A stretch of 64,000 bases of DNA from a virus: the IMG/VR virus record IMGVR_UViG_3300028394_000044, positions 1 through 64,000 of that record. One strand, written 5' to 3'. Of this stretch, positions 1 to 64,000 are shown piece after piece. How positions within the stretch are numbered: the stretch's first letter is position 1; each line of letters opens with the position of its first letter. Made by a program: the position numbers and the translations under genes. A model generated the notes under the pieces. That model made no database searches, had not been told where the DNA came from, and saw nothing but the letters and a program-made list of their open reading frames with translations.

Positions 1-2
1 TG

Positions 3-3000
3 AATATTACAACTTTTCCTAGTTTAGATATTCATTCCGTTCCACACACATCAATTAACACCTCAACAACAACGACATATAATTCCACCAAAATTGGTAC
101 ATTAAATGCCAATATGATGCGGTATAATGATTCTACTAATTCTGCTAATGGAACAACCCATACATTTTCTGTTAATGTATTTGGTGCAAATACTTCACCC
201 ATTACGGGAACTGTTCCTACAGGATCAACAAATACAGTAATAAAATTGCCAGCAGGATTCTCAACTGTTGCAGGAGCAAATGCCTATGCAAATATGTTCT
301 TCAGAATTACTTCCGGTACTTTAAGTGCTGATGGTCCTATTACAATTTCTTCATCAAGTTCTACAGCAAATACAGTTACATTATCCACAAATCTGTCCGC
401 TATTCCTAGTGCAGCAAATGGTAATACATTCTCTATCGAATCGAGTTTGGGAAATGCAGAATCATTAGTTTCAAGTGATGGCACTTTCTTAGCATTTGCT
501 GGTAATATTAATACCGAATCTAAAGATGCTGCCACAGGTTTTGTTAGTATCAATGAACCAAAACGAAACTCATTACTATTTAATGTTCCTTATGAAGCTA
601 TTAGAATTGGAACAATTAATAATATGGATTTGTATGCCCGAAAGTCATACTTAAACCGTACAACTGATGCTGGCGGTTCCATTACAATTAATTCTGGTGG
701 TACAGATACATTTGCATTCTCAGGTTCTCCTGGTGTTCTTTCTGATCCATTAATTTTGAACAATATCATTTGTTTCGTTCGTAGCGGAACTGCAAGCAAT
801 ACTCAATATGGCATTTATGCTAATACAGTACTTAGCTTGGCAAATAATAATTACACAGTAACTGCTGTTTCTCCAACCCAGTTTACGGTTAATTTGGTAG
901 TTCCTGGTGTATCCGTTGATTTATTAATTACGACAAAGGTAAATAATGCGGAAAATGGTTCAACAGGTTCCACTAGAGGCAAACAACTTATTCCATTGAG
1001 TGATGCTACACATTTAGCTGTACCATATGAAATGGGTGGATTGAATACTTTGCCTAGTTCCAATACAACTGGTGCAGTTACAACATTTTCTGGAGGTAAA
1101 GTATTTACTTCCGTTGGTGCAACCAATTTTACTGAAGCGTCTATATTGACAGATTTACGTACACCTGGTAAAGTTGTAAGTTTACAAATACCTGATGTTT
1201 ACGAAATTATTGGCATTTATGATTCTAAGAGTCCTGTTGCTAACGTATCGACTGCTATGATTGGTGACTCTTCATATGATATTACAGACAGTTATGAATT
1301 TGATAACGGACAACGTAAAACTCATTATGACCACGCAACTCTTAAATTAAAACGTGGGTATTCAGCTCCTCGTGGAACTTTATTTGTTCAATACAAATAT
1401 TTAAAACACATTTCGTCTCCTGCTACAGGTGGTAATGGACTATTTACTTTAGATTCATACTTACAAGCTGGTTCAAATTTCTCATATTCACAAATTTCAA
1501 AATTTAATAATAGTGAAGATAATAGACTAGTTTCTTTACGTTCAGCATTTGATTTTAGACCAACTCGTAGTATTGGTGCAACCTCACTTTATGGTGCATT
1601 AAATCCAGAACCACTAGAAACGGTTAAAACAAATTTTGATTATTATTTGGCACGCATTGACCAAGTTGTAATTAAATCCTCAAAAGAAATTTCTATCGTT
1701 ACTGGACAATCGGATATTCAACCAACCGTTCCTCCAGTAGACGCAAAAGATATGTTGATTTATACTTTGTATATTCCACCATATACAGAAACCGTAAAAG
1801 AGGTTCGTGCAGATTTTAAAAATCATCGCCGTTACACGATGGAAGATATTCAATCCTTTGATGATAGAATTCGTGGATTGGAATATTACGTTTCATTGAA
1901 TACACTGGAGAAAGATGCAGCATCAACTAAAATTTTGGATGCTAATGGACTTGAGCGTTCAAAATATGGTATCCTTGTAGACAATTTTACATCTAAAGAT
2001 TTTCAAGCAACTCGCGGAGATGTTGGTACAGATAATCGCAACTTGATTGATAATGGTGTTTTACAGCCAGCAACACTAATGAATACTGTAAAATTGATTC
2101 CTCGGGCTAACGGTACAACAGGATCAGCATATACAGCGGGTTCAGGTACCAAAAAAGTCATGATGATTTCTTACACTTCAACGAAAATTATTGAGCAGCC
2201 TTATGCTACAAAATCAATAGCTATCGCAAATGCACAGTTTGCCAATTTCCGCGGTAAAATGAAATTATTTCCTGAATTTACAGGAGATGTTGATACTGGT
2301 TATGTTAGTAAAGTGACATTGAATTCAACACAAGGTCTTACAAATGCGTTCAATTTTGTAAACGATGCATTCAAATATATTTCAGATAATACTCCTAAGT
2401 GGAGAGATGATAAAAATAGTCCGTTTGCTCAAATTGCTGATGCTCAATGGTATAAAACTGTAAGAGAAGCCGCAGGAAATCCATATTCGGTACAAATAGA
2501 TCAACGTACTGTTGGTGTTTATCAAGCATACAATGATAACACATACATCTCAAAAGGTGCTCAATTAAAAGAAAAAGGAATTGCAACTTCTTCTTCACAG
2601 GTAACGGTTGGTAGTTTTGTTACTGATTTGGCAATTCAACCATATATGAAGCCTAGACAGATTTTGTTTATCGCTCAAGGTCTACGTCCTAAGACAGTAA
2701 CATACTCGTTTTTTGATGATACTGATGTGAACAAATATGTTGTTGTACCCAACAAAGTTACATTAAATGCCAACACACAATTGATTTCAAGTGAAGCAAT
2801 TCTTATTGCAAATACGATTTCAGATTTGACTGCTAACTTATCAAGTTTAATAAGCGGAAATACCTCTTATGATGCTGCATTTGTTGTAGTAAGCGAAACA
2901 GGTTCAGCTAATGTTTCTATAATTAACGAAACAGGAAAACCTTTAACTAACAAATATGTTTATGGTTTAGATAGTGGTAAGTTTTTTAGAATTTCAACTG

Positions 3001-5072
3001 TAGAAGAACATCATTCTGGTATAGGTTCTATTTCAGGATCAACTATTGTTTTACAACAAGACGCATCTTCAGTCAATAGTTATTACAATGGAAACACAAT
3101 AACTCTCGTTCGCACAACAAGCACAGAAGAAGGCATTGGTTACCAAGGAACAATTTCTGGTTATGTCGGCGCTACACGAACTGCTACATTTACAACAATT
3201 GCTTCTGTACCTAAAGTCTTACAGCCAGTTGGAACTAAAGTAACATACACTATTGGTGAAAATAAAACTAACAAACTTGGACAAGTTGGTGGTGCATTCT
3301 ATATGCCACCAGCTACATTCCGTTCAGGTCAAAGAACTTTCCGTCAAACAGAATCGTTCAATAATACCTATGATGCGGATGCTATTTCTTTCACCGATAA
3401 AATTTATACCTCATCAGGTATAACAGAAAATAAAACTACTCTGGTAGATACTGTTTTCAACATTGATGTTAATTACCAAGTCATTGGAACCTTAACAGCC
3501 GATAGATTGATGGGTTCTACACCTGCTGGCGTAAAACTGTTACAAACATACAACGTTGATCCTTTGGCTCAAACTTTCTACATTGATGAAGCAGTTTATC
3601 CATTGGGTATTTTCTTAGAGAGTATGAATTTATTCTTTAAAGCAAAAGATGGAAATAACATTCCAGTAACTGTGCAGATTCGTCCAACAGTTAATGGATT
3701 CCCTTCTTCAGATTTCTGGTACCCAGAATCTGTTATAACAAAATATCCTTCCGAAATTAACGTTTCTGAAAATCCTTCAGTAACAGATAGTACAACAGCA
3801 ACAAACTTCAAATTTGATGTTCCTGTTTATTTGAAACCTGGTTTGTATGCCTTTATTGTTATTTCAGATTCACCAGAAAACATTCTTTGGGAAGCTGAAA
3901 AAGGTGGAACTACTAAGAATAATGAATATGTCGATAAACAACCATATTCAGGAACTCTGTATAAATCTCAGAATGCTATGGAATTTTCTCCATTCATTAA
4001 TGAAGATTTGATGTTTACTCTGAATCGTTGTTTGTTTAGTAAAGAACTTGCAGTACATTTATTACAGAATGAAAAGTTAAACTATTCTTACAATGTAGAT
4101 AAGTTACGTTTGATTGAGACTTCTATTATTCCTTCAAATAAAGAAATTTCATTTACTCGTTATGTACAGTTAACAACAAGTGATGGTGTTAAAGAAACAC
4201 TTTCTAGATCAATTTCTCCAGGTGTTACCTATGGTTTTGGTGATGATAGTTATTATGCTGTTGGTTACCGTAGAAAATCTATGCAAGCACAAAATGACTT
4301 TACTCTCAGAATGGAAATGCTAACAACAAATGATGCGATTTCTCCAATTGTTTCATTGGAAGGTGCAAGCATTAATGTTTGGGAAAATTTCTTAGATAAT
4401 GCAGAAATTAATTCTGAAGATTTTACCATTGTAGCAGGCGGCTCTGGTTATACAAATGCAAACTCTATCATCATTACTAGCTCAACTGGCACTGGTGCTA
4501 CTGCAAATGTTAATGTTGATGCTAATGGTAACGTAGTTGGAATTTATGTATCTGCTGTTGGCTCTGGCTACTTAGACGATTTTAGTGTTTCATATCCAAG
4601 GGTTGGAAGTTCTTCTACAGTTACATCGAATGCAAATATTGTATTGAATAGTGAATATGATTCTTCGGGTGGTCCTTGTCTAGCACGATACATTACTAAA
4701 CCAATTTCTTTAGCTGATGGATATGATGCTGGTGATATGAGAGTATTCTTGAGTGCTAATAAGCCTGGAGTTTCTGAAGTTTCTGTTTATTACAAAATGC
4801 TTTCAGCAAGTGATTCTACTTTGTTTGTTGATCGTCCATACCAAAAAATGGTATGTATTAATCCAACAACTACAGCATCATTAGATGGAACATATCGTGA
4901 ATATGAATATCGTCCTTCTGCTATTTTCAATTCAATTTCATATACAGCAACAAATGGTGTTACATTTAATACATTTAAAACTTTCTCAATTAAAATTGTT
5001 ATAACATCAAGTGATCCATCAGTTGTTCCTACGGTCAGAGATTTACGTGTTATTGCAACGCCCGCAGGATGA
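3..5072 (+). CDS. Large virion structural protein, tail/baseplate-fibre connector (5' partial)
   Basis: The frame is open from the left edge, so the true start lies outside the window; an internal ATG at 114 is probably not the start. More than 1,650 residues are visible. The segment around nt 3550-3900 (DPLAQTF, then GIFLESMNLFFKAKD, TVQIRP, PVYLKPG) is the block that recurs in giant structural proteins of T4-like cyanophages, where it sits with baseplate and tail-fibre genes. A glycine/asparagine-rich stretch near nt 4420-4600 (GGSGYTNA and VGSGYLDD) looks like a two-copy repeat. No enzyme motif is visible. Its position just ahead of the fibre cassettes fits a baseplate-proximal fibre or connector protein. 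The family match is confident; the exact role is inferred. Confidence 0.75.
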   Translation, partial: NITTFPSLDIHSVPHTSINTSTTTTYNSTKIGTLNANMMRYNDSTNSANGTTHTFSVNVFGANTSPITGTVPTGSTNTVIKLPAGFSTVAGANAYANMFFRITSGTLSADGPITISSSSSTANTVTLSTNLSAIPSAANGNTFSIESSLGNAESLVSSDGTFLAFAGNINTESKDAATGFVSINEPKRNSLLFNVPYEAIRIGTINNMDLYARKSYLNRTTDAGGSITINSGGTDTFAFSGSPGVLSDPLILNNIICFVRSGTASNTQYGIYANTVLSLANNNYTVTAVSPTQFTVNLVVPGVSVDLLITTKVNNAENGSTGSTRGKQLIPLSDATHLAVPYEMGGLNTLPSSNTTGAVTTFSGGKVFTSVGATNFTEASILTDLRTPGKVVSLQIPDVYEIIGIYDSKSPVANVSTAMIGDSSYDITDSYEFDNGQRKTHYDHATLKLKRGYSAPRGTLFVQYKYLKHISSPATGGNGLFTLDSYLQAGSNFSYSQISKFNNSEDNRLVSLRSAFDFRPTRSIGATSLYGALNPEPLETVKTNFDYYLARIDQVVIKSSKEISIVTGQSDIQPTVPPVDAKDMLIYTLYIPPYTETVKEVRADFKNHRRYTMEDIQSFDDRIRGLEYYVSLNTLEKDAASTKILDANGLERSKYGILVDNFTSKDFQATRGDVGTDNRNLIDNGVLQPATLMNTVKLIPRANGTTGSAYTAGSGTKKVMMISYTSTKIIEQPYATKSIAIANAQFANFRGKMKLFPEFTGDVDTGYVSKVTLNSTQGLTNAFNFVNDAFKYISDNTPKWRDDKNSPFAQIADAQWYKTVREAAGNPYSVQIDQRTVGVYQAYNDNTYISKGAQLKEKGIATSSSQVTVGSFVTDLAIQPYMKPRQILFIAQGLRPKTVTYSFFDDTDVNKYVVVPNKVTLNANTQLISSEAILIANTISDLTANLSSLISGNTSYDAAFVVVSETGSANVSIINETGKPLTNKYVYGLDSGKFFRISTVEEHHSGIGSISGSTIVLQQDASSVNSYYNGNTITLVRTTSTEEGIGYQGTISGYVGATRTATFTTIASVPKVLQPVGTKVTYTIGENKTNKLGQVGGAFYMPPATFRSGQRTFRQTESFNNTYDADAISFTDKIYTSSGITENKTTLVDTVFNIDVNYQVIGTLTADRLMGSTPAGVKLLQTYNVDPLAQTFYIDEAVYPLGIFLESMNLFFKAKDGNNIPVTVQIRPTVNGFPSSDFWYPESVITKYPSEINVSENPSVTDSTTATNFKFDVPVYLKPGLYAFIVISDSPENILWEAEKGGTTKNNEYVDKQPYSGTLYKSQNAMEFSPFINEDLMFTLNRCLFSKELAVHLLQNEKLNYSYNVDKLRLIETSIIPSNKEISFTRYVQLTTSDGVKETLSRSISPGVTYGFGDDSYYAVGYRRKSMQAQNDFTLRMEMLTTNDAISPIVSLEGASINVWENFLDNAEINSEDFTIVAGGSGYTNANSIIITSSTGTGATANVNVDANGNVVGIYVSAVGSGYLDDFSVSYPRVGSSSTVTSNANIVLNSEYDSSGGPCLARYITKPISLADGYDAGDMRVFLSANKPGVSEVSVYYKMLSASDSTLFVDRPYQKMVCINPTTTASLDGTYREYEYRPSAIFNSISYTATNGVTFNTFKTFSIKIVITSSDPSVVPTVRDLRVIATPAG

Positions 5073-5305
5073 GTATGTTATTAAAAGTTGAAGGTACTAA
5101 TTTTGTAAAAGATACCAACACCAATGCCCTATTAATGACTGGGCGTGGTGCTTTATTGGAAAATGAAGCTAGAAAAAAGTTGGGTGAAAGAATAAATGGC
5201 AAAAATGAAGACATAAATAACCTAAAGACGCAGGTGAACGATTTATCCGCCGACATGGCAGAAATAAAAAATCTACTATCTGCTTTGTTGAAACAGAGTA
5301 AATAA
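5069..5305 (+). CDS. Small coiled-coil tail-associated protein
   Basis: A 78-residue protein whose ATG overlaps the stop of the giant structural gene (ATGA), so translation is probably coupled. The N-terminal half (VEGTNFVKDTNTNALL) resembles a short head domain, and the C-terminal half is a clear heptad-type coiled coil (LKTQVNDLSADMAEIKNLLSALL). Small proteins of this kind lie between the large structural gene and the fibre genes in cyanophage-like T4 relatives. A trimerising or adaptor role between baseplate and fibre is plausible but is inference. I do not recognise a characterised homologue. Confidence 0.7.
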   Translation: MSMLLKVEGTNFVKDTNTNALLMTGRGALLENEARKKLGERINGKNEDINNLKTQVNDLSADMAEIKNLLSALLKQSK

Positions 5306-5307
5306 GA

Positions 5308-8300
5308 ATGTCAATTTCAAACATCACAAGAACAAACACAATTGACGAATGGCGTATACAAACGAACCTATCGGCTAATAGTCTTAATACAATTGAGACT
5401 GGAGTTTATAACAAAACTTCGGGTACATTAGCTATTGGCTCAAATGCTTCGCTACAAGTTTCGAATACAGCACTTTTCTCTACCGATATTACTGTTGCTA
5501 GAGATATTTCTGTTGGTACAGCAGGTATAGCAAAAGGTAATATTGGTGTTGGTGGTGTTGTTTCAATTTATGGACCAGGAAATGGTCTGATTGTAGCCAA
5601 CAATATTACTTCTAATGGAAGTGTTATTGTTAAGAACACGATTCTAGCCAACAATGTAACAGTCAATTCAAATGCAGTTGTTGTCGGTACAACTACTAGC
5701 GGATATTTAATTGTTAATAATAATGCAACAATCGGATCAAATGCAACGGTTGTTGGTACTGCAAATATAGGTTTCTTGGGTGTAGCTAATACTGGTGTCT
5801 TTGGTAAATCAGTTTCTATCGGCGAAAATTTAAATGTTACTGGTAATTCTTATGTCACCGGAACTTCTTATGTAACAGGGAACACTTTTTTAAATGGTAT
5901 TCTGACAGTTGAACAAAATATCACCACTAACGGAAGCTCCATTGTTAAGAACACCTTAACTGCAAACAACATTACAGTTAATTCAAACGTTGTCGTTGTT
6001 GGTACAACTACTAGCGGGTATTTAATTGTTAATAACAATGCAACAATCAGTTCAAATGCAACAGTTATTGGTACAACAAACACAGGATTTTTAGGTGTCG
6101 TTAATACTGGCGTATTCGGCAAATCAGTTTCTATTGGTGAAAATTTAAACGTTACTGGCAATTCTTCTGTTACAGGTACTTCTTCCGTAACTGGAAATAC
6201 TTTTTTGAGTGGAATTTTAAACGTTGAACAGAATATTACGACCAACGGAAGTTCTGTTGTTAAGAACACTTTAACTGCAAATAACATTACAGTTAATTCT
6301 AATGTTGTTGTGGTAGGTACAACAAATACAGGTTTCTTAGGTGTCGCTAATACTGCAAACTTTGGACAATCTGTTACTGTTGGTACAAATTTAACGGTTA
6401 GTGGAAATGCATCATTAACAAATGCGACAGTATCAGGCACTCTTACAACAAAAGATTCTTCTTTAACGGGTAATCTTTCTGTCTCAGGTAATGCATCAGT
6501 AACAAATAAACTAACAGTAACAGGTGATATTCAAACTCTATCAAACTCAAAAGTTAATGGTAATCTTAACGTTGATGGAGATACCAATCTTGTTGGTAAT
6601 TTGGGTGTTACAGGTAACTTTACTTTAACTGGACTTACAGTTTTAGACACTGATAAATTTATTATTGGCTCAACTACTCCAATCACTATAGGTAATGCTT
6701 ATCTTGGTGTTTACAGAGGCAACACAACCGGCATCTTAGGTACAGCTAATGCTAACGCATATATTCGTTGGGCAGGTACGGCTAAAGAATGGCAAGTTCG
6801 TGATGTTGACAATACCGACATCAATACAAGTTTCTCTAAAATACTTACTGCTAATCTGATTACAATCAGTACAGCAACTACAAGCAACACAACTTTCCCA
6901 AGTTCATGGTTAATGAAGAACTATGTGGATAATGCTAATACTAGCATGAAGAGTTATGTTGACAATAATGCTATTGCTGTTGCTGCCGCAAACACTGGTG
7001 CAGGTTTAATTTCTGTTACATCTGCTTACCAAGCAAATGTTGGTGCGGTCAACATTGGACTCAACAACGAGATTAGTAACCGTCAAGCTAACGTTGGTTC
7101 AGCAGTTATCACTTTAACATCTGGTTATCAAGCAAACGTAGGTGCCGCACGAATTGCTGACCAATTAACTTCACAAGCAAACGTTGGTGCTGGTCTTATT
7201 GCCACAACAAACGCATATCAAGCAAACGTTGGTGCAGTTAACATTGCTCTTAACTCTGAGATTACAAACCGCCAAGCAAACGTTGGTGCCGCTGTAATAA
7301 CTGCCGCTAGTGCTACAAGTACAGCTAATACTAATTTGAAAAATTATGTTGATACGGCTATCACTACAACAACTTCAGCTTATCAAGCAAACGTTGGTGC
7401 TGGTCTAATTTCAACAACTTCTGCTGTTACTTCAGCATACCAAGCTAACACTGGTGCAGCATTAATTACTGCCACTGTTGCTACAAGTACTGCCAATACC
7501 AACCTGAAAAATTATGTTGATACTGCGATTAATACAACAACTTCTGCTGTCACTTCAGCATACCAAGCTAACACTGGTGCAGCATTAATTACTGCCACTG
7601 TTGCTACAAGTACTGCCAATACCAACCTGAAAAATTATGTTGATACTGCGATTAATACAACAACTTCTGGTTATCAAGCTAATACTGGTGCTGTAAATAT
7701 TGGACTAAACTCTGAAATTACTAATCGCCAAGCTAACGTTGGTGCAGGTTTAATTGCAACAACTTCTGCTGTCACTTCAGCATACCAAGCTAACGTTGGT
7801 GCAGGTTTAATTTCTACAAGCTCTACACTCACTTCTGGTTACCAAGCTAACTCTGGTGCAGCCTTGATTAGTGCTAAAAGTTATTATACAGGTTCTTCAC
7901 CTATTTCGGTTAGCTCAGGTGCAATTTCAATTCAAGCCGCCACATCCGGTCAAAACGGCTATATGTCTTCAACATATGCCAGTAAATTGGATGGTATTGC
8001 CTCTGGTGCAACAAACGTTACCAATACAAATCAGTTGACAAATGGTGCAGCATTTATTACAGCAGGTTCAACAACTACAGGCACACACAGTGGTTTAGTT
8101 ACTGGACCTGTTAGAAACATAATTTCAGTTATTGGAACAAATACAACTGCTATTGCTGGTTATTCTTATATTTTAACTGCATCATTGACACTAACATTAC
8201 CTCTTTCACCTACACCAGGAGATTCTATCGTTATAGTCAATACTTCAGGTACAGCAACGCCAGTCGTTGCACGTAACAGCGAAAACATAATGTCCATTGC

Positions 8301-8385
8301 AGAAGATATGACTATAAATACTGTTGGTGCTTCATTCACTCTTACCTACGCTGATGCGACACGCGGCTGGGTAATTATTTTTTAA
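5308..8385 (+). CDS. Long tail fibre protein with 105-residue tandem repeats
   Basis: 1,025 residues. The order seen is: a short N-terminal head; a beta-rich region made of two full and one shortened 105-residue tandem repeats; a NYVDNANTSMKSYVDNNA linker; a long run of AYQAN(V/T/S)GA(G/A/V)LI units; and a C-terminal tip (LTLPLSPTPGDSIVIV, then NIMSIAEDMTINTVG and GWVII). That tip is a common fibre-tip module in T4-like cyanophages and related phages. The start follows the previous stop by two bases. It lacks the S74 chaperone seen in three sister genes, so trimerisation may depend on the tip or on a separate chaperone. Host-recognition fibre is the best call; receptor unknown. Confidence 0.8.
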   Translation: MSISNITRTNTIDEWRIQTNLSANSLNTIETGVYNKTSGTLAIGSNASLQVSNTALFSTDITVARDISVGTAGIAKGNIGVGGVVSIYGPGNGLIVANNITSNGSVIVKNTILANNVTVNSNAVVVGTTTSGYLIVNNNATIGSNATVVGTANIGFLGVANTGVFGKSVSIGENLNVTGNSYVTGTSYVTGNTFLNGILTVEQNITTNGSSIVKNTLTANNITVNSNVVVVGTTTSGYLIVNNNATISSNATVIGTTNTGFLGVVNTGVFGKSVSIGENLNVTGNSSVTGTSSVTGNTFLSGILNVEQNITTNGSSVVKNTLTANNITVNSNVVVVGTTNTGFLGVANTANFGQSVTVGTNLTVSGNASLTNATVSGTLTTKDSSLTGNLSVSGNASVTNKLTVTGDIQTLSNSKVNGNLNVDGDTNLVGNLGVTGNFTLTGLTVLDTDKFIIGSTTPITIGNAYLGVYRGNTTGILGTANANAYIRWAGTAKEWQVRDVDNTDINTSFSKILTANLITISTATTSNTTFPSSWLMKNYVDNANTSMKSYVDNNAIAVAAANTGAGLISVTSAYQANVGAVNIGLNNEISNRQANVGSAVITLTSGYQANVGAARIADQLTSQANVGAGLIATTNAYQANVGAVNIALNSEITNRQANVGAAVITAASATSTANTNLKNYVDTAITTTTSAYQANVGAGLISTTSAVTSAYQANTGAALITATVATSTANTNLKNYVDTAINTTTSAVTSAYQANTGAALITATVATSTANTNLKNYVDTAINTTTSGYQANTGAVNIGLNSEITNRQANVGAGLIATTSAVTSAYQANVGAGLISTSSTLTSGYQANSGAALISAKSYYTGSSPISVSSGAISIQAATSGQNGYMSSTYASKLDGIASGATNVTNTNQLTNGAAFITAGSTTTGTHSGLVTGPVRNIISVIGTNTTAIAGYSYILTASLTLTLPLSPTPGDSIVIVNTSGTATPVVARNSENIMSIAEDMTINTVGASFTLTYADATRGWVIIF
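5611..6400 (+). repeat. 315-nt tandem repeat inside fibre gene
   Basis: Three starts of the same unit lie at 5611, 5926 and 6241, exactly 315 nt (105 residues) apart. Each begins with (S/T)NGS(S/V)(I/V)VKNT and runs into VTVNSN.VVVGTT. The third copy is shortened: it skips the TSGYLIVNNNATI segment. The codon-level divergence between copies suggests an older duplication than the one at 7429. Confidence 0.85.
7429..7669 (+). repeat. Perfect 118-bp direct repeat inside fibre gene
   Basis: Positions 7429-7546 and 7552-7669 read identically over 118 bases at an offset of 123 nt (41 codons). They encode TSAYQANTGAALITATVA followed by STANTNLKNYVDTAINTT twice. Perfect identity, including third positions, indicates a recent in-frame duplication or slipped recombination event that lengthened the fibre shaft. 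Confidence 0.9.
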
Positions 8386-8398
8386 TATTGATATTTTT

Positions 8399-8851
8399 AT
8401 GATTAAAATTCCAAATCCAGAAGAGATAGAATCACAAACTTTAGAGCAAACGCTTCAGTATGCTAAGTATCAACAACCTTGGTTAGTTTATCGTGATGAA
8501 AATAAATTTTATGTTAACTCCGGTGATGAATATGCCTACGAATATGTAGAGCATGAACAAAGTTACTATGTTGATACTAACATGCAAAAAGGCATGTTGG
8601 TTTTACCACCAAATCCAAGAGATGGATTTAAAATTATTGTGAGTGACTATTTTGGTAGTTGGATATATCATCCACTCATAATTCATCGTAACGGAAAATC
8701 AATCATGGGGTTTGATGAGCACATGACATGTGACGTACCAAATATGATTTTTGGTTTAATATATACCAATACAAGAGTTGGATGGGTTGTAACACAGAAT
8801 CTTACAACCAATGAACTTTCAAATAAGGTCAAGAAAGGACCATTTCAATGA
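8399..8851 (+). CDS. Free-standing fibre-tip domain protein
   Basis: 150 residues. Residues about 75-135 (LPPNPRDGFKIIVSD, then HRNGKSIMGFDEHMTCDVPN and VGWVV) align by eye with the C-terminal tip of the preceding long fibre (LPLSPTPGDSIVIVN, NSENIMSIAEDMTINT, RGWVII). The gene therefore looks like a tip module expressed on its own, with a different N-terminal part rich in Tyr and Glu. The ATG lies 13 nt after the fibre stop without an obvious strong Shine-Dalgarno sequence. It may cap the fibre, serve as a chaperone, or be an alternative adhesin. Homology to the tip is my own reading; function is inferred. Confidence 0.65.
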   Translation: MIKIPNPEEIESQTLEQTLQYAKYQQPWLVYRDENKFYVNSGDEYAYEYVEHEQSYYVDTNMQKGMLVLPPNPRDGFKIIVSDYFGSWIYHPLIIHRNGKSIMGFDEHMTCDVPNMIFGLIYTNTRVGWVVTQNLTTNELSNKVKKGPFQ

Positions 8852-9627
8852 GTAGTTTATCTTCATTTATTGCCGCCGCAGGTGGAGGTGGTGGCAAATT
8901 AAAATACCAAGAATTTACTGCATCTGGTACATTCACTCCTTCTGCAACTCTAGTTACCAACGGAGGTCAAGTTTGGGTTCAACTTGTATCTGGAGGAGGC
9001 TCTGGTGGTGGTGGATATACTGACAACGATACCTACGCTTTCTACGGTGGCGCTGGCGGTGGTGGTGGTATGAAAATAAGTCCATTTACAGCGACTTCAG
9101 CACAAAGTGTAACCATTGGTGCCGGCGGGACGGGAGTTGCCGGGGGGACGTACCCCGGTACCACAGGTAATCAAGGAGGAACTTCTTCATTTGGAAGTTT
9201 TTCAATTATTGGCGGTGGTCCGGCTGCCGCCGCCTTCTCCGCCTTTACTACTATGTCTGGGGCGTGTGGTGGAAGTATCGCATCTCAGAGTTATGCGGCT
9301 GGAGGTGGTGGAGGCATGGGTGGAAGCGCAAGTGGTGGTGGTGGAGGTCCTGGAAGTATTGGTAGTGCGGGAAATGGCCCTCCAGTTAACTCCGGCTCAT
9401 CCCAAGGAATAATTGGTGCACTTGGATTTGCAGGAGGCGGTGGCGGTGGCGGTGGTGGTACAGGATCTTCTGGTGGTGGCAATAGCGGCGTTTACCCCAG
9501 TAGCGTTGGCGGCAGTGCAGCAACTGTAAACACAGGTAGTGGCGGTGGTGGCGGAGCGGTTGGAATTTCGGGTGGTGGCGGTGGTGCTGGCGGTTCAGGC
9601 TTTTGTCGCGTGTGGTGGTTTGAATAA
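8848..9627 (+). CDS. Glycine-rich tail fibre tip / adhesin
   Basis: 259 residues, with an ATGA overlap to the gene before. After a short head (MSSLSSFIAAAGGGGG) comes a beta strand-rich GTFTPSATL motif. Then follow many polyglycine runs separated by short variable peptides (GGGGGMGGSASGGGGG, FAGGGGGGGGG). It ends in SGFCRVWWFE. Glycine-rich tip domains with a C-terminal hydrophobic motif are typical of phage adhesins in which the glycine runs form a polyglycine-II lattice and the loops contact the receptor, as in the T-even gp38-type adhesins. The local GC content is raised because of glycine codons. Receptor recognition is inferred from composition. Confidence 0.7.
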   Translation: MSSLSSFIAAAGGGGGKLKYQEFTASGTFTPSATLVTNGGQVWVQLVSGGGSGGGGYTDNDTYAFYGGAGGGGGMKISPFTATSAQSVTIGAGGTGVAGGTYPGTTGNQGGTSSFGSFSIIGGGPAAAAFSAFTTMSGACGGSIASQSYAAGGGGGMGGSASGGGGGPGSIGSAGNGPPVNSGSSQGIIGALGFAGGGGGGGGGTGSSGGGNSGVYPSSVGGSAATVNTGSGGGGGAVGISGGGGGAGGSGFCRVWWFE

Positions 9628-9636
9628 GGAAATAAA

Positions 9637-10122
9637 ATGCAATATGCACTCATTAAAAATAACGTAGTTGAAAACATTGCAGTGGGCGATGAAGATTGGG
9701 CGACTGCTATTGCTTCTGATTGGCAATTTGTAGTTGACGTAACTGATATGGTTTCATCGCCTGGACTTAACTGGACTTACAATGGAAGCACATTTACTGC
9801 ACCCGTTTATATTCCTGATCCAATAGTTCCAGTAGATATTAATTGGAAAATTACAAAATTTGCATTTCGTTCTCGTTTCACCTTATCCGAAAAAGTAGCT
9901 ATAGAACTAGCTTCTTTAGATAATCCAACAGGAACTCAAGAACAACGCACCAGATCCGCAATGGTAAGAACTATACAAAAAGATGTAGATGCTGCAACAT
10001 ACATCGATTTAAAAAATCAAGATACTCGAACTGGTGTTCAAGCACTAGAGACCGCAGGTCTAATTTCTGTGGGACGTTCTAATCAGATTTTAAATGTTGA
10101 ACCAACTATAAATGAAAATTGA
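9637..10122 (+). CDS. Small fibre-associated protein, possible fibre chaperone
   Basis: 161 residues with a Shine-Dalgarno-like AAGGAAATAAA ahead of the ATG. The N-terminus (MQYALIKNNVVENIAV, then SDWQFVVDV) is a pattern found in short proteins next to fibre genes in many T4-like phages, where some act as fibre assembly factors. The C-terminal part (TRFTLSEKVAIE-like helix, then RTRSAMVRTIQKDVDAATYIDL) is helical and carries charged residues. It directly follows the glycine-rich adhesin. Assembly chaperone or adhesin partner are both possible; I cannot assign a proven family. Confidence 0.55.
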   Translation: MQYALIKNNVVENIAVGDEDWATAIASDWQFVVDVTDMVSSPGLNWTYNGSTFTAPVYIPDPIVPVDINWKITKFAFRSRFTLSEKVAIELASLDNPTGTQEQRTRSAMVRTIQKDVDAATYIDLKNQDTRTGVQALETAGLISVGRSNQILNVEPTINEN

Positions 10123-10138
10123 CAACAAATATAATTTT

Positions 10139-10190
10139 TAGTTCTTTATTTGTTAGTTGATTTGTGGATTACTAACTCTCCAAAGAACTA
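10139..10190 (+). promoter_or_regulatory. Long intergenic hairpin between fibre cassettes
   Basis: A nine-base outer stem (10139-10147, TAGTTCTTT, with 10182-10190) encloses an inner six-base stem (10152-10157, GTTAGT, with 10171-10176). There is no T-run after it, so it is not a classic intrinsic terminator. It fills most of the 93-base gap. It could be an RNA processing or stabilising structure at the cassette boundary. Confidence 0.55.
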
Positions 10191-10215
10191 AATAGTTGAA
10201 TTAAGGAAATAAGTT

Positions 10216-10548
10216 TTGGCTGCATTTACAGAAATTGTTGTTGAGCAAGGGGCAACGTTTGAGACTAAACTCAACGTTGAAGATTCGTATGGAACGGCAA
10301 TTAATTTGTATGCATATAGTGCTAGTTCACAAATGCGTAAATCGTATTACTCATCTACAAGTTATGCATTCAATTCAAGTGTAACTGGTACAGCCAATGG
10401 TGAAATCACTCTTCGGATGACCGCTGCTAATACTGCAATTTTATCATCAGGTCGTTATGTTTATGATGTTAAAATTACATCTCCAGCCAATACAGTAACT
10501 AGAGTTGTTGAAGGAATTGTGACCGTATTACCCTCTGTAACGAGATAA
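10216..10548 (+). CDS. Conserved virion-associated protein, TTG start
   Basis: 110 residues. The start is TTG, preceded by AAGGAA seven bases upstream and giving MAAFTEIVVEQGATFE. The EQGA.FE....VED head, AQMRKSYYSST-like middle (SQMRKSYYSSTSY) and RYVYDVKITS.....RVVEGIVTV end match a compact beta-rich protein that recurs beside baseplate and fibre genes in cyanophage-like myoviruses. Its role is not established; a baseplate wedge or fibre-socket component would fit the setting. It is followed after two bases by another small conserved gene, suggesting a two-gene unit. Confidence 0.7.
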   Translation: MAAFTEIVVEQGATFETKLNVEDSYGTAINLYAYSASSQMRKSYYSSTSYAFNSSVTGTANGEITLRMTAANTAILSSGRYVYDVKITSPANTVTRVVEGIVTVLPSVTR

Positions 10549-10550
10549 AT

Positions 10551-10808
10551 ATGGCAATAACCGCACGCATTCAACAACCAGGAACAATAGGTAAAGTTGT
10601 AGTAAGACCTACAATTAGAACCACAATTGCAGATCCAAAGTATAAACCTGAATTACAGGTTTCCATTTACGATTTAACTGATGTAGATTTAATAACAAAA
10701 AAACAAGGTGATGTTATTCTGTATGATTCTGCAACAAATCGTTATAAGTCAGCACCATTTGGTGATGCTGAAATAAATGTTCCATTGATTTTTGGTGGTT
10801 ACTTTTAA
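10551..10808 (+). CDS. Small conserved tail protein with C-terminal GGYF
   Basis: 85 residues. The sequence opens MAITARIQQPGTIGKVVVRP and contains LTDVDLITKKQGDVILYDS, a pattern shared with small proteins in the same place in T4-like marine phages. It ends in PLIFGGYF. The two genes after it end in SGGTF, which suggests a shared C-terminal tag. The ATG directly follows the preceding TAA with one base between. Structural or assembly role inferred only from location. Confidence 0.65.
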   Translation: MAITARIQQPGTIGKVVVRPTIRTTIADPKYKPELQVSIYDLTDVDLITKKQGDVILYDSATNRYKSAPFGDAEINVPLIFGGYF

Positions 10809-10829
10809 AATAATAAAAAAAGGAAAAAA

Positions 10830-12479
10830 ATGTCTAATACTGTAATTCAACTAAAATATTCTAACGTAACCAATAAACCGCCTACGTTGAATGTATCCGA
10901 ACCAGCATACTCAAGTGTATCTGGTACCCTTTGGATTGATGATGGAACTTCTGTTGTTGCTATTGGTGGTAAAGCATACACCACAAAAATTGACAATGCA
11001 ACTTCTGCGGCTACTGCAAATACTTTAGTCCTGCGTGATGCCACAGGCAATGCATCTTTCAATTACGTCACCGCTAACATTAATGGTAATATTTACGGTA
11101 ATGCTACAAGCGCAGATAAATGGTTTACTGCTAGAAATATTGGAGTTTCTGGAGATGCAACGGGTATTGTTTCTGTTGATGGAACAGCAAATGCTAATAT
11201 TCCATTAGTTCTTTCCAACTCCGGCGTAAGTGTAGGAAATTATGGTGGATCAACTAATGCCGCAGTAATTTCTGTGGATTCAAAAGGTCGTATAACATAT
11301 GCTGCTAACGTTGCTATTTCTTCATCACTAAATTTTGCGGGTGATGTTGGTGCTGCGCCAGGTAGCTTGTCTCTAATTACTGACACATTGAATATCAAGG
11401 GAGGTTTAAACGGTGGTATCAGCACAAATGCAATTGATGCTAACAATACAGTACTTGTTAGTGTTGATAATACTGTTCTTAGAAATTCTGGAAATCAGTT
11501 TATTACAGGCGACTTGTCACTAACAGGGAGTTTGTTTGTTGCTGGTAATACCACAACAGTAGATACTACAACAGTATCCACTGCTGATTCTTTAATTAGA
11601 TTAGCCGCTAACAATACAATAAGCGATGTTCTTGATATTGGTTTCTATGGTAAAGCAAATACAGGAACATCAGTTACTCATCACGGTCTTGTTCGTAGAG
11701 CAGGAACTGGTAATGATTTCTTTTTATTCAAAGGATTAACTTCCGATCCAACATCAAATGTTTTGGCCACAGGTTCAGTAACGGCTGCTAATACCGCAAC
11801 ATTGAGGGCTAACCTAACTGGCGGTATGATTTCAGCACTTGCTAATACAATTAGCGTTGTTGACGGTGGTACTGGTGCAGGCACATTTGCTGTTGGTAGC
11901 ATTATAGTTGGTGATGGAACAAACTCATTAAAAGTACTCGCTAATACAGGTACGGCAGGAACATATGGTTCCACATCTAACACATTAATTGTTACTACAG
12001 ACTCTTACGGTCGGGTATCATCAGTTACAAATAGTGCAATTCAAATTGACGCATCTAATATTGTATCTGGTAAATTGGCAATTACAAGAGGCGGCACAAA
12101 CAACGATACCTATACAACTGGCGCCGCAGTATTCTATGATGGTACTGCAATCAAAACATTAGCAAATACTGGTTCAGCAGGATCTTATGGTTCAGCATCT
12201 TATGTTCCAGTTATTACAACTGATGCTTTTGGTCGAGTTTCTGGTGTAAGCAATACTGCAATAAATATTGATACTAGTGCAGTTGTTTCTGGTACATTTG
12301 GTGTTGCAAGAGGTGGTTCAGGAGCATCTTCATTCTCAATTAAAGGTGTTATTGTATCTGATACATCATCGACAACTGGTGCATTGTCTTCATTGACTTC
12401 ATCAACAGAAGGTCATCTATTACAAATTAGTTCATCAGGAGCACCAACTTTTGCACACTTGAGCGGCGGAACATTTTAA
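10830..12479 (+). CDS. Tail fibre / structural protein with C-terminal GGTF
   Basis: 549 residues with a strong AAAAAAGGAAAAAA leader. The N-terminus (NTVIQLKYSNVTNKPPTLN) resembles that of the 13076 product (NTIIKLKNSGAIGNVPTIL), pointing to a shared attachment domain. The shaft is beta-rich, with NANIPLVLSNSGVS and repeated SYGSTSNT / SYGSASY..VITTDAFGRVS..SNTAI.ID units near residues 370-490. It ends HLSGGTF. T4-like phages carry such proteins in the fibre cluster. A fibre or whisker-like structural role is the best call; no catalytic motif is seen. Confidence 0.7.
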   Translation: MSNTVIQLKYSNVTNKPPTLNVSEPAYSSVSGTLWIDDGTSVVAIGGKAYTTKIDNATSAATANTLVLRDATGNASFNYVTANINGNIYGNATSADKWFTARNIGVSGDATGIVSVDGTANANIPLVLSNSGVSVGNYGGSTNAAVISVDSKGRITYAANVAISSSLNFAGDVGAAPGSLSLITDTLNIKGGLNGGISTNAIDANNTVLVSVDNTVLRNSGNQFITGDLSLTGSLFVAGNTTTVDTTTVSTADSLIRLAANNTISDVLDIGFYGKANTGTSVTHHGLVRRAGTGNDFFLFKGLTSDPTSNVLATGSVTAANTATLRANLTGGMISALANTISVVDGGTGAGTFAVGSIIVGDGTNSLKVLANTGTAGTYGSTSNTLIVTTDSYGRVSSVTNSAIQIDASNIVSGKLAITRGGTNNDTYTTGAAVFYDGTAIKTLANTGSAGSYGSASYVPVITTDAFGRVSGVSNTAINIDTSAVVSGTFGVARGGSGASSFSIKGVIVSDTSSTTGALSSLTSSTEGHLLQISSSGAPTFAHLSGGTF

Positions 12480-12501
12480 ATTATATTGAAAGGATTTTAT
12501 T

Positions 12502-13065
12502 ATGGATGTGAGATTACAAAATGCTTATGTGGAAGTTCTGCTTTCCAATTTTATGGAAGTTGTAAAGCAGAATTTAATGTTCCAAGCACAACTTGAAGTA
12601 AATAAAAATAGTATACGGGAAGCAGAAGATTCGATAAAAAAATTAAAAGAAGTTTCTGATTCAAATATTCAATACCAAAATCAAAGTGTTGAAAAAGACA
12701 AAATTATAAATCAATTGACCACCGAAAGGGACAACTTAAAAAGTTCCGCAGGATCAAATAATTCTGTACTTCAAGAAAGAGATAGATTGCAAAATGCAGT
12801 TAATGACTACATGAGGCAATTAAAAGATACACAGTTAGAGGTGTTAAAAGTTAAGAGTGAATCCCAGGATGTTTTATTGCAAAACAATAATAGGATTGAA
12901 GAACTCACTAAATATGTAACTAGATTGGAAGCTGTAGTTTCAGCAAACAAACTTAAAAAAGTTAAACTTGGTGAAATTGTTCAACCCGATTCTCCAGAAT
13001 TTACAGATAAAATGTCGTTAGAAATTACGAGTAATGATAGTGTAAAGTCTGGAGGAACATTCTAA
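12502..13065 (+). CDS. Coiled-coil tail protein with C-terminal GGTF
   Basis: 187 residues, preceded by AAAGGATTTTATT. Almost the whole protein is predicted coiled coil by eye: heptads run through VEVLLSNFMEVVKQNLMFQ, DSIKKLKEVSDSN and RLQNAVNDYMRQLKD to about residue 150. The end is SVKSGGTF, the same last residues as the upstream fibre gene. A parallel coiled-coil protein in a fibre cluster could form a fibre collar or act as a trimerising scaffold. I do not recognise a named family. Confidence 0.65.
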   Translation: MDVRLQNAYVEVLLSNFMEVVKQNLMFQAQLEVNKNSIREAEDSIKKLKEVSDSNIQYQNQSVEKDKIINQLTTERDNLKSSAGSNNSVLQERDRLQNAVNDYMRQLKDTQLEVLKVKSESQDVLLQNNNRIEELTKYVTRLEAVVSANKLKKVKLGEIVQPDSPEFTDKMSLEITSNDSVKSGGTF

Positions 13066-13075
13066 AATTCAGTAA

Positions 13076-14041
13076 ATGGCCAATACAATAATTAAGTTAA
13101 AAAATTCGGGCGCAATAGGTAATGTACCAACTATACTTTATCCGGGTGAACTTGCTATCAATTATGGTGATGGTAAGCTATACTACGGCAATTCGACAAA
13201 TAGCGCAGTTCCTTTTAACACCACATTTCAACCGGTTGGTCTAGATCAGGAAATTCAATTTAACGATTTGGGTAGCTTTGGTGCATCTGCAAATCTTAAA
13301 TTTAATAAAACTACAAAAACTTTAACTACCGATAACCTTATAGTCACAGGTAATATTACCAGTAATATTATCATAAGAATCGGTGATGTTTCAAACTCAG
13401 CATTTGGCCAATCAAACTCAGCTTTTGGTCAGGCTAACTTAGCATTTGACAAAGCTAACAGTGCCAATTCTTTGGCTCAAGCGGCTTACGATAGAGCTAA
13501 TTCTGCTAGTGGCACAGTTTATTCAAGTACGCCGCCAGAATTTCCAACAGTAGGCCTTCAGTGGGTAAATACAGATACTGGAATAAAATATGATTACACC
13601 AATGATGGTGATTCATATCAGTGGATTGAATTAGGTCCAACAACAGTTGCTGTTCCAGTTATTGGTTACACAACACAAGTAGTTTTGGTTGGAACAACTG
13701 AAGGTAGTTCAGAGAAAGAAATCTTTGTCAACGGAATTACCAATAATAGAATTCCTGTTAATGCAAACAAAACAAGCTACTACACAATTGATGTTGTTAC
13801 TAGAAGAACTGATGTACCAGGTGAATCTGGTTCTTTCTTTTTGAAAGCAACGGCTGCAAATAATTCAGGTACTGTTTCCGATGTTGGTGCAGTTTATGAA
13901 GTTGTAGTTGCAAGAGATGATGTAGGATTTACTGTAGATGCTCGGGCAAACAACACCACAAAGTCTATAAATATATACGTTACAGGTGTTACTGGCAAAA
14001 CATTAAACTGGAAAGCCGTAGTTACCACATTAGAGGTATGA
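13076..14041 (+). CDS. Fibre-cassette structural protein with a duplicated C-terminal domain type
   Basis: 321 residues. The N-terminal attachment-like segment (MANTIIKLKNSGAIGNVPTI) is followed by LYPGELAINYGDGKLYYGNS, a motif common in phage fibre proteins, and two SAFGQ(S/A)N units. Residues about 195-321 (VVLVGTT..SSEKEIFVNGI, then YYTIDVVTRRT, VYEVVVARDD and WKAVVTTLEV) reappear almost alone in the gene at 28534. The ATG has only a weak ribosome-binding site. A short fibre or fibre tip is likely. Confidence 0.65.
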   Translation: MANTIIKLKNSGAIGNVPTILYPGELAINYGDGKLYYGNSTNSAVPFNTTFQPVGLDQEIQFNDLGSFGASANLKFNKTTKTLTTDNLIVTGNITSNIIIRIGDVSNSAFGQSNSAFGQANLAFDKANSANSLAQAAYDRANSASGTVYSSTPPEFPTVGLQWVNTDTGIKYDYTNDGDSYQWIELGPTTVAVPVIGYTTQVVLVGTTEGSSEKEIFVNGITNNRIPVNANKTSYYTIDVVTRRTDVPGESGSFFLKATAANNSGTVSDVGAVYEVVVARDDVGFTVDARANNTTKSINIYVTGVTGKTLNWKAVVTTLEV

Positions 14042-14047
14042 GTAAAT

Positions 14048-17000
14048 ATGGCGTATAATTTTCCTAGTGATCCAGCTTTAGGTCAAACATACTCTTTCGG
14101 TGGCAAAACTTGGAAGTGGAATGGATATGCTTGGGATTTATTACAAGGTCTACTTCCTCCCGCATCAGGAAATAATTCATTAGTTCTTTCATCTGACGGA
14201 ACAAATTATGTTTTTACTGCTGGCGGAGCATCACCTGACATTTATGCAAGAAACAAAGCAAACACTGCATATAATGTCGCAAGCCTTGCATACGATGCCG
14301 CTAATAACGCAGTCGATACTTGGGTAAGACAAGCGGCTAATAGTGCTAGTGCTTATGCCAATTCAGCATTTGGTCAAGCTAATACAGCATTCAATAAAGC
14401 CAATTCTGCATATGATGTTGCGGGTCTAGCATATAATGCCGCAAACAATGCAGTAGATACTTGGGTAAGACAGGCGGCTAATAGTGCTAGTGCTTATGCC
14501 AATTCAGCATTTGGTCAAGCTAACACAGCATTAATTGCGGCCGCAAATGCAGTATTATCAGGTCAAGCAAACGTAGGTGCTGGACTAATTACCATTACTT
14601 CCGCTTATCAAGCTAACGTAGGTGCTGGTCTTATTGTTGTAAATGGTAGACTCAACTCGTCTTTTGACCAAGCTAACTTAGCTTATAATGCCGCTAATAC
14701 CGCAGTTACAACCGGACAAGCTAACGTTGGTGCTGGTCTTATTGTTGTAAATGGAAAAATTAGTTCCGCATTTGACCAAGCTAATCTTGCATATGGTGCG
14801 GCTAATACGGCAGTTACTACCGGACAAGCTAACGTTGGTGCAGGATTAATTGCAATAAGTTCTTCACTTACTTCAGCTTACCAAGCAAACGTAGGTGCTG
14901 GATTAATTACCATCACTTCAGCTTACCAAGCTAACGTTGGTGCCGGAATTATTCTTGTAAACAATAGAGTTGGCTCAGCCTTTGACCAAGCTAACTTAGC
15001 TTATAATGCCGCAAATAATGCGGTAGATACTTGGGTAAGACAAGCAGCCAATAGTGCTGGCGCTTATGCAAATGCCGCTTTTGATAAGGCTAATTCAGCT
15101 TATAACGTTGCGGGTCTAGCGTATGATGCCGCCAATAATGCAGTACTATCTGGTCAAGCAAACGTTGGTGCCGCAGTAATTACTATCACTTCGGCGTATC
15201 AGAATAACGTTGGTGCTGGACTTATTTCTACTACAAATGCTTACCAAGCAAATGTTGGTTCAGCTAGAATTGAAGTTCTTGGTCGTGCAGACTCAGCATT
15301 TGGTCAGGCTAATCTTTCTTATAATACGGCTAACTCTGGTGTTGGTATTGGTACTTCAGCATTTGGTCAGGCTAACTTAGCATATAACACCGCAAACTCT
15401 GGTGTTGGTATTGCTACATCCGCTTTTGGTCAGGCTAACTTGGCTTATACTACAGCCAATTCTGGAGTAGGAATTTCCACTTCAGCTTTTGGTCAAGCTA
15501 ACTTAGCATTTGATAAAGCAAATTCTGGTTTTGGTTTAGCTACATCATCATTTGGTCAAGCTAATCTTGCTTATACTGCGGCTAATTCTGGTATTGGTAT
15601 TGCTACATCAGCCTTTGGTCAAGCTAACTTAGCATTTGATAAAGCAAATAGCGCAAACATTTTAGCACAAACCGCTTACGATACAGCAAATACTAAATTC
15701 AGTTCTTCTGGTGGTACAGTTTCAGGTAGTGTAACAATTACAGGAAACTTAACTGTTTCGGGTAATGTAACAAGTATCTCAGCAAATAATTTGTCTATTA
15801 AAGACAACATGATTTATTTGAATTCGAATAGTGATGTTGCTAACCCAGATTTAGGTTTTGCTGGTAATTATAATGATGGTACATATCATCATACAGGTTT
15901 GTTTAGAGATGCATCGGATGGTATTTGGAAGTTTTTTGATAATTATCGACCAGAGCCTGATGCATCACCGTATATTGATACTTCAAATTCAACATTTAGA
16001 ATTGCAGGATTAACTGCCAATTTGATTACTGATGTTATTAGCGTTCGTGGCATGGATCCATTAGATAGAGCCAATAACGCATTTGGTCAAGCCAACTTAG
16101 CTTATGATGCCGCTAACAGTGCTGTTATTGTTGGTCAAGCTAACGTAGGTGCTGGACTTATTGCAGTTACTTCTGCATATCAGGCAAACGTTGGGGCTGG
16201 TCGTATTGCCGACCAAGCCTCTGCACAAGCAAACGTTGGTGCAGGACTTATCAGTACCACTTCAGCTTATCAGGCTAACTCTGGTGCTGGTTTAATCTCT
16301 CTCAGTTCATCATTAACTTCCGCATATCAAGCTAACTCTGGTGCTGGACTTATATCTTTAAATTCCAGTTTAACATCAGCTTACCAAGCAAACGTAGGCG
16401 CCGGTTTAATTGCCACAGCGAATGCGGCTCAAGCTAACGTAGGCGCAGGACTAATTTCTTTAAACTCAACATTGACTTCAGCTTACCAAGCTAACGTAGG
16501 TGCCGGTTTAATTACACTGAATTCAAATTTAACTTCTGCATATCAGGCTAACGTAGGTGCAGGACGTATTGCCGACCAAACCTCTGCACAAGCTAACTCC
16601 GGTGCAGGATTAATATCATTAAGTAACACTTTAACTCCAGCATATCAAGCTAACTCTGGTGCTGGACTTATATCTTTAAATTCCAGTTTAACATCAGCTT
16701 ACCAAGCTAACGTTGGTGCTGGTTTAATTGCTACTGCTAATGTGGCTCAAGGAAATACTGGTGCTGGATTAATTTCATTGAGTTCAGCTTTAACCTCTGC
16801 ATATCAAGCTAACGTTGGTGCTGGTCGTATTGCCGACCAAGCCTCTGCACAAGCTAATACTGGCGCTGGTCTAATCACCGCTAAAGCTAACTGGGAAGCA
16901 AATACTGGTGCAGGTTTAATTACCGCTAAGTCCACTTGGGAAGCAAATACTGGCGCTGGATTAATTACAAAAGTATCTAAAGCTGGTGATAACATGACTG

Positions 17001-17368
17001 GTGGTTTATATGCACCATCATTAGCAGCTAATACGACAGTTACAATTAATACTGCACTAACACAAGGTGCAACAGTAGTTACAACTGCAACTACATCACA
17101 AATTACATTAGATTCATTCTCTACAAGCACATATCGTTCTGCAAAATACTTTGTCCAGATGACTAGTGGTTCTGCATATCATGTTATTGAACTAAGCGTT
17201 CTACATGATAATACAACTGCATACTTAACACAATATGGTGAAATTAAAACTGGGGCTACATTGGGTGTATTCGACTCAACGATCACAACAGGCACATTAA
17301 GTCTACTATTTACACCAAATAATTCAATAACTACAGTTAAGGCAAGTTTTAACAAGATTGCCGTATAA
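14048..17368 (+). CDS. Long tail fibre built from QANVGAGLI repeats
   Basis: 1,106 residues. It starts with AYNFPSDPALGQTYSFGGKTWKWNGYAWDL, a small domain widely used at the start of phage fibre proteins. It then runs through dozens of AFGQANLAY(N/T)(A/T)ANSG and AYQANVGAGLI units. A central beta domain (residues about 560-670, SGSVTITGNLTVSGNVTS then DNMIYLNSNSDVANPDLGFAGNYNDG) is a known fibre module that interrupts the repeats before they resume. The end is a compact beta domain (residues about 985-1106). There is no S74 chaperone. The low-complexity Ala/Asn/Gly shaft resembles the repeats of the 20771 and 22995 genes closely enough for DNA-level recombination. Confidence 0.8.
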   Translation: MAYNFPSDPALGQTYSFGGKTWKWNGYAWDLLQGLLPPASGNNSLVLSSDGTNYVFTAGGASPDIYARNKANTAYNVASLAYDAANNAVDTWVRQAANSASAYANSAFGQANTAFNKANSAYDVAGLAYNAANNAVDTWVRQAANSASAYANSAFGQANTALIAAANAVLSGQANVGAGLITITSAYQANVGAGLIVVNGRLNSSFDQANLAYNAANTAVTTGQANVGAGLIVVNGKISSAFDQANLAYGAANTAVTTGQANVGAGLIAISSSLTSAYQANVGAGLITITSAYQANVGAGIILVNNRVGSAFDQANLAYNAANNAVDTWVRQAANSAGAYANAAFDKANSAYNVAGLAYDAANNAVLSGQANVGAAVITITSAYQNNVGAGLISTTNAYQANVGSARIEVLGRADSAFGQANLSYNTANSGVGIGTSAFGQANLAYNTANSGVGIATSAFGQANLAYTTANSGVGISTSAFGQANLAFDKANSGFGLATSSFGQANLAYTAANSGIGIATSAFGQANLAFDKANSANILAQTAYDTANTKFSSSGGTVSGSVTITGNLTVSGNVTSISANNLSIKDNMIYLNSNSDVANPDLGFAGNYNDGTYHHTGLFRDASDGIWKFFDNYRPEPDASPYIDTSNSTFRIAGLTANLITDVISVRGMDPLDRANNAFGQANLAYDAANSAVIVGQANVGAGLIAVTSAYQANVGAGRIADQASAQANVGAGLISTTSAYQANSGAGLISLSSSLTSAYQANSGAGLISLNSSLTSAYQANVGAGLIATANAAQANVGAGLISLNSTLTSAYQANVGAGLITLNSNLTSAYQANVGAGRIADQTSAQANSGAGLISLSNTLTPAYQANSGAGLISLNSSLTSAYQANVGAGLIATANVAQGNTGAGLISLSSALTSAYQANVGAGRIADQASAQANTGAGLITAKANWEANTGAGLITAKSTWEANTGAGLITKVSKAGDNMTGGLYAPSLAANTTVTINTALTQGATVVTTATTSQITLDSFSTSTYRSAKYFVQMTSGSAYHVIELSVLHDNTTAYLTQYGEIKTGATLGVFDSTITTGTLSLLFTPNNSITTVKASFNKIAV
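14560..16990 (+). repeat. QAN-type protein and DNA repeat array
   Basis: Recurring DNA core reading CAAGCTAACGTTGGTGCTGG with third-position changes, encoding QANVGAGL. Long units are 19 codons (AYQANSGAGLISLNSSLTS) and short ones about 12. A second unit type (SAFGQANLAYNTANSGVG) fills 15290-15660. The spacing is whole codons throughout. Confidence 0.85.
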
Positions 17369-17371
17369 ATA
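17364..17371 (+). promoter_or_regulatory. T4-type late promoter
   Basis: An exact TATAAATA overlaps the stop codon of the long fibre gene, 32 nt ahead of the next start. T4 late promoters recognised by gp55 consist of this box alone with no -35 element, and a gp55 gene is present in the window. Confidence 0.7.
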
Positions 17372-17402
17372 TAATAATAACAGACTAAGTGGAGAGTGAA
17401 AC

Positions 17403-17834
17403 TTGTCAAATCAAAATTTTATAGTTAAGAATGGCTTAACCGTTGGTACAACTGACGTAATAGCGGCAAATGGCGCATGGACTGGATTACCATTTAGTTC
17501 AGTTGCTTTTGCATCAAACTCAGGTAATACTAGCAATATTAGTATCACTAATGATACGACAACAAGTGCAGTCGTGTTTCCTGTTTGGTCGACCGCAAAC
17601 ACAGGCAATATCTCTCTTAAAGTAGCATCAACGAAATTAACATATAATCCAAGTACGGGAGATATGAAATCTACAGCATTCGTTGCTAATAATGGCGTTA
17701 TGGTTGTTGGTACCACGGTCACAGAAAATTATACAATTGCTACTGGAACAAATGGATTATCAGTTGGTCCAGTTACTATTGCCAATGGCGCAACTCTTAC
17801 ACTGTCTTCTGGACAGAGATATATTGTCCTATGA
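17403..17834 (+). CDS. Short fibre-like protein, TTG start
   Basis: 143 residues. The start is TTG with GTGGAGAG nine bases upstream. The N-terminus MSNQNFIVKNGLTVGTT is a standard opening of phage fibre shafts. The C-terminus (VTENYTIATGTNGLSVGPVTI then TLTLSSGQRYIVL) is the common tip module with consensus V..NYTI..G.N....GPVTI. The protein is thus a complete miniature fibre of head plus tip with almost no shaft. It may be a tip that oligomerises with another fibre or a cassette remnant. Its stop overlaps the next start. Confidence 0.7.
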   Translation: MSNQNFIVKNGLTVGTTDVIAANGAWTGLPFSSVAFASNSGNTSNISITNDTTTSAVVFPVWSTANTGNISLKVASTKLTYNPSTGDMKSTAFVANNGVMVVGTTVTENYTIATGTNGLSVGPVTIANGATLTLSSGQRYIVL

Positions 17835-20461
17835 GTAGCATATCTTCAGGCACACTAGTTAATACCGGTTTAGTTGTTGCATCAGATACATCCGGTAATT
17901 TGGTTGTAAAAACTGGAGCCACAGGTAATACTGCGGCAGTTTTTGATGCTAATGGTAGTGTCAACTTTGGTTACTCAGTTACTCATGGTGTTGGTACAGC
18001 CAACGGCGTTGCCTACCTGAACGGTAGCAAAGTCGTAACCACAGGGTCTGCACTAACGTTTGATGGAACAAACTTTGCCACCACCGGAACGGCAACGGCT
18101 ACAAAACTTATTCCCACAGGAACTAGCGTAACGGGCAACGGTATGTACTTGCCTGCCACCAATTCAATTGGCATTTCTACGGCAGGTACAAACGCTGTTT
18201 ACATAGACGCAAGCCAGAACGTAGGTATTGGGACGAGTAGTCCTGCTGGTAAGTTAGATGTTACAGGCAGTTTAGGTAAATTTACTATTGATGCCTCTGG
18301 AACGTCCGTATCCTTAACTTACGGTGTAGCAAATTATATTCGCGCGTCATCCGCAAGTGGTAATTTAAATGTTGGTGCTTATGACTATCTTTCATTTCAA
18401 ACTGGTTCTGGATTTACGGACCGGATGCGTATTGACTCCTCCGGTAACGTATTTATTGGAGGCAGTAGCGGCCTAAGCGCAGAACGTTTTTACGTTAGGG
18501 GGGCTACTCTTGGCGGCACATCAGGTAACACTTCATACAACAGTGTGTTTTATACACCTGACGTTACAAACGCGACACGGCTGAGTATTCTCGACTATCG
18601 CTTTTCAAACGGTACAAGTCATATATCGTCTAGAAACCTGATCCAAAGGACTGTGGATGTTACTAATATGGGATATGTAGGGTTTGACAGTTATGCCACC
18701 TCAATTGGGTGGGGGACAACCGAAGCCATGCGTATCGACTCCTCCGGTAACGTAGGTATTGGGACGAGTTCGCCAGCGGTGAAACTGGATGTCAATGGAA
18801 TTACTGGTTGGCAAGGGGGCACAACTGGTCAAACGGCGCAAATTGTTGGTGCGTCAAGTGGCATAAATGGCGGTGGTAACTTTAGGGTTTTGAGCAACAC
18901 CACACAAGCCGTAGATGTTGGAGGCGCGTTAACGCTTGGTGGATACTATACAAGCACAACAGCTTCGGTTGATTTTGGCGTTATTCTGGGGGCCAAAGAA
19001 AATAGTACTAGTGGTAATACTGCTGGCTATTTAGCGTTTGGAACACGCCCTAATGCTGGCAACATGACCGAACGGATGCGTATCGACTCCTCCGGTAACC
19101 TTGGACTGGGTATTACTCCGAGTGTTTGGACTACTTTTTCATCCGTATTTGAAGTGCCCGGCGGCGCTTTGGCAGGTATTTCGGCTAACCAAATAGGTGT
19201 TTGGCAAAACTGTTTTTATAACTCGTCATCTTTTAAATACAAATCTTCTGCTGGCGCTACTTTGTATCAGCAAGCGGGATCGAGTCACGTTTGGTACAAC
19301 GCCCCCTCTGGCACAGCAGGTAATGCCATCACGTTTACTCAGGCGATGACGCTAGATGCAAGTGGGCGACTGTTAATTGGAACTACAAGCGGCGGCGCTC
19401 CTTTGGTTGTTAAAGTTGCAACAAATGCAAACTTTGCAGTGCAAAACGCAAGTGGACACCTCCAATTGCAGGGCATTAACGATGCTGGTAACGCTTTTGC
19501 ACAGCTTGACCTTGCTGGTTCATTTATTACTCTTAGTCCAGCATCCTCTGAAGCTGTTCGTATAGACTCCAGTGGCAATTTAATTGTTGGTGGCACTTCT
19601 CCATTTGGTCTTATTACTTCCCTAAAAAACTCAGCAGGTGGTTACTCTTCAGCTTTTACTGCCAGAGCAATAGGTGGAGCAAACAGTCAACTGACTGGTT
19701 ATTCGTTCATGCCAACTTTTGGCAACACAGCAGATTACACACCACGCCGCGCTGCTGATATGTGGGGCGGTTTTAACGCTGGTAACTGGGGTACTGAGTT
19801 CTTGGCGTTTGGTGTTGGCACAGGCACAGGCAACGATGGTGGTAGCTTAACCACTGAACGGATGAGAATTACGGGCGATGGTGCCGTATTGGTCGGAAGC
19901 ACCAGTGCTATTGCTGGCTATACACAAGTAAGCGTCACAGGATCAAGCACCAACCGTGGTGCATTTGTTATGGGTCGAACAACGGCAGCAACAACTGGTG
20001 TGGCTGGTACGCTGGTAGCCTACAACGGTAGCAACGCCGTTTGTGGCATGGATTTCCAATCCAATAGCGCAAATAACAGCGGCTACATTGGTACATATAC
20101 CTACAACGCTGGTGCTTTTGCTCAAGGTCCATATCTCAATACTGGCGGCACAAGTTGGACAACAGCATCAGATCAGAATCTAAAAGATGTCACGGGCGAA
20201 ATCACCAACGCCCTGAACAAAGTGTCTCAAATTCGTGCAGTTGAATTTACTTGGAAAGCAGACGAATCCAAAAAACAACATGTTGGCTTTATCGCTCAAG
20301 ATGTGCAAGCAGTTTTGCCTGAAGTAATTGACACTGACACTAATGGTTATCTTGGCGTTCGGTACGCTGAAGTTACTTCGTTGTTGCTTGCCGCAATCAA
20401 AGAACAGCAAACTCTTATTGAATCACTTACAACTCGCCTCACGGCGCTGGAGCAAACATGA
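17831..20461 (+). CDS. Tail fibre with MRIDSSGN repeats and C-terminal S74 chaperone
   Basis: 876 residues. Repeated blocks of MRIDSSGN followed by a (V/L)(G/F)(I/L)G strand occur around nt 18425, 18729, 19075, 19557 and 19858, the hallmark of a widespread class of phage fibre proteins. The C-terminus is a Peptidase S74 intramolecular chaperone: Ser780-Asp781 in ASDQNLK, with Lys785, then FTWK, HVGFIAQDVQAVLPEV and LLLAAIKEQQ. In this family the chaperone folds the trimer and is then cut off just before the serine. Base composition is visibly more GC-rich than the flanking fibres (many GGC, ACC and CGC codons), which suggests later acquisition. Confidence 0.85.
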   Translation: MSSISSGTLVNTGLVVASDTSGNLVVKTGATGNTAAVFDANGSVNFGYSVTHGVGTANGVAYLNGSKVVTTGSALTFDGTNFATTGTATATKLIPTGTSVTGNGMYLPATNSIGISTAGTNAVYIDASQNVGIGTSSPAGKLDVTGSLGKFTIDASGTSVSLTYGVANYIRASSASGNLNVGAYDYLSFQTGSGFTDRMRIDSSGNVFIGGSSGLSAERFYVRGATLGGTSGNTSYNSVFYTPDVTNATRLSILDYRFSNGTSHISSRNLIQRTVDVTNMGYVGFDSYATSIGWGTTEAMRIDSSGNVGIGTSSPAVKLDVNGITGWQGGTTGQTAQIVGASSGINGGGNFRVLSNTTQAVDVGGALTLGGYYTSTTASVDFGVILGAKENSTSGNTAGYLAFGTRPNAGNMTERMRIDSSGNLGLGITPSVWTTFSSVFEVPGGALAGISANQIGVWQNCFYNSSSFKYKSSAGATLYQQAGSSHVWYNAPSGTAGNAITFTQAMTLDASGRLLIGTTSGGAPLVVKVATNANFAVQNASGHLQLQGINDAGNAFAQLDLAGSFITLSPASSEAVRIDSSGNLIVGGTSPFGLITSLKNSAGGYSSAFTARAIGGANSQLTGYSFMPTFGNTADYTPRRAADMWGGFNAGNWGTEFLAFGVGTGTGNDGGSLTTERMRITGDGAVLVGSTSAIAGYTQVSVTGSSTNRGAFVMGRTTAATTGVAGTLVAYNGSNAVCGMDFQSNSANNSGYIGTYTYNAGAFAQGPYLNTGGTSWTTASDQNLKDVTGEITNALNKVSQIRAVEFTWKADESKKQHVGFIAQDVQAVLPEVIDTDTNGYLGVRYAEVTSLLLAAIKEQQTLIESLTTRLTALEQT

Positions 20462-20757
20462 CTACTATCACTTGGACAATCTCACAGACAGATTACCTTG
20501 TCGCTGACGGGTTTATTACCACAGCCCACTGGAGAGCAACTGCTGTAGACGGTGAATTTACGGAATCTATTTATTCCATGCTTATTTTTGCTCCCGGTAC
20601 ACCGACTATTTCATATAATGAAGTGACACAAAACGATGTGTTGAATTGGATTTGGGCAAACGGTGTAGATAAAGAAGCTACAGAATCAAGTCTTACACAA
20701 AAAATTGAGCAATTAAAGAACCCAGTAAAAGCTGCTGGTTTACCTTGGGCAATATAA
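20458..20757 (+). CDS. Small fibre-cassette protein, WI..LPW family
   Basis: 99 residues, with an ATGA overlap to the S74 fibre. The middle reads NDVLNWIWANGVD, followed by a helix (SSLTQKIEQLKNP) and ending GLPWAI. The gene at 26218, also directly after an S74 fibre, has the same plan (ELTEEIVLGWIKDVV, a helix, then AELPWS). Two copies each following an S74 fibre suggest a cassette partner such as a fibre assembly factor or small tip subunit. No characterised family is recognised with certainty. Confidence 0.6.
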   Translation: MTTITWTISQTDYLVADGFITTAHWRATAVDGEFTESIYSMLIFAPGTPTISYNEVTQNDVLNWIWANGVDKEATESSLTQKIEQLKNPVKAAGLPWAI

Positions 20758-20770
20758 TAAGTAAAAATCT

Positions 20771-22969
20771 ATGAGCAATATAATTTCTGCCGACAACGGT
20801 GCATTCACTGGCATAGCGGGTATCAAATTAAGTAGTGATACTTCTGGTGCATTAGTAATACAATCAGGAAATAACGTTACTGCGTTAACGGTGGATTCTA
20901 GCCAAAACTTATCTTTGGTTGGTAATTTAACTGTACGTGGAATGGATCCTCTCGGTACTGCTAACTTAGCGTATACTGCAGCCAACTCTGGTATTGGTAT
21001 TGCTACTTCTGCATTTGGTCAAGCAAATAGTGCTTTTGGTCAGGCTAACCTTGCTTATACTACTGCAAACTCTGGTGTTGGTATCGCTACATCAGCTTTT
21101 GGTCAGGCTAACCTTGCTTATACTGCCGCAAACTCTGGTGTTGGTATTGCTACATCAGCTTTTGGTCAAGCTAACTTGGCTTATACTGCCGCTAATACCG
21201 CAGTTACAACAGGACAAGCTAATACTGGTGCTGGACTTATTGCCACAACAAGTGCATATCAAGCAAACTCTGGTGCAGGTTTAATCTCATTAAATTCTAC
21301 TCTAACATCTGCTTATCAAGCTAACGTTGGAAGTGCTATTGCACAAGGACAAGCTAACACTGGTGCTGGACTTATTACTGAAGTTGCGGCTAGACAAGCT
21401 AACACTGGCGCAGGTTTAATCTCATTAAATTCTACTCTAACATCTGCTTATCAGGCTAACGTTGGTGCTGGATTAATTACTTTAAACACAAGTTTAACTT
21501 CTGCTTATCAGGCTAACGTTGGTGCTGGATTAATTACTGAAGTTGCTGCTAGACAAGCTAATACTGGTGCAGGCCTAATCTCTCTAAGTTCCACTTTAAC
21601 ATCCGCATATCAGGCTAACTCTGGGGCTGGACTAATCTCTCTAAGTTCCACTTTAACATCCGCATATCAGGCTAACGTTGGTGCTGGTTTATTAACCAAA
21701 GCTGGGACAACAGGCTCCGGTGCTTCTGGCACTTGGGGTATCAACGTTACAGGTAGTGCAGGTTCAGCAACAACAGCCACCAACGTGTCTGGCGGTACAG
21801 TATCGGCAACTACAGGTACTTTTAGTGGCCTTATTAAGGCTGATGGTGGGACAACTCAAGTTGGCTCTAGCGCAGGCACGTATCGTCAGTTTCGATATGA
21901 CGGAACCATATCGTCCGATGGCACAAATTTTTATACCCTACTCAATTCTAACAACTATACCAGCTACAGCCCATCATTGACAGGTTCCGGAGCTTCTGGT
22001 ACTTGGAGTATTACAGCCACCAATGCCACCAACTCTACATTATTGTCCAATGCTGGCACAGGCATATATGCCGCTTCATCGGGCACAGCGTATAGCAGTG
22101 TTGTTTGTGTTCGTGAAGCTGGTCTTGGAGGTTCTGGTGCTTCTGCACCTAGGCTTGGATGGCATTGGGGTGGTGTTGTTGCTTCCAGTATTTCCATAGA
22201 ATCTGGCGGACGAATTGCTGTATGTAATAACCCCGGCACTTCATACGAAAACTTTATTGCCGCCATTTCATATGGTTCTGCTAGTGTTAGAGCACCATTA
22301 TTTTATGACTCTGATAACACTGGTTATTATGTTGATGCGGCCAGTACATCACAGTTGAATCAAGTTAACTTAAATGGCCCATTAGTTAGAACCACAGTAA
22401 GTCAAGGTTATTTAAGTGGAAATTATGCTTCATCAGAAACATCATACACACCAGGTTGTATATACACAATTGGTGGCAGTTATGTACCATCCGGATCCAG
22501 CTTAAATAACATATATGGTATAGGTTACACACACACTAACCAAGGTTCTATGTTGGGTAGTGGCGGCTGGGGATTATGGGTTTCTTTTAGTGGCACAGTA
22601 AGACATTATTTGGATGAAGGTGGTAATTCATTACATACAGGTAACGTCACTGCATATTACTCGGATGAAAGACTGAAAACTAAATTAGGTAAAATAGAAA
22701 ATCCAATTGAAAAAGTAAAATCATTAAATGGTTTTTATTATGAAGCAAATGAAATTGCACAACAATTAGGATATAAAGTTAAGCGTGAAGTTGGTCTCTC
22801 CGCTCAAGAAGTTCAAGCAATTTTACCTGAGATTGTAGCTCCTGCACCAGTTGATGCAAAATATTTAACAATTCATTATGAAAGAATTGTTCCTCTATTA
22901 GTTGAAGCCATCAAAGAACAACAACTTCAGATTGAAGAATTAAAATCCTTAGTATTATCACGACAATAA
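20771..22969 (+). CDS. Tail fibre with QAN repeats and S74 chaperone
   Basis: 732 residues. The head (MSNIISADNGAFTGIAGIKL) is shared in pattern with the 22995 fibre (MSSIINADDGSVSGRAGLKT). A shaft of AFGQANLAYTAANSG and AYQANVGAGLI units follows. A receptor-side region then carries RAPLFYDSDNTGYYVDAAST, a motif repeated in the next fibre. The end is an S74 chaperone with Ser631-Asp632 in YSDERLK, GLSAQEVQAILPEIV and LLVEAIKEQQ. The chaperone should be removed by self-cleavage before Ser631. The last 30 residues form a trimeric coiled coil. The cassette is one of three S74 fibres in tandem. Confidence 0.85.
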   Translation: MSNIISADNGAFTGIAGIKLSSDTSGALVIQSGNNVTALTVDSSQNLSLVGNLTVRGMDPLGTANLAYTAANSGIGIATSAFGQANSAFGQANLAYTTANSGVGIATSAFGQANLAYTAANSGVGIATSAFGQANLAYTAANTAVTTGQANTGAGLIATTSAYQANSGAGLISLNSTLTSAYQANVGSAIAQGQANTGAGLITEVAARQANTGAGLISLNSTLTSAYQANVGAGLITLNTSLTSAYQANVGAGLITEVAARQANTGAGLISLSSTLTSAYQANSGAGLISLSSTLTSAYQANVGAGLLTKAGTTGSGASGTWGINVTGSAGSATTATNVSGGTVSATTGTFSGLIKADGGTTQVGSSAGTYRQFRYDGTISSDGTNFYTLLNSNNYTSYSPSLTGSGASGTWSITATNATNSTLLSNAGTGIYAASSGTAYSSVVCVREAGLGGSGASAPRLGWHWGGVVASSISIESGGRIAVCNNPGTSYENFIAAISYGSASVRAPLFYDSDNTGYYVDAASTSQLNQVNLNGPLVRTTVSQGYLSGNYASSETSYTPGCIYTIGGSYVPSGSSLNNIYGIGYTHTNQGSMLGSGGWGLWVSFSGTVRHYLDEGGNSLHTGNVTAYYSDERLKTKLGKIENPIEKVKSLNGFYYEANEIAQQLGYKVKREVGLSAQEVQAILPEIVAPAPVDAKYLTIHYERIVPLLVEAIKEQQLQIEELKSLVLSRQ
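20950..21690 (+). repeat. AFGQANLAY and QANVGAGLI repeat array
   Basis: The first part (to about 21200) holds AFGQANLAY units and the rest QAN..GAGLI units. Several units match those at 14560-16990 and 23200-24560 nearly base for base, for example the TCATCTGCTTATCAGGCTAAC-like blocks with LISLNSTL spacers. Confidence 0.8.
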
Positions 22970-22972
22970 ATA
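22965..22972 (+). promoter_or_regulatory. Possible late promoter variant
   Basis: AATAAATA, one base off TATAAATA, overlaps the stop of the previous fibre and lies 22 nt ahead of the next start. The same variant precedes the gp19 gene at 38024, which supports a real function. Confidence 0.45.
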
Positions 22973-22994
22973 GCCAATAACAGAGGAAATTTAA

Positions 22995-25900
22995 ATGAGT
23001 TCTATCATCAATGCTGATGACGGCAGTGTTTCAGGTCGTGCAGGTCTAAAGACAATATCCGGAAATAACGGTACACTAGAGATACAATCTAAAGGTGTAA
23101 CCGCTATTACGGTTAATGATACACAATCCGTTACATTTGCAAATACTATTTACACACCATCAATTGTAAGTGCAAGTATTAATGTACTGACTGGTTCAGC
23201 AACATCAGCATTTGGTCAGGCTAACTTAGCTTATAATGCGGCTAATACCGCAGTTACAACAGGACAAGCAAACGTTGGGTCTGCGGTTATTGCAGTTACT
23301 TCTGCATATCAAGCTAATACTGGTGCGGTCAATATTTCATTGAATAATGAGATTACTGATAGACAAGCAAATGTAGGTTTAGTCAATATTGGTTTAAACT
23401 CTGAGATTAGTAACCGCCAAGCTAACGTTGGTGCGGTCAATATTTCATTAAACACTGAGATTAGTAACCGCCAAGTTAACGTTGGCGATGCGGTAATTTC
23501 AACCACCAATGCTTACCAAGCTAACGTAGGTGCTGGACTTATTGCTACCACTAATGTTTATCAAGCTAATACTGGTGCAGTTAATATCTCACTCAATAAT
23601 GAAATTGCAAACCGCCAAGCAAACGTTGGTGCTGGTCGTATTGCCGACCAATTATCTGCTCAAGCTAATACTGGTGCTGGACTTATTGCCACCACAAATG
23701 CTTATCAAGCAAACGTTGGTGCGGTAAATATTTCCTTGAATTCGGAGATTACAAACCGCCAAGCAAACGTTGGTGATGCGGTAATTTCTACAACAAATGC
23801 TTACCAAGCTAACGTAGGCTTAGCTAGAATTGCATTACAAGGTCGTGCAGACTCCGCATTTCAACAAGCTAACTTAGCATATAACACAGCCAATTCTGGA
23901 AGTGGTGTGGCCGCTTCTGCATTTGGTCAAGCTAATTTGGCTTATAACACAGCAAACTCTGGTATTGGTATTGCTACTTCTGCATTTGGTCAGGCTAACC
24001 TTGCTTATACTGCCGCAAACTCTGGTATTGGTATTGCCACATCAGCCTTTGGTCAGGCTAACTTAGCATATAACACAGCCAATTCTGGAAGTGGTGTAGC
24101 CGCTTCTGCATTTGGTCAGGCTAACCTTGCTTATACTGCGGCTAATACCGCAGTCACTACTGGTCAAGCTAACGTAGGTGCTGGACTTATTGCCACAACA
24201 AGTGCATATCAGGCTAACTCTGGTGCTGGTTTAATTACACTGAATTCAAATTTAACTTCTGCATATCAGGCTAACTCTGGTGCTGGTTTAATTACACTGA
24301 ATTCAAATTTAACTTCTGCATATCAAGCTAACTCTGGGGCTGGTTTAATTACTGAAGTTGCGGCTAGACAAGCTAATACTGGTGCAGGTCTAATCTCATT
24401 AAGTTCTACTCTAACATCTGCTTATCAAGCTAACGTTGGTGCTGGTCTTATTACTACGACTTCTGCATATCAGGCTAACTCTGGTGCAGGTCTAATCTCA
24501 TTAAGTTCTACTCTAACATCTGCTTATCAAGCTAACACTGGTGCTGGTATATTAACCAAAGTTTCAAAATCTGGTGATACACTGACCGGGTTATTTCAAA
24601 TTTCCGGTCAAGCAACAATCAATACTACAACACCAGGAACAGGAAATTATGGTCTACATTTTACTGGTCAAACAACTGCCGATCAAGCCGCAGGTATAAC
24701 TTGGAACGGAGGCTACGGTACAACTGGTGCTCAAGCCGGTATCTATGTACAAGGTTCAGGTAGTTATGGTACAAAAATGTATTTTGCTACAACTGATTCT
24801 TATGCGTCGGGTTCTAAAACTGCATTGTCTATTGACCATTCTGGTACAAGTAGTTTTCTAAGAAGCTATACATCTTCTGTTGGTTCTTTTAGAGCACCAT
24901 TATTCTATGACTCTGATGATACTACTTATTATGGAGATTTTGCTAGTACGTCTAACATTTATAACCTAATAATTAAAGGCGTAATAGGCGATGGTACAGC
25001 CCCACTACGGCTTTCACCAACAAGTTCTTCTGGCACTTTTCAATGGGCATCTACTTCTATATCAACTTCGCTTGGTGCTGGTCAGACGATGGCCCATTTT
25101 ATTGGCAATGCTTTAAGTCCCGGCAATAGCGGGTATTTGGGATTCAACTATACCAGTGCAGCCTCCGGAAGTAACTACGTATCGCTTGGTCATTACGGAA
25201 ACGATAACATCTTGCGCGTGTACTACGGTACATACACGCAATCTTTGGGAAGTATGCGTGCACCACTTTTCTATGACTCTGATGATACTGCATATTATAT
25301 TGATCCTAACTCAACATCTAATACTGGTTTAAAAATGCGTGGAGGTGCACTTTTTGGACCAAACACATCATGGAGTGCTTATCTTTATGTTGGTACAAAC
25401 GGAAACGTAAGCGGTACCGCAACTGTTGCCGCCACAAACGGCAACCTGCATATTGATACGGCTGGTTCTGGATATCCATTATACTTACAATATTACTGTG
25501 GTGGTTATACAGAAGCATATGGCAGTATGCGCTCTCCAATATTTTATGATTTGAATGACACTGGCTATTATACTAACCAAGCTAGTGGTAGTAATCATCG
25601 TTATCAACAACTTTCCGGTGCTTGGGCAGGATCGCCTTTTGGCTCTGGCAGTGAACAATTAACTATTCGTTCAAATTATCCTTCTATGTGTCATAGAAAC
25701 ACAGATACTGGATACTATTGGTTAATTCATATGGCGGCCAATAACACATTAAATTGGTATGGCGGTGGTGGTGGTGTTGATGGTAGCAGTTGGGCTCAAC
25801 TTAAAATTTTAGATATGTCAGGTAATCTGACTGCATCAGGCAACATTACTGCTTATTCGGATAGAAGATTAAAAACAAACATTGTTGTTATTGATAATGC

Positions 25901-26192
25901 ACTCGATAAAATTAAAAAACTAAGAGGTGTGTATTTTGATTGGATTAAAACAGGTGAACATTCTATAGGTATGATTGCTCAAGAAGTTGAAGAAGTTATT
26001 CCTGAATTGGTGTTGACACATGAAGAAATTAAACCAGGTGAAGATGAAATCTCTAGCATTACAAAATCTTTAGACTATGCAAAACTTGTTTCCTTACTGA
26101 TTGAAGGTATGAAAGAACAACAACTTCAGATTGAATCACAACAAAAACAAATTGAAGAATTGAAATCATATATATCAGATGATAACAAATAA
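22995..26192 (+). CDS. Largest S74 tail fibre, with FYDSDDT repeats
   Basis: 1,065 residues. The head, QAN-type shaft and AFGQAN units resemble the previous fibre. The distal half carries four copies of (M/F)R(A/S)P(L/I)FYD.(D/N)DT.YY spaced through nt 24880-25580, each followed by a beta-rich segment, as in collagen-like or beta-helical fibre tips. The C-terminus is an S74 chaperone: Ser955-Asp956 in YSDRRLK, then IGMIAQEVEEVIPELV, YAKLVSLLIEGMKEQQ and a coiled-coil tail. A good ribosome-binding site (AGAGGAAATTTAA) precedes the ATG. Probably one of several host-range fibres. Confidence 0.85.
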   Translation: MSSIINADDGSVSGRAGLKTISGNNGTLEIQSKGVTAITVNDTQSVTFANTIYTPSIVSASINVLTGSATSAFGQANLAYNAANTAVTTGQANVGSAVIAVTSAYQANTGAVNISLNNEITDRQANVGLVNIGLNSEISNRQANVGAVNISLNTEISNRQVNVGDAVISTTNAYQANVGAGLIATTNVYQANTGAVNISLNNEIANRQANVGAGRIADQLSAQANTGAGLIATTNAYQANVGAVNISLNSEITNRQANVGDAVISTTNAYQANVGLARIALQGRADSAFQQANLAYNTANSGSGVAASAFGQANLAYNTANSGIGIATSAFGQANLAYTAANSGIGIATSAFGQANLAYNTANSGSGVAASAFGQANLAYTAANTAVTTGQANVGAGLIATTSAYQANSGAGLITLNSNLTSAYQANSGAGLITLNSNLTSAYQANSGAGLITEVAARQANTGAGLISLSSTLTSAYQANVGAGLITTTSAYQANSGAGLISLSSTLTSAYQANTGAGILTKVSKSGDTLTGLFQISGQATINTTTPGTGNYGLHFTGQTTADQAAGITWNGGYGTTGAQAGIYVQGSGSYGTKMYFATTDSYASGSKTALSIDHSGTSSFLRSYTSSVGSFRAPLFYDSDDTTYYGDFASTSNIYNLIIKGVIGDGTAPLRLSPTSSSGTFQWASTSISTSLGAGQTMAHFIGNALSPGNSGYLGFNYTSAASGSNYVSLGHYGNDNILRVYYGTYTQSLGSMRAPLFYDSDDTAYYIDPNSTSNTGLKMRGGALFGPNTSWSAYLYVGTNGNVSGTATVAATNGNLHIDTAGSGYPLYLQYYCGGYTEAYGSMRSPIFYDLNDTGYYTNQASGSNHRYQQLSGAWAGSPFGSGSEQLTIRSNYPSMCHRNTDTGYYWLIHMAANNTLNWYGGGGGVDGSSWAQLKILDMSGNLTASGNITAYSDRRLKTNIVVIDNALDKIKKLRGVYFDWIKTGEHSIGMIAQEVEEVIPELVLTHEEIKPGEDEISSITKSLDYAKLVSLLIEGMKEQQLQIESQQKQIEELKSYISDDNK
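23200..24560 (+). repeat. QAN-type repeat array with exact 57-nt units
   Basis: Units at 24211 and 24268 are in register at 57 nt (19 codons, AYQANSGAGLITLNSNLTS) and read identically over the unit. Neighbouring units differ mainly at third positions. NRQANVGAVNI variants fill 23320-23780. Confidence 0.8.
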
Positions 26193-26217
26193 CTCGTCAA
26201 AATTTTAGGAGAAAATA

Positions 26218-26604
26218 ATGACAATGCCACCAACAATAACAATTAGTAGACCAGACTACTCACACTTGACCTTTACTTGGTCAGTTACAAGTCTAAAAAC
26301 TAAGAATGAAGGTTCAAACGAATCAGCCGTAGTTCAGACATACTGGAAAAAGATTGGTACCGATGCACAAGGTAACACAGGTGAATTTTCTGGAGCTACT
26401 CCATTCACCTCAACAACTATGCCAGAAGGTGACACATTTGTTCCATTTTCTGAACTAACAGAGGAAATTGTTCTTGGTTGGATTAAAGATGTGGTCGTTG
26501 GTTCTTATGAAGACCACGTAAACGGTAAAATTGCCGAACAAATTGATGCAAAAGTGAATGTAGTGGCTGAAGCAGAATTGCCTTGGTCCACTCCATCCGC
26601 TTAA
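26218..26604 (+). CDS. Small fibre-cassette protein, WI..LPW family
   Basis: 128 residues, preceded by TTAGGAGAAAATA. It starts MTMPPTITISRPDYSHLTFTW, contains DAQGNTGEFSGATPF and ends with ELTEEIVLGWIKDVV, a helix and AELPWSTPSA. The last third matches the plan of the 20458 product, and both follow an S74 fibre. This phage family of about 100-130 residues is common in T4-like and other aquatic phages without a known role. I infer a fibre-linked function from the repeated gene pairing. Confidence 0.6.
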   Translation: MTMPPTITISRPDYSHLTFTWSVTSLKTKNEGSNESAVVQTYWKKIGTDAQGNTGEFSGATPFTSTTMPEGDTFVPFSELTEEIVLGWIKDVVVGSYEDHVNGKIAEQIDAKVNVVAEAELPWSTPSA

Positions 26605-26643
26605 CTAAATAACTAATTATCATTTATACATAAGGAGATTGAA

Positions 26644-26835
26644 ATGAATGAACAACAAGAACCAACAGTAACTTTGGAACTTAAAGCAACCCAAGTAAAC
26701 GCAATCATTGCAGGCTTGGAAGAACTTCCACATAAAGTAAGCCGTGCTATCATTGATGAAATTATTCGTCAAGGACAACCACAATTGCAAGCACAAGCTC
26801 CAGCAGGTCCATTGGCTGACAAAGTTATCAACTAA
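26644..26835 (+). CDS. Small acidic helical protein
   Basis: 63 residues with a strong ribosome-binding site (AAGGAGATTGAA). The sequence is helical (TVTLELKATQVNAIIAGLEELP, then AIIDEIIRQGQ) with a Pro/Gln/Ala tail. It resembles short phage proteins that carry a VNAI..GL..LP core and sit between fibre genes. Function unknown. Promiscuous small partner proteins of fibre tips are one possibility. Confidence 0.55.
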   Translation: MNEQQEPTVTLELKATQVNAIIAGLEELPHKVSRAIIDEIIRQGQPQLQAQAPAGPLADKVIN

Positions 26836-26847
26836 GGATAATTAAGA

Positions 26848-27789
26848 ATGGCATTGCCATCATCACCATCATCTATTTCATTAAACCAAGTTAACACAGA
26901 ACTAGGATTTAGTGCTACTGCAATTATTGCGATGAATGATGCCGCTGTTCGCACACTATTTGGTGTTGCTTCTGGTGCAATTAGCATGTCCAATGGATAT
27001 GGTAAGTCAAACGCTTTGGCGGTTAATTACTTGGTAGTTTCAGGTGGAAATATAGGTCAGCAAGGTGGTGGTGGCGGAGGTGCTGGAGGATATATTTCTA
27101 CTTCAGCATCTCTTTCTAAAGGAACAGCCTTTACTGTCACAGTTGCTGCCGGAGGGTCTACACCTGGTCAAATTGGACCTAGTTCATCATTTAATGGGAC
27201 TGCCCCATTAGGTGGTGGATCTACAGTGAATCGTAGTTATACAGATATTCCTGGTGGTTCAGGTTATGGACAGTTTTATGGTCCCTCATTTGGTTATGGT
27301 ACAGCAGGTCAAGGAAATAATGGTGGCGCTGGTTATTATAATGGCGGTTGCGGTGCTGTCAGTTATGGTGGTGGTGGTGGCGGTGCGGGTGCAGCCGGTG
27401 GTGGACCTGGTGCTGGCGGTGCTGGCTTAACTTGGTATGATGGCATAACTCGCGCTGGCGGGGGTGGTGGTACTATTTCATATCTTACTTATTGTGCTTG
27501 CGGACCATTTTGGTATGGACAATCTGGATATGCTGGTGGCGCCGGAGGAGGTGGAACAGGTGCATCTAGTGATGATTGTAATGGCTATACAGCAGGAGTT
27601 AGCGGTTCTGCAAATACTGGTGGTGGTGGTGGTTCTGGTGCGATTAACGGAACTGCTGGCCCATCAGGTGGTTCGGGCGTAGTAGTTATCCGCTATGCAG
27701 GTTCTCAAGTTGCTACGGGTGGAACCGTTACTTCTTCTGGTGGTTATACCTACCATACTTTTACTACATCAGGAACTTTTACTACATAA
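26848..27789 (+). CDS. Glycine-rich tail fibre tip / adhesin
   Basis: 313 residues. The N-terminal domain (LPSSPSSISLNQVNTELG, then NDAAVRTLFGVASGAISM and SNGYGKS) is a widespread phage fibre attachment module. It is followed by NYLVVSGG and then a glycine-rich domain in which GGGGGGAGG runs alternate with variable loops, closing SGVVVIRYAGSQ and TFTTSGTFTT. This is the standard layout of glycine-rich adhesins with a VV.GGG.GG start and a GVVI.RY end. Two paired cysteines lie in CACGPFWYG. The gene is a second adhesin besides that at 8848, so the phage could present alternative tips. Confidence 0.75.
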   Translation: MALPSSPSSISLNQVNTELGFSATAIIAMNDAAVRTLFGVASGAISMSNGYGKSNALAVNYLVVSGGNIGQQGGGGGGAGGYISTSASLSKGTAFTVTVAAGGSTPGQIGPSSSFNGTAPLGGGSTVNRSYTDIPGGSGYGQFYGPSFGYGTAGQGNNGGAGYYNGGCGAVSYGGGGGGAGAAGGGPGAGGAGLTWYDGITRAGGGGGTISYLTYCACGPFWYGQSGYAGGAGGGGTGASSDDCNGYTAGVSGSANTGGGGGSGAINGTAGPSGGSGVVVIRYAGSQVATGGTVTSSGGYTYHTFTTSGTFTT

Positions 27790-27796
27790 TAATCCA

Positions 27797-28213
27797 ATGG
27801 CACATTTTGCACAACTTAATGAAAACAACATAGTTATAAACGTGTTGGTTATTGAACAAACAATGATTGATACGGGTCTTTGGGGTGACCCTTCACGTTG
27901 GTTTCAAACTAGTTTTAATACGCGTGGTGGAATTTATTATATTCCAAATACAAATACTCCGGATCCAGATCAAACTAAAGCATTTCGTAAAAACTTTGCA
28001 GGTATAGGAGATACATACTTAGTTAATGGTCCAAGTGGTGAGGGTTTTACTAAACAACAACCATATCCATCATGGAAAATGAATAATTTTTCTTATTTAT
28101 TCGAACCACCTATTCCAATGCCAATTGCTCAAGGATACTGTAGCTGGGATGAGTCTATTTTAAATTGGTCATGTTTAGATAAAATTATTGAAATTCCTAT
28201 ATATCCGGAGTAA
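27797..28213 (+). CDS. Small conserved fibre-associated protein
   Basis: 138 residues from the ATG at 27797. A longer in-frame opening would overlap the adhesin and is unlikely. It begins MAHFAQLNENNIVINVLVI, which is a common start of a short protein in cyanophage fibre clusters. It continues GGIYYIPNTNTPDPDQTKAFRKNFAGIGD and PSWKMNNFSYLFEPP. It follows the glycine-rich adhesin by seven bases, just as the 9637 product follows the other adhesin. The parallel suggests an adhesin chaperone or partner. Family recognised, function not. Confidence 0.65.
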   Translation: MAHFAQLNENNIVINVLVIEQTMIDTGLWGDPSRWFQTSFNTRGGIYYIPNTNTPDPDQTKAFRKNFAGIGDTYLVNGPSGEGFTKQQPYPSWKMNNFSYLFEPPIPMPIAQGYCSWDESILNWSCLDKIIEIPIYPE

Positions 28214-28216
28214 TTT

Positions 28217-28462
28217 ATGACAATAAAACTTAAAGAATCAACTTCACTATTACCGGAACAACTTGTGATGTTTGTTTCAGCAAATGTACGTAAAGAACGA
28301 TTATCTATGTGTAACGCATGTGAACATGCTAAGCCTATACCTCTAGTTGAATACCGTAGATGTGAATTGTGTAATTGTGTGATTGAATTAAAAACAACTA
28401 TTAAAGCTACAAGTTGTCCAATAGCTAAGTGGTCTACTAGTACCGAAAATTATGAACAATAA
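28217..28462 (+). CDS. Small zinc-ribbon-like protein
   Basis: 81 residues. Six cysteines at 32, 35, 49, 52, 54 and 67 form CNAC...CELCNC...SCPIAKW, a two-knuckle zinc-ribbon pattern. The C.AC..C..C.C....KT....CP..KW signature occurs in short phage and bacterial proteins. Metal binding is strongly implied; the biological role in a fibre cluster is not known. It starts four bases after the preceding stop, so it is in the same transcription unit. Confidence 0.6.
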   Translation: MTIKLKESTSLLPEQLVMFVSANVRKERLSMCNACEHAKPIPLVEYRRCELCNCVIELKTTIKATSCPIAKWSTSTENYEQ

Positions 28463-28468
28463 CTGACT

Positions 28469-28476
28469 TATAAGTA
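28469..28476 (+). promoter_or_regulatory. Possible late promoter variant
   Basis: TATAAGTA lies 57 nt ahead of the next start within a very AT-rich 71-base gap. It differs from the T4 late box at one position. Weak support because the region is nearly all A and T. Confidence 0.3.
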
Positions 28477-28533
28477 TAAAAAAACAAAAAAACATATATA
28501 GTTATATAACTTCTCCACAAAAAAGAATTTTAA

Positions 28534-28995
28534 ATGAGTATTATTTTAGATGGCACAAATGGTATCAACATTAATGGCGTAGCTATTAATGCTACTGGAG
28601 GAACGTATTATTCCAATCAATATTTAATGACTGGTATTACTTCAAGTAATACAGAGACTGAAATTTTTATAGGTGGAGTAGCAAACAGTAGAATTGGTAT
28701 AGTTTCATCAAATACAATTTATTATAATATAGATGTAATGACAATTAGAACTGGAGACTATGCTTATATTTCACCAGAATGTGCTACGTTTTATATTAAA
28801 GGTGCTATAAGAAATATCGGAGGAACAGTTTCTGATATTGGTAATTTATATGAAGTTGTAGTTACTAGATCAGATGCTGCTTTTTTGGTAGATTCTAGGG
28901 CTAACAATATAGACAAATCATTAAGCGTATATGTAAAAGGCAAACCGTCTATAAACATGAAATGGACTGCAATCGTTACTACAATGGAGTTATAA
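28534..28995 (+). CDS. Fibre-cassette protein, paralogue of the 13076 C-terminal domain
   Basis: 153 residues. After a short head (MSIILDGTNGININGVAINAT) the rest matches residues 195-321 of the 13076 product in order: TETEIFIGGVANSRIGI, YYNIDVMTIRT, FYIKGAIRNIGGTVSDIGNLYEVVVTRSD, and MKWTAIVTTMEL. The domain is evidently mobile between cassettes. It may be a tip or neck module. Basis: alignment by eye. Confidence 0.65.
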   Translation: MSIILDGTNGININGVAINATGGTYYSNQYLMTGITSSNTETEIFIGGVANSRIGIVSSNTIYYNIDVMTIRTGDYAYISPECATFYIKGAIRNIGGTVSDIGNLYEVVVTRSDAAFLVDSRANNIDKSLSVYVKGKPSINMKWTAIVTTMEL

Positions 28996-28996
28996 T

Positions 28997-29491
28997 ATGC
29001 CAAGAAGAACGCGGTCAATACTTATAGATAATTCTTTAGGAAAAGTTTTCACTAACGTGGATGATAGTGCAGTTGTAAATTCTTCCAGTGTAATTGCTTC
29101 CAGTGTATCAAAAACATTGCAATTTCCTCCACCAACAACAACTACTAAGGTTGCGGTATTGAATAATCTAGGTCTCAGTGGCTTAGGTACAAATTTTCCA
29201 AATGGTGCATTTATTACTAATATAGAACTTAGTGCAGTTACCGCTCCAAAGGGAAAAACTGCCGGGCAACCTGGTGGAGATATTGCTATAAGGTTAAGAA
29301 CAGGAACTTCTAACTCTAACTCATCAAATCTAGGAACATTCGCATTACCCGGACCTCTAACACTTAAAAAATATATCAATCAAACACTAACTATATCTAC
29401 AGGAGAGAATTTGTATGTTGATATAATTAGAATAGGCAACTCAGTAACAGGCGCAGGTTTCGGATTCACAATATCATATTTCACATCATGA
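28997..29491 (+). CDS. Hypothetical fibre-cluster protein
   Basis: 164 residues, beta-rich and Ser/Thr/Asn-rich. It starts MPRRTRSILIDNSLGKVF one base after the preceding stop. The C-terminal half (TLKKYINQTLTISTGENLYVDII then GFGFTISYFTS) looks like a jelly-roll type beta domain, but I cannot name a family. Its stop overlaps the next ATG. Location indicates a virion role. Confidence 0.5.
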   Translation: MPRRTRSILIDNSLGKVFTNVDDSAVVNSSSVIASSVSKTLQFPPPTTTTKVAVLNNLGLSGLGTNFPNGAFITNIELSAVTAPKGKTAGQPGGDIAIRLRTGTSNSNSSNLGTFALPGPLTLKKYINQTLTISTGENLYVDIIRIGNSVTGAGFGFTISYFTS

Positions 29492-29700
29492 CAGACGATA
29501 AAATTAAAACATATTTTGGAGAAAAAACAGTGTATAAGTTCACTGGACCTCCAAATCAAATAGTACAACTATTAATAAATAAAGAAATTTCAGTAAATTA
29601 TATAGTAGTTGATGATATTGCATATTTAATAACTTCAGAACCTTTAAATGATATGCTCAACGATCAGTTGAGTATATTTTCAACACCAATAGGAATATAA
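29488..29700 (+). CDS. Small hypothetical protein
   Basis: 70 residues, starting at an ATGA overlap. Reads MTDDKIKTYFGEKTVYKF, QIVQLLINKEISVNYIVVDD and LITSEPLNDMLN. No recognised domain. The coupled start and tight packing between two beta-rich proteins support that it is real. Possibly an assembly factor for one of them. Confidence 0.45.
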   Translation: MTDDKIKTYFGEKTVYKFTGPPNQIVQLLINKEISVNYIVVDDIAYLITSEPLNDMLNDQLSIFSTPIGI

Positions 29701-29703
29701 TAT

Positions 29704-30723
29704 ATGTACGCTAAATTAGTAGTAGGTGGATCACCTATCACATCGGTTGCTGCTATACGAGATATTGGTAGATTACTCACAGCACCGGAAGGCAATGTTA
29801 GCACAAGTTTATTGGGAGCTTTTAGCAACTCAAGTTCAGTTATACTAGATTCCACTCCAGCGGGTTGGACTTATGTTGGCAGTACTAATCCATTGGACAG
29901 ACCTACTATTGGAGTAGTTGGAACAACTTATACACAAAACACAACTGCACCAAATAACATATGTTGTTCTGCACCTTGTTTAGAAGGTAGTGCATTAAAA
30001 TATGTAGCGCTTACTGTGGGGTATAATAGTACTGGAAATACTGGCTATTTTGCTATGACTACAGCTTCTAGTGCAAATTCAACAGGGGTTTTGGTTAATG
30101 AAACTGTTAGAAATTTTATGACCAGCTCATCGGTCGCTGTAACCAATAATTTTGCGGTAACTGGTGGACAAGTTTATCATTTAATTGCAAATCAACAAGG
30201 TGTCACTATAGTTTGTGAAAATACAGGGTTATCTGCCGTCTGGGAATCTAGTATGACTGATGTTAATCGATTTTATGGTACTGCACCGGTAGTCCATTAT
30301 TTACATAATATTTCTACGAGTGTACAGTTTACAGATTCTTCTATAGGCCCATCGTCCTCTATGGTGGGGGCTAAAGCATTTGCAATAACAGTTGCAGTAA
30401 CCGATGTAAATACTGGAACTTATTACGGAACGTATGATGTTACTAGTTCAGGTTCTGCTAACATTTTCTTTTTAGCACAGAATGATTTAACTTACCGTAA
30501 AAATTCTATTGATGCTACAGGAGCACCAAAATACCAAATAACTCCAATCTTGTACACAAATAGTTCCCTTGGGCATCCAATACAATATGTAACTGGGGTT
30601 GTTCCAATTTACTGGACTAAAGGTTCTTTAGGCAATAGTGGCGATACAGTTATGGTTGGCGCTGATCCATATACATATTTTAATTGTGGAACTGGATTTG
30701 GTATAATTATGAAAACGAGTTAA
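29704..30723 (+). CDS. Fibre-cluster structural protein
   Basis: 339 residues. It starts MYAKLVVGGSPITSVAAIRDIGRLLTA, a head pattern seen in virion proteins of cyanophage-like myoviruses. It continues through beta-rich segments (DSTPAGWTYVGST, KYVALTVGYNSTG, QVYHLIANQQGVTIV) and ends GFGIIMKTS. Such proteins sit at the end of fibre clusters before the neck genes. No enzymatic motif. A short fibre or whisker component is a reasonable guess. Confidence 0.6.
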   Translation: MYAKLVVGGSPITSVAAIRDIGRLLTAPEGNVSTSLLGAFSNSSSVILDSTPAGWTYVGSTNPLDRPTIGVVGTTYTQNTTAPNNICCSAPCLEGSALKYVALTVGYNSTGNTGYFAMTTASSANSTGVLVNETVRNFMTSSSVAVTNNFAVTGGQVYHLIANQQGVTIVCENTGLSAVWESSMTDVNRFYGTAPVVHYLHNISTSVQFTDSSIGPSSSMVGAKAFAITVAVTDVNTGTYYGTYDVTSSGSANIFFLAQNDLTYRKNSIDATGAPKYQITPILYTNSSLGHPIQYVTGVVPIYWTKGSLGNSGDTVMVGADPYTYFNCGTGFGIIMKTS

Positions 30724-30727
30724 CGTT

Positions 30728-30907
30728 ATGGCACTATTAGCAAATACCATTTCTAATGACATTGTATCCACATTGTCAAACTTGACTCTTATAAAAACGT
30801 ATATACCCAGTACACTTGTATATAAACGTTTAAGTGTTGCTGCTGATCCTTTTCTTGATCCTACTATTGTAAGAAGAGAAACAGCATATCAAAGTTACGT
30901 TACATAA
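30728..30907 (+). CDS. Small protein at the end of the fibre cluster
   Basis: 59 residues from an ATG five bases after the preceding stop: MALLANTISNDIVSTLSNLT, then IPSTLVYKRLSVAADPFLDP and a TAYQSYVT end. It lies in phase with tight packing and is closed by a strong terminator 18 bases later, which supports it as the last gene of the unit. No family recognised. Confidence 0.5.
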   Translation: MALLANTISNDIVSTLSNLTLIKTYIPSTLVYKRLSVAADPFLDPTIVRRETAYQSYVT

Positions 30908-30924
30908 TTTTTGCAAATTACCAT

Positions 30925-30954
30925 AATAACCTCACTTTGGTGAGGTTATTTTTT
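30925..30954 (+). terminator. Intrinsic terminator closing the fibre cluster
   Basis: Perfect 11-bp stem 30925-30935 (AATAACCTCAC) with 30940-30950, TTTG loop, then a T-run to 30954. Confidence 0.9.
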
Positions 30955-30959
30955 ATCTT

Positions 30960-30967
30960 TATAAATA
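30960..30967 (+). promoter_or_regulatory. T4-type late promoter for the neck/head operon
   Basis: Exact TATAAATA six bases after the terminator and 27 nt before the gp13 start. The terminator-promoter pair marks a clean boundary between fibre and neck units. Confidence 0.8.
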
Positions 30968-30993
30968 AGTAATAAACTATAGGTATATTACAC

Positions 30994-31947
30994 ATGGCTA
31001 AACCTACAACAAGAACCGAATTTAAAGACTACTGTTTACGTAGATTAGGTCATCCAGTTATTCAAATTAACGTTGATGATGACCAAGTTGAAGATCGTAT
31101 TGATGATGCTTTATCATTTTTTCACGATTACCATTTTGATGGTTGTGAAAAAATGTTTATGAAACATCAAATGACACAAGTTGATATTGACAGACGCTGG
31201 ATTTATTGCCCGGATGCCGTATTATTTGTGACTGGTGTTATGCCTTTCGACTCTTCTTCATCATCAGTCAATATGTTTGACTTACGTTATCAATTGCGTT
31301 TACATGATTTGTATGATTTTACATCAGTTTCTTATGTCTCATATGAGATTACCATGCAACACATCCAGACATTAAATTTATTATTCTCTGGTACACCTCA
31401 ATTTAGATTTAATCGCAAACAAAATAAAGTATTTCTTGATATAAATTGGAGTTCCGATTTGCAAGTGGGTGAGTATGTTATACTTGATTGTTACCGTAAA
31501 GTTAGTCCAGACATATTTACAATTTCTGGAACAGTTACAACTTCAAATACCACTAACCTTGTTACTGGTACAGGAACAGTATTCTCCAGAGATGTTACTA
31601 TTGGCGATGATATGACTTTTGGTAGCGAATCTAAACGTATTGTATCTATTATCAGTGACACACAATTAGTTGTGGATTCAACATTTAGCACAATACAAAC
31701 AAATGTGACTGCGTTTAAAGCTGGCGAATCCGATGTATGGGATGATAAATTTTTAAAATCGTATGCAACTGCTAAAATTAAATATCAATGGGGAACTAAT
31801 TTATCTAAGTTTGCAGGCATTCAAATGCCCGGTGGTGTAACATTAGATGGTCCTCGTATTATGCAAGAAGCACAAACTGAGATTGATAAACTAGAAGAAG
31901 AAATGTTCAACTCCAATAGTTTGCCAAGTGAAATTTTTACTGGATAA
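30994..31947 (+). CDS. gp13: Neck protein gp13 (head completion)
   Basis: 317 residues, close to T4 gp13 (309). It opens TRTEFKDYCLRRLGHPVIQIN and continues DDDQVEDRIDDALSFFHDYHFDG, which is the conserved start of gp13-family neck proteins. The end (WDDKFLKSYATAKIKYQWGTNLSKF, GPRIMQEAQTEIDKLEEEM) also matches. A small beta insert at residues about 170-245 (ISGTVTTSNTTNLVTGTGTVF) resembles an added Ig-like or tip module. In T4, gp13 and gp14 complete the filled head for tail joining. Order gp13-gp14-gp15-gp16 is as in T4. Confidence 0.9.
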   Translation: MAKPTTRTEFKDYCLRRLGHPVIQINVDDDQVEDRIDDALSFFHDYHFDGCEKMFMKHQMTQVDIDRRWIYCPDAVLFVTGVMPFDSSSSSVNMFDLRYQLRLHDLYDFTSVSYVSYEITMQHIQTLNLLFSGTPQFRFNRKQNKVFLDINWSSDLQVGEYVILDCYRKVSPDIFTISGTVTTSNTTNLVTGTGTVFSRDVTIGDDMTFGSESKRIVSIISDTQLVVDSTFSTIQTNVTAFKAGESDVWDDKFLKSYATAKIKYQWGTNLSKFAGIQMPGGVTLDGPRIMQEAQTEIDKLEEEMFNSNSLPSEIFTG

Positions 31948-32853
31948 TTGGAGCATAAAATTTCTACCAACTTTTATTTCAATAATTTTCCACAACATCA
32001 AATTACCAGTGAGCAATTACTGGTTGAAGATTTGGTGATTGAAGCTATGCAAATTCATGGTATGGATGTATTCTATCTTCCTCGCATGACTGGAGATAGT
32101 GTAGATTATATTTATGGTGAAGATACATTGAAACAATATCGTCAAGCATTACCTATAGAAATGTATCTAGAAAACGTTACAGGTATGGATGGTGAAGGCG
32201 ATTTTATCTCTAAGTTTGGTCTTGAAATTCGAGATGAAGTTACTTTATTAGTATCTCGCCGTAGATTTGCGGCAACAGTAAAACAAATTAGACCTAATGA
32301 AGGTGACTTGGTTTACATTCCATTGTTACAGAACTTTTTTGAAATTACATTTGTTGAACATGAAAACAATCAAGCAATGTTCTATACACTTGGTCGCGGA
32401 CGTGGCGGCAACGTTTATGTTTACGCTTTGCGTATGAAACAATTTGTCTTCTCTGAAGAAATTATTTCTACCGGTATTGAAGAGGTTGATGGTCAGATAT
32501 TTGATTCATATAAACGCACTAAATTGATACTTGCAAACACTGGTTCAGGTTCATTCTTGCCAACAGAAAGTGTGTACCAAGGAACATCATTGGCAACATC
32601 AACAGCGCAAGCTGTGGTGTATTCTTATTCACCACATTCTGAAATTATGGTTATTCAACTTCAAGGAACATTTGCTAATGGAGCCAATGTGATTGGTGCT
32701 ACGAGCGGTGCTTCACGACCAATTATTCAAGAAGATACTTGGACTCAAGTGGGCAATACTATGTTTGAAGAACTTGCAGATAACACAAGATTAGAAAATG
32801 AAGGTAAAGACATTATTGATTTTACAGAACATAATCCATTTGGTGAAGCCTGA
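31948..32853 (+). CDS. gp14: Neck protein gp14 (head completion), start uncertain
   Basis: Conserved gp14 features: NNFPQHQITSEQLLVEDLVIEA..IHGMDVFYLPR, then LVSRRRF and a C-terminal DFTEHNPFGEA. The coordinates given use a TTG at 31948 directly after the gp13 stop. That TTG has no Shine-Dalgarno sequence. An ATT at 31960 is preceded by GGAG with six-base spacing and would give the family-like N-terminus STNFYFNNFP. No ATG exists before residue about 34. I think the ATT at 31960 is the likelier start, giving 297 residues. Function as in T4: joins the completed head to the tail with gp13. Confidence 0.88.
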   Translation: MEHKISTNFYFNNFPQHQITSEQLLVEDLVIEAMQIHGMDVFYLPRMTGDSVDYIYGEDTLKQYRQALPIEMYLENVTGMDGEGDFISKFGLEIRDEVTLLVSRRRFAATVKQIRPNEGDLVYIPLLQNFFEITFVEHENNQAMFYTLGRGRGGNVYVYALRMKQFVFSEEIISTGIEEVDGQIFDSYKRTKLILANTGSGSFLPTESVYQGTSLATSTAQAVVYSYSPHSEIMVIQLQGTFANGANVIGATSGASRPIIQEDTWTQVGNTMFEELADNTRLENEGKDIIDFTEHNPFGEA

Positions 32854-33851
32854 TGTTAAATAACGATCACTTTTACAACCGAACAATAAGAAAAGTTATT
32901 GTTGCATTTGGTAGTGTGTTTAATGATATTGAAATTATTCGTTATAATAAAGCACAAACTACAGAGTATGAAAGAATTCGTGTTCCATTGTCCTATGGAC
33001 CAAAAGAAAAATATTTAACTCGCATTACTACTGATCCAAATTTGACAAAATCTATTGCTACTATGGTTCCACGTATTGGATTTGACTTATCTAGTTTATC
33101 GTATGACGTTAATAGAAAATTAAATACTATGTCCAGAAATACAGCCATTCAAAACAATGGTTCCATTGCTGGACAATACAATCCAGTTCCATACGATTTT
33201 GATTTTGACATGGCAATTTATGTCAGAAACATTGAAGATGGTACTCAAATTCTTGAACAAATTCTTCCATTTTTTACCCCAGATTTTACAGTCACTGTGA
33301 ATCTAAATGAAGCGATGGGTAGAAAATATGATATGCCTATTATTTTAAATTCAGTTTCTTCTGAAATTGATTATGAGAGTGATATGACTACAACAAGATT
33401 GGTCATGTGGAATCTTTCATTTACAGCTAAAGGTTATATTTTTCCTGCCGTAAAAACAGATGCCAAAATAATTAACCGAGCTAACACCAATTTTTATATT
33501 GACAGTAGAAATACACAAAGTCAACAAGTGTATGTTGATAAAGCAAACAGTTCTGGGGTGTTTACAACAAACGAAACTTATCGAGAAATTGCTACAGGCA
33601 AAACTGGAACAATTGTTTATTATGCAAACAATACAACAGGATCATTAGTAGTTACGAATGTATCAGATTTATTGGATGAGGGTGATGAAATTATTGGTGA
33701 TTATTCTCACTCTAGAGCAATCATAAATACAGTAGATGTTAATCCATTAAAAACAGTTTCTGTAGTTATTACAACAAATCCTTATGGTAAATTACCCAAT
33801 AGTGATTTTGGTTATATAACAACAAGAAAAGAGTTTCCAAAAACAATATGA
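32853..33851 (+). CDS. gp15: Tail sheath stabiliser gp15
   Basis: 332 residues (T4 gp15: 272). The gp15-family signature is clear: DHFYNRTIRKVIVAFGSVFNDIEI, LSYGPKEKYLTRI, PRIGFDLSSLSYDVNRKLNTM and PYDFDFDMAIYVRN. In T4, gp15 forms the hexamer that caps the tail and docks it to the neck. The C-terminal 110 residues are an extension with KTGTIVYYANNTTGSL and LDEGDEIIGDYSHSRAII. The start overlaps the gp14 stop (TGATG). Confidence 0.9.
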   Translation: MLNNDHFYNRTIRKVIVAFGSVFNDIEIIRYNKAQTTEYERIRVPLSYGPKEKYLTRITTDPNLTKSIATMVPRIGFDLSSLSYDVNRKLNTMSRNTAIQNNGSIAGQYNPVPYDFDFDMAIYVRNIEDGTQILEQILPFFTPDFTVTVNLNEAMGRKYDMPIILNSVSSEIDYESDMTTTRLVMWNLSFTAKGYIFPAVKTDAKIINRANTNFYIDSRNTQSQQVYVDKANSSGVFTTNETYREIATGKTGTIVYYANNTTGSLVVTNVSDLLDEGDEIIGDYSHSRAIINTVDVNPLKTVSVVITTNPYGKLPNSDFGYITTRKEFPKTI

Positions 33852-34234
33852 AAAATAGTGACCAAAAATTATCGGATATTTTTGATATTGCGCCTGCAAT
33901 AAATGTAACACCTGCGCTTGTGCCTATTGTGGATGAGGGGGTTGAATCTGATTTTGCTTTTGCTAGAAAAAATATTAGAGATTTGGTAGAAAAAGGAAAT
34001 ACAGCGGTTGATAATATACTTCAAGTTGCATCGGCTACAGATCATCCAAGAGCATATGAAGTTGCATCTAACATGATTAAACAACTTGGAGAGTTAAATC
34101 GTGATTTACTTTCTCTACAAAAAATGCGTAAAGAATTATCTCCTCAAGCATTACAAACAACTGTTAATGTTGATAAGGCAGTATTTGTTGGATCAACAGC
34201 GGAATTAATTAAACAAATCAAAGGAATCCAATAA
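33848..34234 (+). CDS. gp16: Small terminase subunit gp16
   Basis: 128 residues, ATGA overlap with gp15. Its central helical region (DFAFARKNIRDLVEKGNTAVDNIL, then HPRAYEVASNMIKQLGELNRDLL) is the coiled-coil core of T4-type small terminases, which recognise DNA and stimulate gp17. The C-terminal LIKQIKGIQ is the short gp17-contact-like tail. Its position just before gp17 agrees except that a Dps gene is inserted between them. Shorter than T4 gp16 (164), as usual in far-T4 phages. Confidence 0.88.
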   Translation: MKNSDQKLSDIFDIAPAINVTPALVPIVDEGVESDFAFARKNIRDLVEKGNTAVDNILQVASATDHPRAYEVASNMIKQLGELNRDLLSLQKMRKELSPQALQTTVNVDKAVFVGSTAELIKQIKGIQ

Positions 34235-34668
34235 TGGATACACTCATTCAACAACTAAAAGTTATTCTTGGTACAAATTTTGCACTGTATTTTAAGTCAC
34301 ATGGTTTCCATTGGAACATTGAGGGTTCAAATTTTCCACAGTATCACGATTTCTTAAATAATTTTTATACTGCTGTATTTGCACAAACTGATACTATTTC
34401 AGAACATATTCGTTATCTTGGTTCATATTCACCAGGATCGTTAGCTAGAATGTTAGAGCTTGCAGACATTCAAGAATCGACTAATATTCCAGATGCACTA
34501 AGCATGATGACAGAATTGAAAGCGGATAATGATAGATTCATTTATCATTTGAGAGCAGGCATTCAAGCCGCGGAAAATGCACAAGAACCTGCGGTGTCAA
34601 ATTTTCTACAAGACTTATTGGGTAACCATCAAAAACAAGCATGGATGTTAAGAAGCATTATTAAGTAA
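34234..34668 (+). CDS. dps: Dps-family ferritin-like DNA protection protein
   Basis: 144 residues. The segment SHGFHWNIEGSNFPQYHDFLNNF and TDTISEHIR is the Dps core. His26, His38, Asp53 and Glu57 reproduce the 12, 15 and 4 residue spacing of the inter-subunit ferroxidase ligands of bacterial Dps (E. coli His51, His63, Asp78, Glu82). A tryptophan follows the first histidine as in the family. Dps forms 12-subunit shells that oxidise and store iron and can bind DNA, protecting it from peroxide. The protein lacks the Lys-rich N-terminal tail of E. coli Dps, so DNA binding is doubtful. It starts on the gp16 stop (TAATG) and is followed two bases later by gp17, so it is co-expressed with packaging genes. 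Confidence 0.88.
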   Translation: MDTLIQQLKVILGTNFALYFKSHGFHWNIEGSNFPQYHDFLNNFYTAVFAQTDTISEHIRYLGSYSPGSLARMLELADIQESTNIPDALSMMTELKADNDRFIYHLRAGIQAAENAQEPAVSNFLQDLLGNHQKQAWMLRSIIK

Positions 34669-34669
34669 T

Positions 34670-36304
34670 ATGGAATTAGGTGGATATCAAGGTAACTCAA
34701 AACTCAAACGTGGTGGTATTGAAATTGAATACACACATGAACAGTTAATTGAAATTACAAAGTGCATTAAAGATCCAGTATATTTTATTAAAAATTACAT
34801 GAAAATTGTGAACGTAGATCACGGTCTTGTTCCTTTTAATATGTGGCCATTTCAAGAAGAAATGGTTAAAAGTTTTCATGTAAATAGATTTACTATTGCA
34901 AAAATGCCGCGGCAGGTTGGTAAAACAACCACAACAGCAGGATACATGCTTTGGTCCATATTATTCCAAGATGATTATAAGATTGCTATTCTAGCCAACA
35001 AAGGCGATTTGGCACGTGATATTCTTGGTCGGATTAAGTATGCTTACGAATATCTTCCTTTGTGGATGCAACAGGGCATCATGGAGTGGAACAAAGGTAA
35101 TATTGTACTAGAAAATGGTTCTGAAATTTCAGCATATGCTACTAGCGCAAGTGGTGTTCGTGGTGGATCATACAACTTAATCTTTTTGGATGAGTTTGCA
35201 TTCGTTCCACATAACATGGCGGAAGAATTCTTTACTTCTACATATCCGGTTATTTCATCTGGTAAAACAACAAAGGTTATTATTGTTTCAACACCACATG
35301 GACTGAATCAATTCTACCGTATGTGGACCGATGCAGTTGAGAAACGTTCAACTTATATTCCATTAGAAGTACATTGGTCTATGGTTCCAGGTAGAGATGC
35401 CGATTGGAGAGAAGAGACAATTAGAAACACCAGTGAAGAACAATTTAGGCAGGAATTTGAAACTGAGTTTATCGGTTCATCCGCTACATTAATTCCTGGT
35501 GCTAAATTGAAGATGTTGACCTTCTTTTCCCCACAAAGCTCACACGAAAATCATGACATTTATGAAGAACCAAAAACTGGTCACACATATGTTTCTGTAG
35601 TTGATTGTGCTGAAGGTGTAAACAGAGACTATTCTGTGGTTTCTGTATTTGATGTTACCGAGATTCCATATAGACATGTAGCTAAGTTTAGGGATAATAA
35701 ATTATCTCCATTGATTTTTCCAACATATGTTTATAATATTGCAATGCGATATAATCGAGCATACGTTTTAGTAGAAACTAATAGTGTTGGTCAACAAGTT
35801 GTAGACATTTTACATTATGATTTGGAATATGAGAACATTTTCCGTATCGAAAGTCATGAAGTTAAAGGTCAACATATCGCTTCAGGCTTTAAAAAAGGTG
35901 CAGCTTATGGAGTAAAAACTTCAAAAACTGTAAAAAAGATTGGTTGTGCAAACTTAAAAACTTTAATTGAAACTGATAAATTAATTACTAATGATTTTGA
36001 CACCATTGCAGAACTAAATACATTTGTACGAAATAAAGACTCCTACGAAGCTGAAGAAGGTAACAATGACGATATTGTTATGACTTTGGTGCTTTTTTCT
36101 TGGTTAACTGCACAAAGTTACTTCAGAGAAATTACAGACTCTGATGTTAGACAAAGATTGTTGGATGAAAGAAATCTTCAACTTGAAGATGAAATGCTTC
36201 CAGTTGGAATGCTTGATGATGGTCTGGAAGAACAAAAAGAATTTGATGGACAAGATTTATGGTCTTCTGTTAAAGACCGTGGCTATCTAACCTCAAGTTT
36301 ATAA
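34670..36304 (+). CDS. gp17: Large terminase subunit gp17
   Basis: 544 residues. The ATPase domain has a Walker A-type P-loop (PRQVGKTT, residues 80-87) and Walker B (LIFLDEFAFV, residues 170-179). A C-terminal RNase H-fold nuclease begins near YVSVVDCAEGVNRDYSVVSVFD (about residue 305), with later acidic residues in VLVETNSVG and NDDIVMTLVLFSW. This is the motor that packages and cuts DNA at the portal. It is somewhat shorter than T4 gp17 (610), lacking part of the C-terminal tail. The start lies two bases after the dps stop, without an independent promoter in view. Confidence 0.95.
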   Translation: MELGGYQGNSKLKRGGIEIEYTHEQLIEITKCIKDPVYFIKNYMKIVNVDHGLVPFNMWPFQEEMVKSFHVNRFTIAKMPRQVGKTTTTAGYMLWSILFQDDYKIAILANKGDLARDILGRIKYAYEYLPLWMQQGIMEWNKGNIVLENGSEISAYATSASGVRGGSYNLIFLDEFAFVPHNMAEEFFTSTYPVISSGKTTKVIIVSTPHGLNQFYRMWTDAVEKRSTYIPLEVHWSMVPGRDADWREETIRNTSEEQFRQEFETEFIGSSATLIPGAKLKMLTFFSPQSSHENHDIYEEPKTGHTYVSVVDCAEGVNRDYSVVSVFDVTEIPYRHVAKFRDNKLSPLIFPTYVYNIAMRYNRAYVLVETNSVGQQVVDILHYDLEYENIFRIESHEVKGQHIASGFKKGAAYGVKTSKTVKKIGCANLKTLIETDKLITNDFDTIAELNTFVRNKDSYEAEEGNNDDIVMTLVLFSWLTAQSYFREITDSDVRQRLLDERNLQLEDEMLPVGMLDDGLEEQKEFDGQDLWSSVKDRGYLTSSL

Positions 36305-36307
36305 AAA

Positions 36308-36315
36308 CATAAATA
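36308..36315 (+). promoter_or_regulatory. Probable late promoter for sheath gene
   Basis: CATAAATA, one base off the T4 late box, sits four bases after the gp17 stop in a 56-base gap. A strong ribosome-binding site (AAAAGGAGAACATAA) precedes gp18. Confidence 0.5.
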
Positions 36316-36360
36316 GAATAATGAAACTAGTTCTATAAAATAAATAAAAGGAGAACATAA

Positions 36361-38025
36361 ATGGCTTTTCAATTATCACCTGGTGTTCAAGTATCCGAAG
36401 TAGATTTGACAACAGTTGTCCCTTCAGTAGCTACTACTGTTGGAGCTATTGTTGGTGGATTTTCTTGGGGACCTGCAAACACTATTACCACTATTAGCAA
36501 CGAGATTCAACTTGTTGATAGATTTGGTAAACCTGATGCGAATACATACGAAACTTTCTATACTGCTGCTAATTTTTTGTCTTATGGTCAAGACTTGAGA
36601 GTTATTCGGATGGTTGGTGCAGGCGCAAAAAACGCTGTAGCAAACGCTAATGCAAGCACAGTTTTGATTGAAAATCGTACTTCTTACGAACAATCTTACA
36701 GTTCAAACACTTCATCTATATTTAATGCTAAGTATGCTGGCGCATTAGGTAACTCCATCAAAGTTTCTATTGCAGATTCTAATACATTTAGCTCATGGAC
36801 ATATTCATCTAATTTCGACTCTACTCCAGCGACTACAGTGTGGGCATCAGATCGCAGTTCTTCAAATGATGAAATGCACATTATTGTTATTGATACTAAT
36901 GGTAGAATCAGCGGTATTGCTGGTACAATTTTAGAAAAATATCCTTTTGTTTCTAAAGCATCCGATGCTAAAAATCCAGATGGTTCTAGCAACTATTACA
37001 AAGAGGTTATTAATTCTAAATCTAAATACCTATGGTGGGCTGGCCACATGAAAGCTAACTGGGGTACAGATTCTAGTGGTGCGGTTTCATATTCAGTTAT
37101 GACAACACCATTTACTGCTACTCTATCTGGTGGGGTTGATGCTACTCCTTCTACTGGTAACACAAACTTTGGCTATGGTACTTTTGCTAATCCTGATTCT
37201 ATTGATGTTTCTCTAATCATGGCAGGCAATGGTGGTGCAACTACAGTTAACTATCTAATTTCTATTGCAGAAAGTCGTAAAGATTGTTTAGTGTTTGCTT
37301 CTCCATTGAAAACAGATTGTGTAGATAGTGTTGGTTCTGAATCTGCCGAGATTATTGCAACAGCAGGAACTTATACAAAATCTAGTTATGCAGTTATGGA
37401 TTCCGGTTGGAAATATCAATACGACAAATACAATGACGTATATCGTTGGGTACCATTGAATGGTGACATTGCTGGGTTGTGTGTACGTACTGACATTGAA
37501 CGTGATCCTTGGTTCTCACCAGCAGGTTTGAATCGTGGTATTATTAAGAACGTTATTCGCTTGGCTTGGAATCCAACTAAAGCTGAACGTGATGACTTGT
37601 ATAAAAACGGCGTTAACCCAGTTGTTTCTTTCCCAGGTGAAGGCACAATCCTTTACGGTGATAAGACTCTTCTGAACCGTCCTTCTGCATTTGACCGTAT
37701 TAACGTTCGTAGACTTTTCATTGTACTTGAAAAATCAATTGCAAAAGCTGCTCGCTCTTCTATGTTCGAATTTAATGATGAATTTACTCGTGCAGCATTC
37801 GTTAACTTGGTAGAACCATATTTGCGTAATGTACAAGGTCGCCGAGGCATCTATGACTTTAAAGTTGTGTGCGATACTACAAACAATACGGGTGAAGTTA
37901 TTGACCAAAATCAATTCATTGGTGATATTTACATCAAACCAGCTCGTTCAATCAACTACATTCAATTGAATTTCACTGCGGTACGTACCGGCGTGAACTT
38001 CTTTGAGATTGTTGGAAAAGCGTAA
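36361..38025 (+). CDS. gp18: Tail sheath protein gp18
   Basis: 554 residues. The conserved sheath start (LSPGVQVSEVDLTTVVPSV..TVGAIVGGFSWGP) and end (YDFKVVCDTTNNTGEVIDQNQFIGDIYIKPARSINYIQLNFTAVRTGVNF) are clear. Contractile sheath subunits polymerise around the tube and drive DNA delivery. The variable middle (residues about 100-280) corresponds to the outward-facing protease-resistant domains. Codon use is tidier, with more C-ending codons near the 3' end, as is usual for highly expressed structural genes. Confidence 0.95.
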   Translation: MAFQLSPGVQVSEVDLTTVVPSVATTVGAIVGGFSWGPANTITTISNEIQLVDRFGKPDANTYETFYTAANFLSYGQDLRVIRMVGAGAKNAVANANASTVLIENRTSYEQSYSSNTSSIFNAKYAGALGNSIKVSIADSNTFSSWTYSSNFDSTPATTVWASDRSSSNDEMHIIVIDTNGRISGIAGTILEKYPFVSKASDAKNPDGSSNYYKEVINSKSKYLWWAGHMKANWGTDSSGAVSYSVMTTPFTATLSGGVDATPSTGNTNFGYGTFANPDSIDVSLIMAGNGGATTVNYLISIAESRKDCLVFASPLKTDCVDSVGSESAEIIATAGTYTKSSYAVMDSGWKYQYDKYNDVYRWVPLNGDIAGLCVRTDIERDPWFSPAGLNRGIIKNVIRLAWNPTKAERDDLYKNGVNPVVSFPGEGTILYGDKTLLNRPSAFDRINVRRLFIVLEKSIAKAARSSMFEFNDEFTRAAFVNLVEPYLRNVQGRRGIYDFKVVCDTTNNTGEVIDQNQFIGDIYIKPARSINYIQLNFTAVRTGVNFFEIVGKA

Positions 38026-38031
38026 TAAATA
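38024..38031 (+). promoter_or_regulatory. Probable late promoter for tube gene
   Basis: AATAAATA overlaps the gp18 stop, 22 nt ahead of the tube gene. Same variant and similar spacing as at 22965. Confidence 0.45.
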
Positions 38032-38053
38032 AGAGAGAACAGGAGAAAACTAA

Positions 38054-38599
38054 ATGGCTTTCAATATTAACCAATTCCGCTCTCAAATGCAGGGCGATGG
38101 CGCCCGCCCAAATTTATTTGAGGTAACATTACCCTTTCCAGGATTCGCATTGCCTGGCACCGCACTAACTAAATTAAGTTTCATGTGCAAAACTGCTCAG
38201 TTGCCTGGTTCTACAGTTAACACAGTTCCTGTCCAATATTTTGGACGTGAATTAAAGTTTGCTGGTAATAGAACTTTCCAAGACTGGACTATCACAGTTA
38301 TCAATGATGAAGATTTTATTATCCGTAATGCTTTTGAGCGTTGGATGAATGGTCTAAATAGTCATGCATTGAACGTTCGTAATCCAGCGGCTGCTACACC
38401 AAGTAGTTACACCGTTGATTCAGAAGTACGTCAATATAGTAAGGCTGGGAATATTCTGAAGAAATACAAATTCATTGGAATGTTTCCTACGGATGTTGCA
38501 CCAATTGATGTTGATTGGGGTTCTAATGATACTATCGAAGAATTCTCAGTTACTTTATCATTCCAATGGTGGGAATCCGCAGAGGACTTAGTAGCCTAA
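38054..38599 (+). CDS. gp19: Tail tube protein gp19
   Basis: 181 residues (T4: 163). FNINQFRSQMQGDGARPNLFEVTLPFP and FMCKTAQLPGSTVNTVPVQYFGRELKFAGNRTF are typical of gp19-type tubes. The end SNDTIEEFSVTLSFQWWE matches too. Stacked hexamers form the DNA conduit inside the sheath. It has its own terminator 6 bases downstream, which fits a need for high, independent expression. Confidence 0.93.
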   Translation: MAFNINQFRSQMQGDGARPNLFEVTLPFPGFALPGTALTKLSFMCKTAQLPGSTVNTVPVQYFGRELKFAGNRTFQDWTITVINDEDFIIRNAFERWMNGLNSHALNVRNPAAATPSSYTVDSEVRQYSKAGNILKKYKFIGMFPTDVAPIDVDWGSNDTIEEFSVTLSFQWWESAEDLVA

Positions 38600-38604
38600 T
38601 TTGA

Positions 38605-38629
38605 GAGGGAGGATATCTCCCTCATTTTT
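38605..38629 (+). terminator. Intrinsic terminator after tail tube gene
   Basis: Seven-base perfect stem GAGGGAG (38605-38611) with CTCCCTC (38617-38623), GATAT loop, then ATTTTTG. Confidence 0.85.
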
Positions 38630-38652
38630 GTAATGAAAAGGAAATAAATCGG

Positions 38653-40326
38653 ATGGCAATCAAACTTTTTGGTTTCAGCATCGGCGGTAAGGATATTATT
38701 CAAAGAGAAGTCCCTGAACAGGCTTCTTTTGCCTTGCCAACGGATGCTTTGGATGATGGTGCAGTTACCATTACTCAAAATGCTCATTATGGAACATATG
38801 TTGACTTAGAAGGTTCAGTACGAAATGAGCTAGAATTAATTTCACGTTATCGTGAAATGTCTAATCATCCAGAATGTGACCAAGCAGTAACCGAGATTGT
38901 TGATGAAGCAATCACACATGATGATAACGGTAAAGTTGTAGATATTATTCTTGACAAACTTAAACAACCTGAATCTATCAAAAAGAAAATCAGAGATGAA
39001 TTTGACACTGTTTTAAAAATGTTAAATTTCTCTAACCTAGCAGATGATATTTTCAGACGCTGGTATATTGACGGTAGAATTTACTACCACGTTATAGTTA
39101 ATGAAAAGAACCCTAAAGAGGGTATTCAGGAATTGCGTTATATTGATCCACGTAAAATCCGTAAGGTACGTGAAGTTCAAAAGGGGCGTGATCTAAAAAC
39201 TGGTGCTGACATTATCAAATCTGTTGCTGAATATTACATGTATAATGATAAAGGTAGTGCTACACAGTCATTTACAGCTTCTGCTAATCAAGGTCTAAGA
39301 ATTGCACCAGATTCAGTTATTAATGTTAACTCTGGTTTGATGGATGCAAAAAACACTTTCGTTATTTCGTTCTTACATAAAGCAATTAAGCCACTTAACC
39401 AGTTGCGTATGATTGAAGATGCGGTTGTTATTTACCGTATTTCAAGGGCACCTGAACGCCGTATTTTTTATATTGACGTTGGTAACTTACCAAAAGGTAA
39501 AGCAGAACAATATCTACGTGACGTTATGATAAAGTACAAAAATAAAATGGTGTATGATGCACAGACTGGTGAATTGCGTGATGACCGTAAGCACATGTCT
39601 ATGTTGGAAGATTTTTGGTTACCTCGCCGTGAAGGTGGTAAAGGTACTGAAATTACAACTTTACCAGCAGGTCAAAACCTAGGTCAAATTGAAGACGTAC
39701 AATATTTCCAAAAGAAACTATTGCAATCCATGAATGTTCCTTACTCACGTATGGAACCACAGGGTGGAGGTATGGTTGGTCTAGGTCGTAGTAGTGAAGT
39801 AACTAGAGATGAATTAAAGTTCAATAAATTTGTTACAAAAGTTCGTAATAAATTTTCACAGCTATTTGACCATGCTTTAAAGATTCAATTGAGTTTAAAA
39901 GGTATTTGTACTCAAGAAGAATGGGAAGAATTAAGAGAAAATATTTTCTACGATTACAAAAAAGATAATAACTTTACTGAATTAAAAGAAGCCGAATTGT
40001 GGCAGAACAGACTACAGATGTTGGGTCAAGTTGATCCGTATGTTGGTCGCTATTTCTCACAAGAATGGGTAAAAAGAAACATTCTTCATTTATCGGATGA
40101 AGAACTAGAAGAAATGCAAAAGCAGATTGATTCTGAACCTGAACCGGAGCAATTGGGACCAGATGGTAACCCAATGCAACAAGGTCAAGAACAAGAACAA
40201 CCTCAAGTTGATCCTAACCAATATCCTCCTGAGGATAATGTTAGTGATAAGAATTCTACAGAATCAGAAACACCAGAACTTGATAGTGTAACGGGTAGAT
40301 TTAGTAGAGTACTAAGTAAAAAATAA
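38653..40326 (+). CDS. gp20: Portal protein gp20
   Basis: 557 residues (T4: 524). Portal family segments are plain: YVDLEGSVRNELELISRYREM, CDQAVTEIVDEAI, FKVIDG-like region (RRWYIDGRIYYHVIV), LRYIDPRKIRKVREV, YRISRAPERRIFYIDVGNLPKGKAEQYL, DFWLPRREGGKGTEI and LGQIEDVQYFQKKL. Twelve copies form the head vertex through which gp17 pumps DNA. The C-terminal tail (residues about 490-557) is acidic, Gln-rich and low complexity. The ATG is 24 nt after the previous terminator, with an AAAAGGAAATAAA leader. Confidence 0.95.
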   Translation: MAIKLFGFSIGGKDIIQREVPEQASFALPTDALDDGAVTITQNAHYGTYVDLEGSVRNELELISRYREMSNHPECDQAVTEIVDEAITHDDNGKVVDIILDKLKQPESIKKKIRDEFDTVLKMLNFSNLADDIFRRWYIDGRIYYHVIVNEKNPKEGIQELRYIDPRKIRKVREVQKGRDLKTGADIIKSVAEYYMYNDKGSATQSFTASANQGLRIAPDSVINVNSGLMDAKNTFVISFLHKAIKPLNQLRMIEDAVVIYRISRAPERRIFYIDVGNLPKGKAEQYLRDVMIKYKNKMVYDAQTGELRDDRKHMSMLEDFWLPRREGGKGTEITTLPAGQNLGQIEDVQYFQKKLLQSMNVPYSRMEPQGGGMVGLGRSSEVTRDELKFNKFVTKVRNKFSQLFDHALKIQLSLKGICTQEEWEELRENIFYDYKKDNNFTELKEAELWQNRLQMLGQVDPYVGRYFSQEWVKRNILHLSDEELEEMQKQIDSEPEPEQLGPDGNPMQQGQEQEQPQVDPNQYPPEDNVSDKNSTESETPELDSVTGRFSRVLSKK

Positions 40327-40336
40327 GGAGTAGATT

Positions 40337-40492
40337 ATGGAAACAAGAGATTTTATTGATTTATTAGGAGCTGGTGAAGCATCCGAAGCTAAAAATGCTT
40401 TGGAAGAATTGCTCTCAGCTAAAGCATTTGATGCATTAGAAACAAAAAAACAAGAAATTGCATCCACACTTTTCACTACACAAGAAACATAA
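40337..40492 (+). CDS. gp67: Prohead core protein, gp67-like
   Basis: 51 residues: METRDFIDLLGAGEASEAKN, then ALEELLSAKAFDALETKKQE and IASTLFTTQET. A short helical protein in this exact place between portal and protease, with a F..L...G....A...F.E.L..K...ALE.KK.EIA...F pattern, corresponds to gp67-type prohead core proteins of T4-like phages. In T4, gp67 is part of the scaffold and is cleaved by gp21. An AATAAGGAG ribosome-binding site precedes the ATG. Shorter than T4 gp67 (80), as in cyanophages. Confidence 0.75.
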   Translation: METRDFIDLLGAGEASEAKNALEELLSAKAFDALETKKQEIASTLFTTQET

Positions 40493-41187
40493 TGAAATCT
40501 TTACAAGAATTTAAATTAATTTCTGAGGAAGAAAAACAAGACTTCACTAAGTTTGATGCGCTTGTTCGTGCAGGTTTAGCCAATAAAGCACAACTTCAAA
40601 GATTGCATAAAATTCTCAGTAAAATGTCGGAAGAAAAACCTAATTTTTCACCAGCAGATAAAGCTATTATACAAAATGTATTTTCGAAAATGGTTGATTT
40701 GATTACTAATAATCCTCAAATTAATCGCCAAGTACGTAAGGCGGTTAATGAGAATGTTCATGATACTTCAGATTTCAAACTTGATGCTACAGGCAGAAAA
40801 GTCAAGGCACACAGGTTTAAAATAGGCAAAGATGAAACAATTGAAGAATCGATTAGTAATCAACCTCCCTACGTTATTGTTCTTAAAAGAACAGCAATTC
40901 GTTTGTATCCTAATGGAACAAAAGTTGCAACTTATTATAGTCAACGTTTAAATAAAGAATTTGCTATACCTTTTAGTGAAGATTCACTAAATATACAATC
41001 AGAAGGTTACGTTGTAGATTTTGATGACGGTGAATTTGTATTGGTAGATTTTGATACGGCATCAATAATGAATCAAGTATATGAATCCTTGAATAATGCA
41101 AACAAAGATAAATTTGCTAATATGATGCATGAATCTTTAGAACAATTTGAAAAGGCAAAATCTTTTGCTCTGAGTAAAACTAAATGA
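40492..41187 (+). CDS. Head morphogenesis-region protein of unknown function
   Basis: 231 residues, start overlapping the gp67-like stop (TAATG). The N-terminal half is helical and charged (EEEKQDFTKFDALVRAGLANKAQLQRLHKIL). A central linker has many charged residues, and the C-terminal half is beta-rich (VIVLKRTAIRLYPNGTKVATYYS, VVDFDDGEFVLVDFD). Its location, between gp67 and gp21, is where T4 has gp68, another core protein, but I see no clear sequence match. An ISE site at residues 10-12 fits the gp21 cleavage consensus. Confidence 0.55.
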   Translation: MKSLQEFKLISEEEKQDFTKFDALVRAGLANKAQLQRLHKILSKMSEEKPNFSPADKAIIQNVFSKMVDLITNNPQINRQVRKAVNENVHDTSDFKLDATGRKVKAHRFKIGKDETIEESISNQPPYVIVLKRTAIRLYPNGTKVATYYSQRLNKEFAIPFSEDSLNIQSEGYVVDFDDGEFVLVDFDTASIMNQVYESLNNANKDKFANMMHESLEQFEKAKSFALSKTK

Positions 41188-41624
41188 GATTAATTGACTT
41201 CATATTTGAAGGTAGAGCTGTAGAAGCAAGAGAAGAAATTTTTTCTCGCTTAAATGATATTGTAGCTAAACGTTTAGAAGAAGCAAAGCAAATTATTGCA
41301 ACACATATATATGAAGAGATAGAGATTCTTGATGAAGCTCCTTCACGTAATATTATTAGACAAGGTAGAGTTGAAAAGATTCGCCGTAGAATTAGACGTA
41401 ATTCACAAGGACGAATTGTAGTTCAACGTAACGTTAAACGTTCTGCTCTAAAAGGATTTAAAATTTCTGGAAATACTGTAAAAAGAATACCTGCTATGCA
41501 ACGTATTCAAAAGACCAGAAAGTTGAAAAGATATTGGAAAACAAAAGGTAGGGCTAAAATGAATAGAACATTATTAAAAAGAAAAATGTCAATTCGCCGC
41601 CGCACATCAATGGGAATAAAATAA
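41184..41624 (+). CDS. Highly basic prohead protein, candidate internal head protein
   Basis: 146 residues, ATGA overlap with the gene before. The first 51 residues are acidic and helical (SRLNDIVAKRLEEAKQIIAT, then HIYEEIEILDE). The remaining 95 residues hold 21 Arg and 14 Lys with one Glu (for example VEKIRRRIRRNSQGR and SIRRRTSMGIK). The junction ILDE-A fits the (L/I)-x-E cleavage consensus of T4 gp21 protease, so the acidic half could be a prohead-targeting propeptide and the basic half a DNA-binding internal protein. It occupies the gp68 position of T4. Cleavage and packaging are inferences; no homologue is claimed. Confidence 0.6.
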   Translation: MRLIDFIFEGRAVEAREEIFSRLNDIVAKRLEEAKQIIATHIYEEIEILDEAPSRNIIRQGRVEKIRRRIRRNSQGRIVVQRNVKRSALKGFKISGNTVKRIPAMQRIQKTRKLKRYWKTKGRAKMNRTLLKRKMSIRRRTSMGIK

Positions 41625-41625
41625 A

Positions 41626-41985
41626 ATGTCATATGAAGTAAACAATACTCTGAGGGGCACAAGTGTAATTCGTGTAGTTGATCCTGGCACGTATACAATT
41701 ACTTTAGCAAACCTTTCTTCTAATACACAATTAGAGACGGTTAGTGCAGCAAACATTAAACGTATTCAATGGTCATCAAATGGTTACATCAATATCGGTC
41801 GGGGTGCTACACCAACTCCAATGTTGGCATTATCTCAATCTGGTGAAATGTATTTTGATACATTAGGATATTCATTAGCAAACACCAATACGGGTAACGT
41901 TGTTGTTACCGTTGTAACGGGTGGCACTGTTGTTATGGAAGTATCTAAGATTGCAACTTATTCAACCAACTTGGATAATACGTAA
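41626..41985 (+). CDS. Small head-region structural protein
   Basis: 119 residues, all-beta: MSYEVNNTLRGTSVIRVVDP, TYTITLANLSS, IKRIQWSSNGYINIGRG and NTGNVVVTVVTGGTVVMEVSK. Proteins of this pattern occur beside head genes in T4-like cyanophages and other aquatic phages and are found as virion components. A capsid decoration or neck-associated role is plausible. It starts one base after the previous stop. Confidence 0.55.
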   Translation: MSYEVNNTLRGTSVIRVVDPGTYTITLANLSSNTQLETVSAANIKRIQWSSNGYINIGRGATPTPMLALSQSGEMYFDTLGYSLANTNTGNVVVTVVTGGTVVMEVSKIATYSTNLDNT

Positions 41986-41986
41986 C

Positions 41987-42640
41987 ATGAAACTAATTAC
42001 AGAAACAGTTGAAGACGTAAGATATTTAACTGAAAAAACGGAAGATGGAAAGAAAAATCTTTTTATTGAAGGTATCTTTCTTGTAGGCGAACAGGCAAAC
42101 AGAAATCGTAGAATGTATAAAATAAATACTCTACGTGAAGAAGTTGGTCGTTATACAACTGAATTCATCAAGACAAATCGTGCTCTTGGTGAACTTGGAC
42201 ATCCTGATACACCATCAATTAATTTAGAACGTGTGTGTATCAAAATTGAATCTTTGAAAGAAGATGGCGGTAATAGATTCATCGGTAAAGCGAGAGTTTT
42301 AGAAACTCCATATGGCAATATTGTTAAAAACTTTATTGAGTCTGGTGTTTCTTTGGGTGTTTCTTCCAGAGGTATGGGTTCATTAGTTCCTGGTCGTGAT
42401 GGTATTAACATTGTAGGCGATGACTTTAGATTAGCTACGGCTGCGGATGTTGTTGCTGATCCATCAGCACCAGGTGCATTTGTGAATGGTATTATGGAAA
42501 ACAAAGAATGGGTATTTGTTGAAGGACGTTTTGTGGAAATGCACATAGATAACGCAAAACGTCAAATACAACAAGCATCTAGAAAAGATATTGAACAAGT
42601 GGCTTATCGCCTCTTTGAAAACTTTATTTCAAAACTTTAA
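41987..42640 (+). CDS. gp21: Prohead core protease gp21
   Basis: 217 residues from the ATG at 41987 (T4 gp21: 212); an upstream in-frame opening would overlap the preceding gene. Family features: LFIEGIFLVGEQANRNRRMY, FIKTNRALGELGHPD (catalytic His region), and ESGVSLGVSSRGMGSL (catalytic Ser region). This serine protease cleaves scaffold and capsid proteins after (L/I)-x-E during head maturation and finally itself. Matching sites are present in gp23 here and in the basic protein upstream. Confidence 0.93.
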   Translation: MKLITETVEDVRYLTEKTEDGKKNLFIEGIFLVGEQANRNRRMYKINTLREEVGRYTTEFIKTNRALGELGHPDTPSINLERVCIKIESLKEDGGNRFIGKARVLETPYGNIVKNFIESGVSLGVSSRGMGSLVPGRDGINIVGDDFRLATAADVVADPSAPGAFVNGIMENKEWVFVEGRFVEMHIDNAKRQIQQASRKDIEQVAYRLFENFISKL

Positions 42641-42643
42641 AAT

Positions 42644-42651
42644 TATAAATA
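42644..42651 (+). promoter_or_regulatory. T4-type late promoter for scaffold/capsid genes
   Basis: Exact TATAAATA four bases after the gp21 stop and 24 nt before gp22, followed by an AAAAGGAGATTCCTA ribosome-binding site. Confidence 0.8.
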
Positions 42652-42675
42652 GATAAACACAAAAGGAGATTCCTA

Positions 42676-43668
42676 ATGGCTACTAATAAACTTTTTGAGG
42701 CTGCGGCTGAAATTCTTGCTTCCGGCAAGGGTAAGAATGCTATGCCTACACAAAAGCTGGACGGCGAAACCGTAGACGCTGGTGGACCAACACCAGAAAA
42801 TTATAAACAAGATGATGATTCTGCAAAGATCACACCCGCAACAAAGAGCGCAACTCCAGCAACAACAAAAGCATCAGATGCTTCTGCCGAAATGGCTAAG
42901 AAGACTCTTTCTAAAGAAGAAACCGAAGCTGAAGAATTTATGGATCTTTCTGATGATATTGATGCTATGTTTGCGGATGACAATACCATTTCTGAAGAAT
43001 TTAAAACTAAAGTTTCCACAATTTTTGAAGCACGTGTTTTAGATCGTATTTCACAAATTGAAGAAAATATTGAATCACATTATTCTTCTTTGTTAGAAGA
43101 AGCAGTTGAGTCCGTTAAAACAGACTTAACAGAAAAAGTTAATGATTACCTTGCTTACGTTGTTGAGCAATGGATGGCAGATAATGAAATCGCTATTGAA
43201 AAAGGCATTCGTGCTGAATTAACAGAAGATTTTATTTCTGGCCTACGTAATTTATTTGCAGAACATTATATTGATGTTCCTGCCGAAAAAGTTGACCTAG
43301 TCGATGAAATGGCTTCAAAGATTGATGATCTTGAAGTTAAACTCGATGAAGAAGTTGAGCGCAATGTAGAGTACCGTAAGGCTCTTATTGAAGCTCACAA
43401 AGTTGAAGCTACCCGTGAAGTTTGTGAAGGTTTGACCGACACTCAAGTTGAAAAGATTAAATCGCTTGCAGAGAGCGTAGAGTTTTCCACAGAGGAAGAA
43501 TATAAATCTAAACTTGAAACTATTCGTGAAAACTATTTTCCTTCCGGAGTTAAGAAGGCTGATGAAGGCCAACTTAATGAGCAAGTAGAGCAAGTTGGTG
43601 ATGTTAAAATTACTGATGCTTACATGAACTCAATCGTCCAATCAATTTCAAAAACAACAAGAATTTAA
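42676..43668 (+). CDS. gp22: Prohead scaffold protein gp22
   Basis: 330 residues (T4: 269), acidic and mostly helical with long coiled-coil stretches (VDLVDEMASKIDDLEVKLDEEV, RISQIEENIESHYSSLLEEA). The WMADNEIAIEKGIRAEL and FISGLRNLFAEHYIDVP segments are the conserved core of T4-type scaffolds. The N-terminal 90 residues are low complexity (Thr, Pro, Ala, Lys). It forms the transient core on which gp23 assembles and is degraded by gp21. It has several (L/I)-x-E sites. Confidence 0.92.
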   Translation: MATNKLFEAAAEILASGKGKNAMPTQKLDGETVDAGGPTPENYKQDDDSAKITPATKSATPATTKASDASAEMAKKTLSKEETEAEEFMDLSDDIDAMFADDNTISEEFKTKVSTIFEARVLDRISQIEENIESHYSSLLEEAVESVKTDLTEKVNDYLAYVVEQWMADNEIAIEKGIRAELTEDFISGLRNLFAEHYIDVPAEKVDLVDEMASKIDDLEVKLDEEVERNVEYRKALIEAHKVEATREVCEGLTDTQVEKIKSLAESVEFSTEEEYKSKLETIRENYFPSGVKKADEGQLNEQVEQVGDVKITDAYMNSIVQSISKTTRI

Positions 43669-43690
43669 TTTAAATCAAGGAGTATCCTAA

Positions 43691-45025
43691 ATGTTTCTTT
43701 CCGAAAATCTACAAAAAAAGTGGGCACCTGTTCTAGAACATGCTGACCTACCAAAAATTACTGATCCATATAAGCGTGCTGTTACAGCCGTTATTTTGGA
43801 AAATCAGATCCAAGCAATGCAAAAAGACGCTGGTTATTTAACAGAAGCTGTACCTACAAACGCTTCTGGTACCGGTGGTTTTGGTGGTGCTGACGCTCAA
43901 AACGGCGGTCCAGTAGCCGGTTTCGATCCAATCCTTATTAGCTTGGTTCGCCGTTCATTGCCTAATTTGATTGCTTATGACGTTTGCGGTGTACAACCAA
44001 TGACTGGTCCTACAGGCATGATCTTTGCAATGCGTTCAATGTATGCAACTGACCGTACTACAGCTACTGGTACAGAAGCATTCTACAACGAAGCTAATAC
44101 TGCTCATTCTGGTGTTTCCAATTCTGTCCAACAAACATTGGCATTGAAAGGTTCTACTTCTGACCGTGCATATGGTGTCTTTGATGCTAACACGGCCGCT
44201 GCTATGGCTACAGCTACTGCTGAAAACTTGACACCACTTGAAATGGGTTTCAGCATTGAGAAAGTTACAGTTACTGCAAAGACACGTGCTTTGAAGGCTG
44301 AATACTCAATGGAACTTGCACAAGATTTAAAAGCAGTTCACGGTCTAGACGCTGAAACAGAATTGTCTAACATTCTGTCTTCTGAAATTCTTGCTGAAAT
44401 TAACCGTGAAGTTCTGCGTACAATCTACACAGTTTCTAAAGTTGGTTGCAAAGTTGGTACAACTACTGTTGGTACATTCGACTTGGACACTGACTCTAAC
44501 GGTCGTTGGATGGTTGAAAAAGTTAAAGGTTTGGCTTTCCAAATCGAACGTGAAGCTAACCAAATTGCTAAATTGACTCGTAGAGGTAAAGGCAATACAT
44601 TGATCTGTTCTTCTGACGTAGCTTCTGCTTTGGCAATGGCTGGTTTGTTGGACTATCAATCTGCATTGCAGAGCCAAGTTAACTTGACAGTTGACGATAC
44701 AGGTAACACATTTGCTGGTACATTGTTCGGTCGTATCAAAGTGTATATTGATCCATATTTCCCAACAGGCGCAACTTCCGAGTTCGCAGTTGTTGGTTTC
44801 AAAGGTTCTAATGCATATGATGCTGGTCTGTTCTATTGCCCATACGTTCCTTTGCAAATGGTTCGCGCAGTTGACACTAACACCTTCCAACCAAAAATTG
44901 GTTTCAAGACACGTTACGGTCTAGTTGCTAATCCATTCGCTGAAGGTACTGCTGCTGGTCTTGGTGCGTTGAATGCTACTGCAAACAACTACTATCGCGC
45001 ATTTAAGATTACAAACATTATGTAA
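43691..45025 (+). CDS. gp23: Major capsid protein gp23
   Basis: 444 residues (T4: 521). LQKKWAPVLEHADLPKITDPYKR, LIRRSLPNLIAYDVCGVQPMTGPTG-like (RRSLPNLIAYDVCGVQPM) and FSIEKVTVTAKTRALKAEYSMELAQDLKAVHGLDAE are diagnostic. The LTE-A junction at residues 50-53 marks the gp21 cleavage that removes an N-terminal propeptide of 52 residues. The gene ends YYRAFKITNIM. Codons are enriched in C-ending and other preferred forms, as expected for the most abundant virion protein. A strong terminator follows. Confidence 0.96.
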   Translation: MFLSENLQKKWAPVLEHADLPKITDPYKRAVTAVILENQIQAMQKDAGYLTEAVPTNASGTGGFGGADAQNGGPVAGFDPILISLVRRSLPNLIAYDVCGVQPMTGPTGMIFAMRSMYATDRTTATGTEAFYNEANTAHSGVSNSVQQTLALKGSTSDRAYGVFDANTAAAMATATAENLTPLEMGFSIEKVTVTAKTRALKAEYSMELAQDLKAVHGLDAETELSNILSSEILAEINREVLRTIYTVSKVGCKVGTTTVGTFDLDTDSNGRWMVEKVKGLAFQIEREANQIAKLTRRGKGNTLICSSDVASALAMAGLLDYQSALQSQVNLTVDDTGNTFAGTLFGRIKVYIDPYFPTGATSEFAVVGFKGSNAYDAGLFYCPYVPLQMVRAVDTNTFQPKIGFKTRYGLVANPFAEGTAAGLGALNATANNYYRAFKITNIM

Positions 45026-45055
45026 TCAAAACCTCCGTTAAGAGAGGTACTTTAG

Positions 45056-45083
45056 AGGGAGATCGAAAGGTCTCCCTTTTTTT
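45056..45083 (+). terminator. Strong intrinsic terminator after capsid gene
   Basis: Nine-base stem AGGGAGATC (45056-45064) with 45069-45077 (one G-T pair), GAAA tetraloop, then a seven-T run. Confidence 0.93.
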
Positions 45084-45086
45084 GTA

Positions 45087-45094
45087 TATAAATA
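45087..45094 (+). promoter_or_regulatory. T4-type late promoter, unusually close to start codon
   Basis: Exact TATAAATA three bases after the terminator T-run. The next ATG is at 45100, about where late transcription should begin, so the transcript would have almost no leader. Confidence 0.6.
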
Positions 45095-45099
45095 TACAC

Positions 45100-45633
45100 A
45101 TGACTACAGCAATATCAACAACACCAATTAATCAGAATTTTCTTCACCCAAATAAGTTCCAGATGAACTTTGCTCGGTTGCCAGATATGCAATTCTTTTG
45201 TCAGTCTGTAAACGTACCTGGTATTTCATTAGGTGAAATTTCCGTACCTACTCCTTTCGTTGAAATGTATTCTCCGGGGGAAAAGGCAATTTATGATATA
45301 TTAAATGTAACTTTTGCTATTGATGAAGATATGCAATCATGGTTAAAAATACATGATTGGATTCGTGCTATGACGTTTCCGGAAGACTTTGACCAGTACA
45401 AACAACTGGGTAGATTATCTAGCAAAATAAGTAATCCAGCGGCGCCACAATTCTCAGATGCAACTTTAACGATACTTTCTTCAGCTTACACGCCCAATAT
45501 AAGATTCAAATTTACTAATTTGTTTCCTACTTCTCTTTCTTCTTTTGTACTAGCTACGGCAGATAGCCCACAATCAATATTAACTGCCGATGTATCGTTC
45601 AGATTTACTTATTATACTATTGACAAATTTTGA
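45100..45633 (+). CDS. Tail tube-like / tail completion protein (gp3 position)
   Basis: 177 residues from the ATG at 45100; a start at 45082 would lie in the terminator T-run and upstream of the promoter, so I reject it. NQNFLHPNKFQMNFARLPDMQFFCQSVNVPGISLG and FAIDEDMQSWLKIHDWIRAMTFPEDFDQY show the tube-fold pattern shared by gp19, gp54 and tail-terminator proteins. T4-like marine phages have a gp3-type tail completion protein at this point between gp23 and uvsY, and the size fits T4 gp3 (176). The alternative is gp54 (tube initiator), which I consider less likely by position. Confidence 0.72.
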   Translation: MTTAISTTPINQNFLHPNKFQMNFARLPDMQFFCQSVNVPGISLGEISVPTPFVEMYSPGEKAIYDILNVTFAIDEDMQSWLKIHDWIRAMTFPEDFDQYKQLGRLSSKISNPAAPQFSDATLTILSSAYTPNIRFKFTNLFPTSLSSFVLATADSPQSILTADVSFRFTYYTIDKF

Positions 45634-45659
45634 TAAATGATGTAAACTCCTAGAAGGAG
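45620..45659 (+). promoter_or_regulatory. uvsY promoter with overlapping SD-sequestering hairpin
   Basis: TTGACA (45620-45625), 17-base spacer, TAAACT (45643-45648). The -35 lies in the end of the preceding gene. Right after it, CTCCT (45647-45651) can pair with AGGAG (45655-45659) over an AGA loop, hiding the uvsY ribosome-binding site. Initiation at about 45655 would leave out the CTCCT arm. Confidence 0.5.
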
Positions 45660-45667
45660 ATTTTGTA

Positions 45668-46102
45668 ATGACTAAACTTGATGAACTAATGACAGAATGG
45701 AGTAAAGACTCCCAGATTGACCGTACCGAACCAGGTAAGGCTCTAATTGACATATCCAAACTACACTCGAAATACCTGAATATTCTTTCTAGACATAAGT
45801 TATTGTCTAAAGAAGCTGAGTTCAGATTTAATAAAATGAAGAAAATTAAATGGGAATATTATACAGGTAAAATGGGAGATGATGATCTAAAGAAATATGG
45901 TTGGACTCCTTTTCCTTTTGTACTCAAATCTGACATTGCTACATATATGGATGCTGATGATGATTTGAATAAACATCTAGCAAATAAAATGGTGCATGAA
46001 GAGATTGTAGATAGTTGTGAGCTTATAATGAAAGAATTACATAGCAGAACTTTTCAATTAAAATCATTCATAGATTGGGAGAGGTTCATTCAGGGTGTAT
46101 GA
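45668..46102 (+). CDS. uvsY: Recombination mediator UvsY
   Basis: 144 residues (T4: 137). LDELMTEWSKDSQIDRTEPGKAL, LLSKEAEFRFNKMKKIKWEYYTGKM and KYGWTPFPFVLKSDIATYMDAD are strongly conserved in UvsY. It loads UvsX recombinase onto gp32-coated single-stranded DNA. Its neighbour uvsW overlaps its stop, a pairing conserved in T4-like phages. Confidence 0.93.
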   Translation: MTKLDELMTEWSKDSQIDRTEPGKALIDISKLHSKYLNILSRHKLLSKEAEFRFNKMKKIKWEYYTGKMGDDDLKKYGWTPFPFVLKSDIATYMDADDDLNKHLANKMVHEEIVDSCELIMKELHSRTFQLKSFIDWERFIQGV

Positions 46103-47564
46103 TGTAATAGTACATAAAGTAAATGAAGCGTTTGTTAGTATAGAATGTGAAAGAAGTTTAGCTCAAGAAGTTTCTGACCATTTTACATTTTACGTACCAA
46201 ACCACCAATTTACTCCAGCGTTCCGTAATCGATTATGGGATGGTAAAATTAGACTTCTAGATTTAAGGTCAAATCAAATATATTATGGTTTGTTGCCTTA
46301 CCTAGAAAAGTTTTGTATTGATAGAGAATACAAAATTCATTTTGACCGTGATGTGAATGTTACAGAAAACATTTCACTTAAAGAGGCAAAAGACTTTATT
46401 GCTACATTAAATTTACCAACTAACTTGGAACAAAGAGATTATCAAATTGAATCTTTTGTTCATGCAATTCGTAATAAGAGGGTTTTGTTGTTGTCACCAA
46501 CTTCTTCAGGTAAATCTTTTATTCAATATCTGATTATTAGGCACATACAAACGCAGTGTAAAAAAGGCTTGATGATTGTTCCACGTACATCATTAGCTGA
46601 ACAAATGTATACCGATTTTGCTTCTTATGGATACGATTCGGAAAAATATTGTCATAGACAATATGCAGGTAAGGATAAATTTACAGACAAGTTTTTGACA
46701 ATAACAACTTGGCAATCCATATACACCTTACCTAAAGAATATTTTGAACAATTTGATTTTGTTCTTGGTGATGAAGCACATGAATTCAAAGCAAAATCTT
46801 TGACTACAATTATGTCAGGACTTGAGAATACAAAATATCGTATTGGTTGCACCGGAACTTTAGATGGTACTCAAACCCACAAACTAATGCTTGAAGGTTT
46901 GTTTGGTCCTGTATTGAAAGTTATTACCACCAAAGAATTGATGGATAAAAATTATGTTGCAGATTTCAAAATTAAATGTTTGATTTTAAAATATCCAAAA
47001 GAAATATGTTCAGAAATAAAAAAACTAGACTATCATGGAGAGATTGACTACATAGTTAAGAACACTGCTAGAAATAACTTCATTAAAAATTTATCACTAT
47101 CACTCAAAGGCAATAGTCTTATTTTGTTTCAGTTGGTAGAAAAACATGGTAAAGAGTTATATAGAATCATTGATGCGGAAAAAAATAGCAGAAAAGTATT
47201 TTTCGTATATGGTGCAACAGATGTTCAAGTTAGAGAAGATGTTCGTAGAATTGTGGAAAAAGAAAATGATGCAATTATTGTTGCGTCTTATGGTACCTTT
47301 TCTACTGGGGTTAATATTAGGAATCTTCACAATGTTATTTTTGCAAGTCCTTCTAAATCAAGAATCAGAAACTTGCAATCCATCGGAAGAGGTTTACGAA
47401 AAGGCGATAACAAATCACAAGCAATATTATTTGATATAGCTGACGATTTCAGAATAGGTAAACATAAAAACTTTACATTGAATCATTTCATCGAAAGAGT
47501 TAAGATTTATGAAGAAGAAAAATTCACTTACAAATTTTACCCTATAGAGTTAAAAAATGGATAA
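46095..47564 (+). CDS. uvsW: DNA/RNA helicase UvsW
   Basis: 489 residues (T4: 503) with a GTG start overlapping the uvsY stop; there is no in-frame ATG nearby. Superfamily 2 motifs: motif I SPTSSGKS (134-141), motif II DEAH (226-229), motif III GCTGTL, and motif VI QSIGRGLRKG. The N-terminal part has the WDGKIRLLD region of UvsW, and LEQRDYQIES is the Q-like motif. UvsW unwinds R-loops and branched DNA, switching T4 from origin-dependent to recombination-dependent replication. Confidence 0.95.
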   Translation: MYDVIVHKVNEAFVSIECERSLAQEVSDHFTFYVPNHQFTPAFRNRLWDGKIRLLDLRSNQIYYGLLPYLEKFCIDREYKIHFDRDVNVTENISLKEAKDFIATLNLPTNLEQRDYQIESFVHAIRNKRVLLLSPTSSGKSFIQYLIIRHIQTQCKKGLMIVPRTSLAEQMYTDFASYGYDSEKYCHRQYAGKDKFTDKFLTITTWQSIYTLPKEYFEQFDFVLGDEAHEFKAKSLTTIMSGLENTKYRIGCTGTLDGTQTHKLMLEGLFGPVLKVITTKELMDKNYVADFKIKCLILKYPKEICSEIKKLDYHGEIDYIVKNTARNNFIKNLSLSLKGNSLILFQLVEKHGKELYRIIDAEKNSRKVFFVYGATDVQVREDVRRIVEKENDAIIVASYGTFSTGVNIRNLHNVIFASPSKSRIRNLQSIGRGLRKGDNKSQAILFDIADDFRIGKHKNFTLNHFIERVKIYEEEKFTYKFYPIELKNG

Positions 47565-47949
47565 CATTCAAATTATTAGATTACGTGACGGTGAAGATAT
47601 TATTGCTAACATAGCAAAGTCTGACCATAGTGTGTTTCACCTTACTAACCCAATGTCACTTTTTCATAAAAGAATGTCTGAAGGTAGAATGGTAGTCTTT
47701 ATGACACCTTGGTTACCTATTGAGATAATTGAAATAAACGAAGCTAAGATATTCTGTAATGAGGTTCTTACTCTTATTGAACCTAAGAAATCTATGACAG
47801 AGTATTACACCAAGGCAGTTGCTGAGATGAATGAGAATCTTGAACACTTGGAAGAAAACATCACAGCGTATGATGAGATGGAAGAAGATGAAGAACCATC
47901 AGAACAACTACCAGTTATTGAAGATGTAAAAGATAAAGTAATACATTAA
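47557..47949 (+). CDS. Small Sm-like conserved phage protein
   Basis: 130 residues, start overlapping the uvsW end. The N-terminal 70 residues (IQIIRLRDGEDIIANIAKSD then MVVFMTPWLPIE) have the strand pattern and L.DG..I...I motif of Sm/LSm folds. The C-terminus is an acidic tail (YDEMEEDEEPSEQLPVIED). The gene follows uvsW in several T4-like marine phages. RNA binding is suggested by the fold guess but is unproven. Confidence 0.6.
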   Translation: MDNIQIIRLRDGEDIIANIAKSDHSVFHLTNPMSLFHKRMSEGRMVVFMTPWLPIEIIEINEAKIFCNEVLTLIEPKKSMTEYYTKAVAEMNENLEHLEENITAYDEMEEDEEPSEQLPVIEDVKDKVIH

Positions 47950-48024
47950 AATGCAACACTAGTGATTGTACAGAGACTTTCTCCTTTTGTCAAGCACTAT
48001 TTGAGGCAATATTGAAAATAATAT

Positions 48025-48053
48025 TTGATTTAAATTATGAAACGTGATACAAT
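48025..48053 (+). promoter_or_regulatory. sigma70-type promoter directly upstream of gp55
   Basis: TTGATT (48025-48030), 17-base spacer, TACAAT (48048-48053). The start codon of gp55 begins seven bases after the -10 box. The 110-base gap upstream (47950-48059) has no gene. Confidence 0.6.
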
Positions 48054-48059
48054 AGATTT

Positions 48060-48668
48060 ATGAATGAAACACTTGCCCCAGAAAAACTAGTAATGTCCAA
48101 ATCAAAACACTATGTCAATAATGCAGATTTTCTAATTGCATTAAATGAATATAATCAAACTTGTGAAAATTGTAGAGCTACAGGTAAAACTGAGCCTAAT
48201 ATTCCAAATTATATTGGCGAATGTTTTCTGAAAATTGCTACACACTTATCCCGCAAACCAAATTTTATATCATATTCATTCCGTGAAGAAATGATTGGTG
48301 ATGGTATTGAAAACTGTATGATGTATTTTAGAAATTTCGATCCTTCAAAATCTTCTAATCCTTTTGCTTATTTTACACAGATTATTTACTTTGCTTTTCT
48401 AAGAAGAATACAAAAAGAGAAAAAGCAATTATATTTAAAATATAAAGCTACTGAACAATTTGGTCTTCTTGGCGAAGGTGAAATGTATGAAGACGTTGAC
48501 GGTAATATGAAACAATTTGTACTTTATGATAATATTTCAGAATTTATCCATACGTTTGAAGAAAAGAAAGCGGCAAAGAAGAAAACAAAGACTAAAGGAC
48601 TTGACAAATTCATAGAACCTGATATAATTGAAGAATTGATATTACCAGAAGATAGTGAAGAGTTATGA
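48060..48668 (+). CDS. gp55: Late sigma factor gp55
   Basis: 202 residues (T4: 185). MSKSKHYVNNADFLIALNEYNQTCE, PNYIGECFLKIATHLSRKPNF and NPFAYFTQIIYFAFLRRIQKEKKQLYLK are the conserved core; the last block corresponds to sigma region 2, which binds the TATAAATA box. A C-terminal LIEELILPED-like tail (IIEELILPEDSEEL) fits the clamp-binding epitope position by which T4 gp55 contacts gp45. No Shine-Dalgarno sequence precedes the ATG. Its presence explains the late promoters on the left of the window. Confidence 0.93.
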   Translation: MNETLAPEKLVMSKSKHYVNNADFLIALNEYNQTCENCRATGKTEPNIPNYIGECFLKIATHLSRKPNFISYSFREEMIGDGIENCMMYFRNFDPSKSSNPFAYFTQIIYFAFLRRIQKEKKQLYLKYKATEQFGLLGEGEMYEDVDGNMKQFVLYDNISEFIHTFEEKKAAKKKTKTKGLDKFIEPDIIEELILPEDSEEL

Positions 48669-49126
48669 TGAAAATTGGATTTACTTGCTCAACATTTGAT
48701 TTGTTTCATGCAGGTCACATTATGATGTTGAAAGATGCTAAAGAAAAATGTGGGTATCTGATTGTCGGGTTACAAACAGATCCAACAATTGACCGAGAAG
48801 AAAAGAATAAACCTGTACAGTCCGTATTTGAACGATTTATTCAACTTGATGCGTGTAAGTACGTAGATGAAGTTGTCGTTTATGCTACAGAAAAAGAATT
48901 ATTGGATATTCTTCAGTCGTATCATATTGACGTTCGTATTATTGGTGAAGAGTATCAAGATAAAATATTTACTGGCAAAGAACTTGATATTGAAACTTAC
49001 TACAACAAACGTAGACATAGTTTTTCCACTACAGAATTACGTAAAAGAGTACAAGAAGCAGAATCGTTGAAATCAGCTAAAAACGATGATATGCGAATTG
49101 CCTCAGTTAAAAACGATAAGTGGTGA
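48665..49126 (+). CDS. Cytidylyltransferase-like nucleotidyltransferase
   Basis: 153 residues, ATGATG start overlapping the gp55 stop. It has the nucleotidyltransferase HxGH motif (FHAGH, residues 14-18), preceded by GFTCSTFDLF, and the distal RHSFSTTELRKRV (an (S/T)(S/T)-motif) of the glycerol-3-phosphate cytidylyltransferase family. These enzymes make CDP-glycerol or related activated alcohols; the phage substrate is not known. Activated sugar-alcohols could feed DNA or surface modification, given the glycosyltransferases downstream. The last 15 residues (KNDDMRIASVKNDKW) come from a duplicated copy of the gp47 start. Confidence 0.85.
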   Translation: MMKIGFTCSTFDLFHAGHIMMLKDAKEKCGYLIVGLQTDPTIDREEKNKPVQSVFERFIQLDACKYVDEVVVYATEKELLDILQSYHIDVRIIGEEYQDKIFTGKELDIETYYNKRRHSFSTTELRKRVQEAESLKSAKNDDMRIASVKNDKW

Positions 49127-49127
49127 T

Positions 49128-50195
49128 ATGCGAATTGCCTTAATAAACGATACACATGCAGGCGCACGTGGAGATAGCTTACTCTTCAATGAATTCTTTT
49201 TTAAATTCTGGGAAGGCACATTTTTTCCCTACTTAAAAGAAAATAACATTAAACACATTGTTCATTTGGGTGATGTTGTTGATCGCCGTAAGTTTATAAA
49301 CTATGTAATTTTAAATCAATGGAGAACACGTTTCTTTGATGTACTACAGCGTGAAGGCATCACAATGGATGTTATCGTTGGCAATCATGATGTTACATTC
49401 AAAAATACAAATGAAATTAATGCAATGCATGAATTGTTTGACCATTACACAAATATTCAAGTATTGATAGCACCGAAATTAAATAATTACGATGGTCTTG
49501 ATGTGCTGATGGTTCCATGGATTAACTCTGGCAACTATGAACAATCAATGGAAGAACTTAGCACAACTTCTGCACAAGTTGCATTTGGACATTTTGAAAT
49601 TGCTGGCTTTGAAATGGATAGAGGCAATATATCACATTCAGGTTTAGATAGAAAAGTTTTTGATAAATTTGACATGGTTTTGTCTGGTCACTTCCATCAC
49701 AAATCTACAGATGGTACAATTTACTATCTTGGTAATCAATATGAAATCACTTGGGCAGATCATGAAGATACTCGCGGGTTCCATGTGTTTGATACGACAA
49801 CAAGAGACTTGACATTTATTCAAAATCCCAATAAAATATTTTATAAAGTTTCATATGATGATTCTGTGCAAGACTTTTCTTCGTGGAAAAAATATGACTA
49901 TTCGCAACACAAAAATACATATGTTAAAATTGTTGTAGTCAATAAACAAAATTCATACATGTTTGATTATGTTATAGATGCAATGTACAAGGCACAAGTT
50001 GCTGATATTGCTATTGTTGAAGACTACACGGATATCTCTATAGAAGATGATGAAGAATTGGTAAATCAAGCTGAAGATACAATGACAATTCTTGCCAAAT
50101 ATATTGATGGATTGACAGTTAATGTCGATTCGACTAAACTCAAAAATTTAATGCGTGAGTTATATGTCGAATCTTTGAATACAGAAATTGAATGA
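49128..50195 (+). CDS. gp47: Recombination nuclease subunit gp47 (SbcD/Mre11-like)
   Basis: 355 residues from the ATG at 49128 (T4: 339). Phosphoesterase motifs: NDTHAG (Asp8, His10), HLGDVVDRR (47-54), GNHD (85-88) and SGHFHHK. Manganese-dependent nuclease that works with gp46 to resect ends for recombination-dependent replication. A longer in-frame opening at 49086 exists only because of the junction duplication and is rejected. The gp46 start overlaps its stop (ATGA). Confidence 0.94.
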   Translation: MRIALINDTHAGARGDSLLFNEFFFKFWEGTFFPYLKENNIKHIVHLGDVVDRRKFINYVILNQWRTRFFDVLQREGITMDVIVGNHDVTFKNTNEINAMHELFDHYTNIQVLIAPKLNNYDGLDVLMVPWINSGNYEQSMEELSTTSAQVAFGHFEIAGFEMDRGNISHSGLDRKVFDKFDMVLSGHFHHKSTDGTIYYLGNQYEITWADHEDTRGFHVFDTTTRDLTFIQNPNKIFYKVSYDDSVQDFSSWKKYDYSQHKNTYVKIVVVNKQNSYMFDYVIDAMYKAQVADIAIVEDYTDISIEDDEELVNQAEDTMTILAKYIDGLTVNVDSTKLKNLMRELYVESLNTEIE

Positions 50196-51904
50196 TTATA
50201 TTTAAAACTATTCGGTACAAGAACTTTCTGAGTACTGGTAATTATTTTACAGAAATAAAATTGAATGGTAGTACTAATACGTTGGTTATTGGTACAAATG
50301 GTGCTGGCAAAAGTACTATGCTTGATGCGTTATGTTTTGGTTTGTTTGGGAAACCTTTTCGTAATATCAATAAGCCACAACTTATGAACAGTATCAATCA
50401 AAAAGATTGTGTTGTTGAAATTGAACTTTCTATAGGTACAAAAGAGTATAAAATTGTACGTGGTATAAAGCCAAATGTGTTTGAAATTTATCTAGATGGT
50501 GAGTTATTAAATCAAGATGCCGCAGTAAAAGACTATCAAGAACATTTGGAAAAATTTATTCTCAAATTGAATTATAAATCATTTACACAAATTGTAATTC
50601 TTGGTTCAGCATCATTCGTTCCTTTTATGCAATTATCATCTTCTGATCGCCGTGCAATTATTGAAGATTTGCTTGATATTCAAATCTTTTCTACCATGAA
50701 CACAGTATTAAAAGACAAAGTTGCAATCAATAAAGAAGCAATCAATAATAATAAGCACGATACAAATTTGTTTACTACTAAGCATGATATGCAAGAATCT
50801 CATATTGAGGTTTTAAAACAAAACAACAATGAGATGATTGTAAAAAAAGAATCTGAAATTGCCACAATCATGTTACAGATTAAAAATGTGAATAGCATTA
50901 TTGCAGAATTGAACACAGAAGTTTCTGAGTTACAGGGTAGTATTAATGATAAAGATAGTGTTAATGCTAAACTCAAAAAATTGAATCAGTTTGAAACTCA
51001 GATCGAGTCTAACCTTTCAAAACATAAAAAAGATATTAACTTTTTTGAGAACAATGATGATTGTCCAACTTGCCGTCAAGCAATTAACCAAGAATTCAAA
51101 AATACACAAATAAAAGAACTTGGCAGTAAAATAGAAAAGTTTGCTGAAGGCTTATCAAAACTTGAAATTGATATTATTGAGCAACAGAATAAATTGAATG
51201 TTATTCAAGAGATTACTTCGGATATACACAGTAAACAAGTTAGTATTGCCTCCAATACAACAACAGTAATACAGTCTACCAATTATATTACTAAACTTCA
51301 AAAAGAAATTATTGAGTTGAGTGGTACAAAAGAAGATTTAAGATCCGAGACTGATAAGTTGGATAAGTTAAAAACTTCACTGTTAAATTTGGAAGAGACA
51401 AAGAAACAATTATTTGATGAAAAAACGTACTTAGAGGCAGCATCATTATTGCTGAAAGATTCTGGAATAAAAACAAAAATTATCAAACAGTATTTGCCAG
51501 TAATTAATAAATTGGTAAATAAATATTTGGCTACACTAGATTTCTTTGTTAACTTTAACCTTGATGAATCATTTAAAGAAACTATCAAGTCTCGTCACCG
51601 AGATGAGTTTAGCTATGCATCTTTTAGTGAAGGTGAAAAACAACGTATCGATATGGCTCTGATGTTAACTTGGCGCGCTGTTGCTAAGTTGAAGAACTCT
51701 ACGAATACGAATCTTCTTATTTTGGATGAGGTGTTTGACTCTTCACTAGATAATAATGGTACAGAATATTTAATGAGCATTTTGCAGATGCTTGAAGATG
51801 TTAACTTGTTTGTCATTTCTCATAAGGGTGATATTCTACAAGATAAATTTAGGTCTGTATTACGTTTTGAAAAAGTTAATAATTTTAGTAGGATAGCAAC
51901 ATGA
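50192..51904 (+). CDS. gp46: Recombination nuclease subunit gp46 (SbcC/Rad50-like)
   Basis: 570 residues (T4: 560). Walker A GTNGAGKST (34-42), zinc-hook CPTC (about 291-294) in the middle of a long coiled coil, ABC signature SFSEGEKQR (about 477) and Walker B LLILDEVFDSS (about 507). ATPase that, with gp47, processes double-strand ends. In T4 the complex is required for host DNA degradation and recombination-dependent replication. Complete by all motifs. Confidence 0.95.
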   Translation: MIIFKTIRYKNFLSTGNYFTEIKLNGSTNTLVIGTNGAGKSTMLDALCFGLFGKPFRNINKPQLMNSINQKDCVVEIELSIGTKEYKIVRGIKPNVFEIYLDGELLNQDAAVKDYQEHLEKFILKLNYKSFTQIVILGSASFVPFMQLSSSDRRAIIEDLLDIQIFSTMNTVLKDKVAINKEAINNNKHDTNLFTTKHDMQESHIEVLKQNNNEMIVKKESEIATIMLQIKNVNSIIAELNTEVSELQGSINDKDSVNAKLKKLNQFETQIESNLSKHKKDINFFENNDDCPTCRQAINQEFKNTQIKELGSKIEKFAEGLSKLEIDIIEQQNKLNVIQEITSDIHSKQVSIASNTTTVIQSTNYITKLQKEIIELSGTKEDLRSETDKLDKLKTSLLNLEETKKQLFDEKTYLEAASLLLKDSGIKTKIIKQYLPVINKLVNKYLATLDFFVNFNLDESFKETIKSRHRDEFSYASFSEGEKQRIDMALMLTWRAVAKLKNSTNTNLLILDEVFDSSLDNNGTEYLMSILQMLEDVNLFVISHKGDILQDKFRSVLRFEKVNNFSRIAT

Positions 51905-52101
51905 CAAAAAAATATGATGAAGACTTAATTCCATTGCAGTCTCATTTTGAAGGTAATAAAATGGCAACTGTTTATTTTGAAAAAGATGGTGGTTTTGTTG
52001 TTTTGTTGTCCGATGAAGATTCTGGTTTTAGAGATAAACAGTTTTTCGATAATGAAAATAAAGCAGAAGATTATGCTGAAAATTGGGTACTAGGAATATA
52101 A
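51901..52101 (+). CDS. Small conserved hypothetical protein
   Basis: 66 residues, ATGA overlap with gp46. Reads ATVYFEKDGGFVVLLSDEDSGFRDKQFFDN then AEDYAENWVLGI, a strand-strand-helix layout that recurs in short phage proteins next to gp46 in marine T4-like phages. Function unknown. Confidence 0.6.
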   Translation: MTKKYDEDLIPLQSHFEGNKMATVYFEKDGGFVVLLSDEDSGFRDKQFFDNENKAEDYAENWVLGI

Positions 52102-52102
52102 T

Positions 52103-52672
52103 ATGAGTGAATATTTAACAATCAATACAGCACCAGAAAAAGTTAAAAAAGAACCGGTACCATATCAAGTGTGTACTGAAGGTAGTGCATCACTACTTTT
52201 TAAGCCTGCTGACATTCCAATTGAAGACATTAAGCATCCACAAATGCAGGAAATGATTGAACGATTAAAATTGACAATGAAAGTCTACCGTGGTATAGGT
52301 TTGTCCGCTAATCAGTGTGGCATTAATGCGCGAGTATTTGTTATGGGTTCTGATGTGTTTCAAATGGTGTGTATCAATCCTAAAATTGTAAAAACATTTG
52401 ATGAAATGGAAAGAATAAAAGAAGGTTGCTTATCTTTTCCTGGAATGTATTTGTCAATTCCACGTTTCAAAAAGATCGCCGTAGAATTTCAGAATCAAGA
52501 AGGTGAAACAATTATTACCGAACTTGAAGGCATTTCTGCTCAAGTTTACCAACATGAGCTTGACCATATGAATGGAATGTGCTACACTAAGCATGTTGGA
52601 CCTTTAGCTATAAAGATGGCTAAACAGAAACAAGCAAAACTGATTAAAACAATTGTAAGGAAATCAAAATGA
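52103..52672 (+). CDS. def: Peptide deformylase
   Basis: 189 residues with all three family motifs: GIGLSANQ (64-71), EGCLS (107-111, metal-binding Cys109) and HELDH (151-155, metal-binding His pair and catalytic Glu). It removes the formyl group from nascent N-terminal methionine. Phage deformylases are known from cyanophages and related viruses and are thought to secure processing of host or phage proteins in infection. The N-terminal 25 residues are longer than in the shortest phage forms. It starts one base after the preceding stop. Confidence 0.94.
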   Translation: MSEYLTINTAPEKVKKEPVPYQVCTEGSASLLFKPADIPIEDIKHPQMQEMIERLKLTMKVYRGIGLSANQCGINARVFVMGSDVFQMVCINPKIVKTFDEMERIKEGCLSFPGMYLSIPRFKKIAVEFQNQEGETIITELEGISAQVYQHELDHMNGMCYTKHVGPLAIKMAKQKQAKLIKTIVRKSK

Positions 52673-53037
52673 ATGATATAGATGTTGAAGAAACTACTCA
52701 ATATGAGAGTTGTCTTGATTTTGAAAGTGATGAAATAAATGACGTTTCTAAATTCATGGATGATGAAACAGTAGAAGAAAAACTTCCTATAGTTGAAGTT
52801 GATGATTCGTTGCTCACTAGGGACCAATTCTTTAAGAAATATTGGAAAGGTATGCCAACATTTGACCAGAACGATAATCCTCCATGGAAACAACTATATG
52901 TAAACTTCAGAAATGAAGAAGATTACAATACTTTTGCTAAGTTGATTGACCAAGCATTAACGTATAAGAGCAAAAGTATTTGGTATCCAAAACTTGATAT
53001 TGAAGAAAACTCCTTAAATCGTTGGATCGTAGAATGA
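52669..53037 (+). CDS. Small protein with KSKSIWYP motif, modification-cluster partner
   Basis: 122 residues, ATGA overlap on both sides. The first 55 residues are acidic and disordered. The rest (FFKKYWKGMPTFDQNDNPPWKQLYVNFRNEEDYNTFAKLI then KSKSIWYP) is a compact domain I have seen associated with ParB-like and DNA-modification genes in phages and bacteria. It sits immediately before the glycosyltransferase and methyltransferase, so a role in DNA modification or its control is likely. No catalytic residues are recognisable. Confidence 0.6.
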   Translation: MNDIDVEETTQYESCLDFESDEINDVSKFMDDETVEEKLPIVEVDDSLLTRDQFFKKYWKGMPTFDQNDNPPWKQLYVNFRNEEDYNTFAKLIDQALTYKSKSIWYPKLDIEENSLNRWIVE

Positions 53038-53939
53038 TTGATCCCAAGTATCCAGTTTATATTATCTCTAAAGGTCGACATGAATCCATGTTGACTTCTA
53101 GGTCACTTGCTCGTATGAAAGTTCCTCATTACATTGCGATTGAACCACAAGACTTGGAGAATTATGAGAAAGCATTGGATGAATTTAAGATTCGCCCATA
53201 TGTTACATTGCTAATTGCGCCATTCAGCAATCATGGTGATGGACCAGGTCGTGCTAGAAATTGGTGTTGGGATCATGCGATTGAAATTGGTACCGAAAAG
53301 CACTGGGTACTAGATGATAATATCTCCGACTTCTATAGATTGAATCAGAACAAGCGTTACCGCGTTGAATCTGGTGCTATCTTCCGAGCCGCAGAAGATT
53401 TTGTTGACCGCTTTGAGAATGTGCCAATCTCCGGCTTTCAGTATCGATTCTTCATTGCACCAAATTCTAAATATCCACCTTTCGTAACAAACACACGAAT
53501 CTATTCATGTTTGTTAATCTCTAATGATTGTAAACATCGTTGGCGAGGTCGGTACAATGAAGATACTGATATCTGTCTACGTGTATTGAAAGATGGGGAT
53601 TGCACAATTCAATTCAATGCATTTTTACAGGGCAAAGCGGCTACACAAACAGTTAAGGGTGGTAACACCGAAGAATTCTATCATAAAGAATTCGCTGATG
53701 CTGATGAAAACTTTAAGAAGACTGGTTACAATAGTAGCGGTACAATTAATAAATCACAGATGCTTGCAGATATGCATCCAGATGTTGCAAGAGTTGTATG
53801 GCGTTATGGTCGTTGGCATCATTATGTTGACTACAATCCATTTAAAGTAAACAAACTGAGAATGAAATCTGATGCGGTAATTCCAGAAGGCAATAATGAA
53901 TATGGAATGAAGCTGATTCGTAATTGGAAACCAGATTAA
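53034..53939 (+). CDS. TET-associated-type glycosyltransferase (putative DNA base glycosyltransferase)
   Basis: 301 residues from the ATG at 53034, overlapping the previous stop. YPVYIISKGR (6-15), PHYIAIEPQDLENY, GPGRARNW (70-77), HWVLDDNISDF (90-100) and RYNEDTDICLRVL are the motifs of the TAGT/GREB1-like glycosyltransferase family, in which DDN is the metal and sugar-nucleotide site. That family was defined from phage gene clusters that oxidise and glycosylate DNA bases. I do not see a TET/JBP dioxygenase or hydroxymethylase in this window, so the base acceptor is unknown. The next gene is a methyltransferase on the same transcript. Confidence 0.78.
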   Translation: MIDPKYPVYIISKGRHESMLTSRSLARMKVPHYIAIEPQDLENYEKALDEFKIRPYVTLLIAPFSNHGDGPGRARNWCWDHAIEIGTEKHWVLDDNISDFYRLNQNKRYRVESGAIFRAAEDFVDRFENVPISGFQYRFFIAPNSKYPPFVTNTRIYSCLLISNDCKHRWRGRYNEDTDICLRVLKDGDCTIQFNAFLQGKAATQTVKGGNTEEFYHKEFADADENFKKTGYNSSGTINKSQMLADMHPDVARVVWRYGRWHHYVDYNPFKVNKLRMKSDAVIPEGNNEYGMKLIRNWKPD

Positions 53940-54775
53940 TGAGCATAGTTGATGAAATAGGCAAAGAGAGTTTAAAGCGATATCTTGAAAACTGCGCTAA
54001 GGTTGCGGATATTGATGTTGGGGCGGCATTCAAAGTCACATTGAATTGTATGAAAGCGCATGATGGCGCAATCATACCTGATGATGATATGCGTCAAATG
54101 AAAGACCTTGAGAATAGATGGTATGAATCCTTGGAAACAGGAACGCCAGACTATTCTGTTTATTCTGATGCTTATTATTTCTGCGAAGTTTGGATGTGCT
54201 GGTCAAAATATTCCAGAAGGTATCTCAAAGAAATCAATGCACCAAAGTCTATGTTTGGTAAAAGTATAGTTGAGTACATTGGTAATGTTGACAATGTGGT
54301 TGATTTAGGATGCGGTTTCGGTTATACTACAGTCGGTATGAAAGAATTGTTTTCAAACTCAAACGTCTATGGTACAAATCTAAAAGATAGTTACCAGTAT
54401 AAGATGGCAACAGAGTTGGGTAACAAACACAATTTCAAAATCATTGAGGATCTTACACAAGTTGAAAAGCCAGGAACAAGTTTGTTTTTTGCTTCCGAAT
54501 ACTTTGAACACTTTGATAGACCGATTGAGCATTTGATTGATGTAATTGAACAAGGCTCACCAACTTATATGTTGATTGCTAACACATTCAACGGGAAAGC
54601 CATTGGTCACTTCAATCAATACAAAGATGGCACCGAAGTCTATGACGGAAAACAAATGGGAAGACTGTTTGGCAAGACACTCAGAAAATTTGGATACGAA
54701 AGTATTAATACTAATTGCTGGAATAGTAGACCAGCATTTTGGCAGAGAAAAAATAGTTGTTTTTTGACAACATAA
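53939..54775 (+). CDS. SAM-dependent methyltransferase-like protein
   Basis: 278 residues from the ATG at 53939, which overlaps the glycosyltransferase stop (TAATG). Residues 119-131 (NVVDLGCGFGYTT) are the glycine-rich SAM-binding motif I, followed by VYGTNLKDS (motif II) and FFASEYFEHFDRPIEHL (motifs III-IV). The N-terminal 100 residues are a separate helical region. No DNA-methylase NPPY or PC motif is present, so the substrate may be a sugar or modified base rather than a plain base. Its coupling to the glycosyltransferase suggests joint action. Confidence 0.75.
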   Translation: MSIVDEIGKESLKRYLENCAKVADIDVGAAFKVTLNCMKAHDGAIIPDDDMRQMKDLENRWYESLETGTPDYSVYSDAYYFCEVWMCWSKYSRRYLKEINAPKSMFGKSIVEYIGNVDNVVDLGCGFGYTTVGMKELFSNSNVYGTNLKDSYQYKMATELGNKHNFKIIEDLTQVEKPGTSLFFASEYFEHFDRPIEHLIDVIEQGSPTYMLIANTFNGKAIGHFNQYKDGTEVYDGKQMGRLFGKTLRKFGYESINTNCWNSRPAFWQRKNSCFLTT

Positions 54776-54789
54776 TACTTTAGTAGTAC

Positions 54790-54817
54790 TTGACATTCCT
54801 TCTGGTCCTGATATACT
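54790..54817 (+). promoter_or_regulatory. sigma70-type early promoter
   Basis: TTGACA (54790-54795), 16-base spacer, TATACT (54812-54817), 25 nt ahead of the metallopeptidase-VWA gene with AGAAGGAACAAC as ribosome-binding site. Confidence 0.85.
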
Positions 54818-54842
54818 TGTATTTGTATTTAGAAGGAACAAC

Positions 54843-57101
54843 ATGCAATTTACTCAAGAATCTAAGTCCCAACTAGCCAAGCTAATGGCTACCGAAAATC
54901 TCCGTGTTGAACATGCCAACGTTCAAACGGCTATGTTTAACCTCAAAACTCGTACACTGACCTTGCCAATTTGGAAAGATATGTCAGGCGAACTTTATGA
55001 CCTTTTAACAGGACATGAGGTTGGTCACGCATTGGAAACTCCAGAAGAAGGCTGGCACAATGCTGTTGTTGGTTCTGGAAAATACAATAAAAATTTCAAG
55101 CACTTTTTAAATGTGGTAGAAGACTGCCGTATTGAGAAGAAAATGAAACGCCGTTATCCAGGTCTACGTCCTTCTTTTGTGAAGGCTTATGGACAATTAA
55201 TTGAACGTGATTTTTTTGGTATAAAAGACCGTAATATCAATTCAATGTCATTTATTGACCGTTTAAATCTTTATACAAAAGCTGGTGTTGCTTTGAATAT
55301 AAGTTTCACTGATGAAGAACAGAAAATGGTTTCTGATGTAGAAACTTGTGAAACATGGGATGACGTTTTGCGAGTAACTGAAACTGTTTATGGTTATTCT
55401 AAACAAGAACAAGAAGAACAATTCAAACTAGCCAATCTCAATTCTATTGATGAAGATGATTCTGAATATGAATATGAGGATAGTGATTTTAATGATTCCG
55501 ATGAAACTGGTGATTCAGATTCAAACTCCGATGAAACTGGTGATTCAGATTCAAACTCCGATGAAACTGGTGATTCAGATTTAGATTCTGATAATGTGGA
55601 AGACTCAAAAACTGGTAATCGTTTAGAACGATTTAAAGATTCTAAACCAACGGATTCCGTTAGTGATTTTGAACCAATATGCGAAACTGATGAAACATTC
55701 CGCAGAAATGAAAATAAATTATTGGATGAAAAAAGTCGTCCATATGTTTATGTTACTCTACCAAAACCAATTATGTCCGAAATTCTGACACCATATAAAC
55801 GTGTACATGAATTGATGGAAGAATACTGGTTTGGTCAAGCATTCATTTCAAAAGAATTACAACAAAGACTGTATAATGAATTCAAACAAAAGAATGACCG
55901 TTATATTGGCTTACTGGCTAAAGAATTTGAAATGCGTAAAGCCGCTTCTAAATTCTCAAAACAAAAAATTTCTGAAACTGGTGATATTGATGTTTCTCGC
56001 ATCTACAAATACCAAGTTGATGACAATATTTTCCGTAAGATTAGCCGTGTTCCAAAAGGTAAATCTCATGGACTAGTTTTATTGTTTGATCGTTCAGGTT
56101 CAATGCAGTATAATATGGAAAGTACGATTGAGCAATTCTTGATTCTTTCTTTGTTTTGCCGTAAAGTAAATATTCCTTTCGTGGTGTATGGTTTTGGTAA
56201 TAATACTGATGGATTTGCTCTTGACCATGGCCGTCCTAATGGAAATTGCTTTGATGAGAAAATTGGTTCATTGAATATGCCAAGCGTTTATTTGCGTGAA
56301 TATCTTAATTCTAAAATGTCTATGAGTGAATTCACTCGTTGCGTTAAAAATTTGGTATGTCTTGGAGAATCATTTGCTCCAAAAAGTTATCGCAAATTAT
56401 TTCCTCCTCGTTCAGAGAATTTGTCTTGTACACCAATGATTGAATCGATTGTTGCATTGAAACCTCTCACAGAAGAATTCCGTAAAAACAATAATCTTGA
56501 TATTGTTAATATGGTACTATTACATGATGGTGATGCCGACGATATAAATTCTTATTACAATCATAACGGAAGTATTTCGAGTTTTTATCTAGGAAGCAGT
56601 AATGTAATTTTGCGTGATGAAAAAACCAAATTTGAAACTAAGTTGAATTATTTGGATGGTGATTCTGGTGTACGTGAAGGTGTTTTTAATTGGTACCAGA
56701 AAACAACAGGTGCTAAAATTATTGGTTTCTTCATTAATGGTGGAACAAATGGTCAAGTGAAGAATAGCATACTTCGCCGATATCACGATAAAGATGGCAA
56801 AACTATTTTTGAAAATACTGAAAAACTTGAGAAGTACCGTCAAAGTTACGCACAAGAAATAATTGTAAAAAATTTAGTTAAAACTATGAAAGAAGAACGA
56901 TTCTTAGAATCAAATAATCGTGGTTATAAAAAGTTCTTTTTGATACCTGGTGGTTCTGACCTTGATACGGTGAACGATAACCTTCAAATTGAAGGTAATG
57001 TTACAGCTTTAAAGCTAAAGAATGCATTTATCAAAATGAATAAGAAACGTCAAGTTTCTCGTGTTTTGGTAAACCGCTTCATTGGCGAAATTGCTGTATG
57101 A
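54843..57101 (+). CDS. Metallopeptidase-VWA protein (CobT-like)
   Basis: 752 residues. N-terminal region: zinc-peptidase HEVGH (58-62) with a downstream VVEDCRIEKKMKRRYPGL. Residues about 205-265 are an acidic, repetitive Asp/Ser/Glu/Thr/Gly linker coded by a 30-bp minisatellite. C-terminal half: a von Willebrand A domain with MIDAS DRSGS (416-420), a distal LLHDGDADD and GFFINGG. The layout peptidase-acidic linker-VWA is that of CobT and related partners of MoxR/CobS ATPases, the latter encoded next. Magnesium insertion into cobalt-chelatase substrates is the textbook CobT role; here a generic chaperone or remodelling complex is just as possible. It has its own promoter. Confidence 0.8.
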   Translation: MQFTQESKSQLAKLMATENLRVEHANVQTAMFNLKTRTLTLPIWKDMSGELYDLLTGHEVGHALETPEEGWHNAVVGSGKYNKNFKHFLNVVEDCRIEKKMKRRYPGLRPSFVKAYGQLIERDFFGIKDRNINSMSFIDRLNLYTKAGVALNISFTDEEQKMVSDVETCETWDDVLRVTETVYGYSKQEQEEQFKLANLNSIDEDDSEYEYEDSDFNDSDETGDSDSNSDETGDSDSNSDETGDSDLDSDNVEDSKTGNRLERFKDSKPTDSVSDFEPICETDETFRRNENKLLDEKSRPYVYVTLPKPIMSEILTPYKRVHELMEEYWFGQAFISKELQQRLYNEFKQKNDRYIGLLAKEFEMRKAASKFSKQKISETGDIDVSRIYKYQVDDNIFRKISRVPKGKSHGLVLLFDRSGSMQYNMESTIEQFLILSLFCRKVNIPFVVYGFGNNTDGFALDHGRPNGNCFDEKIGSLNMPSVYLREYLNSKMSMSEFTRCVKNLVCLGESFAPKSYRKLFPPRSENLSCTPMIESIVALKPLTEEFRKNNNLDIVNMVLLHDGDADDINSYYNHNGSISSFYLGSSNVILRDEKTKFETKLNYLDGDSGVREGVFNWYQKTTGAKIIGFFINGGTNGQVKNSILRRYHDKDGKTIFENTEKLEKYRQSYAQEIIVKNLVKTMKEERFLESNNRGYKKFFLIPGGSDLDTVNDNLQIEGNVTALKLKNAFIKMNKKRQVSRVLVNRFIGEIAV
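55501..55580 (+). repeat. 30-bp minisatellite coding an acidic linker
   Basis: Exact 30-base unit at 55501-55530 and 55531-55560 and its first 20 bases again at 55561-55580, coding DETGDSDSNS. Copy number should change easily in frame. Confidence 0.93.
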
Positions 57102-57118
57102 TTTTTACAACACCATGC

Positions 57119-57147
57119 TTGACAGTGTGGTGTATTTGATGTATAAT
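57119..57147 (+). promoter_or_regulatory. Consensus sigma70 promoter for cobS-like gene
   Basis: TTGACA (57119-57124), 17-base spacer, TATAAT (57142-57147): a perfect match on both boxes. Confidence 0.93.
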
Positions 57148-57181
57148 TGATTTATTGATTTGATTGATTGGAGTTTTTATT

Positions 57182-58348
57182 ATGCGTACAATTCAGACCG
57201 CCCAGCGTGAGCAATTTTTGACCCTTGCCATTGCCACAGGTAAATCCGTTTTAACATGGACAGATATTCACAATATTTGCAATGAAAATAATATTAAAGT
57301 GCCGCAATGGTATACCAAAGACGTTGCTAATCGTGCAGGTCGTGGTTTGTATAAAGTTCCTAATGCCTCAGTTTCCATGGCTACTGTTATCTCTATGAAA
57401 AAACCAGAACCCGAATTTGATTCTCAGAAACGAATTACTAATATCGTTACTGACCTTGAAACTGAAAATTTGGTTCCACAAATTTATAAGAATTATGTTC
57501 CTTTCGGCAACTATGATGACTTAGTTGCTATTGTTCAAAGTAACCAATTCTTTCCTATTTTTATTACAGGTCAATCTGGCAATGGTAAAACAATGTCTAT
57601 TGAACAAGCCTGTGCAAAAACAAAACGTAAATTTATTTGCGTTTCAATGACACCTGATACTGATGAATCCGATTTGCTTGGTAATTATGTTCTTATCAAC
57701 GGTCAAATGGAATGGCGTGATGGTCCAGTTACTGTTGCGGCTCGCCAAGGTGCAGTTTTGTGTATTGATGAGATTGATTATGGTGCTCAAAACTTAGCTT
57801 GTTTGCAACGTGTACTTGAAGGCAAACCATTCTTGTTGAAAAAGAAAAACGAATTGGTATCACCGGCTGAAGGTTTTACCATTGTAGCCACTGCCAATAC
57901 AAAAGGTAAAGGTTCAGAAGATGGTCGATTTATGTTCACCAATGTTTTAAATGAAGCCTTCTTGGAACGTTTCTTGAATACATATGAACAACAATATCCT
58001 CCTGTTGCGATTGAAAAGAAAATTATTCGTAAAGAAATGAAATCTTTTGGCCGTGAAGATGATTCGTTTGCCGATAAACTTGTTATCTGGGCAGATACAA
58101 TTCGTAAAACTTTTGAAGAAGGTGGTGTAGATGAAATCATCTCTACTCGCCGTCTGGTTCACATTTGTAAAACCTATGGCATCTATGGTGATCGAATGAA
58201 GGCAATTTCACTTTGTTTGAATCGTTTTGATACTGATACCAAAGTTTCTTTTCTTGACTTGTATTCCAAACTGGATGCTGATGTTAAGAAAGAAGAAATT
58301 CCAGTGAGTACTGTAACTAATCCTTACACGGAAGAAGTTCCTTTTTAA
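57182..58348 (+). CDS. cobS: MoxR/CobS-type AAA+ ATPase
   Basis: 388 residues from the ATG at 57182, with TTGGAG 11 bases upstream; an earlier in-frame ATG at 57164 would lie close to the transcription start and is less likely. Walker A GQSGNGKT (130-137), Walker B LCIDEID (193-199), then IVATANTKGKGSEDGRF (sensor 1 region) and an arginine in FLERFL. The N-terminal 80 residues form a small extra domain (WTDIHNICNENNIKVPQW). CobS-like ATPases are near-universal in T4-like cyanophages. Its partner gene upstream has the VWA domain such ATPases act with. Confidence 0.9.
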   Translation: MRTIQTAQREQFLTLAIATGKSVLTWTDIHNICNENNIKVPQWYTKDVANRAGRGLYKVPNASVSMATVISMKKPEPEFDSQKRITNIVTDLETENLVPQIYKNYVPFGNYDDLVAIVQSNQFFPIFITGQSGNGKTMSIEQACAKTKRKFICVSMTPDTDESDLLGNYVLINGQMEWRDGPVTVAARQGAVLCIDEIDYGAQNLACLQRVLEGKPFLLKKKNELVSPAEGFTIVATANTKGKGSEDGRFMFTNVLNEAFLERFLNTYEQQYPPVAIEKKIIRKEMKSFGREDDSFADKLVIWADTIRKTFEEGGVDEIISTRRLVHICKTYGIYGDRMKAISLCLNRFDTDTKVSFLDLYSKLDADVKKEEIPVSTVTNPYTEEVPF

Positions 58349-58372
58349 CTTGCATATTTGCCTACAGGATGG

Positions 58373-58401
58373 TTGCTAATTGTCCTGTGGTATGTTATAA
58401 T
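58373..58401 (+). promoter_or_regulatory. sigma70-type early promoter
   Basis: TTGCTA (58373-58378), 17-base spacer, TATAAT (58396-58401). The leader that follows contains AATCAC (58419-58424) complementary to GTGATT (58442-58447), a possible hairpin ahead of the ribosome-binding site. Confidence 0.85.
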
Positions 58402-58463
58402 CATAATATGAGACTTCGAATCACCTCTCATTTTTTCAAGTGTGATTTTATTATGGAGCTATT

Positions 58464-58721
58464 ATGGCTAAACTGACTGCTAAACAAAAAATGCTTGCTA
58501 CTTTGAGCAAGAAAACAGGATACAACACCTTTACTGTTGCTCAAGCCCGCGTTCGTTTTGGTGTTACCAATGTTGCCGCACGTATCAATGAGCTACGTAA
58601 TGATGGATATTCTATTTACACTAACACCCGTAAACTGGATGATGGTCGTAAGATTTCCTTCTATCGTATGGGTACACCAACCAAAACTATGGCTAAACAA
58701 GGTTACCGCACTTTCGCCTAA
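58464..58721 (+). CDS. Helix-turn-helix DNA-binding protein
   Basis: 85 residues, basic. FTVAQARVRFGVTNVAARINELRNDG is a winged-helix type HTH of a kind common in small phage proteins, and TRKLDDGRKISFYRMG is the wing. It probably binds DNA as a regulator of the early region. Own promoter before and terminator after make it a single-gene unit. Its start lies in the TTATGGAG..ATTATGG initiation block shared with two other early genes. Confidence 0.78.
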   Translation: MAKLTAKQKMLATLSKKTGYNTFTVAQARVRFGVTNVAARINELRNDGYSIYTNTRKLDDGRKISFYRMGTPTKTMAKQGYRTFA

Positions 58722-58742
58722 AATTGTAAGTTAAATTTAATG

Positions 58743-58779
58743 GGGATGTGATATATACATGTATCACTCCCTCTTTTTT
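58743..58779 (+). terminator. Intrinsic terminator after HTH gene
   Basis: GTGATA (58748-58753) with TATCAC (58762-58767), extended by GGGA (58743-58746) with TCCC (58768-58771) around one bulged base, then TCTTTTTT. Confidence 0.8.
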
Positions 58780-58790
58780 ATGGATATATT

Positions 58791-59606
58791 ATGGAAATTA
58801 AAGTTAAAGTTGAAGACTTGAAGAAGCATAAACTGTTTGTTGCAACCCCAATGTATGGCGGCATGAATCATGGCATGTACATGAAATCCTGTCTCGATTT
58901 ACAATCAATGTTGACCAAATATGAAGTTGAAGTTCGTTTTTCTTTTTTGTTTAACGAATCACTAATTACACGGGCCCGAAATTATCTAGTAGATGAATTC
59001 TTACGTTCCGAATGTACGCACATGATGTTCATTGATTCTGATGTACATTTTAATCCACAAGACGTTATTGCTTTGCTTGCACTTGATAAAGATGTTATTG
59101 GCGGCCCGTATCCCAAGAAATCTATTAACTGGGGTAACATTGCAGAAGCTGCACGTAAACATCCAGACTTGGTTCCTTCTGATCTGGAAAATTTGGTTGG
59201 AGATTATGTTTTCAACGTTGTTGCTGGAACAAAACAATTCTCTGTAACTGAACCTCTGAAAGTTATGGAAATTGGTACAGGTTACATGATGATTAAACGT
59301 GAAGTATTTGATAAGATGAAAGACGCTTATCCACAACTGCGCTACAAACCTGACCATGTTGGACAAGCCAACTTTGATGGCTCACGTTACATTCATGCAT
59401 ATTTTGATACAATTATCGACACTGTTGATAGTGCAACAGGAGGTGGTTCAGACCGTTACCTATCTGAGGACTATATGTTCTGTCAATTGTGGCGCAAAAT
59501 TGATGGTGATATTTACTTGTGTCCTTGGATGAAGACTCAACATATTGGTACATATGCATTCACTGGCAATATGTCTAAGATTGCAGAGTTAACTGGAAAA
59601 CTGTAA
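58791..59606 (+). CDS. Glycosyltransferase (GT-A type)
   Basis: 271 residues. KLFVATPMYGGMNHGMYMKSCLDLQ, SLITRARNYLVDEFLRSE and HMMFIDSDVHFNP (DSD at 82-84 as the DxD metal site) define a nucleotide-sugar transferase of the type common in T4-like cyanophages. EIGTGYMMIKREVFDKM and SEDYMFCQLWR are the acceptor-side motifs. The acceptor may be DNA, a virion protein or cell surface; it could work with the glycosyltransferase at 53034. Its start overlaps the shared initiation block and it follows a terminator, so a promoter inside 58722-58778 or readthrough must serve it. Confidence 0.82.
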   Translation: MEIKVKVEDLKKHKLFVATPMYGGMNHGMYMKSCLDLQSMLTKYEVEVRFSFLFNESLITRARNYLVDEFLRSECTHMMFIDSDVHFNPQDVIALLALDKDVIGGPYPKKSINWGNIAEAARKHPDLVPSDLENLVGDYVFNVVAGTKQFSVTEPLKVMEIGTGYMMIKREVFDKMKDAYPQLRYKPDHVGQANFDGSRYIHAYFDTIIDTVDSATGGGSDRYLSEDYMFCQLWRKIDGDIYLCPWMKTQHIGTYAFTGNMSKIAELTGKL

Positions 59607-59911
59607 TGATACCCGGTGAAGGTCGAAAATTTGATGGTGGTAAACTTGAATATGGTTTACTGCCACCATTAGCACTTGAGGAAACTGTTAAAGTCCTTAC
59701 GTTCGGTGCTCAAAAATATGAACGTGATAATTGGAAAAAAGTACCAGACTCAAAACGCAGGTACTTTGATGCTTTACAGCGACATTTGTGGGCTTGGAAA
59801 CAAGGTGAACAACTTGATCCTGAATCTGGCATCCATCATCTTGCTCATGCAATGTGTTGTTTGATGTTTCTTATGGAACATGATGTGAAATATTCTCTTG
59901 ACAACGAGTGA
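59606..59911 (+). CDS. dATP/dGTP diphosphohydrolase-type protein (DUF5664)
   Basis: 101 residues, start overlapping the previous stop (TAATG). RKFDGGKLEYGLLPPLALEETVKVLTFGA and KYERDNW, then RRYFDALQRHLWAWKQGEQLDPESG and HHLAHAMCCLMFL, are the full signature of this short helical family related to MazG-type all-alpha NTP pyrophosphatases. The charged residues in the helices would coordinate magnesium. Proposed role: dNTP pool adjustment in infection, possibly to exclude unmodified nucleotides. Specificity cannot be read from sequence. Confidence 0.82.
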   Translation: MIPGEGRKFDGGKLEYGLLPPLALEETVKVLTFGAQKYERDNWKKVPDSKRRYFDALQRHLWAWKQGEQLDPESGIHHLAHAMCCLMFLMEHDVKYSLDNE

Positions 59912-59926
59912 ATTAAAATGTATAAT
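59898..59926 (+). promoter_or_regulatory. Consensus sigma70 promoter for sliding clamp gene
   Basis: TTGACA (59898-59903), 17-base spacer, TATAAT (59921-59926): perfect boxes, with the -35 inside the end of the preceding gene. TTTTTGGAGTATAAA precedes the ATG. Confidence 0.93.
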
Positions 59927-59945
59927 GAATTTTTTGGAGTATAAA

Positions 59946-60629
59946 ATGAAACTATCTAAAGACACCCTAGGTGTATTAAAAAACTTTGCATCTATCAATG
60001 ATGGAATTATGTTCCGTAAAGGTAGTGTATTGCGTACATGTGATGCACAAAAACAAGTATTGGCAGAAACTACAATCTCAGAAACGATTGATGAAGATTT
60101 TGGTATATATGACTTAAATAAATTTCTTGCTGTTCTAAGTTTACATCAAGATACCTCTCAAGTTGAAATTGATACTGCAACAAAATCTGCTATTATAAAA
60201 GATTCTTCAGGAAGAAGTAAAATTACTTATCGTATATGTGATGCAACGATGATTAAAAACGCATCAGATAAATCAATCAAAATGCCAGATCCAGAAGTAA
60301 CTTTTATTATGAAACAAGAAGACCTTGAATTTAGTATAAGAGCTTCTTCTACTCTTGGCACACCACATATTGCAATAACTTCTGATGGAAATAAAGTATT
60401 TGTTTCTGGACTAGACGATAAAAACACAGCTACCCATAGCAATGAACTTGCAGTTTGCGATGGTAATGGAAAGAAATACAAGATGATTTTTAAGACTGAG
60501 AACATGAAAATGATTCCAGGAGAGTATCAAGTTTCTATCTCCTTCAAAGGTATAGCACATTTCCAAAATACAACAAAACCATTACAATATTGGATAGCAA
60601 CCGAACTAGGTTCTACTGGAGAAATCTAA
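59946..60629 (+). CDS. gp45: Sliding clamp gp45
   Basis: 227 residues from the ATG at 59946 (T4: 228). An upstream in-frame opening at 59898 would lie inside the promoter. MKLSKDTLGVLKNFASINDGIMFRKG, FGIYDLNKFLAVLSL and the end YQVSISFKGIAHFQNTTKPLQYWIATE match the clamp. Trimeric DNA polymerase processivity factor, which in T4 also couples gp55-dependent late transcription to replication. Heads the clamp and loader operon. Confidence 0.94.
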   Translation: MKLSKDTLGVLKNFASINDGIMFRKGSVLRTCDAQKQVLAETTISETIDEDFGIYDLNKFLAVLSLHQDTSQVEIDTATKSAIIKDSSGRSKITYRICDATMIKNASDKSIKMPDPEVTFIMKQEDLEFSIRASSTLGTPHIAITSDGNKVFVSGLDDKNTATHSNELAVCDGNGKKYKMIFKTENMKMIPGEYQVSISFKGIAHFQNTTKPLQYWIATELGSTGEI

Positions 60630-60802
60630 TGTTCTTCTATGTTACTGACAATTTTTCAACAACTTGGGCTATCAATGTCAATAAAGTAATTAAGATGGTT
60701 GAAAGTAAAAGAATAACCTTGATTTATCTTGATGATGGTGTTATAATTAAAACAACCAGACCAATGGCTGAATTGGTAACACAAATGAACTTGGTTCAGT
60801 GA
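60629..60802 (+). CDS. Small protein between clamp and loader
   Basis: 57 residues from the ATG overlapping the gp45 stop (TAATG): MFFYVTDNFSTTWAINVNKV, KMVESKRITLIYLDDGVI and a PMAELVTQMNLVQ helix. The strand-rich part followed by a short helix resembles other tiny phage proteins of unknown role. Packing in a replication operon supports that it is translated. No function assigned. Confidence 0.55.
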   Translation: MFFYVTDNFSTTWAINVNKVIKMVESKRITLIYLDDGVIIKTTRPMAELVTQMNLVQ

Positions 60803-60828
60803 TTTGAATTTTATATTATGGAGTTGTT

Positions 60829-61761
60829 ATGGAACATATGCTTTGGACAGAAAAACATCGTCCAAAAACAATTGAGGAATGCATTCTTCCAGTAAGGCTC
60901 AAAACGCCTTTCCAAGAGTATGTAACCACTGAAAAGATTCCGCACCTGTTGCTATCTGGTGGCGCAGGTGTTGGTAAGACTACCGTTGCTAAAGCAATGT
61001 GTAATGAGATTGATGCCGACTACATTATGATTAACGGTTCTGACGAATCTGGTATTGATGTTTTTCGTACCAAGATTAAGAACTTTGCATCTTCAATGTC
61101 TTTCACTGGCGGTCGTAAGGTCATTATTATTGATGAAGCAGACTATTTGAATCCTAATTCAACACAGCCTGCTTTACGTAATGCAATGGAAGAATTTGCA
61201 AGTAATTGTTCATTCATTTTCACCTGTAACTTTAAGAATCGTATTATTGATCCACTGCATTCACGTTGTGCAGTGGTTGATTTTACCTTGAAGAACGATG
61301 AGAAGACTGCCATGGCTGGTCAATTCTTCAAACGTATCCAATCAATCTTAAATGTTGAATCTGTTGAGTATGAACCTAAAGTAATTGCAGAACTGGTAAA
61401 GAAACACTTTCCAGATTTTCGCCGCATTCTAAATGAGCTACAGCGTTATTCTCAGTTTGGTAAGATTGATACTGGAGTTTTATCTCAAATTGCAGATGTT
61501 TCGATTGGTGAAATTGTAAAGCATTTGAAAGATAAAGACTTTGGTGCAATTCGTAAATGGGTTGCGGTGTCTGATGTTGATCCTGCTACACTGTATCGCA
61601 AATTATATGATAATCTGTATGAAGTTTTGCAACCACAAACTATTCCTCAAGCAGTAATTATTCTTGCAGACTATCAGTACAAACAAGCATTTGTTGCTGA
61701 TGCTGAAATCAATACTGTTGCTTGTTTGACAGAGTTGATGGTGAGTGTGGAATTCAAATGA
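60829..61761 (+). CDS. gp44: Clamp loader large subunit gp44
   Basis: 310 residues (T4: 319). AAA+ motifs: Walker A GGAGVGKT (44-51), Walker B VIIIDEADYL (98-107), sensor 1 FIFTCNFKNRI, and the SRC arginine-finger motif (145-147). WTEKHRPKTIEECILP is the conserved start. With gp62 it opens and loads gp45. The ATG lies in the TTATGGAG..GTTATGG initiation block shared with the HTH and glycosyltransferase genes. Confidence 0.95.
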   Translation: MEHMLWTEKHRPKTIEECILPVRLKTPFQEYVTTEKIPHLLLSGGAGVGKTTVAKAMCNEIDADYIMINGSDESGIDVFRTKIKNFASSMSFTGGRKVIIIDEADYLNPNSTQPALRNAMEEFASNCSFIFTCNFKNRIIDPLHSRCAVVDFTLKNDEKTAMAGQFFKRIQSILNVESVEYEPKVIAELVKKHFPDFRRILNELQRYSQFGKIDTGVLSQIADVSIGEIVKHLKDKDFGAIRKWVAVSDVDPATLYRKLYDNLYEVLQPQTIPQAVIILADYQYKQAFVADAEINTVACLTELMVSVEFK

Positions 61762-62045
61762 TTGAAATTTTTAAACCTACTATAAATTGGATACGTGATG
61801 ATTTTAATTCTCATCCTTTTCGTTTTTTCATTGAGTTGCTTGCTTGGTGCATTTCAATTGGGTGTTCAATCACAATGGCTATTACAGTCCCGAATCCACC
61901 TCTACTTACTCTTTATCCTATTTGGATCTTCGGCTGCGGTCTCTATGCTTGGGCTGCTTTTACTAGGAAATCATTTGGCATGTTGGCTAACTACATGCTA
62001 CTGGTAACAATAGATTCTGTTGGTTTAATTCGGATGCTGACATGA
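61758..62045 (+). CDS. Small membrane protein
   Basis: 95 residues from the ATG at 61758 overlapping the gp44 stop (ATGA). Two to three hydrophobic segments: FFIELLAWCISIGCSITMAI, LLTLYPIWIFGCGLYAWAAF and LANYMLLVTIDSVGLI. Similar small membrane proteins lie between gp44 and gp62 in cyanophage-like T4 relatives. It might anchor replication to the membrane, but no experiment I can cite shows that. Confidence 0.7.
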   Translation: MIEIFKPTINWIRDDFNSHPFRFFIELLAWCISIGCSITMAITVPNPPLLTLYPIWIFGCGLYAWAAFTRKSFGMLANYMLLVTIDSVGLIRMLT

Positions 62046-62635
62046 TTAATACCACAATCTTAGGTAAGTCATTGGGTTGGTTCAATAAGAATGAAATCTA
62101 TGAAATGAAAAATCAAATCACTGCGGTTGTGTATTCAATCGCATTTTTGGATGAAAAGCCTGATGAACATGTTTACCCTTTTGATATTGTGGACACAATA
62201 TACTTCGGTATGTCTGGTGGTATGATAAATGATTATAGGTTTGATAGAAAAAACAAAGATACTGGAAAAGGTGTTTTATATTCAATGTTTGCAACAAGAA
62301 TTAAAACCCATTTCAATAATCTGGAAAATATCAAAGATAACTCGGAATTCAAGTACCATCTTTTTTATGAGAAATATCTGCCGAATCTGAATCCTGCTAA
62401 GAGCATTTATGTCAACTTGTTTGTTCCTGATGAAAATAAGATTGAGCATTTTCTGCACCGATCCTTTATCAGCTCAATGGAATCAGAATTCATCCTACAA
62501 TATGGCATCAAGTATGGTAGACTTCCCGTAATGAATCTGGATGAACAATATGATCGCAGTCCAATTAACAAGCAGAGTGTTTCAGGTAGCATGAGGGAAT
62601 TTGTATCCCATAATAGTTTAACGAAGTTTTTATAA
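62042..62635 (+). CDS. Unknown protein between gp44 and gp62
   Basis: 197 residues, overlapping both neighbours (ATGA before, TAATG after). The N-terminal half (ITAVVYSIAFLDE, then DTIYFGMSGGMINDYRFDRKNK and YSMFATRIKTH) has a faint resemblance to the start of a GIY-YIG nuclease fold (two short strands, a Y.G.S pattern, an Arg, then a His), but the spacing is longer than usual. A distal Glu (EFILQYGIKYGRLP) is possible as the metal ligand. I cannot name the family. In T4 gp44 and gp62 are adjacent, so this gene is an insertion into the loader operon. Confidence 0.65.
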   Translation: MINTTILGKSLGWFNKNEIYEMKNQITAVVYSIAFLDEKPDEHVYPFDIVDTIYFGMSGGMINDYRFDRKNKDTGKGVLYSMFATRIKTHFNNLENIKDNSEFKYHLFYEKYLPNLNPAKSIYVNLFVPDENKIEHFLHRSFISSMESEFILQYGIKYGRLPVMNLDEQYDRSPINKQSVSGSMREFVSHNSLTKFL

Positions 62636-63021
62636 TGAGTAATCCTTTTGACTATGTAAATGAGATTCTTCAAGGTAAGAAACAACTTATTGTTGATGAC
62701 TATACTGAAAAATCCTATGAGCCTTTTTTGACTAATCGTTCTCTATCATACCACAAAGATTGTATCATGTATGCAAATGAGATGAATCGCCGACACTTCC
62801 TCGATAAAAAAATGCAGAATGATTTTTTGCTAAATACTATAAGGTCAAGAAAACGACCTTTTAGTAAGTGGGCTAAATCTGAGAAAAGTGAAGATATGTC
62901 ATGTGTAAAAACCTATTTCAATCTTTCCGATGCTAAAGCACGTGAAGCTCTACGCCTACTTTCTGATGAACAAATTCGAGAGTTGAAAGATAAAACTGAC
63001 ACCGGTGGTTTGAGAAAATAA
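62635..63021 (+). CDS. gp62: Clamp loader small subunit gp62
   Basis: 128 residues (T4: 187, so shorter). NPFDYVNEILQGKK, YEPFLTNRSLSYHKDCIMYANEMNRRHFLDKKMQNDFLLNTIRSRKRPFSKW and a LSDAKAREALRLLSDEQI helix match the N-terminal collar domain of gp62; the C-terminal extension of T4 gp62 is missing, as in other far-T4 phages. Overlaps the gene before it. Together with gp44 it forms the pentameric loader. Confidence 0.9.
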   Translation: MSNPFDYVNEILQGKKQLIVDDYTEKSYEPFLTNRSLSYHKDCIMYANEMNRRHFLDKKMQNDFLLNTIRSRKRPFSKWAKSEKSEDMSCVKTYFNLSDAKAREALRLLSDEQIRELKDKTDTGGLRK

Positions 63022-63032
63022 CACTTCCAAAT

Positions 63033-63076
63033 GAAGGTTCTTAAACGCTGAATAGTTAGTTACAATAAGAACCTTC
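63033..63076 (+). promoter_or_regulatory. Long hairpin in the regA leader
   Basis: Perfect 11-bp stem GAAGGTTCTTA (63033-63043) with TAAGAACCTTC (63066-63076) around a 22-base loop, between gp62 and regA. No T-run follows. It ends 15 bases before the regA ATG and so leaves the ribosome-binding region single-stranded. Confidence 0.75.
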
Positions 63077-63091
63077 AAAAGGCAAAGTGAT

Positions 63092-63508
63092 ATGATTGAT
63101 ACAAATGATATTTTTCGTGGTGTAGGAGTTGAAATTCTACTGAATGAACAAGATGATTTCCTTAAAGTCCGAGAGACCCTAACTAGAATTGGTGTCTCCT
63201 CTAGCAAAGAAAAAATTCTATACCAATCTTGCCACATCTTACACAAGCAAGCTAGATACACAATATTACATTTTAAAGAATTGTTTGAGTTGGACGGAAA
63301 ACCATCCAATATTTCTGATAATGACATTGAAAGACGGAATGCAATTGCTAAACTTCTTGAAGAATGGGGTTTAGTGAAGATAATTAAACCAGAACTCATA
63401 GGTGAAAAAATAGCACCTATGCACCAGATTAAGATTATTTCATATCGTGAAAAAGATGGATGGCAGTTGGTAAGCAAATACAATATTGGAAAGAAACCTC
63501 AGGAATGA
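63092..63508 (+). CDS. regA: Translational repressor RegA
   Basis: 138 residues (T4: 122). DDFLKVRETLTRIGVSSSKEKILYQSCHILHK, FKELFELDGKP, DIERRNAIAKLLEEWGLVKI and GWQLVSKYNIG match T4 RegA almost block by block. It binds early mRNAs at their start codons (T4 targets include gp44, gp45 and regA itself) and shuts off translation. Position after gp62 is as in T4. Confidence 0.95.
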   Translation: MIDTNDIFRGVGVEILLNEQDDFLKVRETLTRIGVSSSKEKILYQSCHILHKQARYTILHFKELFELDGKPSNISDNDIERRNAIAKLLEEWGLVKIIKPELIGEKIAPMHQIKIISYREKDGWQLVSKYNIGKKPQE

Positions 63509-63514
63509 TATATT

Positions 63515-63700
63515 ATGAAAAAATTGAAAGAGAAAGTGACCAGACTAAAGAACATTTACACTGGTGAAATCGTTATAACTAGTAACTTGTTTGAGAAAAG
63601 AGTTGATAGTACCATGACATTCATTCAGGTATATACCGAGACCAATCCGCAAAGAAAATTCTTTGTTAACGGCGCGGCTTTTGTTCCGGCGACTAAATAA
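63515..63700 (+). CDS. Small basic conserved hypothetical protein
   Basis: 61 residues six bases after regA: MKKLKEKVTRLKNIYTGEIV, then NLFEKRVDSTMTFIQVYTET and KFFVNGAAFVPATK. The VT..KNIYTGE.V core and a C-terminal F.V...AF.P pattern look like a small single-domain beta fold found in other phages. Function unknown. Confidence 0.6.
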   Translation: MKKLKEKVTRLKNIYTGEIVITSNLFEKRVDSTMTFIQVYTETNPQRKFFVNGAAFVPATK

Positions 63701-63857
63701 TAGTATCTCGGGGATGGGAACATGGCGATAGTAACCATGTAAATAACTATCACTAATTTAAGAACCCACCTTAGGGCTGTTTGATGCTACGGTAAAAGGC
63801 GTCCGGGCAATTGCACTGTCACCCGTTAGTTGTCCCTGTATTAAGTAAGCAGGACCC

Positions 63858-63882
63858 AGCTACGCTTTCGGGGTAGCTTTTT
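63858..63882 (+). terminator. Hairpin with T-run in the hsp20 leader
   Basis: AGCTAC (63858-63863) with GTAGCT (63873-63878) followed by TTTT from 63879. It may end an RNA made from 63701 onward or act as an attenuator. The same GTAGC can instead pair with GCTAC at 63786-63790, so the hairpin could be switched off. Confidence 0.5.
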
Positions 63883-63884
63883 AA

Positions 63885-63900
63885 CTTGCTTTTAAAGGAG
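63885..63900 (+). promoter_or_regulatory. ROSE-like RNA thermometer hairpin at hsp20 ribosome-binding site
   Basis: CTTGCT (63885-63890) faces AGGAG (63896-63900): C-G, T-A, T-G, bulged G, C-G, T-A around a TTTAA loop. The TTGCT sequence with a bulged G opposite the Shine-Dalgarno is the signature of ROSE elements, which open on warming and are found before small heat shock genes. The downstream gene is hsp20. Confidence 0.55.
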
Positions 63901-63906
63901 AAATTT

Positions 63907-64000
63907 ATGACTAATCTAGGTCGTATTAATTTTGGACCATTGAGTCCAAGTACCGTTGGCTTTGAACGTTTTTTTGATGCGTTTGACCAACTCACCGCGG
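63907..64000 (+). CDS. hsp20: Small heat shock protein Hsp20 (3' partial)
   Basis: The first 31 residues are inside the window: MTNLGRINFGPLSPSTVGFE then RFFDAFDQLTA. This is the typical N-terminus of IbpA-type small heat shock proteins (L....L.PS.VGFDR.FD). T4-like cyanophages commonly carry hsp20. AAAGGAGAAATTT precedes the ATG. The alpha-crystallin domain should follow beyond the right edge. Confidence 0.8.
   Translation, partial: MTNLGRINFGPLSPSTVGFERFFDAFDQLTA

Follow-up and report, generated by a model that had tools for sequence, protein, structure and literature searches.

The genes for the two terminase subunits of a T4-like phage, gp16 and gp17, are separated in the DNA analysed here by the gene of a small ferritin of the Dps type. 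The question is what such a protein does at this place: whether it serves the packaging of DNA, travels in the phage head, or has a task in the infected cell to which its neighbours are incidental. The window is the whole stretch that was analysed, 64,000 nucleotides (positions 1 to 64,000 of IMG/VR record IMGVR_UViG_3300028394_000044). The features around dps are as follows.

30925..30950 (+): likely intrinsic terminator closing the preceding unit (11-bp stem, 4-nt loop, T run)
30960..30967 (+): T4-late-promoter-like TATAAATA, 34 nt upstream of the head-tail adaptor gene (30994)
30994..33851 (+): gp13-like adaptor, gp14-like head closure protein and gp15 tail sheath stabiliser (phrog_211, phrog_460, phrog_227; PF11649, PF16724)
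33848..34234 (+): gp16-like terminase small subunit (PF11053, 3.2e-9; phrog_445, 1.7e-32)
34234..34668 (+): dps, 144-residue Dps mini-ferritin (PF00210, phrog_3636, AlphaFold2, Foldseek)
34670..36304 (+): gp17-like T4-type terminase large subunit (PF03237, 3.3e-31; PF17289, 9.1e-13)
36307 (+): CATAAATA near-motif, preceding gp18
36361-38025 (+): tail sheath gp18 (PF04984, PF17482)
38054-38599 (+): tail-tube-like gene, assigned by position
38605-38623 (+): terminator-like site, likely closing the dps unit

The dps reading frame starts with an ATG whose first base is also the last base of the gp16 stop codon (TAATG; gp16 ends at 34234), and a single base lies between the dps stop codon and the gp17 ATG at 34670. 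An earlier note, made from the sequence, had described the overlap with gp16 correctly and had placed dps two bases before gp17, one too many. The same note had called the product a Dps ferritin and had proposed a profile search with the ferritin-like family and a structural comparison, both of which agree with the assignment. The product matches the Pfam Ferritin profile PF00210 at 2.3e-20 and phrog_3636 ('DNA binding protein') at 2.9e-31, and a sequence search of the PDB matched Dps-type chains or constructs derived from them. The AlphaFold2 monomer, predicted from an alignment of 40 phage relatives (pLDDT 97.1, pTM 0.91), has helices at residues 2-28, 34-49, 51-61, 70-76, 88-115 and 119-143. 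They comprise a four-helix bundle and the short helix 70-76, which is the BC helix peculiar to Dps. The best Foldseek match of the model in the PDB is not a four-helix protein of another kind but the Pseudomonas aeruginosa Dps PA0962 (TM 0.95, 29% identity), and all 50 hits listed are Dps-type. A bacterioferritin or 24-mer ferritin is ruled out, as the model has no E helix and the PDB fold hits listed are all Dps-type; the combination of an intra-subunit di-iron site with a C-terminal E helix, by which bacterioferritins are recognised, is not found in the phage protein. By analogy with other Dps proteins, it should assemble as a 12-subunit cage.

Over 185 close pairs the median dN/dS is 0.07, a sign of strong purifying selection; dps is a real, conserved gene of known kind. 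Its GC content of about 34% equals that of the neighbouring genes, so that its composition gives no sign of recent foreign origin. Two scans of genome contigs found no close cellular relative, and the plasmid-borne Dps proteins among the matches listed are at most about 38% identical to the phage protein; no donor can therefore be named.

The residues to which the note had drawn attention, His26, His38, Asp53 and Glu57, recur unchanged in 149 of 149 phage relatives. Counted from the first His, the others lie at +12, +27 and +31, which is exactly the spacing of His25, His37, Asp52 and Glu56 in HP-NAP, where these residues bind metal across the dimer interface and are perfectly conserved in Dps proteins (PMC4192664). 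Such invariance combined with such spacing is not due to chance. In the predicted helix geometry His26 and His38 are found at the turn between helices A and B, and Asp53 and Glu57 at least 15 residues further on helix B. As this spacing would put the two pairs more than 20 Å apart within one chain, they would meet only between two subunits, and the model thus points to an inter-subunit site as the one place where the ligands converge. Trp27 and Tyr45 are likewise invariant in all 149 relatives, and their spacing matches that of W32 and Y50 in Listeria Dps, which act as a radical trap (cited in PMC10002758).

In canonical Dps proteins an Asp or Glu four residues after the second His holds the site-B iron via a water molecule (PMC6675082). 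The phage protein has Asn42 there, and the family varies at this position (Asn in 95, Gly in 33, Asp in 11, Ala in 5, Ser in 4 and Glu in 1). NpDps4, a characterised Dps, has Asn at the same position and oxidises iron with O2 (PMC6675082), so the site-B acid is common rather than defining and the membership of the phage protein in the Dps class stands. By analogy with NpDps4, Asn42 could make the di-iron chemistry weaker or O2-driven. The centre is not of the His-type, in which a His replaces the conserved site-A Asp, since Asp53 is kept in 149 of 149 relatives. The predicted ferroxidase site is complete in its four invariant ligands and non-canonical at the fifth, and its oxidant may be H2O2 or O2. 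The 'complete ferroxidase centre' of the note is accurate for the four ligands and slightly overstated for the fifth position.

The chain begins MDTLIQQLKVIL at helix A and ends at helix D. A Lys/Arg-rich tail was found at neither terminus, in this protein or in its family, as the note had remarked for the Lys-rich tail, and a pI of 5.6 (family median 5.3) marks the protein as acidic. These properties make DNA binding of the E. coli type unlikely.

The genes for gp13, gp14, gp15, gp16, Dps, gp17, gp18 and the next protein are closely spaced and co-directional, with the head-tail adaptor gene (30994) as the first and a terminator-like site after the last. The number of TATAAATA copies in the window is not above chance, and general enrichment of the motif was therefore dropped as an argument, which leaves strand and position as its informative features. 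Each of the six copies is on the coding strand, and four of them are found 10-45 nt ahead of a gene start, within a zone that comprises 3.5% of positions. Late co-expression of dps with the structural and terminase genes is likely on these grounds. The claim that Dps is made late with the packaging genes agrees with a likely late unit, gp13 to gp19, that spans gp16, dps and gp17 and has a terminator and TATAAATA at its start.

How constant the position of dps is can be judged from surveys of the best-matching loci, whose frequencies hold within the clade and not for all T4-like phages. In the 80 nearest dps loci of IMG/VR, dps is directly preceded by gp16 and/or followed by gp17 as far as the contigs extend; in 73 of them strict limits hold on either side, and in two an additional stretch of about 1 kb lies ahead of the gp17 match. 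When the survey is based on gp17, dps stands between gp16 and gp17 in 70 of the 72 close loci with room for it (twice with an extra ORF in the interval), and gp16 is joined directly to gp17 in the other two, L091 and L092. The position between gp16 and gp17 is a rule of the clade. Of 80 loci of a more distant dps subfamily, about 40% identical, about 50 have the gene in this interval and 29 have it elsewhere. Inserts of 0.8-1.2 kb in this operon were also seen between gp15 and gp16 (L010, L029, L007) and between dps and gp17 (L046, L057). The carrier contigs are presumably mostly lake-associated or freshwater, to judge by IMG sample numbers and related literature. A cyanophage host was considered; a search of the 162-kb record for a psbA-type gene found none.

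The note had assumed that T4-like phages usually have gp16 and gp17 side by side, which is not true of this branch. All four cultured Kyanoviridae relatives examined carry other ORFs between the two genes: a dioxygenase and a tryptophan halogenase in HTVC008M (L085 1052-3011), an F5/8C-domain protein in Melnitz (L086 1272-3305), three ORFs in S-PM2 and one small ORF in Mosig. These are non-core genes in the same interval, and no insert is a Dps. The interval survey that the note had suggested shows dps as the regular occupant in close loci and other inserts in cultured relatives. The gp16-gp17 interval looks like a general cargo site of the Kyanoviridae, for metabolic or carbohydrate-binding genes. 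No close dps was found in the cultured phages of the collection, the best being that of S-SRM01 (31.9%), which is not beside the terminase genes.

A gp16-gp17 locus that is constant within one clade could mean that the function of Dps is tied to packaging. Pairwise distances were correlated over 89 distinct loci in which gp15, gp16, dps and gp17 are complete and adjacent. The correlation is 0.78 for gp15 and gp16 and 0.65 for gp16 and gp17, whereas for dps and gp17 it is 0.10, a value reached by 15 of 200 permutations. The gene is INDEPENDENCE from the terminase: its divergence is nearly uncorrelated with that of gp17. There are pairs of loci with 90% identical dps and 44% identical gp17, and others with 37-44% identical dps and 85-94% identical gp17. 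L092 has a clean junction without dps, and its gp17 and gp16 DNA is 97.5% and 94.5% identical to that of L094. L091 and L092, compared with L094, represent a natural absence and presence of dps at 87-97% identity of gp17 DNA, the L091 and L092 records being fragments, so that dps may lie elsewhere in these genomes. In relatives of 163-167 kb (gp17 46-48% identical), dps is tens of kb from gp17, in a distant cluster. The low correlation, the absence from L092 and the distant cluster together indicate that dps is retained without being tied to the locus or to gp17. A core terminase component is expected wherever gp16 and gp17 occur and should diverge with them; dps does neither, and the special packaging-stage role that had been considered for it finds no support in this evidence. 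One of the 163-167 kb records has a second, weaker ferritin-like match, and such matches in Dps-bearing phages are located at G004 136265-136654, G010 50091-50474, G011 49862-50245 and G012 157942-158082.

The family and fold of the protein, the conservation of its ligands and of its locus, the purifying selection, and the gp17 independence, alternative locus and natural absence of dps are direct observations, from which a function can be proposed in some detail. Probably dps is an exchangeable late cargo, and its product a ferroxidase cage in the cytoplasm with a protective effect on the infected cell. The tail-less protein would assemble as a 12-subunit cage, and the ferroxidase centre at each two-fold interface would consist of His26 and His38 from one subunit together with Asp53 and Glu57 from the other. 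The centre would oxidise Fe2+ with H2O2 or O2 and store Fe3+, and Trp27 and Tyr45 may quench stray radicals. Dps would be produced late, alongside the products of the structural and terminase genes, and would work in the cytoplasm; by reducing Fenton chemistry there, it would spare the DNA and proteins of the phage until the infected cell lyses. The interval between gp16 and gp17 would then be a tolerated insertion site in the late operon, and dps an exchangeable cargo rather than a part of the packaging motor. Peroxide and iron detoxification, which the note had named as the possible main job, is the best-supported function, with the activity predicted from sequence, model and analogy.

It is unlikely that Dps cages or subunits are packaged in the head and delivered to the next host for genome protection or iron handling at entry. 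The gene is encoded among head and packaging genes, and in some related phages dps is located inside a cluster whose otherwise different proteins (L207, L221, L233, L249 and others) have common short N-termini, MKxFxxFxxE. We take these N-termini to resemble the targeting sequences of T4 internal head proteins. Dps folds are also present in BFVD within longer uncultured-phage proteins of 333-763 residues (A0A6J7XDU5, A0A6J7WPK9, A0A6J7WIS1), which carry the name 'Prohead protease' and may be either real fusions or annotation errors. However, no N-terminal capsid-targeting sequence of the kind that the prohead protease cleaves in T4 internal head proteins is recognisable on the phage Dps, and the suggestion that it is carried in the head gains no support from this protein. 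Only seven in-frame codons precede its ATG (the open frame has 151 residues). Its relatives start directly at helix A, the rare in-frame upstream extensions being probably start-site artefacts, and no fusion occurs among the approximately 320 Dps ORFs fetched, all of at most 199 residues. The homologous cluster of the window phage itself (contig 83930-92279) is without dps; proteins with such N-termini are encoded there too, at contig 83930-91070 (L337/L338). One protein with the MKxFxxFxxE type of N-terminus is nucleotidyltransferase-like. In the window, two genes after the portal gene (40492-41187 and 41184-41624) start with MKSLQEFKLISEEE and MRLIDFIFEGR, N-termini that are also targeting-like and near prohead genes.

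Similarly doubtful is a broader proposal, that a virion or DNA-handling role, through head loading or a DNA action like that of PA0962, holds Dps at the packaging locus and that alleles are swapped there because the position matters.

It is improbable that the cage stores iron for the use of the phage itself, to be inserted into tail-tip or fibre proteins or held for the progeny in a Ferrojan-horse manner, instead of protecting against peroxide. The likely late co-expression with tail genes, the capacity of a ferritin cavity for iron and the iron-binding tail proteins described in other phages would suit such a role, but the Dps chemistry of the studied homologues is usually linked to peroxide.

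That Dps assists packaging by binding, compacting or nicking DNA on behalf of the terminase is very improbable, and this reading was rejected. The tight abutment of dps on gp16 and gp17 invites the idea, as does PA0962, the closest solved homologue, which has no tail and cleaves DNA in vitro (PMC10002758). It is contradicted by the lack of co-divergence with gp17, by the intact gp16-gp17 junction without dps in the close relative L092, by the position of dps far from gp17 in related phages, and by the acidic, tail-less character of the protein. A neutral or selfish cargo without benefit is hardly credible: unrelated inserts do occupy the interval in cultured relatives (dioxygenase and halogenase, F5/8C-domain protein, small ORFs), but a dN/dS of 0.07, the invariant active-site residues and the near-universal retention of dps in the clade speak against it.

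If dps is an exchangeable late cargo for the protection of the infected cell, control of iron and peroxide would belong to the ordinary course of late infection in the phages that bear it, and lysis could release iron caged in protein and not as free ions. A mini-ferritin that is under selection and seems catalytically intact is encoded, within what is likely a late operon, by hundreds of uncultivated T4-like phages. The two near-identical loci of which one has dps and the other lacks it allow a natural comparison. As dps is independent of gp17, neighbourhood alone is a poor ground for a packaging role.

Dps in phages is already known, and in 2019 Kavagutti et al. proposed that the ferritin and other ROS-defence genes of freshwater phages serve to protect infected cells (PMC6802176); the main text of that paper does not mention Dps or terminase genes. 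In the open-access papers no report was found of a Dps between terminase genes. The fixed order gp16-dps-gp17 over a large uncultivated T4-like group, with an exchange of dps that is independent of the terminase, thus appears to be unreported in the open-access literature.

Among the known systems, the Synechococcus phages S-SRM01 and S-EIV1 encode Dps proteins that have the four ligands and, at +4, a Gly in place of an acid. They are 26-32% identical to the window Dps, and their genes are not between terminase genes. The S-SRM01-type Dps proteins form a separate phage subfamily (L257-L336) that is no less common (292 matched relatives) and is not near terminase genes in the loci read. NpDps4 and TeDpsA have the cyanobacterial His-type ferroxidase centre; NpDps4 resembles the phage protein in the Asn at the site-B carboxylate position (PMC6675082), but it has His78 where the phage protein has Asp53, so that the latter is not of the His-type. 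PA0962 (PDB 8ff9), the best match in both sequence and fold among the hits listed, oxidises Fe2+ with H2O2 and protects cells in addition to its DNA cleavage (PMC10002758). It shares with the phage Dps the His/His/Asp/Glu ligands, the conserved Trp, and the lack of a C-terminal tail and of a basic N-terminus. It differs in having a Glu at the position of Asn42 and a larger Tyr network, and its gene, unlike the phage dps, is one of the stress genes of a cell (PMC10002758). HP-NAP, the Dps of Helicobacter pylori, is only about 23-24% identical to the phage protein and has Glu41 where the latter has Asn42, yet both chains are 144 residues long, their ligand numbering is shifted by one, and the seven-residue helix 69-75 of HP-NAP (PMC4192664) has its counterpart in helix 70-76 of the phage Dps.
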